Below are positions 1-55,846 of a DNA stretch of 55,846 nt, piece after piece. The stretch lies in contig JAABTF010000011.1 in the NCBI GenBank assembly GCA_011389965.1, forward strand, positions 1-55,846, given 5' to 3'. The notes under the pieces were generated by a model. That model did no database searches, had not been told where the DNA came from, and saw only the letters and a program-made list of their open reading frames with translations. The position numbers were made by a program, and so were the translations under genes. The DNA comes from Halothiobacillus sp. GTDB taxonomy: Bacteria > Pseudomonadota > Gammaproteobacteria > Halothiobacillales > Halothiobacillaceae. Within the stretch, counting starts at the first letter, position 1. The number at the start of each line of letters is the position of its first letter.

Positions 1-19
1 CGGGAGGATCAAATGCCTG

Positions 20-724
20 TTAAACGGGCCAGACGAAATCCGCGTCGACCTGCCGCAGCCGATCGACCCATTCGGCATGGGCCGCGACCGCATCGGCCTC
101 CGGGGCGATCACGCGCAGGCGCGGCCGGTCAACCGGAATCGTCCCCAATGCCGCCTGATTGGCAGTGGCGGATTCGGCGGGGTTATCGAAAGAGAGGTCC
201 CACTGGCCGCCGGTCAGGGCAAGGTAAACGTCGGCCAGGATTTCCGAGTCGAGCAGCGCCCCGTGGAGGGTACGATCAGAGTTGTCGACCTGGTAACGCC
301 GACAAAGGGCATCAAGGCTGTTGCGCTGCCCCGGATGCTTCTCCCGGGCGATCGCCAGGGAGTCGGTCACCAGGTTGACGTGATCGGCCAGCGGCGGGAA
401 ACCCGCGCGCTTGAGCTCCGCGTCCAAAAACCCGACGTCGAATGCCGCGTTGTGGATGATCAGTTCCGCGCCACGGACGTAATCAAGGAATTCAGCCACG
501 ACCTCCTCGAACGGCGGCTTGCCCTCGAGAAAATCGTTGGACAATCCGTGCACTGCGAATGCGCCGGGATCGACGGCCCGACCGGGGTTGAGATAGCGGT
601 GAAAATTATTGTGGCTTAGGCGCCGCTCGATCAACTCGACCGCACCGATCTCGATCAGGCGGTGCCCTTCCTCGACCGGCATGCCAGTGGTCTCGGTATC
701 TAGAACGATCTGTCGCAATGTCAT
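20..724 (-). CDS. dnaQ: DNA polymerase III epsilon subunit (proofreading 3'-5' exonuclease)
   Basis: DnaQ removes misincorporated nucleotides within the Pol III core, bound to the alpha and theta subunits. The 234-residue protein shows all three exonuclease motifs: Exo I LDTETTG at residues 8-14 (D9, E11), Exo II HNAAFD at 91-96 (D96), and Exo III with H154 and D159 in HGALLDSE. This is the DEDDh pattern. The C-terminal part beyond about residue 185 is the less conserved polymerase-binding tail. The ATG overlaps the stop of the upstream YaiI-family gene as ATGA, so the two are translationally coupled. The usual rnhA neighbour of dnaQ is not within the window. The stop codon lies 19 bases from the window edge. 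The identification is secure. Confidence 0.96.
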   Translation of the reverse strand: MTLRQIVLDTETTGMPVEEGHRLIEIGAVELIERRLSHNNFHRYLNPGRAVDPGAFAVHGLSNDFLEGKPPFEEVVAEFLDYVRGAELIIHNAAFDVGFLDAELKRAGFPPLADHVNLVTDSLAIAREKHPGQRNSLDALCRRYQVDNSDRTLHGALLDSEILADVYLALTGGQWDLSFDNPAESATANQAALGTIPVDRPRLRVIAPEADAVAAHAEWVDRLRQVDADFVWPV

Positions 725-1182
725 GAACTTCTCTTGCGTTGGTAGCGGTTGAGCCAGCGTTCAAGCATGGCGGCGAAGGCCTGTTTGTCGCGCGCATGCA
801 ACGGCGGCGGCCCGCCGGTGGTCACGCCACTCTCGCGCAGGGTCTGCATGAATTCCCGCTGCACCTGTCGGCCGCGAATCGAATCGGGCGAGAATACCTC
901 GCCGCGGGGGCTGATCGCCTCGCCCCCCTTGGCGAGTACCTCGGCCGCCAGTTCGATGTCACTCGTGATCACCAAGTCCCCACCGGCCAGTTGGGCCACA
1001 ATGGCATTATCGGCGACATCAAATCCCGATGCCACCTGCATGAAACGCACGCGTTTGGAGCGCGGCGTGGGTAGCGGGTGGTTGGCCACCAGCACGACGT
1101 CCACTCCAACGCGATCGGCGGCGCGGAACAACTGCGTCTTGATGGGGCCGGGGCACGCGTCGGCATCAACCCAAATCGTCAC
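721..1182 (-). CDS. YaiI/YqxD family (DUF188, PIN-like) protein
   Basis: A 153-residue member of the YaiI/YqxD family, whose fold resembles PIN nucleases but whose substrate is not established. The N-terminal signature TIWVDADACP, the central GFDVADN and the GDLVITSDI and TGGP stretches match the family closely. I place the start at the GTG at 1182: it gives the family N-terminus VTIWVDADACP and has GGAGAG six bases upstream. A longer frame from 1200 would add six residues with no family support. The stop overlaps dnaQ (ATGA), so both are probably one transcript. The family assignment is firm and the biochemical role unknown. Confidence 0.9.
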   Translation of the reverse strand: MTIWVDADACPGPIKTQLFRAADRVGVDVVLVANHPLPTPRSKRVRFMQVASGFDVADNAIVAQLAGGDLVITSDIELAAEVLAKGGEAISPRGEVFSPDSIRGRQVQREFMQTLRESGVTTGGPPPLHARDKQAFAAMLERWLNRYQRKRSS

Positions 1183-1591
1183 GACAATCTCTCCAAGCAA
1201 ATTCCCGGCTCATGCTACGGGCCGATTCATGAATACTCGCCCGAGACCTCGCGACCAGTCGCCGATGGCCTTGTGGGGATGGGCGAATCATACGCGACCG
1301 GAACGACAAAACAGGAGGCAGCACGGCGGGCATGAACACGAACACCCGGCTCAGGGCTCGGACGGCGGAGCCATCGCCCGTCAGGCCACAGGGGCGTCTC
1401 GTCGACGGTCGCCCAACCGGGGCATCGATGGGTGCCGTTAGAGAAAGGGCTTCCTGACTCACGGATCGACGGGCATCACATCAGCCTATTAGGCGGACGA
1501 TGACATGCCATCAGGCCGACGTTGCTACCATGGCGGGTCAATCCATGGGAAACGGCCTCCAGCCGCCTGTTTCCCCTCAGCAGGACGGGAC
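1183..1591. other. 409-base divergent intergenic region, no confident gene
   Basis: This lies between two divergently read genes, so it should carry both promoters. A TATGAT hexamer reading left (plus positions 1287-1292) could be a -10 for the yaiI-dnaQ transcript, but no good -35 lies at the right distance. Just before the flavoprotein start, GGAAAC (1548-1553) pairs with GTTTCC (1569-1574), a possible hairpin. A 98-codon frame on the minus strand (1166-1462) and a 41-codon frame from 1332 on the plus strand have no recognisable domain and look like chance open frames in GC-rich DNA. Confidence 0.4.
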
Positions 1592-2767
1592 ATGCACTTC
1601 GACGTGGTCATCATCGGTGCGGGCGCGGCAGGCCTGATGTGCGGAGCGACGGCAGGTTATCGCGGCCGACGGGTGCTGCTACTCGATCACGCTCGCCGCG
1701 CCGGACAAAAGATCCTGATGTCCGGTGGCGGGCGCTGCAACTTCACCAATCTCAACAGCACGCCGCGCCAGTTTCTCTCCGCCAATCCACCCTTTTGCAT
1801 TTCCGCGCTCAAGCGGTACACACCGGAGAACTTCCTCGAGCTGGTCGAGCGCCACGGCATCGACTACGAAGAGAAGGCTCCCGGACAACTGTTTTGCCGC
1901 GGCCGTGCGCGCGAGATCGTCGACATGCTTCTGACAGAATGCGAATGGGCGGGCGTGGACATCCGGCTGCGTACGGAGGTGGAGTCGGTGAGTCATAGGG
2001 ACGACACCTACCGGGTCGCTACCGATCAGGGGGCGTTTACCGCTCAATCCCTGGTAATCGCCACCGGCGGGCTGTCGATCCCCACCATGGGAGCCAGCCC
2101 GTTCGGCTACGAGATCGCACGCCAGTTCGGCCTGCCCGTGCTATCCACGCGCGCCGGGCTGGTCCCCTTCACCCTGCACCCGGACCTCAAGGAACGCCTG
2201 GCGCCGCTGTCAGGCATGAGTCTGCCGGTGGCCATCTCGGCCGGTGGCATGCGGTTCGAGGAACCGATGTTGTTCACCCATCGCGGCCTGTCGGGGCCGG
2301 CCGTCCTGCAAATCTCCAGCTTTTGGCAACCGGGCGAGCCGCTGTCGATCGACCTGCTCCCCGGCCGAGACGTGGCGGGCGAGCTGGCCGCGCGCCGGGC
2401 CGAGCGCCCCCAGGGCACCGTGCTGCAATATCTCGACGAGCACCTGCCGCGCCGGCTGAGTCGGGTGCTGTGCGAATGGCACGGTTGGTCGCGGCCCTTG
2501 CAGGAATATTCCCAGATCGAACTCGAGCAGGTCGCCGAGGCCCTGCAACGGTGGCAAATCCGACCGTCGGGCACCGAAGGCTATCGCACGGCCGAAGTCA
2601 CCCTCGGCGGAGTCGACACTCAGGTCTTATCTTCTCAGACCATGGAATCACGCGACCAGGCGGGTCTATTCTTCATTGGCGAGGTGGTTGACGTCACCGG
2701 CCACCTGGGCGGCCACAATTTCCAATGGGCCTGGGCCTCCGGGGTGGCCGCCGGCCAGGTGGCCTGA
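1592..2767 (+). CDS. NAD(P)/FAD-dependent oxidoreductase, HI0933/YhiN-like
   Basis: A flavoprotein of the HI0933/YhiN (BaiN-related) family. The start at 1592 gives MHFDVVIIGAGAAGLM, an immediate Rossmann FAD-binding GxGxxG. The family-specific GGGRCN motif follows at about residue 48, and the C-terminus carries the second FAD contact GGHNFQWAWASG. The length of 391 residues is normal for the family. A longer in-frame ATG at 1505 adds 29 residues with no family similarity, so I reject it; AGGA lies about seven bases before 1592. The physiological substrate is unknown, although some relatives are annotated as aminoacetone oxidases. It lies 46 bases before the MgtC/DUF4010 gene in the same direction, so the two may share a transcript. 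Confidence 0.88.
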   Translation: MHFDVVIIGAGAAGLMCGATAGYRGRRVLLLDHARRAGQKILMSGGGRCNFTNLNSTPRQFLSANPPFCISALKRYTPENFLELVERHGIDYEEKAPGQLFCRGRAREIVDMLLTECEWAGVDIRLRTEVESVSHRDDTYRVATDQGAFTAQSLVIATGGLSIPTMGASPFGYEIARQFGLPVLSTRAGLVPFTLHPDLKERLAPLSGMSLPVAISAGGMRFEEPMLFTHRGLSGPAVLQISSFWQPGEPLSIDLLPGRDVAGELAARRAERPQGTVLQYLDEHLPRRLSRVLCEWHGWSRPLQEYSQIELEQVAEALQRWQIRPSGTEGYRTAEVTLGGVDTQVLSSQTMESRDQAGLFFIGEVVDVTGHLGGHNFQWAWASGVAAGQVA

Positions 2768-2813
2768 TCCTTCGCGTTTCCAGCACCGGCGCAAAACATA
2801 GCGGGCATTTTGC

Positions 2814-4094
2814 ATGGACGATCTCACTAGCCAGTTCATTCAGGACAATCTCACCTTGGCCCACCTGGCCGTCGCCCTGTTGCTGGGCGCGTTGATCGGG
2901 CTGGAACGTGGCTGGTCGAAGCGCGAACAGGAGGCCGGGGAGCGCATCGCCGGGATCCGCACCCATGCGCTGGTGGGTCTGCTAGGCGGCCTGGCGGCCT
3001 TGCTCTCAGAGACGCTCACGCCGTGGGCGTTTCCCACCCTGCTGCTCGCGGTGGCCGCGATCGCCCTGGTCGCCTGGCGCACCCGCGCCGAAGCCGTCCG
3101 CAACTACAGCATCACCGACAGCATGGGATTACTGATCGCCTTCTGTCTGGGCGCGATTGCCGTGGCGGTGGATGTCGTGATCGCCACCGCCGCGGCTGTG
3201 GTGACTGCCATGATCCTCGACAACAAAGAGGAGATCCACGAGCTGCTGCACAAGCTCAAGGCCCGCGAGTTGGACGCCGCGCTCAAGCTGCTGCTGATCA
3301 CCGTGGTGATGCTGCCGCTACTGCCCAACCAGGGTTTCGGTCCCGGCGAGGTACTCAACCCGTATCAGATCTGGTGGATGGTGGTGCTGATCGCCTCGAT
3401 CTCCTTCGTCGGTTATTTCGCCATCCGAGTAGGCGGCGCGGCCAAGGGCATCCTGTTCACCAGCCTGTTCGCCGGACTGAGTTCCTCGACCGCCCTGACC
3501 TTGCACTTCGCCCGTCAGTCCCGTCTGCATGAGCCACTCAGTTCCATGTTGGCGGTCGGCATCCTGATCGCCTGCGGCACCATGTTCCCCCGGGTACTGC
3601 TGGTCGCCACGGCGGTGCACCCCCCGATTTTCAACGACCTGCTCTGGCCGCTCACGGTCATGATGCTGTTGCTATACCTACCCGCTTTTTTCATGTGGCG
3701 CCATGCGAGCCGCGGCAATTCAATCAAGCAACCCGAGATCAAGCAGAATCCGCTCGACCTGACGCCCGCCCTGCTCTTCGGTGTGCTGCTGACCGCGATC
3801 ATGCTGGCCGGGGAGTGGCTGCGCGAATGGCTGGGAAGCGCCGGCATCTATCTGCTGGCCGCCTCCTCGGGCGTGGCTGACGTCGACGCCATCAACCTGT
3901 CACTAACCAAGATGGCCCGCGACTCGATCAGCATCGAGACCGCGGTGATGGGCATCATCATCGCCTCGGCAGCCAACAACCTGGTCAAGACGGGCATGGC
4001 GGGCGTGATCGGCACGCGCACCCTAGGCCTGTGGGTCGCCGGCCCGATGATCGTCTCTCTCGCCGCCGGGTTACTTACCGCCTGGTTGATCTGA
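2814..4094 (+). CDS. MgtC/SapB family membrane protein with DUF4010
   Basis: A polytopic inner-membrane protein of 426 residues. The N-terminal third (LLLGALIGLERGW, about residues 22-34, then GIRTHALVGLLGGLAALL) is the MgtC/SapB domain. The rest is the DUF4010 membrane domain with GLSSSTALTLHFAR at about residues 221-234 and many hydrophobic helices up to the C-terminus. MgtC domains are linked to magnesium homeostasis and regulation of other membrane proteins. The function of the long DUF4010 fusion form is not established. No strong ribosome-binding site precedes the ATG. It converges on rnhB with 69 bases between the stops. Confidence 0.85.
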   Translation: MDDLTSQFIQDNLTLAHLAVALLLGALIGLERGWSKREQEAGERIAGIRTHALVGLLGGLAALLSETLTPWAFPTLLLAVAAIALVAWRTRAEAVRNYSITDSMGLLIAFCLGAIAVAVDVVIATAAAVVTAMILDNKEEIHELLHKLKARELDAALKLLLITVVMLPLLPNQGFGPGEVLNPYQIWWMVVLIASISFVGYFAIRVGGAAKGILFTSLFAGLSSSTALTLHFARQSRLHEPLSSMLAVGILIACGTMFPRVLLVATAVHPPIFNDLLWPLTVMMLLLYLPAFFMWRHASRGNSIKQPEIKQNPLDLTPALLFGVLLTAIMLAGEWLREWLGSAGIYLLAASSGVADVDAINLSLTKMARDSISIETAVMGIIIASAANNLVKTGMAGVIGTRTLGLWVAGPMIVSLAAGLLTAWLI

Positions 4095-4122
4095 CTGCGG
4101 AGAAACGCAGCGCTGGCGGACT

Positions 4123-4153
4123 CGATTTTTGTGTGCCCGATTGAAAAATCGGG
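4123..4153. other. Nested stem-loop between convergent genes
   Basis: CGATTTTT (4123-4130) pairs perfectly with AAAAATCG (4144-4151). The alternative inner pairing CCCGATT (4136-4142) with AATCGGG (4147-4153) leaves a GAAA loop. It sits between the convergent stops of the MgtC/DUF4010 gene and rnhB, where a bidirectional terminator would be expected. Neither arm is followed by a clear T-run, so the terminator role is only a possibility. Confidence 0.35.
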
Positions 4154-4163
4154 ACGAGATCGA

Positions 4164-4772
4164 TCAGCGCATGGCCTGACGCACGGGGGCGAAGCTGCGT
4201 CGGTGGATGGGGCTGGGGCCCAGTTCGGTCAACGCCGCGAGGTGGGCCACGGTGGCATAACCCTTGTGACGGGCCAGACCATAGCCGGGATGCTCGGCAT
4301 CCAACGCGACGATCTGACGATCACGCGCCACCTTGGCCAGAATGGAGGCCGCGGCGATGGCCGGGTCGGAACCATCTCCGCCCACCACGGCACGCCCGAT
4401 CACCGGCAGTTCGGGACAGCGGTTGCCATCAATATGGGCCCGATCGAAGCAGTGGCCCTGTTCCAGCAGGTCGAGCACCGCTCGGCGCATCGCCAGCATC
4501 GAGGCGTGCAGGATATTGAGCTCGTCGATTTCGGCCACCGAGGCCTCGGCGATGGCCCAGGCACTCGCCTTCTCGCAGATCTCGTCGAACAGCGACTCGC
4601 GCCGGCCCTCGGTCAGGCACTTGGAATCGTCCAGGTCGGCAATGCGGCAACCGGGATTCAGAATCACGGCCGCGGCCACCACCGGGCCCGCCAACGGGCC
4701 CCGCCCGGCCTCATCGACACCACAGTAGATACCTTCCCCGTCGAGATCGTCAAACAAATCGGCTTGCGGCAT
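4164..4772 (-). CDS. rnhB: Ribonuclease HII
   Basis: RNase HII cuts RNA in RNA:DNA hybrids and initiates removal of single ribonucleotides from DNA. From the ATG at 4772 the protein has 202 residues, close to the usual 198-210. The N-terminal [12 protein letters not shown] starts at D20/E21, the first two acidic metal ligands. The conserved DSK stretch reads DSKCLTE, with cysteine where a second lysine is common. A later aspartate in the conserved FDRAHIDGN region completes the site. AGGA eight bases before 4772 supports this start; a GTG at 4817 would overlap the lpxB start region. rnhB is normally last in lpxD-fabZ-lpxA-lpxB-rnhB. Here the inverted lpxB separates it from the rest. Confidence 0.94.
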
Positions 4773-4817
4773 ACTCGTCATCCTGTTCCCGCTAACACCC
4801 TGATCCCCGAGGACCAC

Positions 4818-5996
4818 TTGGATTCACCCCACGACCACCCGCCACGCATCATGTTGGCCGCCGGCGAAGCCTCCGGCGACATGTACGCCGCCGAACTGCT
4901 GCCCCGGCTGACCGAGCGCCTGCCCGGTCTGACGACCTTCGGTCTGGGGGGCGCCCAGTCCCGTGCCGCCGGCATGGACACCATCGTCGACCTGAATCAG
5001 GTCTCGGTGATGGGGCTGGTCGAGGTCCTGCGTCATTATGGCCGACTGCGCGCCGCACTCGACGAACTGATCGCCGCACTCGAGCAGCGCCGGCCGGACC
5101 TGCTGATCGTGATCGATTTCCAGGAATTCAACCAGCGCCTGGCAAAAGCGGCCAAGGCCCGTGGCATTCCGGTGCTGTTCTTCGTCGCGCCGCAAGTCTG
5201 GGCCTGGCGCGCCAATCGGGCCAAACACTTTGACCGCTTTGCGGATCACCTGGCCGTACTTTTCGATTTCGAACAACCGCTGTTCGAATCACATGGGCTG
5301 CCGACCACCCATGTGGGCCATCCCTTAATCGATCTGATCGACCGGCAAACGCCCGACCGCACCTCCGCGAGGAGCAGTCTGGCCCTTCCTGCCAATGGAC
5401 CGGTGATCGGGCTGCTGCCCGGCAGCCGTCACAGCGAGATCGCCCGACTGTTGCCGATCTTCCTGGCCACGGCGGAACGACTGCTGGCCTCCGCGCCCCA
5501 TCGCCATTTTGTCCTGCCCTGCGCCGAATCGATAGAGCGCGGCTGGCTGATGGAACACGTCGAGGCGGCCGGACCATCTGCCGCACTGCGAGATCAGCTG
5601 ACGGTGACCGAGGGGGCAGCTCGCGCCGTCATGGCCGCCAGTGACGCCCTGCTGGTCGCCAGCGGCACCGCCTCACTGGAGGCCGCCCTGATCGGCACAC
5701 CCATGACCATCGCCTACCGGAGCAGCCCGTTGACCTATGCGATCGCCAGCCGACTGGTTCAGATCAACCACATTGGCCTGCCGAACGTGATCCTGGGCCG
5801 GGAGGTCGTTCCGGAGCGCCTGCAGAACGCGGCCACCCCTGAGCGCCTCTCCCAGGATATCGAGGAACTGCTCTCCCGGGACAGCGATGCGGCGGCAACC
5901 CAGCGGGCGGCATTCCGTGACGTTCGTGACCGGCTCGGCACCGCCGGGGCACTCGACCGGCTCGCTGACCTGGCCGCAGACATGGTCAGCGAATAG
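4818..5996 (+). CDS. lpxB: Lipid-A-disaccharide synthase
   Basis: LpxB condenses lipid X with UDP-2,3-diacylglucosamine to form the lipid A disaccharide at the inner face of the cytoplasmic membrane. The protein of about 392 residues has the GT19 landmarks: LAAGEASGD near the N-terminus, [31 protein letters not shown] and GLPNVILG. I choose the TTG at 4818, with GAGGA five bases upstream. The next ATG (4851) would remove the first beta strand and falls at the AGE motif. The open frame extends back to 4131, but that part is antisense to rnhB. Its neighbours lpxA, fumC and rnhB all read the other way, so it has been inverted in place and needs its own promoter. A weak candidate is TCGTCA-17-CATACT inside rnhB (4747-4775). 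Confidence 0.93.
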
Positions 5997-6020
5997 AGGA
6001 AACCAAGCCGCCCTGCCGAC

Positions 6021-7424
<1,404 letters not shown>

Positions 7425-7495
7425 GGGTTGGGTGCCCGTAACGATGGGTTCTCAGGGGATCATGGCGTCAAGAGCGACGAATGGCCCGGGTGGGG

Positions 7496-8263
7496 TCAGC
7501 GGGTGATGCCTCGATCGCTCTCGCGAATGAATGCCAGCATCTGGGCCAGCGCGGGCTCGGTTTCCGCGGCTTGCTCGAATTCCGTCCAGACCAAGTCATC
7601 GCCCTGGCGTTTGACCAGTTGACGAAAACAACGATTGAGCAGGGCAATGGTCTCGGTACCGAATCCGCGGCGCTTGAGGCCTTCCTTGTTCAAACCGATC
7701 GCCCGGGCGCGGGCCCCATCGGCCATCACATAGGGCACGACGTCCTTCGACACCTTGCTGAATCCACCGATAAAGGCGTGCTCGCCGATGTGACAGAACT
7801 GGTGGGCCACGGCGAACCCGCCGAAGATCGCGTATTCGCCCACTTCCACATGCCCGGCCAGGGAGGCGGCATTGGCCAGAATGACGTGATCCCCCACCAG
7901 GCAGTCGTGCGCCACATGCGCATAGGCCATCAGCAATATGTCCGATCCCAGCCGGGTCAGGCCGCCACCGCCGGCCGTGCCCCGGTGGATGGTGGAGAAC
8001 TCCCGTATGCGGTTGCGATCGCCGATCTCGAGGAAGCTGCGCTCGCCGGCGAACTTGAGATCCTGGGGGACCTCGCCGATGACGGCATGACTGAAGATGT
8101 GGTTGTCCGCGCCGATGCGGCAGGGTCCCTTGATGACGGCATGCGAACCGATCTCGGTGCGTGGGCCGATTTCCACCTCGCCCTCGATGACGCAGAACGG
8201 GCCGACCGTGACGCTCTCGTCCAGTCGGGCTTCGTCGCTGATGATCGCGGTCGGATGAATCAC
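7496..8263 (-). CDS. lpxA: UDP-N-acetylglucosamine acyltransferase
   Basis: LpxA transfers a 3-hydroxyacyl group from ACP to UDP-GlcNAc, the first step of lipid A synthesis. The 255-residue product is a left-handed beta helix of hexapeptide repeats beginning at VIHPTAIISDEA. The catalytic histidine lies in AHVAHDC, equivalent to His125 of E. coli. The C-terminal helical part follows the GLNKEGLKRRG stretch. I choose the GTG at 8263: it overlaps the fabZ stop as GTGA, has AAGGAAG seven bases upstream, and aligns with the family N-terminus. The longer GTG at 8287 adds eight unsupported residues. Confidence 0.95.
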   Translation of the reverse strand: MIHPTAIISDEARLDESVTVGPFCVIEGEVEIGPRTEIGSHAVIKGPCRIGADNHIFSHAVIGEVPQDLKFAGERSFLEIGDRNRIREFSTIHRGTAGGGGLTRLGSDILLMAYAHVAHDCLVGDHVILANAASLAGHVEVGEYAIFGGFAVAHQFCHIGEHAFIGGFSKVSKDVVPYVMADGARARAIGLNKEGLKRRGFGTETIALLNRCFRQLVKRQGDDLVWTEFEQAAETEPALAQMLAFIRESDRGITR

Positions 8264-8718
8264 TCGGTCACTTCCTTGGCCACACACTTGACCGTGGCGC
8301 GGGCGGCCAGCTCATCGCCGACCCGGGCCTCGCAGTTGAAGATCCCCATGCCGCGCGCCATGCGCTTGATGTCGACACGGATGGTCAGCTGGTCTCCCGG
8401 CTCGACCATGCGACGGAACGTCACGTCATCGAGGCCGACCAGCATGTACAGGGCGTTCTCCTTCGGCTTGCCACCATTGCTGCGAAACGCCAGCACCCCG
8501 GTCGCCTGCGCCATGGCCTCGGTGATCAGGACGCCGGGCATGATCGGACGGACCGGGAAGTGCCCCTGGAAGAACGGCTCGTTGAAGCTCACGTTCTTGA
8601 TGGCGACCAGGTACTCATTGGGCGCCCAGTCGATGACGCGATCAATCAGCAGAAACGGGTAACGGTGGGGCAGGAATTCCATGATTTCCTGCACCATCAT
8701 GGTGTTGTCTTCGCTCAC
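8260..8718 (-). CDS. fabZ: 3-hydroxyacyl-[ACP] dehydratase
   Basis: FabZ dehydrates (3R)-hydroxyacyl-ACP in fatty acid elongation and competes with LpxA and LpxD for the same substrate pool, which explains its place between them. The 152-residue hot-dog protein has LPHRYPFLLIDRV near the N-terminus, the catalytic His in QGHFPVRPIMPG, and the catalytic Glu in LITEAMAQ. The start is a GTG at 8718 that overlaps the lpxD stop as GTGA, with GAGGA six bases upstream. Its own stop overlaps lpxA the same way. Confidence 0.96.
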   Translation of the reverse strand: MSEDNTMMVQEIMEFLPHRYPFLLIDRVIDWAPNEYLVAIKNVSFNEPFFQGHFPVRPIMPGVLITEAMAQATGVLAFRSNGGKPKENALYMLVGLDDVTFRRMVEPGDQLTIRVDIKRMARGMGIFNCEARVGDELAARATVKCVAKEVTE

Positions 8719-9782
8719 GAGTTGTCCTCATGCACCGGCGAGTCGCCGAGCTGTTTTTCCAGTTGTCGGACCCGGCGGGCAAGCCGGTCGAGTTGTTTGA
8801 AACGAGCGGCATTGCGATGCCAGCGCTCGTTGGTGTCCAGTGGCGTGCCGGCAGAATACACGCCGGGACGGTGGATCGAGCGGGTCACCATCGACATGCC
8901 CGTGATGTGTACGTTGTCTGCCAGCGTCAGGTGGCCGGCCAAACCGACGCCACCTCCGAGCGTGCAATGCCTTCCCACCTCGCTGGACCCGGCCAGTCCC
9001 GCACAGCCGGCAATCGCCGAGTGCGTCCCGATGCGCACGTTGTGCGCGATCTGGATCAGGTTGTCGAGCTTGACCCCGTCATCGATCACGGTGTCGTCGA
9101 GCGCGCCGCGGTCAATGGTGGTGTTCGCGCCGATATCGACCTCGTCCCCGATCACCACGCGTCCAATTTGCGGCACGCGCCGCCAGGCACCGTCTTCTTG
9201 GGCGAGACCGAAGCCGTCCGAGCCAATCACCACCCCCGGCTGGATCACGCAGCGCGCGCCGATCAGGCAGTGATCAAGCACCGTCACCCGGCCGATCAGG
9301 CGCGTGCCCGCCGCGATGACGACGTTTTCCCCGATCACGCAGCCGGGACCAATCTCGACATCCGCCCCCACCTGACAGCCGGCGCCAATCGTGACCTGGG
9401 CGTGGATGCGCGCGGACGGGTCCAAATCGGCTCGTTTGTCGATCACGGCCGACGAGTGAATCCCCGCCGGCCCGGGTCTGCGGCGATAGAGGCGTTCGAG
9501 CACACGGGCGAATGCCACGCGGGGCTCGACCACCCGCAAGGTGGGGGCCACGTCAGCCAACCGGCCCTCGCCGGCCTCATTGGTCAAGATCAGGCCGGCG
9601 CGGGTTTGCCGGGCTAGATCGGCCGTCTTGTTATCGCCATCGTAATAGGTGACATCGCCGGGACCCGCTGAGCCCAACGAGGCCGCCCCCGTTATCCGGG
9701 CGGCGGCCTCATCGGGTGCGACCACGTCCAACCATTCGGCGATCTCGCCGATGGTTGCACTAGCAGTGGCCGGGATACTCAT
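8715..9782 (-). CDS. lpxD: UDP-3-O-(3-hydroxyacyl)glucosamine N-acyltransferase
   Basis: LpxD adds the second 3-hydroxyacyl chain, after LpxA and LpxC. The protein has 355 residues. An N-terminal uridine-binding domain (to about residue 105, containing GDVTYYDGDNK) is followed by a hexapeptide-repeat left-handed helix with the catalytic histidine region QIAHNVRIGTHS at about 248. A C-terminal helix rich in R, L and K (residues about 325-350) is probably the ACP-recognition helix. It starts with ATG at 9782, 21 bases after the skp stop. lpxC, the enzyme acting between LpxA and LpxD, is not in this window. Confidence 0.95.
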   Translation of the reverse strand: MSIPATASATIGEIAEWLDVVAPDEAAARITGAASLGSAGPGDVTYYDGDNKTADLARQTRAGLILTNEAGEGRLADVAPTLRVVEPRVAFARVLERLYRRRPGPAGIHSSAVIDKRADLDPSARIHAQVTIGAGCQVGADVEIGPGCVIGENVVIAAGTRLIGRVTVLDHCLIGARCVIQPGVVIGSDGFGLAQEDGAWRRVPQIGRVVIGDEVDIGANTTIDRGALDDTVIDDGVKLDNLIQIAHNVRIGTHSAIAGCAGLAGSSEVGRHCTLGGGVGLAGHLTLADNVHITGMSMVTRSIHRPGVYSAGTPLDTNERWHRNAARFKQLDRLARRVRQLEKQLGDSPVHEDNS

Positions 9783-9803
9783 CGTGACGGACCGGGGAGG
9801 CGA

Positions 9804-10316
9804 TCAGCCGCCCATCTGCTGCAGGCGGTCGAGCACGTCCTCGGTGATCTCCACGCGATCGGCGGAATACACCACGCCCTCGGACAACACCAAGTCATAT
9901 CCCTTGTCGCTGGCGACCTCGCGAATCGCTTCCAGCACCAGCCGCTGGAGCTTGCCCAGCTCCTCGTTCTTGCGCAGGTTGAGATCGTCCCGGAAGTTGC
10001 TCTGCTGACGCTGTAGGTCGCGCAGCTTGCGATTGAGCTCACGCTCCAGATCACTGCGGTCACTCTCGCTCATGGTCACGCCATCACGGTTGAGGCGACT
10101 TTCCAGATCCTGCACCTGCTGGCGGAGCTTGCGCAATTCCTCCTCGCGTGAAGAGAACTCCTGCTCCAGCTTCTGCTTGGCCCGCTCCGCCTGCGGTGCC
10201 TGCTCGAGCAGGACCGAGGAATTAACGAAGCCGATCTTGATATCGGCGGCCTGCGTCAGCATGGGCGCAAAGAGAATGGCACTCAGGAAGGCAAATCGTT
10301 GAACCAAGCGAATCAC
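9804..10316 (-). CDS. skp: OmpH/Skp family periplasmic chaperone
   Basis: Skp is a trimeric periplasmic holdase that carries unfolded outer-membrane proteins to the BAM complex. This 170-residue precursor has a signal peptide of 23 residues ending TQA, then the first strand IKIGFVNSS. A long charged coiled coil (about residues 40-130, rich in E, K, R and Q) forms the tentacle. The start is GTG with AGGAG eight bases upstream. It lies directly downstream of bamA, whose substrates it delivers, the standard gammaproteobacterial arrangement. Confidence 0.93.
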   Translation of the reverse strand: MIRLVQRFAFLSAILFAPMLTQAADIKIGFVNSSVLLEQAPQAERAKQKLEQEFSSREEELRKLRQQVQDLESRLNRDGVTMSESDRSDLERELNRKLRDLQRQQSNFRDDLNLRKNEELGKLQRLVLEAIREVASDKGYDLVLSEGVVYSADRVEITEDVLDRLQQMGG

Positions 10317-10421
10317 GCTGTTATCTCCTGGACATCACACCGGATGGGTGCGGGGGAATAAGGAAAAACCGGATCCTAGCGGCCGGTATTATGCCACAGG
10401 GCCCGGCGAGCCGGGCGCCGA

Positions 10422-12764
10422 TCAGAAGGATGCGCCGATCGAGAACTGGAATTGCTGGACCCGGTCGCCCGGCTCGTCATTGATCGGCTGGGCATAGCTG
10501 AACAAAAGCGGCCCGACCGGCGAAACCCAACTCAGGCCCACACCCACGGACTGGCGCAACGTGTCGACCTCGAAGTTCTCCAGGTCGCGGTAGGCATTGC
10601 CGATATCCCAGAACGCGGACATCCGCACGGAATCACGCTGCTCGGTCAAGAACGGCAACGGCGAATACATCGCCAGCCCGCCATTAAGCTTGAAGGTCCC
10701 GCCCATGGGATCGTCGTTGTTATCGCGCGGGCCCAATGAATAATCCTCGTAACCACGAACCGAGCGGATGCCGCCGGTGAAGTAGTTCAAGAATGGCGGC
10801 ACCCCGTCATAGTATTCGCTCACCCCGTCGTAGTCGGCCTGGGTATCTCCATAGGCCTTGATCTGGCCGACGTTGCCGTGGGCCTGCAGGGTGAAATTCT
10901 CGCTCAGCGGCAGGTAGAACTCGCCGTCGTACTCCCCCTTGAGGTAGGTGAGATCACCCCCCGGCACGGCCACGGTGGCCGACAGACGGTGGGACTGCCC
11001 CGATGTCGGGAAGATGTTGCGGTTACGGCTATCGTAGCGCCAGGAGGGCTCGATGGTGAAGGTATAGAACTGCTCGCCGTCGAAACCCGGCCCGGGGGTG
11101 TCGCCATCCGCCTCGCCGGTCACCCAGCTGGGCGAGGCAGTGGTGGATTTGATTTCCTGGCTCTTGACACCGAAGGCAATCGAACCATAAGTCCGCTCAG
11201 ACAGGGGGAGCCCGAAGTTCATGTTGCCGCCGAAGGAATCGACCAAATAGCGCGACAGCGACAGCTCGGTGCCGTCCTGCTTCTGGTAGAACAGACCGAA
11301 TCCCTGGCTGACGCCATTCACCGTGAAGTACGGGTTGCGGTAGTTGAACTGGTAGAACTCGCGAAAGGAGCTGCGCTCGACATTCACCCCCACTTCCTTG
11401 CCGGTGCCCAGGAAATTGGGCTGGTTGAGGCCGAGATTGAAGAGGACGCCCTCGGCCTGGGAGAAGCCCACCCCGGCGGTCAGCGAACCGGATAGCTGTT
11501 CGGTGATGTCGTATTCGATATCCACTTGGTCAGGGGCATCGGGCACGGGCTTGATGTTCTGCTCCACCCGCTGGACCGACGGCAGGCGTTCCAGTCGCTG
11601 CTTGGACCGGTCAAGCTTGTTGCCGGCGTACCAGCTGCCCTCCATCTGCCGCATTTCGCGGCGATAGACCACCTCGTTCGTGTTGTAGTTTCCCTTGAAC
11701 TCGATCTCGCGGACGCTTACCCGGCTCCCCGGTTGGAGGTTGAAATCGACCACGACGGTCTTCTCGTCCTCGTCGATTTGCGGGCGGGGCTCGACCCGGG
11801 CGAAGGCATAACCGTAGTCACCCATGCGCTTGCCGACGGCATCGCTGGTATCGACCACTTGACGGCGATTGAAGTACTCGCCCACCTCCACCTGTGTGAG
11901 CTCCTTGAGCGTTTCCTCGTTGAGCAGCATGTTGCCGCTATAGGTGACATCAGTGACTCGGTAGCGCTCGCCCTCTGTGACATTAATGACGATCTCGATG
12001 TCTTTCTTGTCCGGCGTGATGGTCACCTGGGTGGAGTCCACCGAGAACTTGAGATAGCCGCGATCGAGATAGAACGAGCGCAGCCGCTCGAGATCGGCAG
12101 ACAGCTTCTGTTTGGAGTACTGGTCGGCATTCGACCAGAACCGCCACCAGGAAACCGGTCCCAACTCGAACTCGTCCAGGAGCGTCCCTTCGGAGAAATC
12201 CTCGTTGCCGATGATGCGCACACGACGGATCGAGGCGGGCTTGCCCTCGTAGATATCGATGTGGACGAAGACGCGGTTACCGTCGAGCTCTTCCACGTCG
12301 GTTTCGATTTGCACGCCGTATTGGCCGAGGCTGTAATAGACACGCTGCAGTTCGGTCTGCATCTTGTCCAGCGCACGCTGGTCAAGCACCCGGCCCTGAA
12401 CCAAGCCGATCGACTTGAGTGCTTCCTGAAGCTTCTCGGTCTCGACCTTGTCGTTGCCGCTGACCTCCAGCGCCGTGATGGTCGGCCGCTCTTCCAGTCG
12501 CACCAGAAGCGCGTCGTCGGCCGATCGCCCCACCTGCACGTTCTTGAAGAAGCCAGTGTCGTACAAGGACTCGATCACCCGAGTACTGTCGCCGGCATCA
12601 AACTCATCACCCACCTCGTAGGGGATATAGGTGAAGACAGTGCCCGGGGAAATGGTTCTCAGGCCCTCGACCCGGATGTCGGTGATTTCAAATGCCTGTG
12701 CCAGGGAGGGCAGGAGGAGAAGTGCGGCGAGCGCCAGGGAGGAGATACGTTGGGTGATGGTCAT
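10422..12764 (-). CDS. bamA: Outer membrane protein assembly factor BamA
   Basis: BamA is the Omp85 core of the beta-barrel assembly machine. The 780-residue precursor has a signal peptide of about 24 residues ending LAQA, then five POTRA domains; the first begins FEITDIRVEGLRTISPG. From about residue 425 comes the 16-stranded barrel, with the conserved lid-lock motif GGIRSVRGYE in the sixth extracellular loop region and a terminal aromatic residue (QFSIGASF), as in most outer-membrane proteins. The spacing of 108 bases to rseP and 105 to skp leaves room for internal promoters. A CATAAT hexamer lies in the bamA-skp gap, but I see no matching -35. Confidence 0.97.
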   Translation of the reverse strand: MTITQRISSLALAALLLLPSLAQAFEITDIRVEGLRTISPGTVFTYIPYEVGDEFDAGDSTRVIESLYDTGFFKNVQVGRSADDALLVRLEERPTITALEVSGNDKVETEKLQEALKSIGLVQGRVLDQRALDKMQTELQRVYYSLGQYGVQIETDVEELDGNRVFVHIDIYEGKPASIRRVRIIGNEDFSEGTLLDEFELGPVSWWRFWSNADQYSKQKLSADLERLRSFYLDRGYLKFSVDSTQVTITPDKKDIEIVINVTEGERYRVTDVTYSGNMLLNEETLKELTQVEVGEYFNRRQVVDTSDAVGKRMGDYGYAFARVEPRPQIDEDEKTVVVDFNLQPGSRVSVREIEFKGNYNTNEVVYRREMRQMEGSWYAGNKLDRSKQRLERLPSVQRVEQNIKPVPDAPDQVDIEYDITEQLSGSLTAGVGFSQAEGVLFNLGLNQPNFLGTGKEVGVNVERSSFREFYQFNYRNPYFTVNGVSQGFGLFYQKQDGTELSLSRYLVDSFGGNMNFGLPLSERTYGSIAFGVKSQEIKSTTASPSWVTGEADGDTPGPGFDGEQFYTFTIEPSWRYDSRNRNIFPTSGQSHRLSATVAVPGGDLTYLKGEYDGEFYLPLSENFTLQAHGNVGQIKAYGDTQADYDGVSEYYDGVPPFLNYFTGGIRSVRGYEDYSLGPRDNNDDPMGGTFKLNGGLAMYSPLPFLTEQRDSVRMSAFWDIGNAYRDLENFEVDTLRQSVGVGLSWVSPVGPLLFSYAQPINDEPGDRVQQFQFSIGASF

Positions 12765-12872
12765 GCCGAAAGGCTTTCCTGATCAGGCAGATGAAGGATC
12801 GAAGACCGGCCACGGCGCGCTGCCCATGGACTCGGAACCTGAGTAAACCCGGCTATTGTGGCCCAAGGGCGG

Positions 12873-14255
12873 CTACTGCATCAACCGGGCGATATCGTTG
12901 TAGAAGACCACCACCATCAACATCCCGAGCATCAGGATGCCGATCCGGGCAAATATCTCTTCAAAGACCGGGCTCACCGGACTGCCCTTGATGGCCTCGA
13001 TGACGTAGAGCAGGAGGTGCCCGCCATCGAGCATGGGAATGGGCAGTAGGTTGAGAATTGCCAGTGACAGGCTGACCAAGGCGAGAAAGCCGAGGAAACT
13101 CGACAACCCCAGCACCAGACTCTTGCCCGCGTATTCGGCGATGGCCACGGGTCCCGAGAGATTGGCGAGGCTTGCCTCACCCCGCGCGAGCCGATAGAAC
13201 ACCTGGAAGGTCAAGGCCGTCATGTCCCAACTGCGACCCAACGCCTGGCCCATGGCCTCCACGGGCCCGGAATGCTCGACGAAAAACATCGCCTTGGCCG
13301 TTTTGGCATCGCGGGGCTTCGAGGCAAGCGCCACGCCGATCCGCCCCACTCTCTCGCCGTCCACGCGGGTTTCCCGCGGTGTCACCGATACCTCCCGTTG
13401 CCCCTGCTCGCTCGCGACGGTCAACGTGACCGGCTCACCGGCACGACTGCCGATCAAGTCAATCAGTTCCCAGGCATCGCGGTACCCCTGGCCCTCGACG
13501 GCAACAATGCGCTCGCCAGCACGCAGACCGGAACGCGCGGCCGGCGAGTCTTCCTGCACCTCGGCAATTTCAGCCACGGACGGCGGACGCCAGAGTTTGA
13601 ACCCCAGCCGCTCCAATATGCCGGTAGGCGTGGTGCCGATTTGTCCGCCCAGGGGATCGAGGCCGCGCAGGTCGAGTTGGGTGGAATGCTGCGCGCCATC
13701 ACGGCGGAACTCCACAGGCAAGGCCTGCTGATCGATGGCCCCGTTGAGCAGGCGCAACCGCAGGTCGGAGAGGCTAGCCACGGGGGCATCCCCGACGCCC
13801 GTGATGAGGTCACCCGACTGCATCCCGGCTGCGGCAAACCGGGAACCGGGGTCGACATCGCCCAGCTTGGGCTGGACCCCCTGGGTCCCCACCATGAACA
13901 TCAACCACCAGAAGAACAGGGCCAGCAAGATGTTGGCCGCGGGACCGGCCGCGACGACCACCGCCCGACGCCATACAGGCTGCCGATTGAAGGCCCGATG
14001 TTGCTCTGCCGGCTCGACCGGACCCTCGCGCTCGTCGAGCATGCGGACGTAGCCACCCAGCGGCAGCATCCCCACGCGGTATTCGATTTGCTCCGGCCCA
14101 CGACGAGTAGCGAATATCGCCCGGCCAAAGCCCAGCGAATAGGTCAGTACCCGCACGCCCATGCGACGTGCCGCCCAGAAATGGCCGTACTCGTGGAAGG
14201 CCACCAGGATGCCGATCGTCAACAGAAAGCCGATCAGGCTAAGCAGAAGGGTCAT
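12873..14255 (-). CDS. rseP: Site-2 intramembrane metalloprotease RseP
   Basis: RseP cuts anti-sigma factor RseA after DegS cleavage, releasing sigma-E in response to envelope stress. The 460-residue inner-membrane protein has the zinc motif HEYGHF at residues 21-26 in the first transmembrane helix, and the second half of the active site in LLPIPMLDGGHLL near residue 400. Two PDZ domains lie between them, including the GLRAGERIVAVEG stretch. Its ATG overlaps the dxr stop (ATGA). Placement next to bamA and skp matches its role in outer-membrane quality control. Confidence 0.95.
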   Translation of the reverse strand: MTLLLSLIGFLLTIGILVAFHEYGHFWAARRMGVRVLTYSLGFGRAIFATRRGPEQIEYRVGMLPLGGYVRMLDEREGPVEPAEQHRAFNRQPVWRRAVVVAAGPAANILLALFFWWLMFMVGTQGVQPKLGDVDPGSRFAAAGMQSGDLITGVGDAPVASLSDLRLRLLNGAIDQQALPVEFRRDGAQHSTQLDLRGLDPLGGQIGTTPTGILERLGFKLWRPPSVAEIAEVQEDSPAARSGLRAGERIVAVEGQGYRDAWELIDLIGSRAGEPVTLTVASEQGQREVSVTPRETRVDGERVGRIGVALASKPRDAKTAKAMFFVEHSGPVEAMGQALGRSWDMTALTFQVFYRLARGEASLANLSGPVAIAEYAGKSLVLGLSSFLGFLALVSLSLAILNLLPIPMLDGGHLLLYVIEAIKGSPVSPVFEEIFARIGILMLGMLMVVVFYNDIARLMQ

Positions 14256-15505
14256 TGGCGCGAAGTCCTGTCAGTGAAGAGGCGTGCCTCACCGGGACGC
14301 TCGCACCACTGTCCGGTCCAATCGCGGACCGCGTGATCACGCTCGAGCACCGCTTCGATCGAGTCAGGCGCCACCAAGGCACCGCTGCCGTCCGCGTACT
14401 CCAGAGCCGCTTCAATAGCGCGCGGTATGTCAGTGAATCCGATGCGATGACCCAGGAAGGCGGACACCGCCACCTCGTTGGCGGCGTTGATCACCAGCGG
14501 CGCTGCTCCGCCCTTCTCCAAGGCGTCGAAGGCCAGGCGCAAAGCGGGAAACCGAGCCATGTCGGGTGCCTCGAAATGCAAGCCGGCCAAGGCGGAGAAA
14601 TCCAGCGGATCGACACCGGAGGCAATGCGTTCAGGCCAGGCCAGCGCATGGGCAATCGGCGTGCGCATGTCCGGCTCGCCCAGCTCGGCAATCACCGAAC
14701 CGTCCACGAAGCGCACCATGGAATGGATCACGGACTCGGGATGGACCACCACCTCGATCCGTCCGGCATCAACGCCGAACAGCCGAGCGGCCTCGATCAC
14801 CTCCAGCCCCTTGTTCATCATGGTGGCCGAATCGACCGATATTTTCCGCCCCATCGACCAGTTAGGATGATCGCAGGCCTGATCCGGCGTAATCCCGGCA
14901 AATCGCTCCGACGGCCAGTCGCGAAACGGGCCACCCGAGGCAGTCAGCACGATGCTCTCGATCGACCGGTTGCCGCACGGCAGCATGCCCTGCCCGACCA
15001 GGCTTGCCTGCTCGGAAGGCAGGCACTGGAAGATCGCGTTGTGCTCGCTGTCGATGGGCAACAGCTGGGCGCCGCCGCGACGAGCCACGTCCAGCATCAG
15101 GTCACCGGCGGCAACCAAGGACTCCTTGTTGGCCAGCAGCACCCGCTTGCCGGCCGTGAGGGCATTCCATGTCGAGCGCAAACCGGCCGTGCCGACCACC
15201 GCCGCCACCACCACGTCCAAGCGAGGATCACCCGCTAGGGCATCGACCGCCTGCTGGCCGATGACCAGTTCGGGTCGTTCACTGGCTGGCAAAGAAGCCA
15301 ATCGTTGGAGCAGCGCCTCCTGTCGCGCCACATCCACCAGTCCGACGACAGCGGGATGAAAACGCTGCACCTGTGCAAACAGGGCATCCACGCGGCCATG
15401 GGCCACGAGCACCTCGACCCGGTAGGCGTCGGGATGACGGGCCAACACGTCGAGCGTGTTGCAGCCAATGCTCCCGGTCGAGCCGAAGATACCGACACGT
15501 TTCAT
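14252..15505 (-). CDS. dxr: 1-deoxy-D-xylulose 5-phosphate reductoisomerase
   Basis: Dxr (IspC) makes 2-C-methylerythritol 4-phosphate, the committed step of the MEP isoprenoid pathway. It supplies UppS two genes away with precursor. The 417-residue protein begins MKRVGIFGSTGSIG, with the NADPH-binding loop at residues 8-14. The metal site is seen as PIDSEHNAIFQCL, and the substrate loop region includes HPESVIHSMV. The open frame continues upstream to 15736, but that part is antisense-like overlap with cdsA; the ATG at 15505 matches the family start. It lies four bases after the cdsA stop. Its own stop overlaps rseP (ATGA). Confidence 0.95.
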   Translation of the reverse strand: MKRVGIFGSTGSIGCNTLDVLARHPDAYRVEVLVAHGRVDALFAQVQRFHPAVVGLVDVARQEALLQRLASLPASERPELVIGQQAVDALAGDPRLDVVVAAVVGTAGLRSTWNALTAGKRVLLANKESLVAAGDLMLDVARRGGAQLLPIDSEHNAIFQCLPSEQASLVGQGMLPCGNRSIESIVLTASGGPFRDWPSERFAGITPDQACDHPNWSMGRKISVDSATMMNKGLEVIEAARLFGVDAGRIEVVVHPESVIHSMVRFVDGSVIAELGEPDMRTPIAHALAWPERIASGVDPLDFSALAGLHFEAPDMARFPALRLAFDALEKGGAAPLVINAANEVAVSAFLGHRIGFTDIPRAIEAALEYADGSGALVAPDSIEAVLERDHAVRDWTGQWCERPGEARLFTDRTSRQ

Positions 15506-15509
15506 GGCC

Positions 15510-16334
15510 TCACAGCCCCAGCAACTGCATCTGCCATAAACCCAGCGCCCACAGCGGCATGGCAGCGAATTGGCCATCCAGCCGATCCAGCACCCCGCCG
15601 TGCCCCGGCAGAACGCGCCCGCTGTCCTTGACGCCGGCCTCACGCTTGAGGCGCGACTCTTCCAGATCGCCACCCACCGAGGCCAGCGCCACCAGCACGC
15701 ACCAACCGGCCAGCAACCAGGACGAGGTGGTGGCAAAGATCGGCATTACCGCGCCGATCGCGGCCAGAACCGCCACCCCGGCGAGACCACCGACGACACC
15801 TTCGATCGACTTACCGGGACTGATCATCGGCGCAAGCTTGTGGCGGCCGAAGGCCCGGCCGGCGAAGTAGGCCAGCGAGTCGGCCACGACGACGACCAGC
15901 ATCCCGAACAGCAGCAACCACGGACCGTGGGGTGCGGCGTGCACCTCGACGATGGCGAGCCAGAACAACGGCAGGATCAGCAGACCTGTCAGCCGGCGCT
16001 TCCAGAAAGGGCGCAGGGGTGGCCGAGTGGTTCGATAACGGAGCTGGGCGGCAAACAGAAACAGCCAGACGAGAGCGGCGAGCGCCATAGGCCAGACCAG
16101 TGCCGTGGCGGGCAGGAGCTGCTGCCAGCCGACGGCGAGCAGCACGGTCGCAACCACCCAGGGCCAGACATGACAGGGCGCCAGACCGGCGAGGCGAAAC
16201 CACTCGACCGCGGCCCAGCCGAGAAGCAGCAAGGTCAGACCGGCGAACACCCGGTCTGGCGCCAGAAGCACCACGGCCAGAGATACCAGCCCAGCGATGA
16301 TTCCAGTGAGCAGTCGTAGCGGCGTGCCGGTCAC
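15510..16334 (-). CDS. cdsA: Phosphatidate cytidylyltransferase
   Basis: CdsA makes CDP-diacylglycerol from phosphatidate and CTP in the inner membrane, the precursor of all phospholipids. The 274-residue protein has about eight hydrophobic helices and the complete C-terminal family signature SRLKREAGVKDSGRVLPGHG, then GVLDRLD with its metal-binding aspartates. The start is GTG at 16334, overlapping the uppS stop as GTGA. The order uppS-cdsA-dxr is the family norm. Confidence 0.95.
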   Translation of the reverse strand: MTGTPLRLLTGIIAGLVSLAVVLLAPDRVFAGLTLLLLGWAAVEWFRLAGLAPCHVWPWVVATVLLAVGWQQLLPATALVWPMALAALVWLFLFAAQLRYRTTRPPLRPFWKRRLTGLLILPLFWLAIVEVHAAPHGPWLLLFGMLVVVVADSLAYFAGRAFGRHKLAPMISPGKSIEGVVGGLAGVAVLAAIGAVMPIFATTSSWLLAGWCVLVALASVGGDLEESRLKREAGVKDSGRVLPGHGGVLDRLDGQFAAMPLWALGLWQMQLLGL

Positions 16335-17104
16335 GAATCGTCTCCCTGGGTCGCCACCCGGCCGAAACGGCGGTTACGCCCGGCAAACCAGCGCACCGCT
16401 GCCTCGAACTCCCCCTCATCGAACAGCGGCCAGAGGACGTCGGTGAAGTAGAGCTCGGCGTAGGCGGTCTGCCACAAAAGGAAATTGCTCAGGCGGCGCT
16501 CGCCTCCCGTGCGGATGAACAGATCCACCGGTGGCTGACCGGCGGTGGACAGCCCCCGTTCGAATTCGTGGCGCAGGGAATCGGGGTCGGACAGCGTCAG
16601 GGGTGATTCGGCATGCCGTTCGGCGAGTTGGCGGGCGGCCTGGAGAATATCCCACTGGCCACCGTAGCTCACCGCGATCTGCAGCTGCAGGCGACGATTG
16701 TCGGCGGTGCGTTGCTCGGCCTTGGCCATCAACTCGCACACCCGGGCATCAAGTCGCGAGCGATCGCCGATGAAGGTCAACCTAACGCCGTTGTCGTCCA
16801 GCTCGTCGAGCTCTTTCTCCAGCGCATTGATGAACAGATTCATCAATGCGTCGATCTCCGCGGTCGGGCGCTTCCAGTTCTCCGAGGAGAAGGCAAATAG
16901 AGTCAGCAGGGGCACATCCAGCCGCATGGCGGCACGGATGGTGGCGCGTACCGACCGCCGTCCCCGCTGGTGACCCACCGTCCGCGGCAGATGACGGGCG
17001 CGGGCCCAGCGACCGTTGCCATCCATGACGATGGCGACGTGACGAGGCAGGCGCGCCGGGTCGATGCCGGAGGCGGAGGCCGTGTCGTTGCTTCGCGCCT
17101 GCAC
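16331..17104 (-). CDS. uppS: Undecaprenyl diphosphate synthase (cis-prenyltransferase)
   Basis: UppS extends farnesyl diphosphate with eight isopentenyl units to form the C55 carrier used by MraY and by lipopolysaccharide assembly. The 257-residue protein contains VAIVMDGNGRWA with catalytic D28, FAFSSENWKRP, and the C-terminal RTGGERRLSNFLLWQ that binds isopentenyl diphosphate. The start is assigned to GTG at 17104, six bases after the frr stop. The nearest Shine-Dalgarno-like sequence is weak and somewhat distant, so coupling to frr termination is likely. Residues 1-15 are poorly conserved, so a slightly later start is possible. Confidence 0.94.
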   Translation of the reverse strand: MQARSNDTASASGIDPARLPRHVAIVMDGNGRWARARHLPRTVGHQRGRRSVRATIRAAMRLDVPLLTLFAFSSENWKRPTAEIDALMNLFINALEKELDELDDNGVRLTFIGDRSRLDARVCELMAKAEQRTADNRRLQLQIAVSYGGQWDILQAARQLAERHAESPLTLSDPDSLRHEFERGLSTAGQPPVDLFIRTGGERRLSNFLLWQTAYAELYFTDVLWPLFDEGEFEAAVRWFAGRNRRFGRVATQGDDS

Positions 17105-17110
17105 GTCGGC

Positions 17111-17668
17111 TCAGACTTCCATCAGCTCTTTTTCTTTCTCGGCCACGATCTTGTCCACCTCGGCGACACGCTCGTCGGTGAGCTTCTGGACGATGTCCTG
17201 GCCACGGCGCTCGTCGTCCTCGGAAATCTCCTTTTCCTTGAGAAAGTTCTTGAGGTCGTTATTGGCGTCGCGGCGGATGTTGCGGATGGCGATCTTGGCG
17301 TTCTCGCCCTCGTGACGCACGACCTTGCCCAGATCCCGGCGACGCTCTTCGGTCAGCGGCGGCATGGGGATGCGAATCACCGTGCCCGCCGTGGCCGGAT
17401 TGAAGCCCAGATCCGAGGTCATGATGGCCTTCTCGATCTTGCCGACCATGTCCTTCTCCCACGGAGTGACCGTCAGGGTACGCGCATCCTCGGTCCCCAG
17501 CTTGGCGACCTGGGAGAGCGGCACCTCACTGCCGTAGTACTCCACGTGGATATGATCGAGCACGTTCGCGTTGGCGCGCCCGGTGCGAATCTTGGCGAGC
17601 TCGCTCTTGAGCGCATCAATACTCTTGCTCATGCGTGCGCGAGCGTCTTTGGCCACGTCGTCAATCAT
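17111..17668 (-). CDS. frr: Ribosome recycling factor
   Basis: RRF splits post-termination ribosomes with EF-G. The length of 185 residues is exactly usual. Visible hallmarks are the N-terminal helix with [17 protein letters not shown] (about 25-41), [12 protein letters not shown], the hinge segments, and the long C-terminal three-helix region with [21 protein letters not shown]. The ATG overlaps the pyrH stop by eight bases, so it should be translated by coupling with pyrH. Confidence 0.97.
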
Positions 17669-18404
17669 TGTTCACATTCTCCGCTGTCACCAGGGTTCCC
17701 ACGGCCTCGCCGCCGATGGCACGAGCCAGATTGCCTGGCTCGTTGATATCCACCACCATCAGCGGCATTTTCTGATCGCGACACATCACGATCGCAGTGG
17801 CGTCCATCACGCCCAGCCGTTGGTCGAGCACGGCATTGTACGTCAAATGCTTGTAGCGTTCCGCATCCGCATGCAGATGCGGATCGGCGTTGTAGACGCC
17901 ATCGACCTTGGTCGCCTTGATCATCAGATCGGCGTTAATCTCGGCCGCGCGGAGACTCGCACCGGAATCGGTGGTGAAGAAGGGATTTCCCGTTCCGCCG
18001 ACGAGCACCACGATGCGCCCGCGCTCCAGATGCCGAATGGCACGCCGGCGAATGTAGTCCTCGCAGACGGCGTGGATCGACACGGCCGACATGACCCGCA
18101 CCTGCAAGCCGCGCTGCTCGAGCACGTCCTGCATCGCCAACCCGTTCATCACGGTGGCCAGCATGCCCATCTGGTCGCCAGTGACACGATCCATGCCGGC
18201 ATCGGCCAAACCGGCGCCCCGGAAAATATTGCCGCCGCCGACGACCACGGCGACCTCTACACCCTGGTCCTTGAGCGCCAGGATATCGTCGCCCAAACGA
18301 CTGATGACCGCCGGATCGATCCCGAAGGACTGGTCTCCCATCAGCGCCTCACCGCTGAGCTTGAGCAGAACACGTCGATATCGGGGGGAGCCGGCAGCTT
18401 GCAT
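17661..18404 (-). CDS. pyrH: UMP kinase
   Basis: PyrH phosphorylates UMP to UDP and is a hexameric, GTP-activated enzyme of the amino-acid-kinase fold, unrelated to eukaryotic UMP kinases. The 247-residue protein starts with [11 protein letters not shown] (phosphate-binding), followed by [22 protein letters not shown], and the C-terminal VDINEPGN region. AGGTGA lies about eight bases before the ATG. It follows the strong terminator after tsf, so it should have a promoter within 18405-18540, which I could not pin down. An imperfect inverted repeat (TTGTGCAGA / TTCTGCAA, 18522-18540) lies there. Confidence 0.96.
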
Positions 18405-18542
18405 AACGATTCACCTATAGGCTTGTAGTACTTGCGAACGGATTGTCGCATCGCGAGAGCCTCGCGGGCGACCGTGAACCTCTGCAAAAGCCCGCCGGTG
18501 GGCGCCGAGCCCAAGCCGGACTTGTGCAGAGATTCTGCAACT

Positions 18543-18572
18543 CAAAAAAAAGCCGGGGTAGCCCCGGCTTTC
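18543..18572 (-). terminator. Intrinsic terminator after tsf
   Basis: AAAGCCGGGG (18549-18558) pairs perfectly with CCCCGGCTTT (18562-18571) around a three-base loop. A run of six T residues follows on the minus strand (A44-A49 on the plus strand). It begins about ten bases after the tsf stop, so it ends the rpsB-tsf transcript and separates it from pyrH. Confidence 0.9.
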
Positions 18573-18582
18573 CTGGTGGGGA

Positions 18583-19458
18583 TCAGCTCCCCTTGACTTG
18601 TGCCATCACTTCGGCGGCGAAGTCGCCTTCCTCCTTCTCGATACCTTCTCCGACTTCCATGCGCTCGAAGCGGACCACCTTGGCGCCCTCCTTCTTCAGC
18701 AGCTGGCCGACGGTCTGATCCGGGTCCTTGACGAACGGTTGGCCCACCAGGGTGATTTCGGCGAGAAACTTGCGAATCCGCCCGTCGATCATCTTCTCGA
18801 CGATCTCCGGCGGCTTGCCGGACTCGGCAGCCTGAGCACGGAAGATCTCGCGCTCCTTCTCCACGCTGGCCTCGTCCACGTCGGACTCGTCGACGCAGCT
18901 CGGCTTGGTGGCTGCCACATGCATGGCGAGATCCCGCGCCAGCTCCTCACTGCCACCTTCCAACTCCACCAGCACCCCAATGCGCTCGCCGTGGCGATAC
19001 GAACCGATGACGCCACTGGTAGCCATGCGCACGAAACGACGCATCTGGATGTTCTCACCCAGCTTGGCAACCAGCGCCTTGCGGCGATCGTCGGCCTTCT
19101 CGCCATCGACCTCGAGGTCGTTGACGGCATCCATGTCGACCGGATCGGCAGTCAGGATGCGGTCGGCGACCGCGTTGGCAAAATTGGTGAAATCATCGCC
19201 CTTGGAGACGAAGTCGGTCTCGGAGTTGATCTCGACCATTGCGGCCGACTTGCGGTCATCGCTCAGTGCGATGGCGACCTGGCCCTCGGCGGCAACGCGA
19301 CCGGCCTTCTTGTCGGCCTTGGCCAGACCGCTCTTGCGCATCTGCTCGATTGCGGCCTCGATGTCGCCGTCGGTCTCGACCAGTGCCTTCTTGCACTCCA
19401 TCATCCCCGAGCCGGTACGCTCGCGGAGTTCTTTGACCAGAGAGGCAGTAATTGCCAT
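18583..19458 (-). CDS. tsf: Elongation factor Ts
   Basis: EF-Ts is the nucleotide exchange factor for EF-Tu. The 291-residue protein has the UBA-like N-terminus, with [13 protein letters not shown] at about residues 14-26, then the EF-Tu-contacting [10 protein letters not shown] (about 79-88; the usual form is TDFVARN) and the second half with [15 protein letters not shown] hairpin with T-run lies in the rpsB-tsf gap and may lower tsf expression relative to rpsB. A GGGAGAAG ribosome-binding site precedes the ATG. Confidence 0.97.
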
Positions 19459-19486
19459 GAGCTGTCTTCTCCCGAAACTGTCTTGT

Positions 19487-19517
19487 ACAAAAACAACGGG
19501 CCAGCCGACCCGTTGTT
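19487..19517 (-). terminator. Hairpin with T-run between rpsB and tsf (attenuator candidate)
   Basis: AACAACGGG (19492-19500) pairs perfectly over nine bases with CCCGTTGTT (19509-19517) around an eight-base loop, and five T residues follow on the minus strand. It has the form of an intrinsic terminator, but tsf must still be expressed, so partial read-through is the likely role. A terminator-like element between rpsB and tsf is also known in E. coli. Confidence 0.75.
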
Positions 19518-19566
19518 CAGAAAATCGAGCACGCGATGGCCGTGTCGGCCGTCGCGGCAGGGCCCA

Positions 19567-20310
19567 TTACTTGGCCGCTTCTTCCTCGCTGGCAACCTCG
19601 ACAAAGTCCGACTCGGTGACATTGCTCGAGGCACCCTTGGCATCCAGCACCGCATCGGCAACGGAGGAGGTGTACAGCTGGATGGCGCGAATGGCGTCAT
19701 CGTTGCCCGGAATGACGTAGTCGACGCCGTTGGCACTGTTGTTGGTGTCGACCACAGCGACCACCGGAATGCCGAGCTTCTTGGCTTCCTTGATCGCAAT
19801 ATCCTCGTGCCCCACGTCGATCACGAACAGTGCGTCCGGCAGGCGCTCCATGTCCTGGATGCCGCCGATGGACCGTTCGAGCTTGGCGCGCTCGCGGGTC
19901 ATTTCCAGTGCTTCCTTCTTCACCAGCTTGGCGAAGGTACCGTCCTCTTCCATCTGCTGAAGCGCCTTGAGGCGGCGGATCGAGGCACGCACGGTGCGGA
20001 AGTTGGTCATCATGCCGCCGAGCCAGCGGTGGTTGACGTAGGGCATGCCGCAGCGCTTGGCTTCGGTCTCGACCAGGTCACGCGCTGAGCGCTTGGTGCC
20101 GACGAACATGACCTTGCCACCGTTGGCGGCCAGCTTGCCGACATAGTTCAAGGCATCCTCGAACATCGGCAGCGTCTTTTCCAGGTTGACGATGTGGATC
20201 CGGTTGCGCTGACCGAAGATGTAGGGCGCCATGCCCGGGTTCCAGTATCGAGTCTGGTGACCGAAGTGGACACCTGCCTCGATCATCTGACGCATTGTGA
20301 TTTTAGCCAT
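19567..20310 (-). CDS. rpsB: 30S ribosomal protein S2
   Basis: S2 binds late to the 30S head-body junction and is needed for S1 docking. The 247-residue protein starts [20 protein letters not shown] and carries the family signatures [14 protein letters not shown] and [20 protein letters not shown]. The C-terminal tail is acidic ([10 protein letters not shown]). It is the first gene of the minus-strand series and is preceded by a strong promoter and a structured leader, the usual setting for S2 autoregulation. Confidence 0.98.
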
Positions 20311-20450
20311 TGTTAAATACCTGATTTCGTTGGGTTAGGCCTCCGCCCGATCTGACAGCGCAACCCCCGATTGGATCGGTGGGCACCCCGCGCTGCCATA
20401 TTGATGGGCGTGTGGAATTTCCGGGCCTTGTTTACAACACATGACCCGGC
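20311..20450 (-). promoter_or_regulatory. Putative structured rpsB 5' leader
   Basis: About 140 transcribed bases precede rpsB. CAGCGC (20356-20361) pairs with GCGCTG (20390-20395), and within this CCGAT (20067+300, i.e. 20367-20371) pairs with ATCGG (20375-20379) around a three-base loop. S2 represses its own mRNA through structured rpsB leaders in several proteobacteria. I see the nested stems here but could not test them against a covariance model. Confidence 0.45.
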
Positions 20451-20456
20451 GCGCGG

Positions 20457-20485
20457 ATTATACGGGACTTGCCGATCTGAGGGAA
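20457..20485 (-). promoter_or_regulatory. rpsB promoter with GC-rich discriminator
   Basis: A perfect TATAAT -10 box (20457-20462, minus strand) lies 17 bases from TTCCCT (20480-20485), a weak -35. The bases after the -10 read CCGCGCGCC, a strongly GC-rich discriminator of the kind that makes ribosomal promoters sensitive to ppGpp. Transcription would start near 20450. Confidence 0.75.
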
Positions 20486-20509
20486 CCCGCATGACACCTC
20501 GCAGCCTTC

Positions 20510-21841
20510 TCACGCCGCAGCGTGCATCCTCACTGCCGCAGCCAGCCCCTCGGCCACTTCGCGGACCTGGTCGGCAGATTCGCCTTCGACCATGACACGA
20601 ATGAGAGGCTCGGTCCCGGAAGGACGCAGCAACACGCGACCCCGGCCGGCCAGCTGTGCTTCCGCCGCCCGCACCGCCTCGCCGATCACGGGATCCTCCA
20701 AAGAAACCGGCTGCTCAATGCGCACATTGATCAGGGTCTGCGGCAGGATGTCCATCGACCGCAGCAGGTCGTCCAGCGAACGCCCTTGGCGCGCCATCTC
20801 GGCCAGCACCTGGAGCGCTGCCACGATGCCATCCCCGGTGGTATGACGATCGAGACACAGGAGGTGACCGGAGGACTCGCCGCCCAGCAGCCACTGTTCG
20901 CGCTTGAGCGCTTCATGAACGTAACGGTCGCCCACCTTGGCGCGCACGAAGGGGCGCCCCAGGGCTTCGATGGCTCGCTCCAGACCCAGATTGCTCATCA
21001 AGGTGCCGACCACCCCACCCGGATAGCCCTGCTGGATGCGCCCCGAGGCAATCACGTACAGGAGTTCGTCGCCGTCACGGATCGCGCCTTGGGCATCGAC
21101 CATCACCACCCGGTCGCCGTCACCATCGAAGGCCACGCCCAGGTCCGCGCCGGCCTTGAGCACCGCCTCGCGCAGTGTCTCCGGGTGAGTCGAGCCGACA
21201 CCCTCGTTGATATTGAACCCATCGGGGGATGCACCGATCACCTGGACCTCGGCGCCCAGTTCGGCGAACACCTTCGGCGCGACCTGATAGGTCGCGCCAT
21301 GGGCGCAGTCGACCACGACGCGCAACCCGGCGAGGCTCATGCCAATGGGCACGGTACTCTTGCAGAACTCGATGTAGCGCCCCGGGGCATCGTCGATGCG
21401 CTCGGCCTTCCCGAGTTTGCGGTTATCGATCACCTCCAGAGGACAATCGAGCATCGCCTGGATCTCGTCCTCGATCGAATCCGGCAGTTTCTCCCCATGG
21501 GCGGAGAAGAACTTGACCCCATTGTCGTAGTACGGATTGTGCGAGGCACTGATGACCACGCCCGCAGATGCGCGCAGAGTGCGTGTGAGGTAGGCGATCG
21601 CCGGGGTGGGCATCGGTCCGAGCAACCGCACGTCGACGCCCGCGGCCGAAAAGCCCGACTCCAGCGCCGACTCGAACATGTAGCCCGACACGCGAGTGTC
21701 CTTGCCGATCAGGACGCGCCGCCGGCCATGGTTACCAAGCACCTTGCCGGCCGCCCAGCCCAGCTTGAGCACAAATTCCGGGGTCATGGGCCACTGCCCA
21801 ACCGCCCCGCGCACTCCATCGGTTCCGAATACCCTGGTCAC
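20510..21841 (-). CDS. glmM: Phosphoglucosamine mutase
   Basis: GlmM converts glucosamine-6-phosphate to glucosamine-1-phosphate on the way to UDP-GlcNAc, the shared precursor of lipid A and peptidoglycan. The 443-residue protein has [10 protein letters not shown] at the N-terminus, the phosphoserine loop [12 protein letters not shown] (Ser near residue 100), the metal loop DGDGDR, the sugar loop GESSGH and the phosphate loop [13 protein letters not shown] choose the second GTG at 21841, five bases after GGGGAG. The first GTG (21847) overlaps that site. It follows cytochrome c4 but is separated from it by a strong terminator, so it must have its own promoter in 21842-21900. Confidence 0.95.
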
Positions 21842-21903
21842 ACGCACTCCCCAACCCGTCAGGATCCATCAGCCCGCCGCTGTCCGAGGCGACGGGCAAA
21901 AGC

Positions 21904-21929
21904 AAAAAACGCCGGCTGACAAGCCGGCG
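21904..21929 (-). terminator. Intrinsic terminator after cytochrome c4
   Basis: CGCCGGCT (21910-21917) pairs perfectly with AGCCGGCG (21922-21929) around a GACA loop, followed by six T residues on the minus strand (plus-strand A-run 21904-21909). It lies about 65 bases after the cytochrome stop and insulates glmM. Confidence 0.9.
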
Positions 21930-21993
21930 CCTAGTAATCTTGCGCACCCGACCAACCTAATAAGGCCAGACGGGTTCGCTCTAATGCACAACC

Positions 21994-22680
21994 TTACTCG
22001 GCGGCCTGATCTTCACCGATGGTCGCGATATAGGCGGCCAGATTATTGATGTCCGCGTCGGACAGGTGCGTCGCCTGGGGAATCATCGCGTAGGAGTACT
22101 GACCCATTTCGGTGCCCTTGCGGTAGACCTTGAGCAGCGATGCAACCTGCGAGGCCGGCAGGCCCTTGAGCTTGGGAGCGTTCATCAGGTGACCACCCTC
22201 GCCCTGCTCGCCGTGGCAGATGGCGCAAGAGGAGTAGAGCGCTTGACCACGCTCAACGTCGGCCTTGGCAATCTCGCCGTTTCCAGCCGGTGCCGGCTCG
22301 GCGGCCGCTTCGTCACCACCAGTGGCATCGCCGCCGAACTCCTCGGCAATGTAGGCGGCCAAGTCGGCAATGTCACCATCGGAGAGGCCCGAGGCATTCG
22401 GCGCCATGGTGCCGTAGCGGCCGCCGAGGCCCACGCTCTTGAGGTACTCCTGATCTCCGTCACGGTAAGCGGCCAACTTCTTGGCTGTTTCTTCCTCACC
22501 CAGACCTGTCAGCTTGGGAAAGGCACCGCCTTGACCACCACCATCGGCGCCGTGGCAGGCGGCACAGGTGGTGTACTTGCTTTTACCCGCTTCCGGATCG
22601 CCGGCAGCGTGGCCCATCAACGGGGCAGCCAGGGCCCCGCTGGCAGCGAGGGCAATGAGTGAACGACGCATCTGTTTCAT
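21994..22680 (-). CDS. Diheme cytochrome c4
   Basis: A periplasmic diheme c-type cytochrome that usually carries electrons from the bc1 complex to terminal oxidases, often cbb3. From the ATG at 22680 it has 228 residues: a signal peptide of about 25 residues, then two homologous domains. These carry CAACH (C39, C42, H43) and CAICH (C152, C155, H156), with axial methionines likely in TMAPNA and YAMIPQA. A run rich in A, E and P (about 124-135) links the domains and is longer than usual. GAGAG lies upstream of 22680. The longer frame to 22713 adds 11 residues that weaken the signal peptide. It interrupts the common folP-glmM pair and ends at its own terminator. Confidence 0.92.
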   Translation of the reverse strand: MKQMRRSLIALAASGALAAPLMGHAAGDPEAGKSKYTTCAACHGADGGGQGGAFPKLTGLGEEETAKKLAAYRDGDQEYLKSVGLGGRYGTMAPNASGLSDGDIADLAAYIAEEFGGDATGGDEAAAEPAPAGNGEIAKADVERGQALYSSCAICHGEQGEGGHLMNAPKLKGLPASQVASLLKVYRKGTEMGQYSYAMIPQATHLSDADINNLAAYIATIGEDQAAE

Positions 22681-22922
22681 GTTTTTTCTCTCAACTGTTG
22701 TACGCCGCACCATCCGGAATGCACCACCAGGGCGATACAGGACAGCATCGCAAAAATGTGGCCGGGCGGATGAAACGGCGATTTCAAGTCAACCAAATTA
22801 ACCCCGCCGGACAAAATATCAGAAAACCCTAATTCAAGCCAAGGCAAACGCTTTTATGCCTGAAAAGGCGGGTTTGTTACCGGACAGCCGATGTCGGGAG
22901 CTTACGACCAAAATCGGATCAT

Positions 22923-23767
22923 TCAGGACTCGCCGGCCCGACGCATCGCCTGCCAGACGGAGAGCGCATCGCGCGTGGCCGCGACATCGTGCACCCGAAG
23001 CACCCTCGCACCTCGCTCGGCGGCAAGCAGGGCCGCCGCCGCACTACCCACCGCTCGCTCCTCGAGGGGTCGGCCTGTCGCCTCGCCCACCATTCGTTTA
23101 CGCGACATACCCACCAGCAGCGGGGTTTTCAGGCAGGCCAAGGCCTCCAGGCGGCGCAAGAGAACAAAATTCTGCTCGCCGGTCTTGGCAAAGCCGAAAC
23201 CCGGGTCGACCAGAATCCGGTCCGCCGGTATGCCCGCCTGCATGAGCTCCTCGATCCGACCAGCGAGGTAGGACACCACTTCCTCAACCACGTCGGCATA
23301 ATCGGTGCGGCCGGCCATGTCACCGGGTTCGCCACGCATGTGCATCACGCAGACCGACGCCCCGCTGGCCGCCGCGGCCTCAAGCGCGCCCGGTCGTGTG
23401 AGCGCCCGGACATCGTTGACTAGGCAGGCACCCTTCTCCACGGCCAGGGTGATCACCGCTGGCGTGCTGGTGTCCACCGACAACGGGCAGTCGAACCGTT
23501 CCGCCAACGCCTCGATCACCGGGATGACTCGGTCGAGTTCCTCTTCCGGCGAAATCGGTTCGGCGCCGGGGCGCGTCGACTCGCCACCGACGTCAATGAT
23601 GTCGGCACCGGCATCGAGCATCGCGGCGGCAGCCTCCACCGCCCGCTCAACCGAATTGAAGCGCCCACCGTCATAAAACGAATCCGGGGTCGCGTTGAGA
23701 ATCCCCATGATCAGGGGAGACTCCGCCGACCCCGGACGCGGCCAGTCCGGACAGGAAAAACGCCGAA

Positions 23768-23771
<4 letters not shown>
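22923..23771 (-). CDS. folP: Dihydropteroate synthase
   Basis: FolP joins p-aminobenzoate to hydroxymethyl-dihydropterin diphosphate in folate synthesis and is the sulfonamide target. The 282-residue TIM-barrel shows [32 protein letters not shown], the DPGFGFAKT loop, and a C-terminal [12 protein letters not shown]. Its ATG overlaps the ftsH stop (ATGA), the conserved ftsH-folP coupling. The 242 bases between folP and cytochrome c4 are AT-rich and probably hold the cytochrome promoter, but no element there is convincing. Confidence 0.96.
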
Positions 23772-25777
<2,006 letters not shown>

Positions 25778-25864
25778 CGCAACACCTCTGCGAGCAGTTA
25801 TCGCAACAATGGCCGGAACACGCGACGTGCCCGGCCAGCGATAACGGAATTATTCATGCCTACC

Positions 25865-26488
25865 TTATCTTAGGCGCTTACCGGTTGCCACCAGATATAC
25901 CTCGCGCGAACGAGGACGGGAGGCCTTGGGCTTGCGGACCACGACACGATCGAACCGCTGCCGCACTTCCTTGACGAATTCGTCGAAACCTTCGCCCTGG
26001 AACAATTTGGTCACGAAAGCGCCCTTCTCCCTGAGCATCCGATCACAGAAATCCAGCGCGAGTTCCGCCAGATGCATGGATCGAGGGATATCGACCGAGT
26101 CGACCCCACTCATATTAGGGGCCATATCAGAAAGGACAAGATCGACCTCGCGACCTTCAAGTACCTGCTCGAGTTGCTCGAGCACGGCTTCCTCGGTGAA
26201 GTCGCCCTGCAAGACCGTGGTGTCGGCAAAGTGATCCATCGCCAGCAGGTCGAGGGCAAACACGTGCCCCTTGGAACCAACCTGTTGCGCGGCAAACTGG
26301 GTCCAGCCACCTGGGGCCGCACCCAAGTCGACCACGGTCATCCCCTGGCGCAGAAAACGATCGCGCTCGTTGAGCTCGATCAGCTTGTAGACCGCCCGCG
26401 AGCGATAGCCTTCGCGCTGGGCCTTCTGCACGAACTCGTCGCTGAAATGTTCGCTGAGCCAGCGCTTGCTGCTCACGGAACGTGCCAT
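25865..26488 (-). CDS. rlmE: 23S rRNA 2'-O-ribose U2552 methyltransferase
   Basis: RlmE (FtsJ/RrmJ) methylates U2552 in the A loop during late 50S assembly. From the ATG at 26488 it has 207 residues, and GGAGG lies five bases upstream. An ATG at 26500 and a longer frame to 26524 are not supported. The SAM-binding motif is [15 protein letters not shown], and the K-D-K-E tetrad is visible in [30 protein letters not shown] and the late SREVYLV. It is followed by ftsH, the ancestral pair. Confidence 0.95.
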
Positions 26489-26526
26489 GGGCGCCTCCAT
26501 CCGAGGACTAAAAAAAAGGGGCACGG

Positions 26527-26555
26527 ATTATCCCCGATTGCCCCTCTCGGCCCAA
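26527..26555 (-). promoter_or_regulatory. Probable rlmE promoter
   Basis: GATAAT (26527-26532) lies 17 bases from TTGGGC (26550-26555), both read on the minus strand. Transcription would start about 20-30 bases before the rlmE ribosome-binding site. A T-run (plus-strand A-run 26510-26517) falls in the leader, right after the start point. Confidence 0.5.
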
Positions 26556-26587
26556 ATTCTTCCGTGGGCGAGCCCGCCCCGCGGTTA

Positions 26588-27082
26588 TCAGTGGTCGTGG
26601 CCGTGCTCGTGGCCGTGACCGCCCATGGCCTGCTCACGACGCTTGACCGGCGCATCAACCGAAAGACGGCTGCCGCCGCCCAACGTCAGCTCGAGGGTGA
26701 GCACCTCGCCCTCCTCCAGCTCGCGCTCAGCACCAATCAGCATCACGTGGTAACCGCCCGGAGCCAAGTGCACTGCTCCCCCGGCTGGCACGGTAATGCG
26801 CTCCTGCTGGATCATGCGATGCATGCCATTCTCGTTCACAGAGCGGTGCAATTCGACCGCCTGAAAGCCGTCAGCGCCCGCGGCGACCACATCAACGGGC
26901 TGATCTCCCGGGTTGTGGAACTCCATGAACGCCGCGGTGGCGTGTGCTCCGGGCGGGGCGAGCGCGACCCAGGGGTCGATCACATCCAGATCGGCGGCCT
27001 GCGCAGCACCACCCAGCAGGAGCGATCCAGCGAAAAGCAGCGTTGCAAGCGGGCGACCCGCGGCTGTCATCATTTTGTTCAT
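26588..27082 (-). CDS. Periplasmic copper chaperone PCu(A)C family
   Basis: PCu(A)C proteins take Cu(I) in the periplasm and help load the copper centres of cytochrome oxidases, with SCO acting as a thiol reductase or Cu handler. The 164-residue precursor has a signal peptide of about 29 residues (LLLGGAAQA), then a cupredoxin-like domain. Met/His ligands of the family pattern appear in ENGMHRM and YHVML. The C-terminus is a histidine-rich tail (GGHGHEHGHDH), a probable extra metal-binding arm. The ATG overlaps the stop of the SCO gene (ATGA), so the two are co-expressed. The pair has been inserted between rlmE and yhbY, which are normally adjacent and divergent. Confidence 0.9.
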   Translation of the reverse strand: MNKMMTAAGRPLATLLFAGSLLLGGAAQAADLDVIDPWVALAPPGAHATAAFMEFHNPGDQPVDVVAAGADGFQAVELHRSVNENGMHRMIQQERITVPAGGAVHLAPGGYHVMLIGAERELEEGEVLTLELTLGGGSRLSVDAPVKRREQAMGGHGHEHGHDH

Positions 27083-27717
27083 CTACTCACCTCGGACATG
27101 AAGTTCTCTAGGGTATCAACGATCGCCGCCGGATCGTGGGGCCCGGGCAGCAGGGCCAGCATCCGCCCGGCCGGATCGATCAGGCGGAAGCTGGTGTCAT
27201 GATCCACGTTGTAGGTGACCTCACCGGCCTCGTGCGGTTCAATGCGATAGCCGGCCTTCACAGCCCCGGTGACCCGATCGATAGCCCGGCGCGAACCGGT
27301 CACCGGCACGAATTCCTCGGCGAAGAATGCCGTGTACTTCTCCAGATGCGCGGGCGTGTCGCGCTCCGGATCGACCGAGAGGAACACCACCTGCCAGGGA
27401 ACCTCCGGCATGCGCTCCTGCAGTGCCGGCAGGATCCGGGACAACTGGCCGAGCTCGGTCGGACAGATGTCGGGACAGTAGCTGTAACCCACGTACAGCA
27501 GCGTCCAGCGATCAGCGAACAGGGCGGTGGTGCTGCGCTCGCCGTCGACACCGGCCAACGTCACGTCGGGAACCGGGACCGGCGCCGCAGGGGTACGCAG
27601 CACCAGTGGATCCGGCGTCTGGTAACCGTAGAGCAGGTTGTCCCCGCTGTCAGGCTGGCAACCTCCCAGCCAAAGCATGGCCAGCATCAGCGGCAGCAGG
27701 ATACGACTTGATCGCAT
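27079..27717 (-). CDS. SCO1/SenC family copper chaperone lipoprotein
   Basis: SCO proteins mature the CuA or CuB centre of heme-copper oxidases. From ATG 27717 the protein has 212 residues. A lipoprotein signal ends in LGGC with Cys20 as the lipidation site. The thioredoxin-like domain carries the copper motif YCPDICPTEL and the distal histidine in VDHDTSF, so all three Cu ligands are present. GAGGAG lies 11 bases before the start, slightly far. The longer frame up to 27807 would hide the lipobox and is rejected. It is the first gene of a two-gene unit with PCu(A)C. Confidence 0.92.
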   Translation of the reverse strand: MRSSRILLPLMLAMLWLGGCQPDSGDNLLYGYQTPDPLVLRTPAAPVPVPDVTLAGVDGERSTTALFADRWTLLYVGYSYCPDICPTELGQLSRILPALQERMPEVPWQVVFLSVDPERDTPAHLEKYTAFFAEEFVPVTGSRRAIDRVTGAVKAGYRIEPHEAGEVTYNVDHDTSFRLIDPAGRMLALLPGPHDPAAIVDTLENFMSEVSR

Positions 27718-27794
27718 GGGCGACGCGACTCCTCGCATGAATTGGTCGTCGGGAATGGAGCCGTTAAACTGCCGGACCATGCACGATGGCGCAA

Positions 27795-27810
27795 TGTGTG
27801 ATTTCACACA
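27795..27810. promoter_or_regulatory. Perfect 16-base palindrome between divergent genes
   Basis: TGTGTGATTTCACACA: TGTGTGA pairs with TCACACA around a two-base centre. It lies between the divergent sco-pcuAC and yhbY-aat units, where an operator would be expected. The half-sites resemble TGTGA/TCACA but the spacing of two is wrong for CRP or FNR. Confidence 0.4.
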
Positions 27811-27841
27811 GCCTCAGACTTTTCCGGAGACCACCACGACC

Positions 27842-28159
27842 ATGAACCTTACCGCGCGCCAGCGACAGTACCTTCGTGCCGAGGCGCACCACCTCAAGCC
27901 AGTGGTCCTACTCGGCCAGCACGGACTCACCGACGCGGTGCTCGCCGAGATCGAGCAGGCGCTCGAGATCCACGAACTGATCAAGGTCCGCGTCCCCGGC
28001 GTCGAGCGCGACGAGAAGCGCGAGATTATCGACGCGATCACCTCTGCCACCCATTCCACGCTAGTGCAGACAGTCGGCCACATCGCGGTCCTGTTTCGGC
28101 CGAAAGCCGAGTATTCGGCCTTCAACCTGCCCACGCCGGGGAAAGCGTCCTCGCGATGA
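27842..28159 (+). CDS. yhbY: CRM-domain RNA-binding protein YhbY
   Basis: A 105-residue protein made of a single CRM (YhbY) RNA-binding domain, associated with 50S ribosome assembly. It starts MNLTARQRQYLRAEAHHLKP and contains the conserved VVLLGQHGLTD (the GxxG-type loop) and ELIKVRV. An upstream in-frame extension to 27638 lies opposite the SCO gene and is rejected. The stop overlaps the aat start (ATGA). Confidence 0.94.
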   Translation: MNLTARQRQYLRAEAHHLKPVVLLGQHGLTDAVLAEIEQALEIHELIKVRVPGVERDEKREIIDAITSATHSTLVQTVGHIAVLFRPKAEYSAFNLPTPGKASSR

Positions 28160-28818
28160 TCCCCCTGCTCGGGCCCGATCCGCAGTCGTTTCCGCCGCTC
28201 GCCAGCGCCCTCACGGAACCCAACGGGCTGCTCGCGGCCGGCGGAGACCTCTCGGTCGCGCGCCTCGAGGCGGCCTATCGCCGCGGCATCTTTCCCTGGT
28301 ACTCCGAGGGGGACCCGATCCTGTGGTGGAGCCCTGACCCGCGCACGCTGTTCACCCCCGATCACTTCCATATCTCGAAAAGCCTGGCCAAGTGGCGGCG
28401 CCAAGGACGCTACCGAGTGACCGCCGACACGGCATTCGAGGCGGTGGTGCATGGCTGCGCCGCCCCTCGTGGGGACGAGGCCGGCACCTGGATCGTGCCA
28501 GCGGTGCGTGACGCCTTCATCGCCCTGCACCGTGCCGGGCTGGGCCACTCGGTGGAGGTCTGGCGCGATGATCAGCTGGTCGGAGGACTGTTCGGCAGCC
28601 GCATCGGTCGGGCCGCGTTCGGCGAATCAATGTTCAGCTGGGCGCCGAATGCCTCCAAATTTGCCCTGGCGGCCATTTTGGTGGACAAGCTGTGGGGAGA
28701 GATCGAATTCCTCGATGTACAATTCACCACCGAGCATTTGCTCAGCCTGGGGGCCGAGGAATATCCCCGCTCGGTATTCATGCATTGGTTGGCCGAGGCC
28801 ACTGCCTCGCCTTTGTGA
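28156..28818 (+). CDS. aat: Leucyl/phenylalanyl-tRNA-protein transferase
   Basis: Aat adds Leu or Phe to N-terminal Arg or Lys, creating an N-degron for ClpS/ClpAP. The 220-residue protein has the family N-terminus with FPPLASALTEPNGLLAAGGDL, then RRGIFPWYSEGDPILWWSPDPR and a GNAT-like core with GGLFGSRIGRAAFGESMFS and LLSLGAEEYPRSVF. Coupling to yhbY is by ATGA overlap. No clpS/clpA or infA, its usual partners in enteric bacteria, are nearby. Confidence 0.95.
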   Translation: MIPLLGPDPQSFPPLASALTEPNGLLAAGGDLSVARLEAAYRRGIFPWYSEGDPILWWSPDPRTLFTPDHFHISKSLAKWRRQGRYRVTADTAFEAVVHGCAAPRGDEAGTWIVPAVRDAFIALHRAGLGHSVEVWRDDQLVGGLFGSRIGRAAFGESMFSWAPNASKFALAAILVDKLWGEIEFLDVQFTTEHLLSLGAEEYPRSVFMHWLAEATASPL

Positions 28819-28888
28819 TAAAACGTAACGGCCCAAGCCTGCTACAGGCTGCGCCAACCGCCCACTGACAAGGAGCGAGACCCACCCC

Positions 28889-30883
28889 ATGCCAGTCGAC
28901 ACCATGGGCATCCTGCTGACCCTGCTCTTGATCTCCGTCGTGGCGGTGGTGGTTTTGAACCGCGTCAACCTGCCGGCCATCCTCGGCTACCTGGCGGTGG
29001 GCATGCTCGCCGGCCCGCACGCCATCGGACTGGTCCAGGACATCCATGACATCCACCTGATCGCCGAATTCGGCGTGGTGTTCCTGCTGTTCATGCTGGG
29101 CCTGGAGTTCTCGCTCTCGCGCCTGATCGCCATGCGCCATGCGGTGGTCGGCATGGGCGGGGCCCAAGTGCTGCTCACGGCCATCATCACCGGCGGGGTG
29201 GCCCTGATGCTGGGTTTCTCCCCGGCCGCTGCGTTTGTGCTCGCCGGGGTGATGACCGTCTCCTCGACGGCCATCGTGATCCGCCAACTGGGCGAGCAAC
29301 TCGAAGTCAATTCCCGTCACGGCAACAACGCGGTGGGCATCCTGCTTTTCCAGGATCTCGCCGTCATCCCCTTTCTGATCATCATCCCGGTACTCGGCTC
29401 GCAAGCGGCGAACGAAGCCGGCAACCTGACCCTGGATATCTCGCTTACGCTGGCCGCCGGGGTGGTAGCGGCGGTAGGCCTCTTCTTCGGCGGTCGCTGG
29501 GTGTTGCGCCCGGTATTTCGCGAGATCGCCAAGTCGCGCTCGGCCGAGCTGTTCACCTTGGCGGTGCTGCTGACCGTTCTGGGTGCCGGCTGGCTGACCA
29601 ATAGCGCCGGCCTGTCCTGGGAGCTGGGCGCCTTCCTCGCCGGGATCGCCCTGTCGGAAACGCAATACAAGCACCAGATCGAGGCAGACATCCGCCCCTT
29701 CCGCGACGTGCTGCTGGGGCTGTTCTTCATCACCATCGGCATGATGCTCAACATCGGCGGGCTGCTGGATATATTGCACTGGGTGCTGATGTTCCTGGCG
29801 ATCCTTATCCTGGCGAAGACGTTGATCATCTTTCTTATCGGCCGGGCGATGGGCGAGTCTCCCGGCGTCGCCCTGCGTTCGGGCCTGGGGCTGGCCCAGG
29901 GCGGCGAATTCGGTTTTGCCATGCTTTCGATCGCCGACCCGAGCCTGATGACCGACCGCGAGCAACAGATCGTGCTGGGGACCGTGATCTTCTCGATGGT
30001 GCTCACCCCCATCCTGGTCAAGTACAACGGCGTGATCGCCAAGCGATTGGTCCCCGGGTATGCCCGCAGCCGCCGCCAGCACTCGGTCGAGGTGCGCCAG
30101 GATGCCAGTGACCTGTCCAACCACGTGCTGATCTGCGGCTTTGGCCGGGTGGGCCAGAACGTCGCCCGTCTGCTCAAGAGCGAAGGGATCGACTACACGG
30201 CCGTGGAAGTGGACCCGGACATCGTCCACCAGGCCAACGAGGCAGGGCTACGGGTGTATTTCGGCAACTCCACCCATCTCGACATCCTGCAGTCAGCCGG
30301 GCTTCACCGTGCACGGGCGCTTGTGCTCACGCACCTGGATGACGCATCGACCATAAAGACCATCGAGGTGGTGCGCGGCGTCGACCGCGATATCCCGATC
30401 ATCGTGCGCACCCGAACCGACAAGTCCCTCGACCGAATTCACGCGGCCGGGGCGACCGAGGTGGTGGCCAGCGTCTACGAAATGAGTCTGGCACTCGGCG
30501 GCCATGTGCTGCGCACCCTCAAAGTCCCCCCCACAAAAATCCTGCGCCAGATTCAGGAAATCCGACGCGAGGACTACGCCCCGCTGCGGCATACCTTTCA
30601 CGGTGATCGTGCCCGCGACGAGAACGATTTCGCCCTGCTCGCTCCGCGAACGCTCAAGAACGTTGCACTGGCACCCGGAGCCGCCGCCGTGGGCAAAAGC
30701 TTGGGCGCGATTCTGCCCGATGACCGTTCCTGGGTGGTCGATGCCATCAACCGACACGGCATACGCGGCGAAAGCCCCAGCAAGGACGTCCTCCTCCACG
30801 AAGAGGATGTGCTGACGCTCTACGGCGCCCCCGAGGCTCTGGAAAGCGCCGAACAGTTGCTGCTCACTGGCCGCAATCGCTAG
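28889..30883 (+). CDS. Monovalent cation:proton antiporter, KefB/YbaL type (CPA2) with TrkA domain
   Basis: A 664-residue inner-membrane protein with about 12 hydrophobic helices (residues 5-385), forming a Na+/H+ exchanger domain typical of the CPA2 family. The acidic motif LGLAQGGEFGFAML lies near residue 331. A TrkA-N Rossmann domain with HVLICGFGRVGQNVARLL follows near residue 411, then a TrkA-C domain at the end. KefB and YbaL relatives export K+ or Na+ and are gated by nucleotides or glutathione adducts. Substrate cannot be told from sequence. AAGGAG lies 13 bases before the ATG, so the second Met (residue 6) is an alternative start. It appears to be a single-gene unit. Confidence 0.88.
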   Translation: MPVDTMGILLTLLLISVVAVVVLNRVNLPAILGYLAVGMLAGPHAIGLVQDIHDIHLIAEFGVVFLLFMLGLEFSLSRLIAMRHAVVGMGGAQVLLTAIITGGVALMLGFSPAAAFVLAGVMTVSSTAIVIRQLGEQLEVNSRHGNNAVGILLFQDLAVIPFLIIIPVLGSQAANEAGNLTLDISLTLAAGVVAAVGLFFGGRWVLRPVFREIAKSRSAELFTLAVLLTVLGAGWLTNSAGLSWELGAFLAGIALSETQYKHQIEADIRPFRDVLLGLFFITIGMMLNIGGLLDILHWVLMFLAILILAKTLIIFLIGRAMGESPGVALRSGLGLAQGGEFGFAMLSIADPSLMTDREQQIVLGTVIFSMVLTPILVKYNGVIAKRLVPGYARSRRQHSVEVRQDASDLSNHVLICGFGRVGQNVARLLKSEGIDYTAVEVDPDIVHQANEAGLRVYFGNSTHLDILQSAGLHRARALVLTHLDDASTIKTIEVVRGVDRDIPIIVRTRTDKSLDRIHAAGATEVVASVYEMSLALGGHVLRTLKVPPTKILRQIQEIRREDYAPLRHTFHGDRARDENDFALLAPRTLKNVALAPGAAAVGKSLGAILPDDRSWVVDAINRHGIRGESPSKDVLLHEEDVLTLYGAPEALESAEQLLLTGRNR

Positions 30884-30921
30884 ACGCCTCCTAGTTGGGA
30901 GCCGAAAAAGAGCGCCTCACG

Positions 30922-30951
30922 TTGGCATTCTCCTTGTCAATTCACTAGGAT
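30922..30951 (+). promoter_or_regulatory. Candidate promoter for the 76-residue gene (sigma-54-like or sigma-70)
   Basis: TTGGCATTCTCCTTGT (30922-30937) has GG and G-T ten bases apart, the spacing of a sigma-54 -24/-12 promoter with GT in place of GC at -12. The same TTGGCA with TAGGAT (30946-30951) at 18 bases also fits a sigma-70 promoter. The sequence alone does not choose between them. Confidence 0.4.
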
Positions 30952-31001
30952 AGGCATCACGTACAGGACATCCTGACCAGATTTCAGGGGGAGACAGTGA
31001 C

Positions 31002-31232
31002 ATGATCGCGAGCGTGGACAGCGGTTACAGCAACGTCGCGGCGGCCGACGGGATGCTTTCGCAACCGTCGAATCAGCAGACCGCCAACCCCAGCGCCCAA
31101 ACGCGCAACACACCGGTGGCCAATCCGGTCGAGAACCGCGTCAACGGACCAGAGCAGACCGCCAGCACGCAGAACCGGGCCGGGGAGGAAGACCAGGCCA
31201 GCACCGGCAACAACATCGACGTGCGCGCCTGA
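31002..31232 (+). CDS. Small disordered protein of unknown function
   Basis: A 76-residue protein I do not recognise. It is rich in N, Q, S, T, A and P and has no cysteine, no membrane segment and no predicted hydrophobic core. It is therefore probably disordered. It ends in a short NNIDVRA motif. That it is a real gene is supported by a strong ribosome-binding site (GGGGGAG eight bases before ATG), a promoter candidate 65 bases upstream, and a strong terminator 38 bases downstream, making it a complete single-gene unit. The composition resembles small proteins found near flagellar or envelope genes in some gammaproteobacteria, but this is only an impression. Confidence 0.6.
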   Translation: MIASVDSGYSNVAAADGMLSQPSNQQTANPSAQTRNTPVANPVENRVNGPEQTASTQNRAGEEDQASTGNNIDVRA

Positions 31233-31269
31233 CCATTTCATCAAGACGACCATTCGCCATTGCGGCGAC

Positions 31270-31297
31270 AAATGCGGGCTCCGGCCCGCATTTTTTT
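31270..31297 (+). terminator. Intrinsic terminator after the small gene
   Basis: AAATGCGGGC pairs with GCCCGCATTT around a TCCG loop (core 31272-31291), followed by seven T residues. It ends the small gene and insulates mfd. Confidence 0.9.
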
Positions 31298-31402
31298 GTT
31301 CCGATCACCGTCGCCGCCCGTGCAGCAATGCCGCAAATGGGCGACAATCTCGCCTCTTTGCCTTCCTGATACTTTTCGCCCAACAAGACCCTCGATCCAA
31401 CC

Positions 31403-34400
31403 ATGAGCGACGCCAAGCAGTCCATCGCCCAACCCGGCAACAGCAGCGATCCCATTTACCTGCGCGCCCATACCGAGCTGGGGCGGGCCCTGGCCACACG
31501 CTTGGCTGCCGAGACCGTCGACCAGCCGCTGCTGGCAGTGCTGCCCGATAGTCGACATGTCAACGACGCCCAGGCGGCCCTCCACTTCCTGGGCATCGAA
31601 GCGGCCATCTTTCCAGACTGGGAAGTGTTGCCCTACGATCGATTCTCACCGCATCAGAACCTGATCTCCGACCGCTTGTCTCGCCTGTGGCGACTGCCAA
31701 GGGAAAGCCGTGGATTGACGCTGATCGCCGCACCCACATTGCTGCAGCGCTTACCCACGCCCGCCTTCGTCGCCGGTCAGGGCATGGTGCTCGAGGTCGG
31801 GCAGAAACTCGATCGCGAGGCCTACCGCGAGCAACTGCAGGCGGCCGGCTATAGCCTGGTTTCACAGGTCGAGGGGCATGGCGAGTACGCGTTGCGCGGC
31901 GGCCTGGTCGACGTATTCCCCATGGGGGCCGAAGAGCCGGTGCGCATCGATCTGTTCGATGATGAAATCGAGACGCTGCGTCACTTCGATCCCGAATCGC
32001 AGCGCTCCACCCGAACGGTCCACGAGGTCACCCTGCTGCCGGCGCGCGAATACCCCCTGACCGACAAGGGCATCGCCACCTTCCGCCAGAACTGGCGCAA
32101 CACCTTCTCGGGCGACCCGACCCAAGCACCCATCTACCGCCAGGTATCCGAAGGGCTGGTGCCTGCCGGCATCGAAAGCTATCTGCCGCTGTTTTTCGAG
32201 CAAACGGCGTCGCTGTTCGACTATCTCCCCGACTCCACTCGCATGATGCTGTTCGACGGCATCCCCGAGGCCATCGACCGTTTCGCATCCGAGACGACGG
32301 AACGCTTTCGCCAGCGTGCCGGTGACATCGATCATCCCATCCTGCCGCCCGAGGCGCTGTTCCAGACTGCCGAGGAGTTCGAGGAGCGGCTCAAGGCATA
32401 CCCGCGTTGGCAATTGGTGGACGGCGCGGACAACCGCTTCCCCCAGGCGGCCGACATCGGTGACCGCCCCTTGCCGGACTTGGCGTCCGGCGGCGCATCA
32501 CCGCAGGCCGTGATGGAACGACTGGCCGGCTTCGTACGTGAATTCGAGGGCCGCACCCTGCTGGTCGCCGAAAGCAGCGGCCGCCGCCAGGCCCTGCTCG
32601 AACAGGTCGGCCAAGTCGGGCTCGAAGGACGCGCCGTCGACAGTTGGCAGGACTGGCGAGAAAAGGACCGTGATGCCGTCGGGGTAGCCACGGCCGAGCT
32701 CGAGCAGGGAGCCATCCTGCCGGGTGACGGCGAGCGCATCGCCGTAATCAGCGAGATCAACCTGTTCGCCGAACGGGTCGCCCAGCGCCGCGCCAAGTCG
32801 CGCCGCGGTCGCGATGCCGACGCAATCATCCAGAACCTGGACGACCTGGCGATCGGCGCGCCGGTCGTCCACGAGGACCACGGCGTGGGACGCTTCCAGG
32901 GGCTGGTCACCCTGGAGATGAACAACCAGCCGCAGGAGTACCTGCTGCTCACCTACGCCGACGACGACAAGTTGTACGTGCCGGTCTCGGGGCTGGAGCG
33001 CATCTCCCGCTACACGGGCGGGGCCGAGGAATCCGCCCCCCTCCACCGCCTGGGCTCGGATCAATGGGAAAAGGCCAAGAAGCGGGCCGCCGCCCAGGTC
33101 CATGACGTGGCCGCCGAGCTCCTCGACGTGCATGCACGCCGTGCGGCACGCAAGGGCACATCCTTGAAGGTCGACGAGCCCGATTACCGCCAGTTCGCCG
33201 AGGAATTCGCCTTCGAACCCACCGACGACCAGCGTTTGGCGATCGAGCAGGTACTGATCGACATGGCCGCCCCTCAACCGATGGACCGGGTCGTCTGCGG
33301 CGATGTCGGGTTCGGCAAGACCGAGGTGGCCATGCGCGCCGCGTTCGTGGCCGTGGAGAACCACACCCAGGTGGCGGTGCTGGTGCCGACCACGCTGCTG
33401 GCCGAACAACACCTGCGCAACTTTCGCGACCGCTTCTCCAACTGGCCGGTAACCATCGAAAGCCTGTCGCGCCTGTCCGGAACCAAGCAGACCGCCGGGG
33501 TACGCGAGCGCATCAAGTCGGGCCAGGTCGATATCGTCATCGGGACGCACAAGTTGCTGCGTGAATCGCCCGAATTCGCCAACCTCGGGCTGGTGATCAT
33601 CGACGAGGAGCAGCGTTTCGGGGTGCGCGACAAGGAACGCCTCAAGGCCCTGCGTGCTGAGGTCGACCTGTTGACGCTTACCGCCACGCCCATCCCGCGC
33701 ACGCTCAACATGGCGCTCTCGGGCATTCGGGATCTATCGATCATCGCCACTCCGCCGCGCGAACGCCTGGCGGTCAAGACCGTGATCCTGCGCTGGGACG
33801 AGGTGCAGATCCGCGAAGCGATCCAGCGCGAACTCAAGCGCGGCGGCCAAGTGTACTTCCTGCACAACGAGGTCAAGAGCATCGACCGCATGGCCCGCCT
33901 GGTCGAGGAGATCGTCCCCGAGGCGCGCATTGGCGTGGCCCACGGGCAGATGGGCGAACGCGGCCTCGAGCATGTGATGTCGGACTTCTACCACCAGCGC
34001 TTCAACGTGCTGGTCTCGACCACCATCATCGAGTCGGGCATCGACATCCCTACTGCCAATACGATCCTCATCCACCGCGCCGACAAGTTCGGCCTCGCCC
34101 AACTGCACCAGTTGCGCGGTCGGGTGGGTCGCTCGCACCATCGCGCCTACGCTTATCTGATCACCCCGGAACCGACCACGCTCACCCCGGATGCGGAAAA
34201 GCGCCTCGAGGCCATCGCCGCGCTCGAGGATTTGGGCGTGGGCTTCACCCTGTCCACCCACGACCTCGAGATTCGCGGCGCGGGCGAGTTGCTCGGCTCC
34301 GGGCAGTCCGGCCAGATGCACGAGGTCGGTTATCGCTACTACATGCAGCTACTCGACCGCGCGGTACACGCCATCCGTGAAGGCAAAGAACCGGAACTCA

Positions 34401-34882
34401 GCGCGCCACTGTCGACCCAGGGCACCGAGGTCGACCTGGGCGTGCCCGCCCTGATCCCCGATGACTACGTCTCCGACGTGCATACCCGGCTGACGCTCTA
34501 CAAGCGCCTGTCCACGGCAAGCGACCGCAATGCCCTCGACGAACTCAAGGTGGAACTGATCGACCGGTTCGGCCTGCTACCGGAGCCGGTCATCGCCCTG
34601 GTCGAAACGCACCGATTGCGTATCCGGGCACGCGACCTCGGCATCCGCAAACTCGAGCTGACCCACCGCGGTGGCCGCCTCGTCTTCGGTGACCAGGCAC
34701 AGATCGACCCGCAGAAACTGGTCGCGGCCGTGCAAGCCGACCCCGAAACCTGGCGCCTGTCGGCCGACACCCTGCGCTTTACCATCGACATGCCGACCCT
34801 CGAGGATCGCCTCGAGATGATCGGACGGTTGCTCGACGATGTGGCCCTGCCCGAAGCAACCACCGGAGGGAAGAAACGATGA
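31403..34882 (+). CDS. mfd: Transcription-repair coupling factor
   Basis: Mfd removes RNA polymerase stalled at lesions and recruits UvrA. The 1159-residue protein has the full set of domains: UvrB-like domains 1a-2-1b (about 1-340), the RNA polymerase interacting domain (about 470-550, with VHEDHGVGRFQGLV), and the helicase motor. The motor has Walker A GDVGFGKTEVA near 633-643, DEEQRFGV near 733, TATPIPRTL and ESGIDIPTANT. The C-terminal TRCF regulatory domain follows. No Shine-Dalgarno is evident before the ATG. The stop overlaps the RDD gene (ATGA). Confidence 0.97.
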   Translation: MSDAKQSIAQPGNSSDPIYLRAHTELGRALATRLAAETVDQPLLAVLPDSRHVNDAQAALHFLGIEAAIFPDWEVLPYDRFSPHQNLISDRLSRLWRLPRESRGLTLIAAPTLLQRLPTPAFVAGQGMVLEVGQKLDREAYREQLQAAGYSLVSQVEGHGEYALRGGLVDVFPMGAEEPVRIDLFDDEIETLRHFDPESQRSTRTVHEVTLLPAREYPLTDKGIATFRQNWRNTFSGDPTQAPIYRQVSEGLVPAGIESYLPLFFEQTASLFDYLPDSTRMMLFDGIPEAIDRFASETTERFRQRAGDIDHPILPPEALFQTAEEFEERLKAYPRWQLVDGADNRFPQAADIGDRPLPDLASGGASPQAVMERLAGFVREFEGRTLLVAESSGRRQALLEQVGQVGLEGRAVDSWQDWREKDRDAVGVATAELEQGAILPGDGERIAVISEINLFAERVAQRRAKSRRGRDADAIIQNLDDLAIGAPVVHEDHGVGRFQGLVTLEMNNQPQEYLLLTYADDDKLYVPVSGLERISRYTGGAEESAPLHRLGSDQWEKAKKRAAAQVHDVAAELLDVHARRAARKGTSLKVDEPDYRQFAEEFAFEPTDDQRLAIEQVLIDMAAPQPMDRVVCGDVGFGKTEVAMRAAFVAVENHTQVAVLVPTTLLAEQHLRNFRDRFSNWPVTIESLSRLSGTKQTAGVRERIKSGQVDIVIGTHKLLRESPEFANLGLVIIDEEQRFGVRDKERLKALRAEVDLLTLTATPIPRTLNMALSGIRDLSIIATPPRERLAVKTVILRWDEVQIREAIQRELKRGGQVYFLHNEVKSIDRMARLVEEIVPEARIGVAHGQMGERGLEHVMSDFYHQRFNVLVSTTIIESGIDIPTANTILIHRADKFGLAQLHQLRGRVGRSHHRAYAYLITPEPTTLTPDAEKRLEAIAALEDLGVGFTLSTHDLEIRGAGELLGSGQSGQMHEVGYRYYMQLLDRAVHAIREGKEPELSAPLSTQGTEVDLGVPALIPDDYVSDVHTRLTLYKRLSTASDRNALDELKVELIDRFGLLPEPVIALVETHRLRIRARDLGIRKLELTHRGGRLVFGDQAQIDPQKLVAAVQADPETWRLSADTLRFTIDMPTLEDRLEMIGRLLDDVALPEATTGGKKR

Positions 34883-35346
34883 GCCCCGCGGACGGAGACC
34901 AGGCCGGGCAGAAAAAGCAGCCAGCCCGCACCGCGCCGCTCTGGCGGCGGACAGCAGCTTTGCTCTATGACACCCTGTTCGTCATCGCGGTGGTCATTCT
35001 TGCCACCCTGCTTGCCCTGATTGTCACCCGTGGCGAGGCCATACCGCCCGAAGGCCCCGCCCAGTGGCTGTTTCGGGCCTATCTTCTGTTCTGGATCGCG
35101 GGCTACTTCGTTTTCTTCTGGTGCCGGTTCGGCCAGACGCCGGGCATGAAGGTCTGGCGACTGCTGCTGATCAAGCAACGTCCGGGACCTTGCGCGCTGC
35201 CGGCCTTGAGCCGCTTCGGCTTCGGCCTGCTGTGCCTGGCCACCGCCGGCCTGCCATTCTTCCTGGCCCTGACCGACGGGCAACGTCGCACCTGGATCGA
35301 TCGGCAACTCGACATGCGGGTGGTCCAGCTGACCGGCAAGCCTTAG
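34879..35346 (+). CDS. RDD family membrane protein
   Basis: A 155-residue inner-membrane protein of the RDD family, whose function is poorly defined. After a charged N-terminus it has LWRRTAALLYDTLFVIAVVIL (the RDD signature near residues 24-44; the family usually has R-x-x-A-x-x-x-D), then FWCRFGQTPGMKVWRLL with the conserved GxTxGM-like turn, and a third hydrophobic segment. GGAGGG lies eight bases upstream and it overlaps mfd by ATGA. The final DRQLDMRVV is also typical of the family. Confidence 0.85.
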   Translation: MSPADGDQAGQKKQPARTAPLWRRTAALLYDTLFVIAVVILATLLALIVTRGEAIPPEGPAQWLFRAYLLFWIAGYFVFFWCRFGQTPGMKVWRLLLIKQRPGPCALPALSRFGFGLLCLATAGLPFFLALTDGQRRTWIDRQLDMRVVQLTGKP

Positions 35347-35390
35347 GGAAAAGATCTAGCACTCCCCGGGGCGGCAAAGGACACAAAAGA

Positions 35391-35425
35391 AAGCCCCGGG
35401 GGGTTGCGCCCCCCGGGGCTTTTTG
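35391..35425. terminator. Strong bidirectional terminator between RDD gene and ftsZ
   Basis: A perfect 13-base stem, AAGCCCCGGGGGG (35391-35403) with CCCCCCGGGGCTT (35409-35421), around a TTGCG loop. Five T residues follow on the plus strand and an A-rich run precedes it (T-rich on the minus strand). It serves both the mfd-RDD unit and the end of the dcw cluster. Confidence 0.93.
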
Positions 35426-35476
35426 TATGCCACGTTGCGAGTCGATCTGGCCGGCGACGAACCCGGCCGATCGGGA

Positions 35477-36637
35477 TCAGTCCGCCTGGTGGCGGAGGAA
35501 GGACGGGATATCGATGGTATCGAGGTTGATCGCCGCGCTGCCGCGGTGTGCCGAACCGGCGTAGGCCTGACGCGCCTCGTGCTCCGCCGCTTCGGTCTCG
35601 GCTGCCGGCTGCTCGGCACGGCGGGCGTTGTCGATAACGACCCGCGGCTTGCTCTGCTCGCCGGAGACGTTCTTGATCCGCGACAAGCCGGTGGCCACCA
35701 GGGTCACCCGCAGTTGACCGTCGAGCTCCTCGTCCACTGCGGTGCCCACCTTGACCACCGCCTCGTCGCCCGCGAGTGCCTGGACCATCTCACCGATCTC
35801 CATGAACTCGCCGATCGACAGGTCGCCGTTGGAGGTCACGTTGACCAGGATACCGTCGGCTCCGGTCAGGTTGATGTCATCCAGCAGCGGGCTGTGGATG
35901 GCCGCCTCGGCGGCCTCCGCGGCACGGTTGTCGCCGGTGCCGATACCGGTCCCCATCATGGCCGTGCCCTTCTCGGTCATGATCGCCCGCACGTCGGCAA
36001 AATCCAGGTTGATCTCGCCCGGCCGGGTAATCAGCTCGGAGATGCCAGCCACAGCCGTGAACAGCACTTCGTTGGCGGCGGCGAAGGCATCACGCAGGGC
36101 GGCCTGCTTGCCCATCACCGCGGTGAGCTGGTCGTTGGGGATGACGATCAGCGAGTCGACATTGTCCTCGAGTTCCTGAATGCCTTCCATGGCGACGCTG
36201 GTGCGCTTCTTACCCTCGAAGGAGAACGGCCGCGTGACCACCGCCACGGTGAGGATGTTCATGTCACGAGCGATCTGTGCGATCACCGGGGCGGCCCCGG
36301 TGCCCGTTCCCCCGCCCATGCCGGTGGTGATGAACAGCATGTTGGCGTCGGAGATTGCCTCCTGGATTTGCTCGCGATCCTCGAGGGCGGCCTGACGGCC
36401 GAGCTCCGGATCGGCGCCGGCGCCGAGGCCCTTGGTGATGTTCGCACCGATCTGCAGTTGTGAGGGGGCATTGCTCTTGACCAGCGCCTGCGCGTCGGTA
36501 TTCGCGCTGATGTACTCGATTCCCTCGATGTGCTGCATGACCATGTGGGCGACCGCGTTGCCGCCGCCGCCACCAACGCCGATGACCTTGATCTTGGCGC
36601 TCTCGGTCTGCATCTCTGCCATTGTCCAGTTGCTCAT
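35477..36637 (-). CDS. ftsZ: Cell division protein FtsZ
   Basis: FtsZ is the tubulin-like GTPase that forms the division ring. The 386-residue protein has the tubulin signature GGGTGTG at 108-114, the N-terminal IKVIGVGGGGGNAVAHM, the T7-loop region NLDFADVRAIM, and the conserved C-terminal peptide LDTIDIPSFLRHQAD, which binds FtsA and other partners. AAGGAG lies eight bases before the ATG. It is the last gene of the dcw cluster and is followed by a strong terminator. lpxC, which often follows ftsZ, is not here. Confidence 0.98.
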   Translation of the reverse strand: MSNWTMAEMQTESAKIKVIGVGGGGGNAVAHMVMQHIEGIEYISANTDAQALVKSNAPSQLQIGANITKGLGAGADPELGRQAALEDREQIQEAISDANMLFITTGMGGGTGTGAAPVIAQIARDMNILTVAVVTRPFSFEGKKRTSVAMEGIQELEDNVDSLIVIPNDQLTAVMGKQAALRDAFAAANEVLFTAVAGISELITRPGEINLDFADVRAIMTEKGTAMMGTGIGTGDNRAAEAAEAAIHSPLLDDINLTGADGILVNVTSNGDLSIGEFMEIGEMVQALAGDEAVVKVGTAVDEELDGQLRVTLVATGLSRIKNVSGEQSKPRVVIDNARRAEQPAAETEAAEHEARQAYAGSAHRGSAAINLDTIDIPSFLRHQAD

Positions 36638-36676
36638 GGTGTCGTCTCCTTCTCTCGCGTGGCGTTTTTGAATGTT

Positions 36677-37921
36677 TTAAAAGTGATCGCGGAACCAGCC
36701 CTTGAGCCGTTCCAGGACATTTCCATGGGCCGTTGCCGGTCCATGGGCCGTTTTTTCGCGGGCCTGTTCCAGCCCGTGCAGCATCAAGCCGATCCCGACG
36801 GCGTTCGCCGGGTCGCTCAGAGCGTCCAGGTTGCCGGCCACCCCCTGGGGCGTACCCAGGCGGGCCGGCATCTGGAGAAAGTCTTCTGCCAGTTCGACGA
36901 ACCCTGGCATCTGCGCCGTGCCGCCGGTGAGGACCACCCCGGCGTTGACCAGGTTGTGGTAGCCCGACTGGCGGATTTCCTCCTGCAGGTAGGAGAGCAG
37001 TTCCTCCACCCGAGGGCGGACGATGCGCATCATCGTTTCCTGCGGGATGCGCCGCGGCGGGCGACCCGAAACGCCGGGCACCTCGATAGCGCGGGCGCCA
37101 TCGCGCTCGTCGAGCGGACCGAGGTTGGCGTGGTTGATCTTGATCTTCTCGGCCTCGGCCGGGGGCGTGGTCAGGCCGTAGGACAGGTCATTGGTGATCT
37201 GCTCGCCGGCGATCGGCAGCACCGCGGCGTAGCGCAATGCCCCACCGGTGTAGATGGCGACGTCCGTGGTCCCGCCGCCGATGTCGATCAGCACCACGCC
37301 TAGCTCGCGCTCGTCGTCGTTGAGCACGGCGCGGGCGGCGGCGATCGGCTCGAGGATGGTGCCCTCGACGTGCACGTCACAACGCTCGACGCACTTGATC
37401 ACGTTCTGCACGTTGTTGGCCGCCGAGGTCACGATGTGCACGTTGGCCTCGAGTCGGTGTCCACTCATTCCCTGGGGGTTGCGGATGCCGTCCTGACCGT
37501 CGATGCGAAACTCCTGCGGCTCGCAATGCAGGATCTGCTGGCCGTCGGCGACCTTCACCGCCCGGGCCGATTGGATCACCTGAAAGACATCCGCGTCACT
37601 GATCTCGCGCCCGCCGGTGCCGGTCATGCCCTGCGAATCCATGCTGCGCACGTGGTCCCCGGCCACCCCGACCCAGGCCGAGCCGATTTCGCAGTCCGAC
37701 AAGGCACTCGCCCCGTCGATCGCCCGGCGGATCGCCATCGAGGTCGATTCGATATCGACCACCGAGCCACGCCGCAGCCCCTTGTTGGTGGGATGCGAGC
37801 CGTAGCCGATCAGGCTCAGTCGGCCGTCGCCATCGCACTCGCCCACCAGCGCCGCGACCTTACTGGTGCCGATGTCCAGCCCGACGACGAATTCACGTTC
37901 ACCTTTTCTCAACGCGCTCAT
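36677..37921 (-). CDS. ftsA: Cell division protein FtsA
   Basis: FtsA is the actin-like membrane tether for FtsZ. The 414 residues begin with FVVGLDIGTSKVAALVGE (phosphate 1 loop), followed by the FtsA-specific 1C domain (about 85-165), VVLIDIGGGTTDVAIY (phosphate 2) and VVLTGGTAQMPG. The last residues, RLKGWFRDHF, form the amphipathic membrane-targeting helix. I use the ATG at 37921. An earlier in-frame ATG at 37981 would place it right at the ftsQ stop but adds unconserved residues. The 64-base gap to ftsQ contains a near-repeat of GGCAATCAAGG. Confidence 0.96.
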   Translation of the reverse strand: MSALRKGEREFVVGLDIGTSKVAALVGECDGDGRLSLIGYGSHPTNKGLRRGSVVDIESTSMAIRRAIDGASALSDCEIGSAWVGVAGDHVRSMDSQGMTGTGGREISDADVFQVIQSARAVKVADGQQILHCEPQEFRIDGQDGIRNPQGMSGHRLEANVHIVTSAANNVQNVIKCVERCDVHVEGTILEPIAAARAVLNDDERELGVVLIDIGGGTTDVAIYTGGALRYAAVLPIAGEQITNDLSYGLTTPPAEAEKIKINHANLGPLDERDGARAIEVPGVSGRPPRRIPQETMMRIVRPRVEELLSYLQEEIRQSGYHNLVNAGVVLTGGTAQMPGFVELAEDFLQMPARLGTPQGVAGNLDALSDPANAVGIGLMLHGLEQAREKTAHGPATAHGNVLERLKGWFRDHF

Positions 37922-37985
37922 GCTGTTTCTCTGCCCTTGATTGCCTTGATTTCCGATTGCACGAGGCCACGGACCCTCCATGTCT

Positions 37986-38795
37986 TCATTGTTCTTTTCT
38001 CGATGAGGCCTCGGCGGTTGGCTCCTCCCGCCAGGCGACTGCAAAGCCGTTGCTGTAGCGCAGGTCGATCGACTGCACGCGCCCCATCCGTCCCTCCAGG
38101 GTGTCCGGGTACACGTCCAGCAACCGCTGAAGACGCGTTTCCAGGGCATCGCGACCGGCCCGGATCTCCGCGCCGGACGCCATCCTTAGCGTCAGGGCGC
38201 CTCGCGGACTGCGCTCGACGCCCGCCAACACGAGCCCCACGTCTTCCAACACCGGGCGCAGACTCAGATACCGTTCCCACACCGCCCATTGACTGCCCGG
38301 CGGCCCCGACAGTTGCGGCAGGGCCAGGTCGGGCGGCTGCGATGCCGGGGCGAACACTCTCCCGGCACTGCTCAACAACCGATCGCCATGCCAACGCGCG
38401 ACGGGACGGTGCGTCGACAACTCCACTCGCAGGCGGTCCGGCCACTGTCGGCTGATGCGCGCCTCGGTCAGCCAGCGATTGGCCAGCAACTGGCTGCGGT
38501 ATGCCTCCAGATCGACAGTCCAGACGCTCTTCCCGATCGCCGGCGCCATGACCGTCTCGACGTCCTCGGCCGACACGAAGCGATTGCTCCCCGCGATTTC
38601 GATCTCCGTGATCGGCGCCTGGAGCTTGAGCCAGACGCGTTGCGAGACCAGAACCAACGCGGCGACGAAGGCCAGCCACAGGCCGACATGCAGCCCCCAG
38701 CGGCCCACCTTGCGCAACGTGGCAAGGAGCGCCGAGAGCCGCTCGCGCAATGACGGCCCCTTCGGCCGCGCCTGGGATGTGCGTCTGGGTGGCAT
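37986..38795 (-). CDS. ftsQ: Cell division protein FtsQ
   Basis: FtsQ is the single-pass divisome scaffold that joins FtsB and FtsL. The 269-residue protein has a basic cytoplasmic N-terminus, one transmembrane helix (about 35-53), a POTRA domain beginning ITEIEIAGSNRFVSAEDV, and the beta domain with WLTEARISRQWPDRL and the late DLRYSNGFAVAW. The ATG at 38795 overlaps the ddl stop by one base (TGATG), with GGAG seven bases upstream. A TTG one codon earlier is also possible. Confidence 0.94.
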   Translation of the reverse strand: MPPRRTSQARPKGPSLRERLSALLATLRKVGRWGLHVGLWLAFVAALVLVSQRVWLKLQAPITEIEIAGSNRFVSAEDVETVMAPAIGKSVWTVDLEAYRSQLLANRWLTEARISRQWPDRLRVELSTHRPVARWHGDRLLSSAGRVFAPASQPPDLALPQLSGPPGSQWAVWERYLSLRPVLEDVGLVLAGVERSPRGALTLRMASGAEIRAGRDALETRLQRLLDVYPDTLEGRMGRVQSIDLRYSNGFAVAWREEPTAEASSRKEQ

Positions 38796-39778
38796 CAATG
38801 CGCTCCATCAGCCCGCTTGCCTCCCGTTCCCGCCCTGGCGGCGGCTGCCTCCAGGGTCTGTTCGAGGATGGCCCGACACAGGGCGGGAAAGTCGATGCCC
38901 GCCGCACGGGCCGCCATCGGCACCAGCGAATGGCTGGTCATGCCCGGCACTGTGTTCACCTCGATCAACCAGTGGCGACCCGCCTGATCGCGCATGAAAT
39001 CCACACGCCCCCAGCCGCTCGCGCCGATCAGATCGAAGGCCTGCCGCGCCGCTGTGGCGAGAGCTGCCTGTTCGTCTCCATCGAGACCGCAGGGAATGCG
39101 GTAGCCCGTGTCCTCGGCCTCGTATTTGGCCTGGTAGTCGTAGAAGGCGTGCTCCGCGCTCGCCTCGATGTGGATTGCCGGCAGCGTCCGATCGCCGAGC
39201 ACCGCCACCGTGTACTCGCCGCCGGCGATGAACTGCTCCACCATCACGTCGCCGTGCACCACCGCCTGTTCGAAGGCCGCATCGACCTGTTCCGGGCCAT
39301 CCACCTTGCTCACCCCGACACTCGACCCGTCCGCTGTCGGTTTGATGATCACCGGCCAGCCGAGTGCATCGGCCGCCTGGCGTGCCGCGACATGGCCTGT
39401 GACCACTTGGAATGCCGGCGTCGCCAGCCCCGCGCTCTGCCAGATCCGTTTGCAGAGCACCTTGTCCATGCCCACCGCCGAGGCGGCCATGCCGCTTCCG
39501 GTGTAAGGCACGGCCAACAGGTCCAGCAGGGCCTGAATCTGCCCGTCTTCACCGCCGCGTCCGTGCAGGGCGACGAACACGCGCTCGATATGTTTTTCGC
39601 GCAGCAACCGGCCCAGATCCGCGGCCTCCTCGCGGTGCAGGTCGATCCCTACGACATCCACACCCTGCTCGACAAGCGCCTCGCAGACCGCCGCGCCGCT
39701 GTTGAGCGAGACCGCCCGCTCGGCGGACCACCCGCCCATCAGCACGGCCACTCGACCCAGATCTCGTGACTGCGTCAT
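38795..39778 (-). CDS. ddlB: D-alanine--D-alanine ligase
   Basis: Ddl makes the D-Ala-D-Ala dipeptide used by MurF. The 327-residue ATP-grasp enzyme has VAVLMGGWSAERAVSLNSG at the N-terminus, the flexible-loop region GGEYTVAVLG, and the metal and phosphate ligands in WLIEVNTVPGMTSHSL. The start at 39778 overlaps the murC stop (ATGA). A longer frame adds five residues inside murC. murB, found between murC and ddlB in some gammaproteobacteria, is absent here. Confidence 0.95.
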   Translation of the reverse strand: MTQSRDLGRVAVLMGGWSAERAVSLNSGAAVCEALVEQGVDVVGIDLHREEAADLGRLLREKHIERVFVALHGRGGEDGQIQALLDLLAVPYTGSGMAASAVGMDKVLCKRIWQSAGLATPAFQVVTGHVAARQAADALGWPVIIKPTADGSSVGVSKVDGPEQVDAAFEQAVVHGDVMVEQFIAGGEYTVAVLGDRTLPAIHIEASAEHAFYDYQAKYEAEDTGYRIPCGLDGDEQAALATAARQAFDLIGASGWGRVDFMRDQAGRHWLIEVNTVPGMTSHSLVPMAARAAGIDFPALCRAILEQTLEAAAARAGTGGKRADGAH

Positions 39779-41202
39779 ACCGGTTCCACCCACTGTTCCA
39801 GCAGCAGACCCGGCAGGCTGCCGACGTTGCCGGCACCCAGCGTCAGGACGATGCCGTCCTCATGGACCATGTCGGCTACGACCTCCGAGACCTGGTCGGG
39901 ATCGCTGACGAAGACCGGGTCGACCTGGCCACGGGCGCGGATGGCGCGTGCCAAGCTGCGCCCGTCAGCGCCCGCGATCGGAGCCTGGCCGGCGGCGTAG
40001 ACCTCCAGCAGGATTAGCTGATCTGCCTGCGAGAGCACCTCGACAAAATCCTCGAACAGATCGCGCGTGCGGGTATAACGATGCGGCTGGAAGATCAGCA
40101 ACAACGGTTCGTCCGGCCAGGCGTCGCGCACCGCGGCCAGGGTCGCGGCGACCTCGCGTGGATGGTGGCCATAGTCGTCGAGCAGCATGCGTCGACCGTG
40201 CTCAAAAATCAGGTGCCCCCGGCGCTCCAGCCGCCGGCCGACACCCTTGAATCCCGCCAGCGCGCGGACGATCGACTCCCCGTCGACGCCCAGGTCGTGG
40301 GCCACCGTGATCGCAGCGAGCGCATTCAGGATGTTGTGCCGACCGGGCATGGCCAAGCGGCAACTCAGTGTCTCGCCTTCGGGAAGGTTCACCTGGAAGG
40401 CCGAGTCGAAGCCGTCGCTGCGCACGTCCGTTGCCCGCACATCCGCCGGGGCATCGATGCCATAGGTCAGGATCTGCCGCCCGACGCGGCTGACGATGCT
40501 CATGGCATGGGCGTCATCGGCGCACATTACCGCCAAGCCATAGAACGGCAGGTTGTGCAGAAATTCGACGAAATGATCCAGCAACCGGGAGAAGTCGTTG
40601 TCGTAGGTCTCCAGGTGATCGGCGTCGATGTTGGTGACCACCGCGACATGCGGCTGCAGATGCAGGAAGGAGGCGTCCGACTCGTCGGCCTCGGCAATGA
40701 GGTACTCGCCGCGACCGAGGCGCGCATTCGAGGCACTGGAGAGCAACTTGCCGCCGATGACGTAGGTGGGATCCAGTCCCGCCTCGGCCATGATCGCGGC
40801 GAGCAAGGAGGTGGTGGTGGTCTTGCCGTGGGTGCCGGCCACCGCCAGTCCGATGCGAAAACGCATGATTTCCGCCAGCATCTCGGCACGACGGACGATC
40901 GGCAGGCGTCGTGCCTGGGCGGTTTCCAACTCCGGATTGTCCGGGGCGATAGCCGTGGAGATCACCAGAACGTCGGCATCGGCGAGGTTTTCCGCGGCAT
41001 GGCCGATGAACACCTCAATACCCAGCTTGCGCAGGTGACGCACCGCCGGGGACTCGTTCATGTCCGACCCCGTGACCACGAAACCCAGTGTATGCAGAAC
41101 CTCGGCGATACCGCTCATGCCCGCGCCGCCGATGCCGACGAAGTGCAGTTTGCGCACCTTGCGCATGCGTACCTGGGCGACCGGAGCGAATTGTTCCATC
41201 AT
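39775..41202 (-). CDS. murC: UDP-N-acetylmuramate--L-alanine ligase
   Basis: MurC adds the first amino acid of the stem peptide. The 475-residue Mur ligase has the N-terminal UDP-binding LHFVGIGGAGMSGIAEVL, the ATP loop GTHGKTTTTSLLA near residue 120, YLIAEADESDASFLHL, and the C-terminal domain with DDYGHHPREVAATL. Two adjacent ATG codons follow GGAGG; the first (41202) overlaps the murG stop (ATGA). Coupled on both sides within the dcw cluster. Confidence 0.96.
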   Translation of the reverse strand: MMEQFAPVAQVRMRKVRKLHFVGIGGAGMSGIAEVLHTLGFVVTGSDMNESPAVRHLRKLGIEVFIGHAAENLADADVLVISTAIAPDNPELETAQARRLPIVRRAEMLAEIMRFRIGLAVAGTHGKTTTTSLLAAIMAEAGLDPTYVIGGKLLSSASNARLGRGEYLIAEADESDASFLHLQPHVAVVTNIDADHLETYDNDFSRLLDHFVEFLHNLPFYGLAVMCADDAHAMSIVSRVGRQILTYGIDAPADVRATDVRSDGFDSAFQVNLPEGETLSCRLAMPGRHNILNALAAITVAHDLGVDGESIVRALAGFKGVGRRLERRGHLIFEHGRRMLLDDYGHHPREVAATLAAVRDAWPDEPLLLIFQPHRYTRTRDLFEDFVEVLSQADQLILLEVYAAGQAPIAGADGRSLARAIRARGQVDPVFVSDPDQVSEVVADMVHEDGIVLTLGAGNVGSLPGLLLEQWVEPV

Positions 41203-42323
41203 TTGTCCTCCCCGGGAGCGACGGCCCCGGCCAACGGTAGGCAGATCGAGACGATCCGGTCGGTGGAGTCGGTAACCGCCGAATCGCGGGCCTGGATGGC
41301 CATGCGTGTCAGTTGCGAACGGTCGATCAGTAGTGGCCCCAGCATGTTGGCGAGTCGCTCGACCCCGGCCTCCCGCTGGTCAACCAGGCGTGCCGCCCCC
41401 CGCTCCACCAGGTAGGCGGCATTGAAACGCTGGTGGTCATCCACCGCATGAGGAAACGGAATGAAGAGCGCCCCCACCCCTGCCACGGCGATCTCGGCGA
41501 CCGTCATCGCGCCAGCCCGGGCAATAACGAAGTCCGCCCAGCCGAGGGCCTCGGCCATGTCGTCGATGTAACCGCTGACCTGGTACTGGCTGTTCGCCCC
41601 CCAGTCCGCGGTACGGTAATGCGTCTGTGCCACCTCCAGGTTGCGGGCACCGGATTGATGCCGCACTTCGATTGGGGCCTGTTGGCTGACCCGCGCCAGT
41701 GCCTCGGGCACCGCCTCGTTGAGCGCCTGAGCACCCAAGCTTCCGCCCAGCACCAGCACGCGGACCGGACCGCTTCGATCGGCCAGACGCGCCTCGGGGT
41801 GCGGCAGTGCAGCAATCTCCGCGCGCACCGGATTGCCGACCAGTTGCTCGGCCGGCAGCGACCGGGCGAAGGCATTCGGATAGGCGGCCAGCGTGCGTCG
41901 CGCAAACCGCGAGAGCACGCGGTTGGTCAGTCCCGCGATCGCGTTCTGTTCGTGGATCACCAGGGGGCAACGGCGCAGCCAAGCGGCCAGTCCGCCCGGT
42001 CCGGCGGCAAAGCCGCCCATACCCACCGCCAACACCGGACGATGCCGACGCATGAAGTGACCGGCCTGCCACACGGCGCGCATCAGGGCGAGCGGCGCGG
42101 CCAGCCGAGTGACCAGCCCCTTGCCGCGCACCCCGCCGATGTTGAGGTAATCGATGGCATACCCGGCCTGGGGCACCAGCCTCGCCTCGATGCCCCGGCG
42201 CGTGCCCATCCAGCGGATCGTGTAACCGCGGGCGGCCAGGGCATCCGCGACAGCCAGCGCCGGCACGACGTGCCCACCGGTACCGCCGGCCATGATGTAG
42301 ATCACGGGATGCCGGGCGTTCAT
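41199..42323 (-). CDS. murG: UDP-GlcNAc:lipid I N-acetylglucosaminyltransferase
   Basis: MurG converts lipid I to lipid II on the inner face of the membrane. The 374-residue GT-B glycosyltransferase starts with IMAGGTGGHVVPALAVA (residues about 10-26) and contains HEQNAIAGLTNRVL, VLGGSLGAQALNEAVP and the donor-site region ARAGAMTVAEIAVAGVGALFIPFP. The open frame runs further upstream to 42578 inside ftsW, but the ATG at 42323 overlaps the ftsW stop (ATGA) and matches the family. Confidence 0.95.
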   Translation of the reverse strand: MNARHPVIYIMAGGTGGHVVPALAVADALAARGYTIRWMGTRRGIEARLVPQAGYAIDYLNIGGVRGKGLVTRLAAPLALMRAVWQAGHFMRRHRPVLAVGMGGFAAGPGGLAAWLRRCPLVIHEQNAIAGLTNRVLSRFARRTLAAYPNAFARSLPAEQLVGNPVRAEIAALPHPEARLADRSGPVRVLVLGGSLGAQALNEAVPEALARVSQQAPIEVRHQSGARNLEVAQTHYRTADWGANSQYQVSGYIDDMAEALGWADFVIARAGAMTVAEIAVAGVGALFIPFPHAVDDHQRFNAAYLVERGAARLVDQREAGVERLANMLGPLLIDRSQLTRMAIQARDSAVTDSTDRIVSICLPLAGAVAPGEDK

Positions 42324-43573
42324 CGCTCCACCTCCCCCAAGTCGCGGATGCCCTGTTCGGCCAGCCCACGACTGGCCTCGTGATGTACTCGCAGGATCAG
42401 TCCCATGGCGAGCAACGTGGCGACCATGGCCGAGCCGCCATAACTGATCAGCGGGAGCGTCAGACCCTTGGTCGGCAGCAACCCCATGTTCACGCCCATG
42501 TTTATCAGCGACTGCATACCCAACCAGACGCTGATACCCCAGGCCAGTGCCGCGCCGGCATACTGGCGTGCCGTCCATGCCATGCGGGCGATGACGAAAC
42601 CGCGCCAGACCAGCACGCCGTAAAGCCCCAACAGAGCGATCACGCCAAGTAGGCCGAACTCCTCGGCAAACACGGCGAAAATGAAGTCGGTGTGCGCCTC
42701 GGGCAGATAGGCCAGCTTCTGCACGCTTTCCCCCAACCCGCGGCCAAACAGCCCGCCCGTGCCGATGGCGATCAAGGCATTGACCAGCTGATAGCCGTCG
42801 CCGAAGGGGTCGGCGAATGGATTGGAGAACGACAGTAGGCGGTCGACTCGGTATTGAGCCGAGAACACGCCCATGACGGCCACCGTCACCCCCGCCACCA
42901 TCAGCATCAGCATGGTCTGCAGTTGGGCGCGCATCAGCCAGGCCATCGCGAACAGGGTTGCGCCGAGTACCAACGTGTTGCCGTAATCGGGCTGCAACAT
43001 CAGCAGGGTGGCGCTCAACACAATGACGGCCAGGGGCCCGGCCATGCCCCGGATACGAGTCTGCACTTTCTCCAGATGGACCCCCAGGTAGGCGGCCATC
43101 CAGACAATCAGACCCAACCGGGCAAATTCACTTACCTGAACGCGCACCACACCCAGGTCGATCCAGCGTGTCGCACCGTTGACCGTGTGTGCCACGCCCG
43201 GGACGAACAATATGGCCAGCAGGGCGAAGGAAAGCAGGAGGATCAGGCTGCGCATGGCGACAAAGTGGCGGATGGGGACCATCAGTAGCACCGCCATGGC
43301 GACCAGTCCGATCACTACGGCGGCCGCCTGGCGGAGCAGCAAGCCTCGCCCGGCGTCGGGCGAGTCGCCGGTGCCCAACGCGGCCGACGCCACCATCACC
43401 AGACCGATCGACAGCAGGGCGACCAGACAGACCAGAAACCAGCGATCGATAGCGATGCCGCCGGCATGCTTCTGTACCTGCGCCTGGCCGCGGTCGCCCA
43501 GCCAGCGAGCGCCGTCGGCGGTCACCGTCCGCAGTCGTTGCCAGGCATGGGCATGCAGTTGCATCAGGCTCAT
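42320..43573 (-). CDS. ftsW: Septal peptidoglycan glycosyltransferase FtsW
   Basis: FtsW is a SEDS-family polymerase that makes septal glycan strands together with FtsI. The 417-residue protein has about ten transmembrane helices after a cytoplasmic N-terminus. It shows the SEDS landmarks: GATRWIDLGVVRVQVSEFARL with the conserved Q/E region, and near the C-terminus LPTKGLTLPLISYGGSAMV. Its ATG overlaps the murD stop (ATGA). Confidence 0.95.
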   Translation of the reverse strand: MSLMQLHAHAWQRLRTVTADGARWLGDRGQAQVQKHAGGIAIDRWFLVCLVALLSIGLVMVASAALGTGDSPDAGRGLLLRQAAAVVIGLVAMAVLLMVPIRHFVAMRSLILLLSFALLAILFVPGVAHTVNGATRWIDLGVVRVQVSEFARLGLIVWMAAYLGVHLEKVQTRIRGMAGPLAVIVLSATLLMLQPDYGNTLVLGATLFAMAWLMRAQLQTMLMLMVAGVTVAVMGVFSAQYRVDRLLSFSNPFADPFGDGYQLVNALIAIGTGGLFGRGLGESVQKLAYLPEAHTDFIFAVFAEEFGLLGVIALLGLYGVLVWRGFVIARMAWTARQYAGAALAWGISVWLGMQSLINMGVNMGLLPTKGLTLPLISYGGSAMVATLLAMGLILRVHHEASRGLAEQGIRDLGEVER

Positions 43574-45018
43574 GACATGTCCTCCGTGACCTGGCCGCGC
43601 TCGCAGACCGCTTGGGCCAGACGGGCGAACCGCTCGCCGCGCTGCGCGTAGCCCCGGAACATGTCGAAACTCGCGCAGGCCGGAGAGAGGAGCACCGTGA
43701 CTTGCCTGCCGTCCACAGCCAGGTTCCCGGCCCGTTCGACGGCCCAGGCGACCGCTTGCGACATGTCTTCCGCCCGGTGCATGGCCGGGGCGCCGGGGGT
43801 GGCGGTCAGCGCGGCCTCGATCAGGGGGGCATCTTCACCGATCACCGCCACGCCCTCGGCGTGATCGGCCAGCGCCCGGGCCAACGGCGCGAAGGCCTGA
43901 CCCTTGGCCTGGCCGCCGACGATTACCACCAGGGCCTTGCCGGCGGAGGGGGCGAGGCCCTGGATAGCGGCGACGGCAGCGCCGACGTTGGTCGCCTTGG
44001 AATCGTTGATGAAACGCACCTCGCCCGCGGACGCGGGCCAGCTGCAGATCGTCTGCATGCGATGTGGCAATCCGCCGAATGCGGCCAGTGCATCCCGCAA
44101 GGCGCCGGAGCCCAGTGCCGCGCGTCCGGCGTATGCCTCGACCAGCGCCAGGCTGGCCAGCACATTGAGCCGGTTGTGCGCGCCGGGCAGACCGATTTCC
44201 CCGGCTCCGGCGAGGCGTTCGCCATCGCGGTATAGATCGTTGCCATCCGCATCCAGGGAGTACTGCACGGCGAGGTCAGCGCGGGTCTCGGCCGGGTGCG
44301 CCGAGAATCCCACCACGTCACCCTGGCAGGCAGTCGCCATTGCCGCGACCCGGGGATCGTCGAGGTTGATCACCGCGGTCCGCGCATGCTCCAGCACCTT
44401 CGCCTTGAGCCCGGCATAGGTCTCGATCGAGCCGTGTCGATCCAGATGATCGGGGCTCAGGTTGAGCACGGTGGCGGCCAGCGGGCGAATGGCGCTCGAA
44501 TCGCAGCATTCGAGCTGGAAGCTGGAGACCTCGAGCACCATCACCTGTGCCGGCTCGACCAGCAAATCGAGCGCGGGGATGCCGTAGTTACCGCCGACGG
44601 CGACGCGATAGCCCAGCGCATGGAGCAACTCGGCGACCAGTGCGGTCACGGTGCTCTTGCCGTTCGAGCCGGTAATCAAGAGATAGGGGAACGGGGCATG
44701 CCGCAGGGCCAGTTCGATGTCACTGGCGATCGGGATGCCGCGATGACGGGCCTCGGCGAGCAAGTCGGCGATCGCCGCGTCGGCCGGGTTGATGCCCGGA
44801 CTCAGGACGATGCCCTGGCAGCCTTGCAGGGCCGGCTTGTCCAGGGCAGCGGCGTGCAGGTCGTCCTCGAACACGGCCCCCGGCCCGAATGCCCGCACCC
44901 AGGCGTCGCAGGGGGCGGCCGGGCCCCGGGTATCGGCGCCGACAAAAGGCGTCCCCTGGCGCTGGAAAAAGCGCCCGGCGGAAAACCCGGTTTGTCCCAT
45001 GCCGATAACCAATTGCAT
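43570..45018 (-). CDS. murD: UDP-N-acetylmuramoyl-L-alanine--D-glutamate ligase
   Basis: MurD adds D-glutamate. The 482-residue Mur ligase begins [18 protein letters not shown], and has the ATP loop ITGSNGKSTVTALVAELL near residue 120, LNLSPDHLDRHGS, and the C-terminal VVIVGGQAKGQ and VLLSPACASFDMF signatures of MurD. Its ATG shares one base with the mraY stop (TGATG). It is slightly longer than E. coli MurD (438). Confidence 0.95.
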   Translation of the reverse strand: MQLVIGMGQTGFSAGRFFQRQGTPFVGADTRGPAAPCDAWVRAFGPGAVFEDDLHAAALDKPALQGCQGIVLSPGINPADAAIADLLAEARHRGIPIASDIELALRHAPFPYLLITGSNGKSTVTALVAELLHALGYRVAVGGNYGIPALDLLVEPAQVMVLEVSSFQLECCDSSAIRPLAATVLNLSPDHLDRHGSIETYAGLKAKVLEHARTAVINLDDPRVAAMATACQGDVVGFSAHPAETRADLAVQYSLDADGNDLYRDGERLAGAGEIGLPGAHNRLNVLASLALVEAYAGRAALGSGALRDALAAFGGLPHRMQTICSWPASAGEVRFINDSKATNVGAAVAAIQGLAPSAGKALVVIVGGQAKGQAFAPLARALADHAEGVAVIGEDAPLIEAALTATPGAPAMHRAEDMSQAVAWAVERAGNLAVDGRQVTVLLSPACASFDMFRGYAQRGERFARLAQAVCERGQVTEDMS

Positions 45019-46100
45019 CAGCGCACCTTCATCGTCGCCAGACCGATCAGGACCAGAATCACGGTGATAATCCAGAAGCGCACGATCACCTTGGGCTCAG
45101 GCCAGCCCTTAAGTTCGAAGTGATGATGCAGCGGCGCCATGCGGAAGATCCGCTTGCCGGTCAGCCGAAACGAGGCGACCTGCAACATCACCGAAACGGT
45201 CTCGAGCACGAAGATCCCGCCCATGATGAACAGCACGATCTCCTGGCGGACCATCACCGCGACAATTCCGAGCGCCGCCCCCAGCGCCAGCGCTCCAACA
45301 TCCCCCATGAATACCTGGGCGGGGTAGCTGTTGAACCAGAGAAAACCCAGACCGGCCCCGACGATCGCCGCGCAGAACACGGCCAGCTCGCCGACACCGG
45401 CAATGAACGGCAATCCGAGGTAGTTGGCGAACTCGTAGTGGCCGGTGACGTAGGCAAACGCCCCCAAGCCGGCGGCGACGAGTACCGTGGGCATGATCGC
45501 CAGTCCGTCTAGGCCGTCGGTGAGGTTGACGGCGTTCGAGCTGCCGACCACCACGAAGTAGGCCAGGATGATGAAGCCGAAACCCATCGGGATCAGGGCG
45601 TCCTTGACCAGCGGGATCAGCAGGCTGGTCTCCGCCGGCGTCTCGGCGATCAGGTAGAGGAACATCCCGGCAAACAGCGCGATCAGCGACTGGCCCAGGT
45701 ACTTGTAGCGTGCGGCAAGCCCGTCGCTGTTGCGGCGACTGAGCTTGAGGTAATCGTCCCAGCCGCCAATCACGCCGAAACCCAGCGTCGTCAACAGGGC
45801 CACCCAGACATAGACGTTGCCTAAGTCGCCCCACAACAGCATGGCGACGGCGATGGAGATCAGGATCAACGCACCGCCCATGGTGGGCGTGCCCGCCTTG
45901 GCCAGGTGGCTTTGCGGACCAAGCTCGCGGATGGGCTGGCCGGCCTTGACGGCTTGGAGCCAGCGAATGACGAACGGCCCGATCGCCAGCGAAATGAGCA
46001 GCGCAGTGCCCACCCCGAGCATGGCGCGGAAAGTGAGATACTCGAACACGTCGAAGAACGTGGCGTATTGGGTCAACCATTCGGTTAGCCAGAGCAGCAT
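45018..46100 (-). CDS. mraY: Phospho-N-acetylmuramoyl-pentapeptide transferase
   Basis: MraY attaches the UDP-MurNAc-pentapeptide to undecaprenyl phosphate, making lipid I. The 360-residue protein equals the E. coli length and has ten transmembrane helices. It has the catalytic aspartates in GGWDDYLKL, the conserved [12 protein letters not shown] and [13 protein letters not shown], and the histidine motif [16 protein letters not shown] near the C-terminus. The start at 46100 is one base from the murF stop. The open frame further upstream overlaps murF and is rejected. Confidence 0.96.
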
Positions 46101-46101
46101 C

Positions 46102-47526
46102 TCACCCTCTCCTTGTGAAATCGTTCTCGGTGCCCGGCAACACGCCGTGCTCCCGCTCAAGCCCGTCCCGGACCCGCTCGATGTGCATGAATCGCGACCC
46201 CTTGAGCAGCACGGTCAACTCGTCCCCGGCAAGCCAGGCGCGCAACGCCTCGGAGGCCTCTTCGCTATCGGCCACGCAGACCAGGCCGGCAGCCGCGCCG
46301 CCGGCGGCGCGAAACCCTGCCTGCATGGCCTCGGCGCCAGGTCCGACCGCGACCACGCCATCCAGTTCCGCCGTTGCGGCCATCTCACCCACCTGGCGGT
46401 GCAACGCCTCGGCCAGATCGCCCAGTTCGCCCATGCTGCCGAGCACCGCCAGGCGCCGGCCGGACAGTCCGGCCAGGTAGGCGATCGCCGCGCGCATCGA
46501 TTCGGGGTTGGCGTTGTAGCTGTCGTCCAGCAACCGCCAGCCATTAGCCAGCGTGATCCGCGCCATCCGTCCTGCGGGCGGCGTGAAGCCAGACAGGCCC
46601 GCCAGAATGGTCTCGGCATCGAGCCCAGCCATGCGTGCCAGTGCGACAGAAGCCAGCAAGTTGACCGCGTTGTGTGCCCCCGGCATCGGAATGCTCAGCG
46701 AGGCAAACAGCGGTGCCCCGTGTTCCCTCACCGAGAGCCGATGGGCCGCGGCTTGGTACTCACCCAGCCAGGTCGGCCAACGTTCATGGGCCTCATCCAG
46801 GCTGAACGTCTGGGCTTGTGGGGCGGCTTTCCGCCAGATGTCCGCACCGGCGGAGTCGAGATTGATCAGCGCACGGCAGCTCGCCGGGCAATGACGGTAG
46901 AGCTCACCCTTGCCTTCGATAATGCGTTCCAGCGAGCCGAACTCGCCCACATGGGCCTGGCCCGCCATGGTTACCAGAGCGATGTCTGGCCCCACCAACT
47001 CGGTCAATGCGGCGATCTCGCCGACGTGATTGGCTCCCATTTCCACGACGGCAAAACGGGTCGCCTGCGACCAGTCGAGCAGGGTCAGGGGCACACCAAT
47101 ATCGTTATTGAAGTTGCCCCGGGTGGCCGCCGTCGGTCCGGCCTGGCGGAGCATGGCGGCCAGCATTTCCTTGACGGTGGTCTTGCCGCTGCTGCCGGTA
47201 ATCGCGATCACCAGCGGGTCGACGGCGTCCCGCCAGGCCCGGGCGAGCATCGCGAGCGCCTGATGGGTGTCGTCGACCACTACTTGGGGCAAGGAGGATT
47301 CGCGGCGGTGATGGCTGACCAGGGCTGCAACCGCCCCCTGATCGGCAGCCTGTTGAAGAAACGCGTGCGCGTCGAAATTCGGGCCTTCCAAGGCGATGAA
47401 AAGTCGACCACCGAGATCCTGTCGGGTATCCGTACCCACCCCGCGAATGGTCAGCACCTGGTCCGCGTCACTTACCAGGCTGCCTCCAACCCAGTCAGAT
47501 ACTTGTTGGAGTGTGGTGCGGATCAT
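46102..47526 (-). CDS. murF: UDP-MurNAc-tripeptide--D-Ala-D-Ala ligase
   Basis: MurF adds the D-Ala-D-Ala dipeptide made by DdlB. The 474-residue Mur ligase carries the ATP loop [14 protein letters not shown] near residue 110, the MurF-type [29 protein letters not shown], and the [15 protein letters not shown] motif. The ATG overlaps the murE stop (ATGA). A long open frame on the opposite strand (45817-47613) is a shadow of this gene. Confidence 0.95.
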
Positions 47527-49040
47527 GTGTTCAGCTCCCGGACCATCTCACGGACCACCGCGCGATCATCGAACGGCAAAAGCCGGTCGCCGATCTGCTG
47601 GCCCGTCTCATGACCTTTACCCGCCACTAGCAGGCAATCGCCCGGCCGACCGGCAGCCAACCGCTGCATCGCCTCGCGAATCGCCTCGCTACGGTCTGGC
47701 ATCACCTCGGCGCTGTCGCGAGCGGTCATGCCGGCCAGGATTGCCTCGATAATCGCCTGGGGCGATTCGCTGCGGGGGTTATCGCTGGTGACGATCACCC
47801 AGTCGGCCAGCCGCTCGGCAATCGCGCCCATCAGGGGGCGCTTGCCGGTGTCGCGGTCACCACCACAACCGAACACCACCCCCAGACGGGCACCATCGGC
47901 CAGCCCGGCGCGCAATCCGTTCAACACATTCTCCAGGGCATCGGGGCTATGGGCATAATCCACTACGGCACTGGTCTTGCCAGCGACGGTGAAGGTCTCC
48001 ATCCGCCCGGGCGGGGCCTTCAAGCGAACGGCACGTTCCGCCAGGGTCGCCAACGACTCGCCCACCACCAACCGCGCGGCCAAAGCGGCCAGCAGGTTCT
48101 CGGCATTGAATCGTCCGGCCAGCGGGGCTTCGAGGCCGGCCCGCTCCCCGCGCTGCGTGACGGTCAGCCGCATGCGTCCATGAACCGGGGCGTTCAGCAC
48201 TCCCTCGAGGCATGGCCGGCAGGCCGGCAGCGCATCGCCGGGCGACAGCGAGAAGCACAAGCGACGCGCCGCGTATGGACGATCATCGAGAACCGCCAGC
48301 ATCCGTTCACTGGCCGAATGGTCGGCATTGAGCACGGCCTGTCGCAGCGAAGGCAGCGCGAACAGGTGCGCCTTCGCCCCGAGATAGGCCTCCACGTCGC
48401 CGTGATAATCAAAGTGGTCGCGGCCAAGGTTGGTGAACACGGCAGTACGGATCGGGAGCCCTTCCACGCGTCCCTGGCTCAGGGCGTGCGAAGAGACCTC
48501 CATGACGATCTCGCGCGCACCTTCGCGCACCATGTGGCCGATCAGGCGCCAGTTCTCGATCAATCCCGGGGTGGTATTGGTGGTGCTGTCGTACTCGGCG
48601 CGAGGGGACCAGAGTCCCCAGCCAAGCGTGCCGATCACACCCACGGGGTCGCCGTCGGCGCCTGCCAGGCCCGCGATCAGGTGACTGACCGTGGTCTTGC
48701 CGTTGGTCCCGGTCACGGCCGTGATGGCCAGATCCTCGTGGCTCCAGCCGTGGGCCTGGCAAATCAGATCGGCAATCACCTGCTCGGGCTGATCAACTTG
48801 GGCGTTCATACCTCCCGGGGGCAACAGGGCACCCAACACCACACCGGCACCGCGCTCGAGGGCATCGGCGACGAACCGGTCCGCCGGAGACGACTGGGTC
48901 TCCCGGGCGAAAAAAACGGTATTGGCATCCACTTCGCGGCTGTCATCACTGATCGCGCACACGGGCAGGTTGGGCACTCCGGCATGCCGCAGGGCGGGAA
49001 TCTGATGCAGGCGGACCTCGGGAAATTCGACGCGTGCCAT
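47523..49040 (-). CDS. murE: UDP-MurNAc-L-Ala-D-Glu--meso-diaminopimelate ligase
   Basis: MurE adds the third residue of the stem peptide. The specificity motif TSDNPRSESP (DNPR type) indicates meso-diaminopimelate rather than lysine. The 505-residue protein also has SDDSREVDANTVFFA, the ATP loop VTGTNGKTTVSHLIAGL near residue 115, and the Glu/Ser region EVSSHALSQGRVEG. The start is the ATG at 49040, one base from the ftsI stop. Confidence 0.96.
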   Translation of the reverse strand: MARVEFPEVRLHQIPALRHAGVPNLPVCAISDDSREVDANTVFFARETQSSPADRFVADALERGAGVVLGALLPPGGMNAQVDQPEQVIADLICQAHGWSHEDLAITAVTGTNGKTTVSHLIAGLAGADGDPVGVIGTLGWGLWSPRAEYDSTTNTTPGLIENWRLIGHMVREGAREIVMEVSSHALSQGRVEGLPIRTAVFTNLGRDHFDYHGDVEAYLGAKAHLFALPSLRQAVLNADHSASERMLAVLDDRPYAARRLCFSLSPGDALPACRPCLEGVLNAPVHGRMRLTVTQRGERAGLEAPLAGRFNAENLLAALAARLVVGESLATLAERAVRLKAPPGRMETFTVAGKTSAVVDYAHSPDALENVLNGLRAGLADGARLGVVFGCGGDRDTGKRPLMGAIAERLADWVIVTSDNPRSESPQAIIEAILAGMTARDSAEVMPDRSEAIREAMQRLAAGRPGDCLLVAGKGHETGQQIGDRLLPFDDRAVVREMVRELNT

Positions 49041-49041
49041 G

Positions 49042-50811
49042 TCAGCCGGCCTCCCCGTGGTCGATGGGACTCATGGAGGCCGGGACCGCGCCCCCCGCGA
49101 TTTGCCCTGCCGGGAGATCGCGCAGGTCATCGGGGCGGATGTTGAGCATACGGAGGGCGCCACTCATCACCCGCTGGAAAACCGGGGCGGACACGTCCCC
49201 GGCGTAGACCTTGCCCGCGGTGGGTCGATGCAGGGCGACCACCAACGCCAGACGCGGATCGCTGGCCGGCGCCACGCCGGCGAAGACCGTGTTGTAGTCG
49301 GTCTTGGAATACCCCTCCTTGCCCAGGCGCCGGACGGTGCCGGTCTTGCCGGCAACCTGGAAGCCGGTGATCGCAGCCTTGGGCGCCGTGCCGGTGGGCG
49401 AGACCACTGAACGCAACATGCCGACCACTCGGTCGGCCGTTTCGGCATGGAACACTCGCCGCGTCTCGGGGGGCGAGTCGCGCCGCAGCAGGCTGGGAGG
49501 CACGTAGCGCCCCTGATTGGCGAGGGCCACATAGGCCGAGGCCAGCTGCAGGGAGGTCAGGGACAAGCCGTAGCCATAACTGTGGGCGGCGGTGTCGGCG
49601 ACACGCCAGTCCCGCCAAAGGCTGAGCGACCCGGATGCCTCGCCGGGAAAACCGACGCCCGTTATCTGCCCCAGACCCAGGTCACGGTAGGTGTTCCACA
49701 GCGTCTGCGCCCCGATGTCCTCGGCGATCAGGCTGGCAGCGATGTTGCTCGACTTCTCCAGCACGCCGGTGAGATCCAGTTCGCCGTAGTTACGATGATC
49801 GTGGATCGTGAAGCCACCGACCCGCCGATAGCCGGGTGCGGTATCGATGGTGTCCGTGGCCGCCCAGCGCCCCGATTCGAGCGCGGCGGCAATGGTGAAC
49901 GGCTTGACCGTCGAGCCGGGCTCGAACTGATCGACCAGCGCATGATTGCGGGTCACGTCCGGTTCGATGCTGGCACGGTTGTTGGGATTGAACGACGGCG
50001 CGCTGGCCATGGCCAGCACCTCGCCGGTGGACACGTTCATCAGCACGATCGAGCCGGCGAGCGCCTTGTTCTCGTCAATGGACTGCACCAACTCGCGGTA
50101 AGCCAGGTATTGCAGGCGCCGATCGATCGACAGGGCCAGGTCCTGCCCGGGGCGCGCGGCCTGGATGACGCCCAGATCGGCGATCTCGCGATCGTCGCCG
50201 TCCTTGAGAATGCGGCGCTTGCCCGGCGTGCCGGACAGCAGCTGCTCGAAGCTGAGTTCCACACCGGCCAGCCCCTCGTCGTCGATATTGGCGAAGCCCA
50301 ACAACGGCGCGGTTACGTCGGCCGTGGGATAGAACCGCTTGTATTCACGCTTGAGTCCCACACCGGGAAGGTTGGCGTCCCGCACGGCTTTGGCCTGGCT
50401 GGGACGGACCTGGCGCGCAACATACAGAAATCGTCGCGACGGTCTGTCCTGCACCCGGCGGATCAGTTGGTCGGCGGATAGCTCCAGCAGCCCGGCCAGG
50501 TGACGGATCGCCTCGGGGTGGGCCTTGATCACCTGGGGGTCGATCCAGATGGCATGCATGGCCACGCTGATGGCCAGTGGCTCGCCGTGACGGTCGGTGA
50601 TCATCCCGCGATGCGCCGCGATGGTCTGTACCCGCTGATGGCGATCCCCGCCCTGCTCGGCGTAGAAATCCCGTTCGGTGACCTGCAACTGTACGGCGCG
50701 CGCCAGCAGCAGCACGGCGGCCGCGGCGAAGACCATCAGGACAATGCCAGCGCGCCAGCGCACTCCCAGCCAGGCAGCCCAGTGGGTGACGATGCCCCAG
50801 AGAGCCTTCAT
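49042..50811 (-). CDS. ftsI: Septal D,D-transpeptidase FtsI (PBP3)
   Basis: FtsI cross-links septal peptidoglycan alongside FtsW and is a beta-lactam target. The 589-residue protein has a short cytoplasmic N-terminus, one transmembrane helix (about 21-42), a pedestal domain with ITDRHGEPLAISV, and a class B transpeptidase domain. The active-site motifs are STVK (S300, K303), SSN near 354 and KTGT from K489. Its ATG overlaps the ftsL stop (ATGA). Confidence 0.97.
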   Translation of the reverse strand: MKALWGIVTHWAAWLGVRWRAGIVLMVFAAAAVLLLARAVQLQVTERDFYAEQGGDRHQRVQTIAAHRGMITDRHGEPLAISVAMHAIWIDPQVIKAHPEAIRHLAGLLELSADQLIRRVQDRPSRRFLYVARQVRPSQAKAVRDANLPGVGLKREYKRFYPTADVTAPLLGFANIDDEGLAGVELSFEQLLSGTPGKRRILKDGDDREIADLGVIQAARPGQDLALSIDRRLQYLAYRELVQSIDENKALAGSIVLMNVSTGEVLAMASAPSFNPNNRASIEPDVTRNHALVDQFEPGSTVKPFTIAAALESGRWAATDTIDTAPGYRRVGGFTIHDHRNYGELDLTGVLEKSSNIAASLIAEDIGAQTLWNTYRDLGLGQITGVGFPGEASGSLSLWRDWRVADTAAHSYGYGLSLTSLQLASAYVALANQGRYVPPSLLRRDSPPETRRVFHAETADRVVGMLRSVVSPTGTAPKAAITGFQVAGKTGTVRRLGKEGYSKTDYNTVFAGVAPASDPRLALVVALHRPTAGKVYAGDVSAPVFQRVMSGALRMLNIRPDDLRDLPAGQIAGGAVPASMSPIDHGEAG

Positions 50812-51068
50812 CGGAACACCACCGTCGTGCGGTCCTGCGGGGGCGGCTGCATGCTAAGTTCTTCAGTGGCTATGCGTTCGATGCGTCCATGGGCGCTCAA
50901 CGTGCCCTCTTCGAGCTGCAGCTCGGCAAAGGTCCCTTCCTGGCGCTCGATGGCATCGCGGCTGACCGCGATCTGCTGGGTGAGATGGCGGTCCTGGGCC
51001 ACCAGGACGACCACGGCGAACGCGCTGGCGACCACCAGCAGGAGCAGGAACAGATTTACCGTCCTCAT
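50808..51068 (-). CDS. ftsL: Cell division protein FtsL
   Basis: FtsL is a small bitopic divisome protein that forms a complex with FtsB and FtsQ and activates FtsWI. The 86-residue product has one transmembrane helix (about 5-24) followed by a short coiled coil (about 26-60) with heptad-like L/I positions. The ATG overlaps the rsmH stop (ATGA) and the stop overlaps ftsI. Sequence conservation of FtsL is low; position in the dcw cluster, size and topology support the call. The longer open frame to 51428 runs into rsmH and is rejected. Confidence 0.9.
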   Translation of the reverse strand: MRTVNLFLLLLVVASAFAVVVLVAQDRHLTQQIAVSRDAIERQEGTFAELQLEEGTLSAHGRIERIATEELSMQPPPQDRTTVVFR

Positions 51069-51988
51069 GCCATGCGCTCCGCGGCCCGCATGATCGCACT
51101 GCGCGCCCGCGGGTTGCTTGCCGTCTCCGCCGCATCGGCACGGATCGCCTTCCCCACCTTCTTCAAGGCCGTCGGCCCCACCGGATTGCCGAAGAAGTCC
51201 TTGCCCGGCGTGCTGTGGTCGCGGATGAATCGCTTGACGATGCGATCCTCCAGCGAGTGGAAACTGATCACCACCAGCCGACCCCCGGGGCGCAGGTGCC
51301 CCAGCGTTTGTTCCAGGGCCGCACCGATCTGGTCGAGCTCCTGATTGATATAGAGGCGGATCGCCTGGAAGGTGCGCGTCGCCGGATGCTTGTTGGGATC
51401 CCGCCGCGGGATGGCCGCGACCACGCAATCCACGAGATCGCTGGTGCGAGTCAGCGGCTTTTCCTCGCGGCGGGCGACGATCCGGGCAGCGATCCGCCGG
51501 GCGAAGCGCTCCTCGCCCAGCCGAAAGAGCACCTCACGGATTTCCTCCTCGTCGGCCACCGCCAGCCAGTCGGCAGCCGAGGGACCGCTGCTCTGATCCA
51601 TGCGCATGTCGAGCGGACCGTCGAAACGAAAGGAAAAGCCGCGCTCGGCCTGATCGAGTTGAGGCGAAGAAACGCCCAGGTCAAACATCACTCCGTGTAC
51701 CGGCTCGGTCACGCCGTGCGATACCAAGGCATCGCCCCAGCCAGAGAAGGCGGCATTGACGAAGGAGAATCGCGAGTCCTGCTTGGCCAGGCGGGCGGCG
51801 TCTTGGGCCGCCTCGGCATCCCGATCGAACCCGACCAGCCGCCCTTCGGGCCCCAGACGGGACAGAATGGCGCGACTGTGCCCACCCCGGCCATAGGTGC
51901 CGTCCACGTAGGTACCCGCGGGGTCGGTGATCAAACACTCGACCGCCTCGTCTTTAAGCACCGTGTCGTGGGTGGGGTCGAAGATCAT
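51065..51988 (-). CDS. rsmH: 16S rRNA (cytosine1402-N4)-methyltransferase
   Basis: RsmH (MraW) methylates C1402 in the decoding centre. The 307-residue protein begins with HDTVLKDEAVECLIT. It has the SAM-binding YVDGTYGRGGHSRAIL, the RsmH-specific MFDLGVSSPQLDQAERGFSF (starting near residue 102), and FHSLEDRIVKRF. The ATG overlaps the mraZ stop (ATGA). Second gene of the dcw cluster. Confidence 0.97.
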   Translation of the reverse strand: MIFDPTHDTVLKDEAVECLITDPAGTYVDGTYGRGGHSRAILSRLGPEGRLVGFDRDAEAAQDAARLAKQDSRFSFVNAAFSGWGDALVSHGVTEPVHGVMFDLGVSSPQLDQAERGFSFRFDGPLDMRMDQSSGPSAADWLAVADEEEIREVLFRLGEERFARRIAARIVARREEKPLTRTSDLVDCVVAAIPRRDPNKHPATRTFQAIRLYINQELDQIGAALEQTLGHLRPGGRLVVISFHSLEDRIVKRFIRDHSTPGKDFFGNPVGPTALKKVGKAIRADAAETASNPRARSAIMRAAERMA

Positions 51989-52437
51989 AGCGACAAGGTC
52001 TCCAGGGCCGTGGGCAACTGGTCGTCGTCATCCTGCTGTTCGAGAAAGTCCTCGGTCATCTGCGACCAAAGCGGCTGCGACCAAAGCTCGAGCTTCTTGC
52101 CCTGCCCCACCAGCACCGCGGGTTTTTCCAGTTTGGCGTGCGCACGCAAGGCCGGCGGGATCACGATCCGACCGGCCGAGTCGAACTCCACCTGGGTGGC
52201 GTGGCCGATCAACATCCGCTTGATGCGGTTGGCGGTCTTGTTGAAGGAAGGCAGGGCATCGATCTGCTTCTCGATCTCGAGCCAAGTCCCCAGCGGGTAG
52301 ATAAGGAGACAGTGTTCCTGAGTGTCGATCGTGAGGATCAGCTGGTTCTCGTCCTGGGCAAAGGCATCCCGATGTCGCGTGGGCATGGCCAGGCGACCTT
52401 TCGCATCCAGATTCAGATTTGTGATGCCTCGGAACAC
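51985..52437 (-). CDS. mraZ: Transcriptional regulator MraZ
   Basis: MraZ is an AbrB-fold DNA-binding ring protein that represses its own dcw operon. The 150-residue protein has the two tandem MraZ folds with the DxKGR-type motifs: LDAKGRLAMPTRHR (about 10-23) and DSAGRIVIPPALRAHA (about 86-101). The start is GTG at 52437, matching the family N-terminus MFRG. No classical ribosome-binding site exists other than the GGGA inside the tandem repeats immediately upstream, so regulator site and translation start overlap. Confidence 0.95.
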   Translation of the reverse strand: MFRGITNLNLDAKGRLAMPTRHRDAFAQDENQLILTIDTQEHCLLIYPLGTWLEIEKQIDALPSFNKTANRIKRMLIGHATQVEFDSAGRIVIPPALRAHAKLEKPAVLVGQGKKLELWSQPLWSQMTEDFLEQQDDDDQLPTALETLSL

Positions 52438-52467
52438 TTTTTCCCACTTTTTCCCACTTTTCTACAC
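52438..52467 (-). promoter_or_regulatory. Tandem MraZ-box-like repeats overlapping the mraZ ribosome-binding site
   Basis: On the minus strand, three 10-base units run head to tail directly into the GTG start: GTGTAGAAAA (52467-52458, degenerate), then GTGGGAAAAA twice (52457-52438). E. coli MraZ binds TGGGA repeats with five-base spacers; two exact TGGGA copies at that spacing are here. The last GGGA is five bases from the start and is the only ribosome-binding site available. Confidence 0.75.
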
Positions 52468-52475
52468 CTGCGCGC

Positions 52476-52504
52476 ACTATAGCCCCACCCTGTAAGCCGA
52501 TCAA
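52476..52504 (-). promoter_or_regulatory. dcw cluster (mraZ) promoter
   Basis: TTGATC (52499-52504) and TATAGT (52476-52481) are separated by 17 bases on the minus strand. Transcription should start near 52469, so the leader of about 32 bases consists almost entirely of the MraZ-type repeats. Confidence 0.7.
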
Positions 52505-52667
52505 GCAATTGGCGGCATTTTTCTTTTCGCCACAAGGAGTTAGCCGCGCTACGCAACGGATTCGGCAGAGCGTTTCCAGATAAAAACAGCGGGTTACGGG
52601 GCATAGGTAACAAACCGCACGAGGAAGGGCTGCGCCGATTGAGATCGGCACTCACTTGCCGGGGAGG

Positions 52668-52711
52668 GAGAAAACAAGATGGGTGAGGCGGGCCGAAGTC
52701 CGCGCCTCGCC
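52668..52711 (-). terminator. Possible rnpB terminator
   Basis: GGTGAGGCG (52682-52690) pairs with CGCCTCGCC (52703-52711) with one mismatch, around a loop containing TTCG on the minus strand. A T-rich stretch (minus strand CTTGTTTTC, 52669-52677) follows. It lies about 75 bases past the rnpB 3' end. The rest of the 52505-52784 gap has no gene I can support. Confidence 0.4.
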
Positions 52712-52784
52712 GATTACGCTCGACGTAGGCAGATCGCGTCATCGCCAGCTCCGCGAGAGGGAGCAGGCAACACGATTGAAATGG

Positions 52785-53155
52785 GGTGGAGTCGGTCGGT
52801 AAGCCGGGTTCTGTCGTGGATTGCCATTCATCTGGGCGCAACGTCACCGTTGCGCTCGAGCAGCCTACCCGGGAACAGCGCGGGCCACGCCGTCGTTCCC
52901 CTATTTGGCCTTGCTCCCGGTGGGGTTTACCTTGCCACGACGTGTTGCCACGCGTGCGGTGCGCTCTTACCGCACCATTTCACCCTTACCTGTGCCGCAT
53001 TGCTGCGGCCATCGGCGGTTTGCTTTCTGCTGCACTTTCCGTCGACTCGCGCCGCCCAGGCGTTACCTGGCACCGTGCCCTATGGAGCCCGGACTTTCCT
53101 CGACGCCCCCCTCCCAGAAGGAAAGGGACGCCGCGACAATCTGACCAACTCCGGC
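52785..53155 (-). ncRNA. rnpB: RNase P RNA, bacterial type A
   Basis: This is the catalytic RNA of RNase P, which matures tRNA 5' ends. Read on the minus strand it has the universally conserved blocks in order: GAGGAAAGTCCGGGCTCC (about 53102-53085), the AGGTAA and GGTAAGGGTGAAA segments, GCAAGGCCAAATAGGGG (52915-52899), and ACAGAACCCGGCTTA (52814-52800). The terminal P1 helix pairs GGAGTTGGTC (53152-53143) with GACCGACTCC (52797-52788). The length of about 371 nt is close to the E. coli 377. Ends are estimated from P1 and the promoter. rnpB upstream of mraZ is also seen in other gammaproteobacteria such as pseudomonads. Confidence 0.96.
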
Positions 53156-53160
53156 GGCGG

Positions 53161-53188
53161 AGTATAACGGAGCCACCTGTCGTGTCGA
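53161..53188 (-). promoter_or_regulatory. rnpB promoter
   Basis: TCGACA (53183-53188) and TATACT (53161-53166) are separated by 16 bases on the minus strand, placing the start point near 53155, at the predicted 5' end of the RNA. The bases after the -10 (CCGCCG) are GC-rich, typical of stable RNA promoters. Confidence 0.75.
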
Positions 53189-53288
53189 GGCCGGCGCCCA
53201 AATTGGCCCGCGCCGAATCGGGTAGAATTCGTTTCGCGCCGCCCGAGGGCGGCTCATCCATCCAGAAAAGCAATCGACGAGCGCTGTC

Positions 53289-54449
53289 ATGTCAAAGCCC
53301 CTGCCCGACACCCTGGAGTCCGCACGCGCCGGGATGACCACACCGCCGCAGGAAGCCGGGATCGACTGCGATGCCGCTGCCGCCGTGATCGACTGGTACT
53401 ACCGCGAACGCTGGCAGGATGAACAACTCGATGTGGACGCGTTGCGCTGGCTGCTCGCCTGGATGCGCCACTGCCACGACCCGCGCCGTTTCGAGATCGC
53501 CGACGGCCTGTGTGTCACTCTTATGACCGCCGGCGAACTCGTGGCAGCCATCGAGATGGCCGAATCCTTGCTCGCCGAGACCCCTGACCCGGCGTTGACG
53601 CACACGCTAGCCCTGGCGCGGGCCGCCCACGGCGAACACACCGAGGCCATCCGCTTGCTCACCGAGCTGACCGGCCACGCCGATTTCGGCGAACTGCCTC
53701 CCGAGGTGGCCACCGAGGTGCACTGGGATCTGGCCACCCTGCATCGTCAGAAAGGCAGTCTGTTCAAGGCCATCGGACCACTGACCCACGCCGTGGAAAC
53801 AGCCGGCACATCGTCCGACCCCGAACTGCTGATCGAGGCCGCCGATCGCCTGATCGAGCAACTGGTCGAACAGGGCGGCGCCGAGGAAGCCCTCGATATC
53901 CTGACCCCCCAACTCAGCGACGAGCGCATCGCGCTGTGGCGGCTGGTTCTGACCCGCCTACATCGGCAGCTGGATGCCGACCGGCTCGACCATGGCATGG
54001 CCCTGATGATCACCCACGGCGAATACCGCGCCGTGCTCAATCTACTGGTCGAGCGAGCGACCAGCGATCCGGAACAACTGCAGGTGGCCTTCGTGACCGC
54101 ACTGGCTCTGCACGCCCCCGCCGAGGTGACCTGCCCCCTGGCCGCCAGGCTCCTGGCCACCGATGCCGCCCGCCAAGCTGCCGATGCGCCACTGATTGCC
54201 GCCGCATCGGTCGCCATTGCCGAAACCCAAGAGGAAAAAAACACCACTCAAGCCAAATGGCATCGGGATGGCGTGGTGCAATTGATTAGCGTGGCAAAAC
54301 ACCAGGGCATTCTGGAAGAAGAGGTGCGCGAGTGGGCCGATAATGAAGGCCTTTATCACGAACAGGGGATAATCGAGCGTGCCGCACGTCACGGACTGGG
54401 GCAGATAGAAAAACCGCCGCAGTGGCTGTGCAGCCTCGTGGAGGCATAA
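53289..54449 (+). CDS. Helical-repeat (TPR-like) protein of unknown function
   Basis: A 386-residue soluble protein with no signal peptide or membrane helix. It is almost wholly alpha-helical and alanine/leucine-rich. Segments such as residues 98-125 (LTHTLALARAAHGEHTEA) and 140-170 (HWDLATLHRQKGSLFKAIG) have the spacing of tetratricopeptide repeats, but the consensus is weak. I do not recognise a family. It reads away from rnpB and ends at a strong terminator, so it is a single-gene unit. The start has no clear ribosome-binding site; the Met at residue 16 is an alternative. The codon run GAA AAA AAC near residue 316 contains the heptamer A AAA AAC. Confidence 0.75.
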   Translation: MSKPLPDTLESARAGMTTPPQEAGIDCDAAAAVIDWYYRERWQDEQLDVDALRWLLAWMRHCHDPRRFEIADGLCVTLMTAGELVAAIEMAESLLAETPDPALTHTLALARAAHGEHTEAIRLLTELTGHADFGELPPEVATEVHWDLATLHRQKGSLFKAIGPLTHAVETAGTSSDPELLIEAADRLIEQLVEQGGAEEALDILTPQLSDERIALWRLVLTRLHRQLDADRLDHGMALMITHGEYRAVLNLLVERATSDPEQLQVAFVTALALHAPAEVTCPLAARLLATDAARQAADAPLIAAASVAIAETQEEKNTTQAKWHRDGVVQLISVAKHQGILEEEVREWADNEGLYHEQGIIERAARHGLGQIEKPPQWLCSLVEA

Positions 54450-54477
54450 CCAGGCAAATCCGCAACTACTAAAACAC

Positions 54478-54507
54478 AAAAAACCCCGCCAGGCGCGGGG
54501 TTTTTTA
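54478..54507. terminator. Bidirectional terminator between helical-repeat gene and H-NS gene
   Basis: AAACCCCGC (54481-54489) pairs perfectly with GCGGGGTTT (54495-54503), followed by six T residues on the plus strand and preceded by an A-rich run that gives T residues on the minus strand. It serves both convergent genes. Confidence 0.92.
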
Positions 54508-54574
54508 TCTCGGCAAACCGGATTCCAAGGCTGCCCGCGAGGGGCAGCGAAAACCGGCATGAATGCGCCACTCG

Positions 54575-54898
54575 TCAGATTTGGAAGTCTTCCAGTTTCT
54601 TTCCCTTGTTCAATTCATCGACCAACCAGTTGGGACGCTTGCCACGACCGGACCAAGTCTGCGACGGGTTGGCGGGATTGATAAACTTCGGCGGCAACTT
54701 CTTGCCTGCCTGCTTGGATGTCTTTTCCAGACCGAAGACATCGGCCACCGTGGTATTGAGTTCGGCAGCCAGCTCTTCGGCCTCCCGACGCAATTCCATG
54801 ACCCGATTCTGGTTGCGATCACGCAATGCCTGCTCCGCATCGCTTACCAGCTTCTTCAGCTCGTCGGCCGAAAGGTTCTGCACATCGATATTACTCAT
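54575..54898 (-). CDS. H-NS family nucleoid-associated protein
   Basis: A 107-residue DNA-bridging nucleoid protein. The N-terminal helices (about 8-55, rich in E, L and R) form the oligomerisation coiled coil. The C-terminal DNA-binding domain carries the H-NS histone-family signature TWSGRGKRPNWL (about 81-92), which inserts into the AT-rich minor groove. Such proteins silence AT-rich, often acquired, DNA. The linker (about 58-75) is basic and proline-containing. AGGAG lies 11 bases upstream of the ATG. It has its own promoter and terminator. Confidence 0.92.
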   Translation of the reverse strand: MSNIDVQNLSADELKKLVSDAEQALRDRNQNRVMELRREAEELAAELNTTVADVFGLEKTSKQAGKKLPPKFINPANPSQTWSGRGKRPNWLVDELNKGKKLEDFQI

Positions 54899-54988
54899 TT
54901 GGATATTGACTCCTGATGAAAATCGGCTGAATGGGCGCCCGTTTCGCTAGAAATACAGACATATCCCTTGCCCGTCAGAATGACAGGA

Positions 54989-55017
54989 AATCTATCCGAT
55001 AAAACCCGGAACGTCAA
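54989..55017 (-). promoter_or_regulatory. H-NS gene promoter
   Basis: TTGACG (55012-55017) and TAGATT (54989-54994) are 17 bases apart on the minus strand. The start point would be near 54981, giving a leader of about 83 bases. The surrounding DNA is AT-rich compared with the rest of the window, which could allow autoregulation. Confidence 0.75.
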
Positions 55018-55063
55018 CGCAACCTAGGGAAAAGGACCGGAAAAGATAATCCGAGCCACAAAA

Positions 55064-55145
55064 CGAAAAATCCGCCCATCTGAACTGACCCTGTCAGTTG
55101 GATGGGTGTCCAACTTTCAGGGGTCAGTTCACATCCGGGCGGATT
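55064..55145 (-). terminator. fliK terminator interrupted by a 51-bp insertion in its loop
   Basis: On the minus strand AATCCGCCC (55145-55137) pairs with GGGCGGATT (55077-55069), followed by TTT, CG and TTT. The arms are nine bases and perfect, but the loop is 59 bases and holds a small mobile-element-like insert. Without the insert and one CATC copy the loop would be four bases. Confidence 0.8.
55081..55131. mobile_element. 51-bp element made of two IS-like terminal repeats, flanked by CATC direct repeats
   Basis: The left end TGAACTGACCCTGTCAGTTGGA and the reverse of the right end are inverted repeats of about 22 bases with one indel and two mismatches, and hardly any DNA lies between them. 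The ends look like IS3-family terminal repeats (TGAACTGACCCC...GTTGGACA), from memory of that family. CATC occurs on both sides (55077-55080 and 55132-55135), a plausible 4-bp target duplication. There is no transposase. It could be a miniature element or a deleted IS remnant. Confidence 0.65.
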
Positions 55146-55198
55146 ACCATTAACTGCGACAGCCACACTCTAAGCAGTGAGCGGCGGGAACAGGTTGT

Positions 55199-55846
55199 TC
55201 AGGCAAACAGGTCGAGTACCAATCGGTCCTCGGCCAAACCATCCCCATCACCGCCTTCGCCATCCTCTCCGGCCATTGACGTCACCGAGGCCTCGTCACC
55301 TGCACCGCCTCCCGGCTGCTCAGTCTGCCCTTGCATCCCGCCTTCGGCGTCGGCCAAAGCCTGATCCGCTGGATTGTCTTCACCCAGGCTTATCTCCACC
55401 TCGCTGTTAGCCAGGCCGGATTCCTGCAACCATTCGCGCAATCGCGGCAGGTGTTGCTCGAGCATTCCTTGGGCGGCGGGGTTGGTGGCGGTCAGGGCAA
55501 TCCGGGTTTCCTCACCATGGTTCTCCACGGCAATCTTCAATGGACCCAGGTCGGCCGGACGCAATTCGATACTGGCCTTGGAAACCCCCTTGCTCGTCAT
55601 CCACTGGATCTGCTGACCAAGTTGCGCGGGCAGCTGGGGATTGGGGGCCGGCGCAGCGCTCCCCGGCTGGGGGGAGAAGATACTGCCGGACGCACCGGCG
55701 GAGCCCCCGGCCAAGCCGGAGAAGGCGCTCCCCAGCCCCCCGGTGGTGCTGGTGGCATCGGCCTCGGCCCGGCCTTCACGGGTCGAGGTGGCCGCCAGTG
55801 CCGACCAGCTGGCCATCGCACTACGGTCTTGGACCGACGCTCCGGA
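55199..55846 (-). CDS. fliK: Flagellar hook-length control protein FliK, C-terminal part (5' end outside window)
   Basis: FliK measures hook length and switches export specificity at FlhB. The frame is open to the window edge, so the N-terminus and most of the protein are missing; the first ATG seen here (55816) is internal. The C-terminal Flg_hook domain is recognisable: IQWMTSKGVSKASIELRPADLG with the conserved LRPADLGPL, then LREWLQESGL. After it comes a glycine/glutamate-rich acidic tail of about 60 residues ending DRLVLDLFA. It ends at the interrupted terminator. Confidence 0.85.
   Translation of the reverse strand, partial: SGASVQDRSAMASWSALAATSTREGRAEADATSTTGGLGSAFSGLAGGSAGASGSIFSPQPGSAAPAPNPQLPAQLGQQIQWMTSKGVSKASIELRPADLGPLKIAVENHGEETRIALTATNPAAQGMLEQHLPRLREWLQESGLANSEVEISLGEDNPADQALADAEGGMQGQTEQPGGGAGDEASVTSMAGEDGEGGDGDGLAEDRLVLDLFA

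Follow-up and report, generated by a model that had tools for sequence, protein, structure and literature searches.

A 51-bp insertion in the fliK terminator loop of Halothiobacillus is probably the two-ended remnant of an IS150-like element

In the genome of Halothiobacillus sp. (GCA_011389965.1), the two arms of a terminator stem behind fliK are held apart by 51 bp, which raises the question of where these 51 bp come from and how they entered the loop. The window, that is, the whole stretch of DNA that was analysed, comprises 55,846 nucleotides of contig JAABTF010000011.1; the features of the locus are listed in Table 1. Transcription of fliK is directed towards the split terminator. The 9-bp stem is located 53 bp past fliK and is followed on the minus strand by TTTCGTTTT (plus-strand letters ACGAAAAA at 55063–55070), with the T-run lying just beyond 55069; this is the make-up of an intrinsic terminator, termination itself being predicted. 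On the plus strand, the unit begins with TGAACTGACCC and ends with GGGTCAGTTCA, and its exact 11-mer occurs in just these two places in the whole window. The initial annotation had reported the stem AATCCGCCC/GGGCGGATT split by 51 bp, with CATC on both sides and a T-run on the minus strand, and all of this was found as described.

Table 1. Features of the interrupted fliK terminator and its neighbours
Feature	Position	Strand	Basis
H-NS family gene, past the terminator and on the fliK strand	54575..54898	-	Pfam Histone_HNS PF00816, E 1.2e-16
fliK intrinsic terminator, loop-interrupted; outer arms 55137-55145 (GGGCGGATT) and 55069-55077 (AATCCGCCC)	55069..55145	-	inspection, fold, empty orthologue in G009
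Target-site duplication copy CATC	55077..55080	.	direct inspection
Miniature IS3/IS150-like element, 51 bp, left end first on the minus strand	55081..55131	-	matches to congeneric ISs
Right-end tip, 8 bp, TCAGTTCA	55081..55088	-	comparison with right end GGGGGTCAGTTCA
Left-end match, 43 bp (inverted repeat and hairpin inner arm), up to 98% identity to congeneric ISs	55089..55131	-	matches on query 50-92
Target-site duplication copy CATC	55132..55135	.	direct inspection
fliK, C-terminal part, running off the contig end	55199..55846	-	Pfam Flg_hook PF02120, E 8.5e-20

The H-NS gene was retrieved from 10 of the 11 genomes of the genus, the own genome included. The closest congener, G009 (H-NS identity of 96%), possesses an empty orthologous terminator, AATCCGCCC-GTGT-GGGCGAATT with the T-run and without the 51 bp. 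By eye, the unit was found in none of the eight other congener upstream regions, which are diverged. Direct inspection and the empty site, the kind of site proposed as a check in the initial annotation, bear out its claim of an insertion into the fliK terminator loop with a 4-bp CATC duplication; the opposite pattern, with the unit in all relatives, no empty site and no other copies, was looked for and not encountered. The 96-nt region has a very stable nested fold (z of −7.6 on the plus and −8.0 on the minus strand, 0 of 200 shuffles being as good), as would suit a native structured RNA or a composite terminator formed with no insertion. Nevertheless, such an origin is extremely improbable in view of the empty G009 orthologue, the duplication, the 43-bp match to an IS end and the absence of the unit from the eight other congener spacers.

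The 51 bp with their flanks were matched in 5 of the 11 genus genomes, the own genome included. Matches to the left end begin at 55089, and the matching IS end continues into orfA. Full-length IS copies of about 1.45 kb with matching ends, which the initial annotation had suggested looking for, are present in three congeners (G003, G005 and G010); the G003 copy measures 1454 bp and has the right end GTCCAACTTTTGGGGGTCAGTTCA. In the IS at locus L010, OrfA carries an HTH_28/HTH_Tnp_1 domain and OrfB an rve (DDE) domain, and the NCBIfam IS3-family model NF033516 scores 329.6 bits against a cut-off of 160. Judging from the coordinates, orfB of this IS is in frame −1 with respect to orfA, with frameshifting itself being predicted. 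The coding end of the same orfB (L010 2865–2954) includes an inverted repeat, AAGGCCTGAG...CTCAGGCCTT, which could serve as the IS’s own terminator. The TG...CA ends and 3–5-bp duplications place the elements in the IS3 family as IS150-like: CATC flanks the 51-bp unit, and TCAT, AATC and TGAG flank the three full ISs, all of which lie in terminator-like palindromes. The genus has 15 further right-end flanks, since 19 right-end matches include the three full copies and a weak match (L133, 77%) that are not counted here; all show a GC arm followed by a T-rich stretch (15/15, judged by eye and without a control; L136 is the weakest).

These matches define the build of the unit. Its junction falls inside a GGG common to both IS ends, and the right end contributes 8 bp beyond this GGG; the 43-bp left-end match and the right tip are thus joined in the GGG, and the unit is a left end plus a right-end tip. 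The resemblance to IS3-family ends noted in the initial annotation is therefore confirmed by the 43-bp match and by the OrfA HTH, OrfB rve and NF033516 assignments. Its description of an element containing nothing except two ends needs a correction: both ends are present, but they are not equal, since 43 of the 51 bp represent the left end with its own hairpin and 8 bp the right end.

In the own genome, a single copy of the unit was found. No OrfB match was detected in this MAG, which is 85% complete; hence, the direct parent of the unit was not seen. One 68-bp right-end fragment (L018 1509–1576; G000:C9:17976–18043) lies beside one terminator-like arm, and neither the remainder of the IS nor the second arm was seen within that locus. 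A weak match of 77% is located on C92. Two matches of the 11-mer on C97 were rejected, as their surrounding sequence, judged by eye, is different. The MAG consists of 132 contigs, and contigs of G005 and G009 often terminate at this IS, so an assembler might have skipped the interior of a full IS and produced the 51 bp as an artefact. We regard this as very unlikely, because a usual read is longer than the unit, which is located inside the contig, and the same build is found in plasmid records deposited as complete. A remnant of another type was observed in G009 (L030 1490–1540; G009:C46:78549–78591), namely, a solitary left-end hairpin with no evident orfA behind it and a tip that is not intact.

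A left-end hairpin was present in almost every full IS that was examined; in it, the left inverted repeat pairs with an inverted arm across a short loop. When the first 50 nt were compared with base shuffles, z was below −2 for 44 of 46 distinct left ends and for 3 of 43 right ends. Native arm pairs reach −23.0 kcal/mol versus −16.6 kcal/mol for swapped arms, and 33 of the 46 left ends are below the 10th percentile of swaps; native arms fold better than swapped ones, which shows that changes in the inverted repeat are matched by changes in the inner arm. RNAalifold on a MAFFT alignment of the 46 left ends found hardly any consensus (−0.24 kcal/mol, 4 pairs). In our view, this is due to the varying loop length, which makes MAFFT shift the arms, and the arm-swap test was used instead. 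The inner arm usually ends in a G-run, which is followed by a T-rich stretch and then by the start of orfA. In an intact IS, this hairpin probably keeps read-through transcription away from the transposase start, and it may serve as a replacement terminator.

Quite probably, then, an IS3-family, IS150-like IS was inserted in the fliK terminator loop and later lost its interior, and the 51 bp are what remains of its two ends. The IS would have entered the loop and left the CATC duplication. Being inverted relative to the left repeat, the inner arm of the left end reads in the same direction as the right end; these two sequences form a pair of imperfect direct repeats, separated by about 1.4 kb, between which slippage or recombination might occur. 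The resulting deletion, as deduced from its products, would remove both genes and leave the left-end hairpin and the right-end tip, 45–53 bp in total. A deletion between these points would account for the narrow spread of sizes and for the junctions, with no need for selection for mobility. The collapsed product would be a hairpin nested in the host terminator, with the terminator arms about 50 bp apart again. Since the nested hairpin lets the outer arms re-pair beside the T-run, termination was probably kept or regained.

The choice of a terminator loop was compared with that of related ISs. Scanning GTDB species genomes with OrfB yielded at least 80 loci in Pseudomonadota and Bacillota; 27 of 80 were excluded (ends not found, length outside 1390–1600, start other than TG[AGT]NNTG, or a flank below 25 bp), and 53 were kept. 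Among the loci listed, a helix spanning the insertion scores at least 22, the 99% level of 4,240 random positions from the same loci, in 39 of the 53 two-flank copies; these are insertions in a palindrome loop of the IS1397 type. By hand count, 29 of these 53 listed copies are also above the 99% level of mismatched flanks (27.5; maximum 46), a level which we believe to be higher because the flanks share an AAAA-GC/GC-TTTT make-up. The set includes 11 copies from one genome (Vibrionales SWAT-3) and has no other IS3 subgroup as a negative control. The remaining 14 sites are below the 99% level of random positions; by eye, several of them (L077, L078 and L080) feature a palindrome with a longer loop. 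For most copies (45/53, counted without a control), the end of an ORF is no more than 150 bp away. No preference was found for ISs codirectional with the terminated gene: the T-run is stronger on the right in 16 copies, the A-run is stronger on the left in 24, and the two are equal in 13 (n = 53). The end-finder used for the wider IS set favours duplications, and the duplication counts of its full ISs are not used as evidence. The comparison shows that the IS group prefers the loops of DNA palindromes, which by eye are mostly predicted intrinsic terminators. Four Pseudomonas copies (L095, L096, L098 and L101) lie in a GTCC(A/G)C...G(T/C)GGAC-like palindrome with no T-run, perhaps another repeat family or an IS end.

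Insertion within palindromes is shared with IS1397 and ISKpn1 of the same IS3 family. OrfB is 57–59% identical to that of ISKpn1-annotated copies. Klebsiella copies are located in GC palindromes resembling PUs, and an E. coli copy (L195) lies inside AAAAAGCCCTCAT...ATGAGGGCTTTTTTT. The ISKpn1 copy L196 also lies in a GC palindrome that resembles a PU. A published account names REP sequences as the targets of IS1397, ISKpn1 and ISPsy8 (PMC1525189). In contrast to the REP/PU palindromes of IS1397 and ISKpn1, most targets found here look like intrinsic terminators and do not belong to one repeat family; they occur in Gamma- and Betaproteobacteria and Bacillota, as well as at an alphaproteobacterial copy (L197). 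IS150 of E. coli K-12 is similar in OrfB (55.6% identity over 252 aa) and in its end, TGTACTGCACCC...GTTGGAC, but its left-end hairpin is weak (−8.2 kcal/mol) and its K-12 copy lies at hokA/sokA. Staphylococcal IS1272/TnSha1 of the IS1182 family targets hairpins, several of them terminators, according to PMC4923244; by the same source, it differs in cutting the stem, deleting part of it and making no duplication.

The 51-bp unit is not alone. Two-end pattern searches, with an allowed total length between 32 and 72 bp depending on the search, together with BLAST, which added plasmid copies, revealed about 30 independent mini sites of the same build, all of 45–53 bp, in Polynucleobacter, Rhizobiaceae, plasmids and IMG/VR contigs (L202 and L203 included). 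Minis were found in 5 of 186 Polynucleobacter genomes (the genus of G395), in 16 of 148 Rhizobium genomes (the genus of G423) at 17 places, where a reversed control pattern gave 0 matches, and on two IMG/VR contigs. Of 47 genomes in which an IS of the group is known, one has two different minis. The patterns found none in 26 other genomes of the family or in 368 other genomes of the class, and a phage collection gave 4 records, none covering 80% of the 51-bp unit. Three plasmid matches (L170, L171 and L172) were dropped, as by eye they continue into an orfA-like start.

The minis resemble the full ISs in their sites. Measured against 1,840 random positions, the helix across the unit exceeds the 99% level in 18 of 33 records, which are palindrome-loop insertions in the same sense as above, and the 95% level in 24; 15 and 9 records, respectively, are below these levels, L173 included. 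Duplications of 3–5 bp flank 20 of the 33, versus 45 of 1056 mismatched flank pairs. The tested minis exclude the second mini of G652. Relatives of R. leguminosarum share a conserved site that accounts for seven records (two of them records met twice), and three further records represent another site; after hand merging of orthologues, 14 of 28 sites are above the 99% level, 20 of 28 are above the 95% level and 15 of 28 have duplications. L176 has an altered first tip, and L167 and L168 have no clear duplication.

Two minis are identical in their left part to the left end of a sequenced full IS: L162 follows the left end of IS L110 in the same genome for 45 bp and then reads CAGTTCA, and L173 follows that of the R. 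beringeri IS L197 for 40 bp and then the right tip; L173 has no duplication and no helix above the null. The initial annotation had offered two origins, a residue of a collapsed IS or a minimal unit mobilised in trans. For the 51-bp copy, the former is favoured by the single copy, the left-end-plus-right-tip build and these two parent/derivative pairs. The latter, in which the ~50-bp units are true MITEs moved from terminator to terminator as minimal substrates of a related transposase, is possible but somewhat unlikely. The 51-bp unit is non-coding, with two inverted ends and the CATC duplication, and so resembles prokaryotic MITEs as characterised in a review (PMC10969869), where non-coding units with two IS ends and duplications are described. 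Both tips are intact, and four Rhizobiaceae species carry an identical 47-bp mini at four unrelated sites (L175, L186, L187 and L189), two with perfect 3-bp duplications, a distribution that also fits mobility of the minis. On the other hand, the junction is set by repeats, so that one IS lineage could yield identical minis independently. With the patterns used, no genome has two identical copies; the copy number is 1, or 2 different ones in two genomes. Unlike MITEs, the minis measure 45–53 bp, comprise one end and a short tip of the other and keep a low copy number. The usual intermediate of the IS3 family is a closed circle, and one of about 54 bp would be very strained. The broader proposal of widespread 45–53-bp mobile hairpins that hop between intrinsic terminator loops via IS150-like transposases in trans appears doubtful to us; to our knowledge, these would be the smallest two-ended transposable units.

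The findings point to a group of IS3-family elements using the terminator loop as a landing site, which would explain spread without breaking genes, and to a built-in route for IS disappearance that leaves a nested hairpin of about 50 bp behind. In annotation, scars of this kind would be taken for unusual terminators or small RNAs. It now becomes testable how a hairpin loop is recognised by a DDE transposase and which role the conserved left-end hairpin plays. No account of terminator targeting by the IS3 family, or of such minis, was found in the open-access literature searched. Judged by that literature, three findings seem to be new: the general use of terminators by this group, the left-end hairpin with its covarying arms, and the repeated occurrence of ~50-bp remnants. 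Any of them may already be reported in other papers.

In Rhizobium, two minis are kept at the same terminator across records (L174, L177 and L199–L201; L178, L180 and L183). The flank identity between species at these two minis is about 80–91%, so that the insertions are old.
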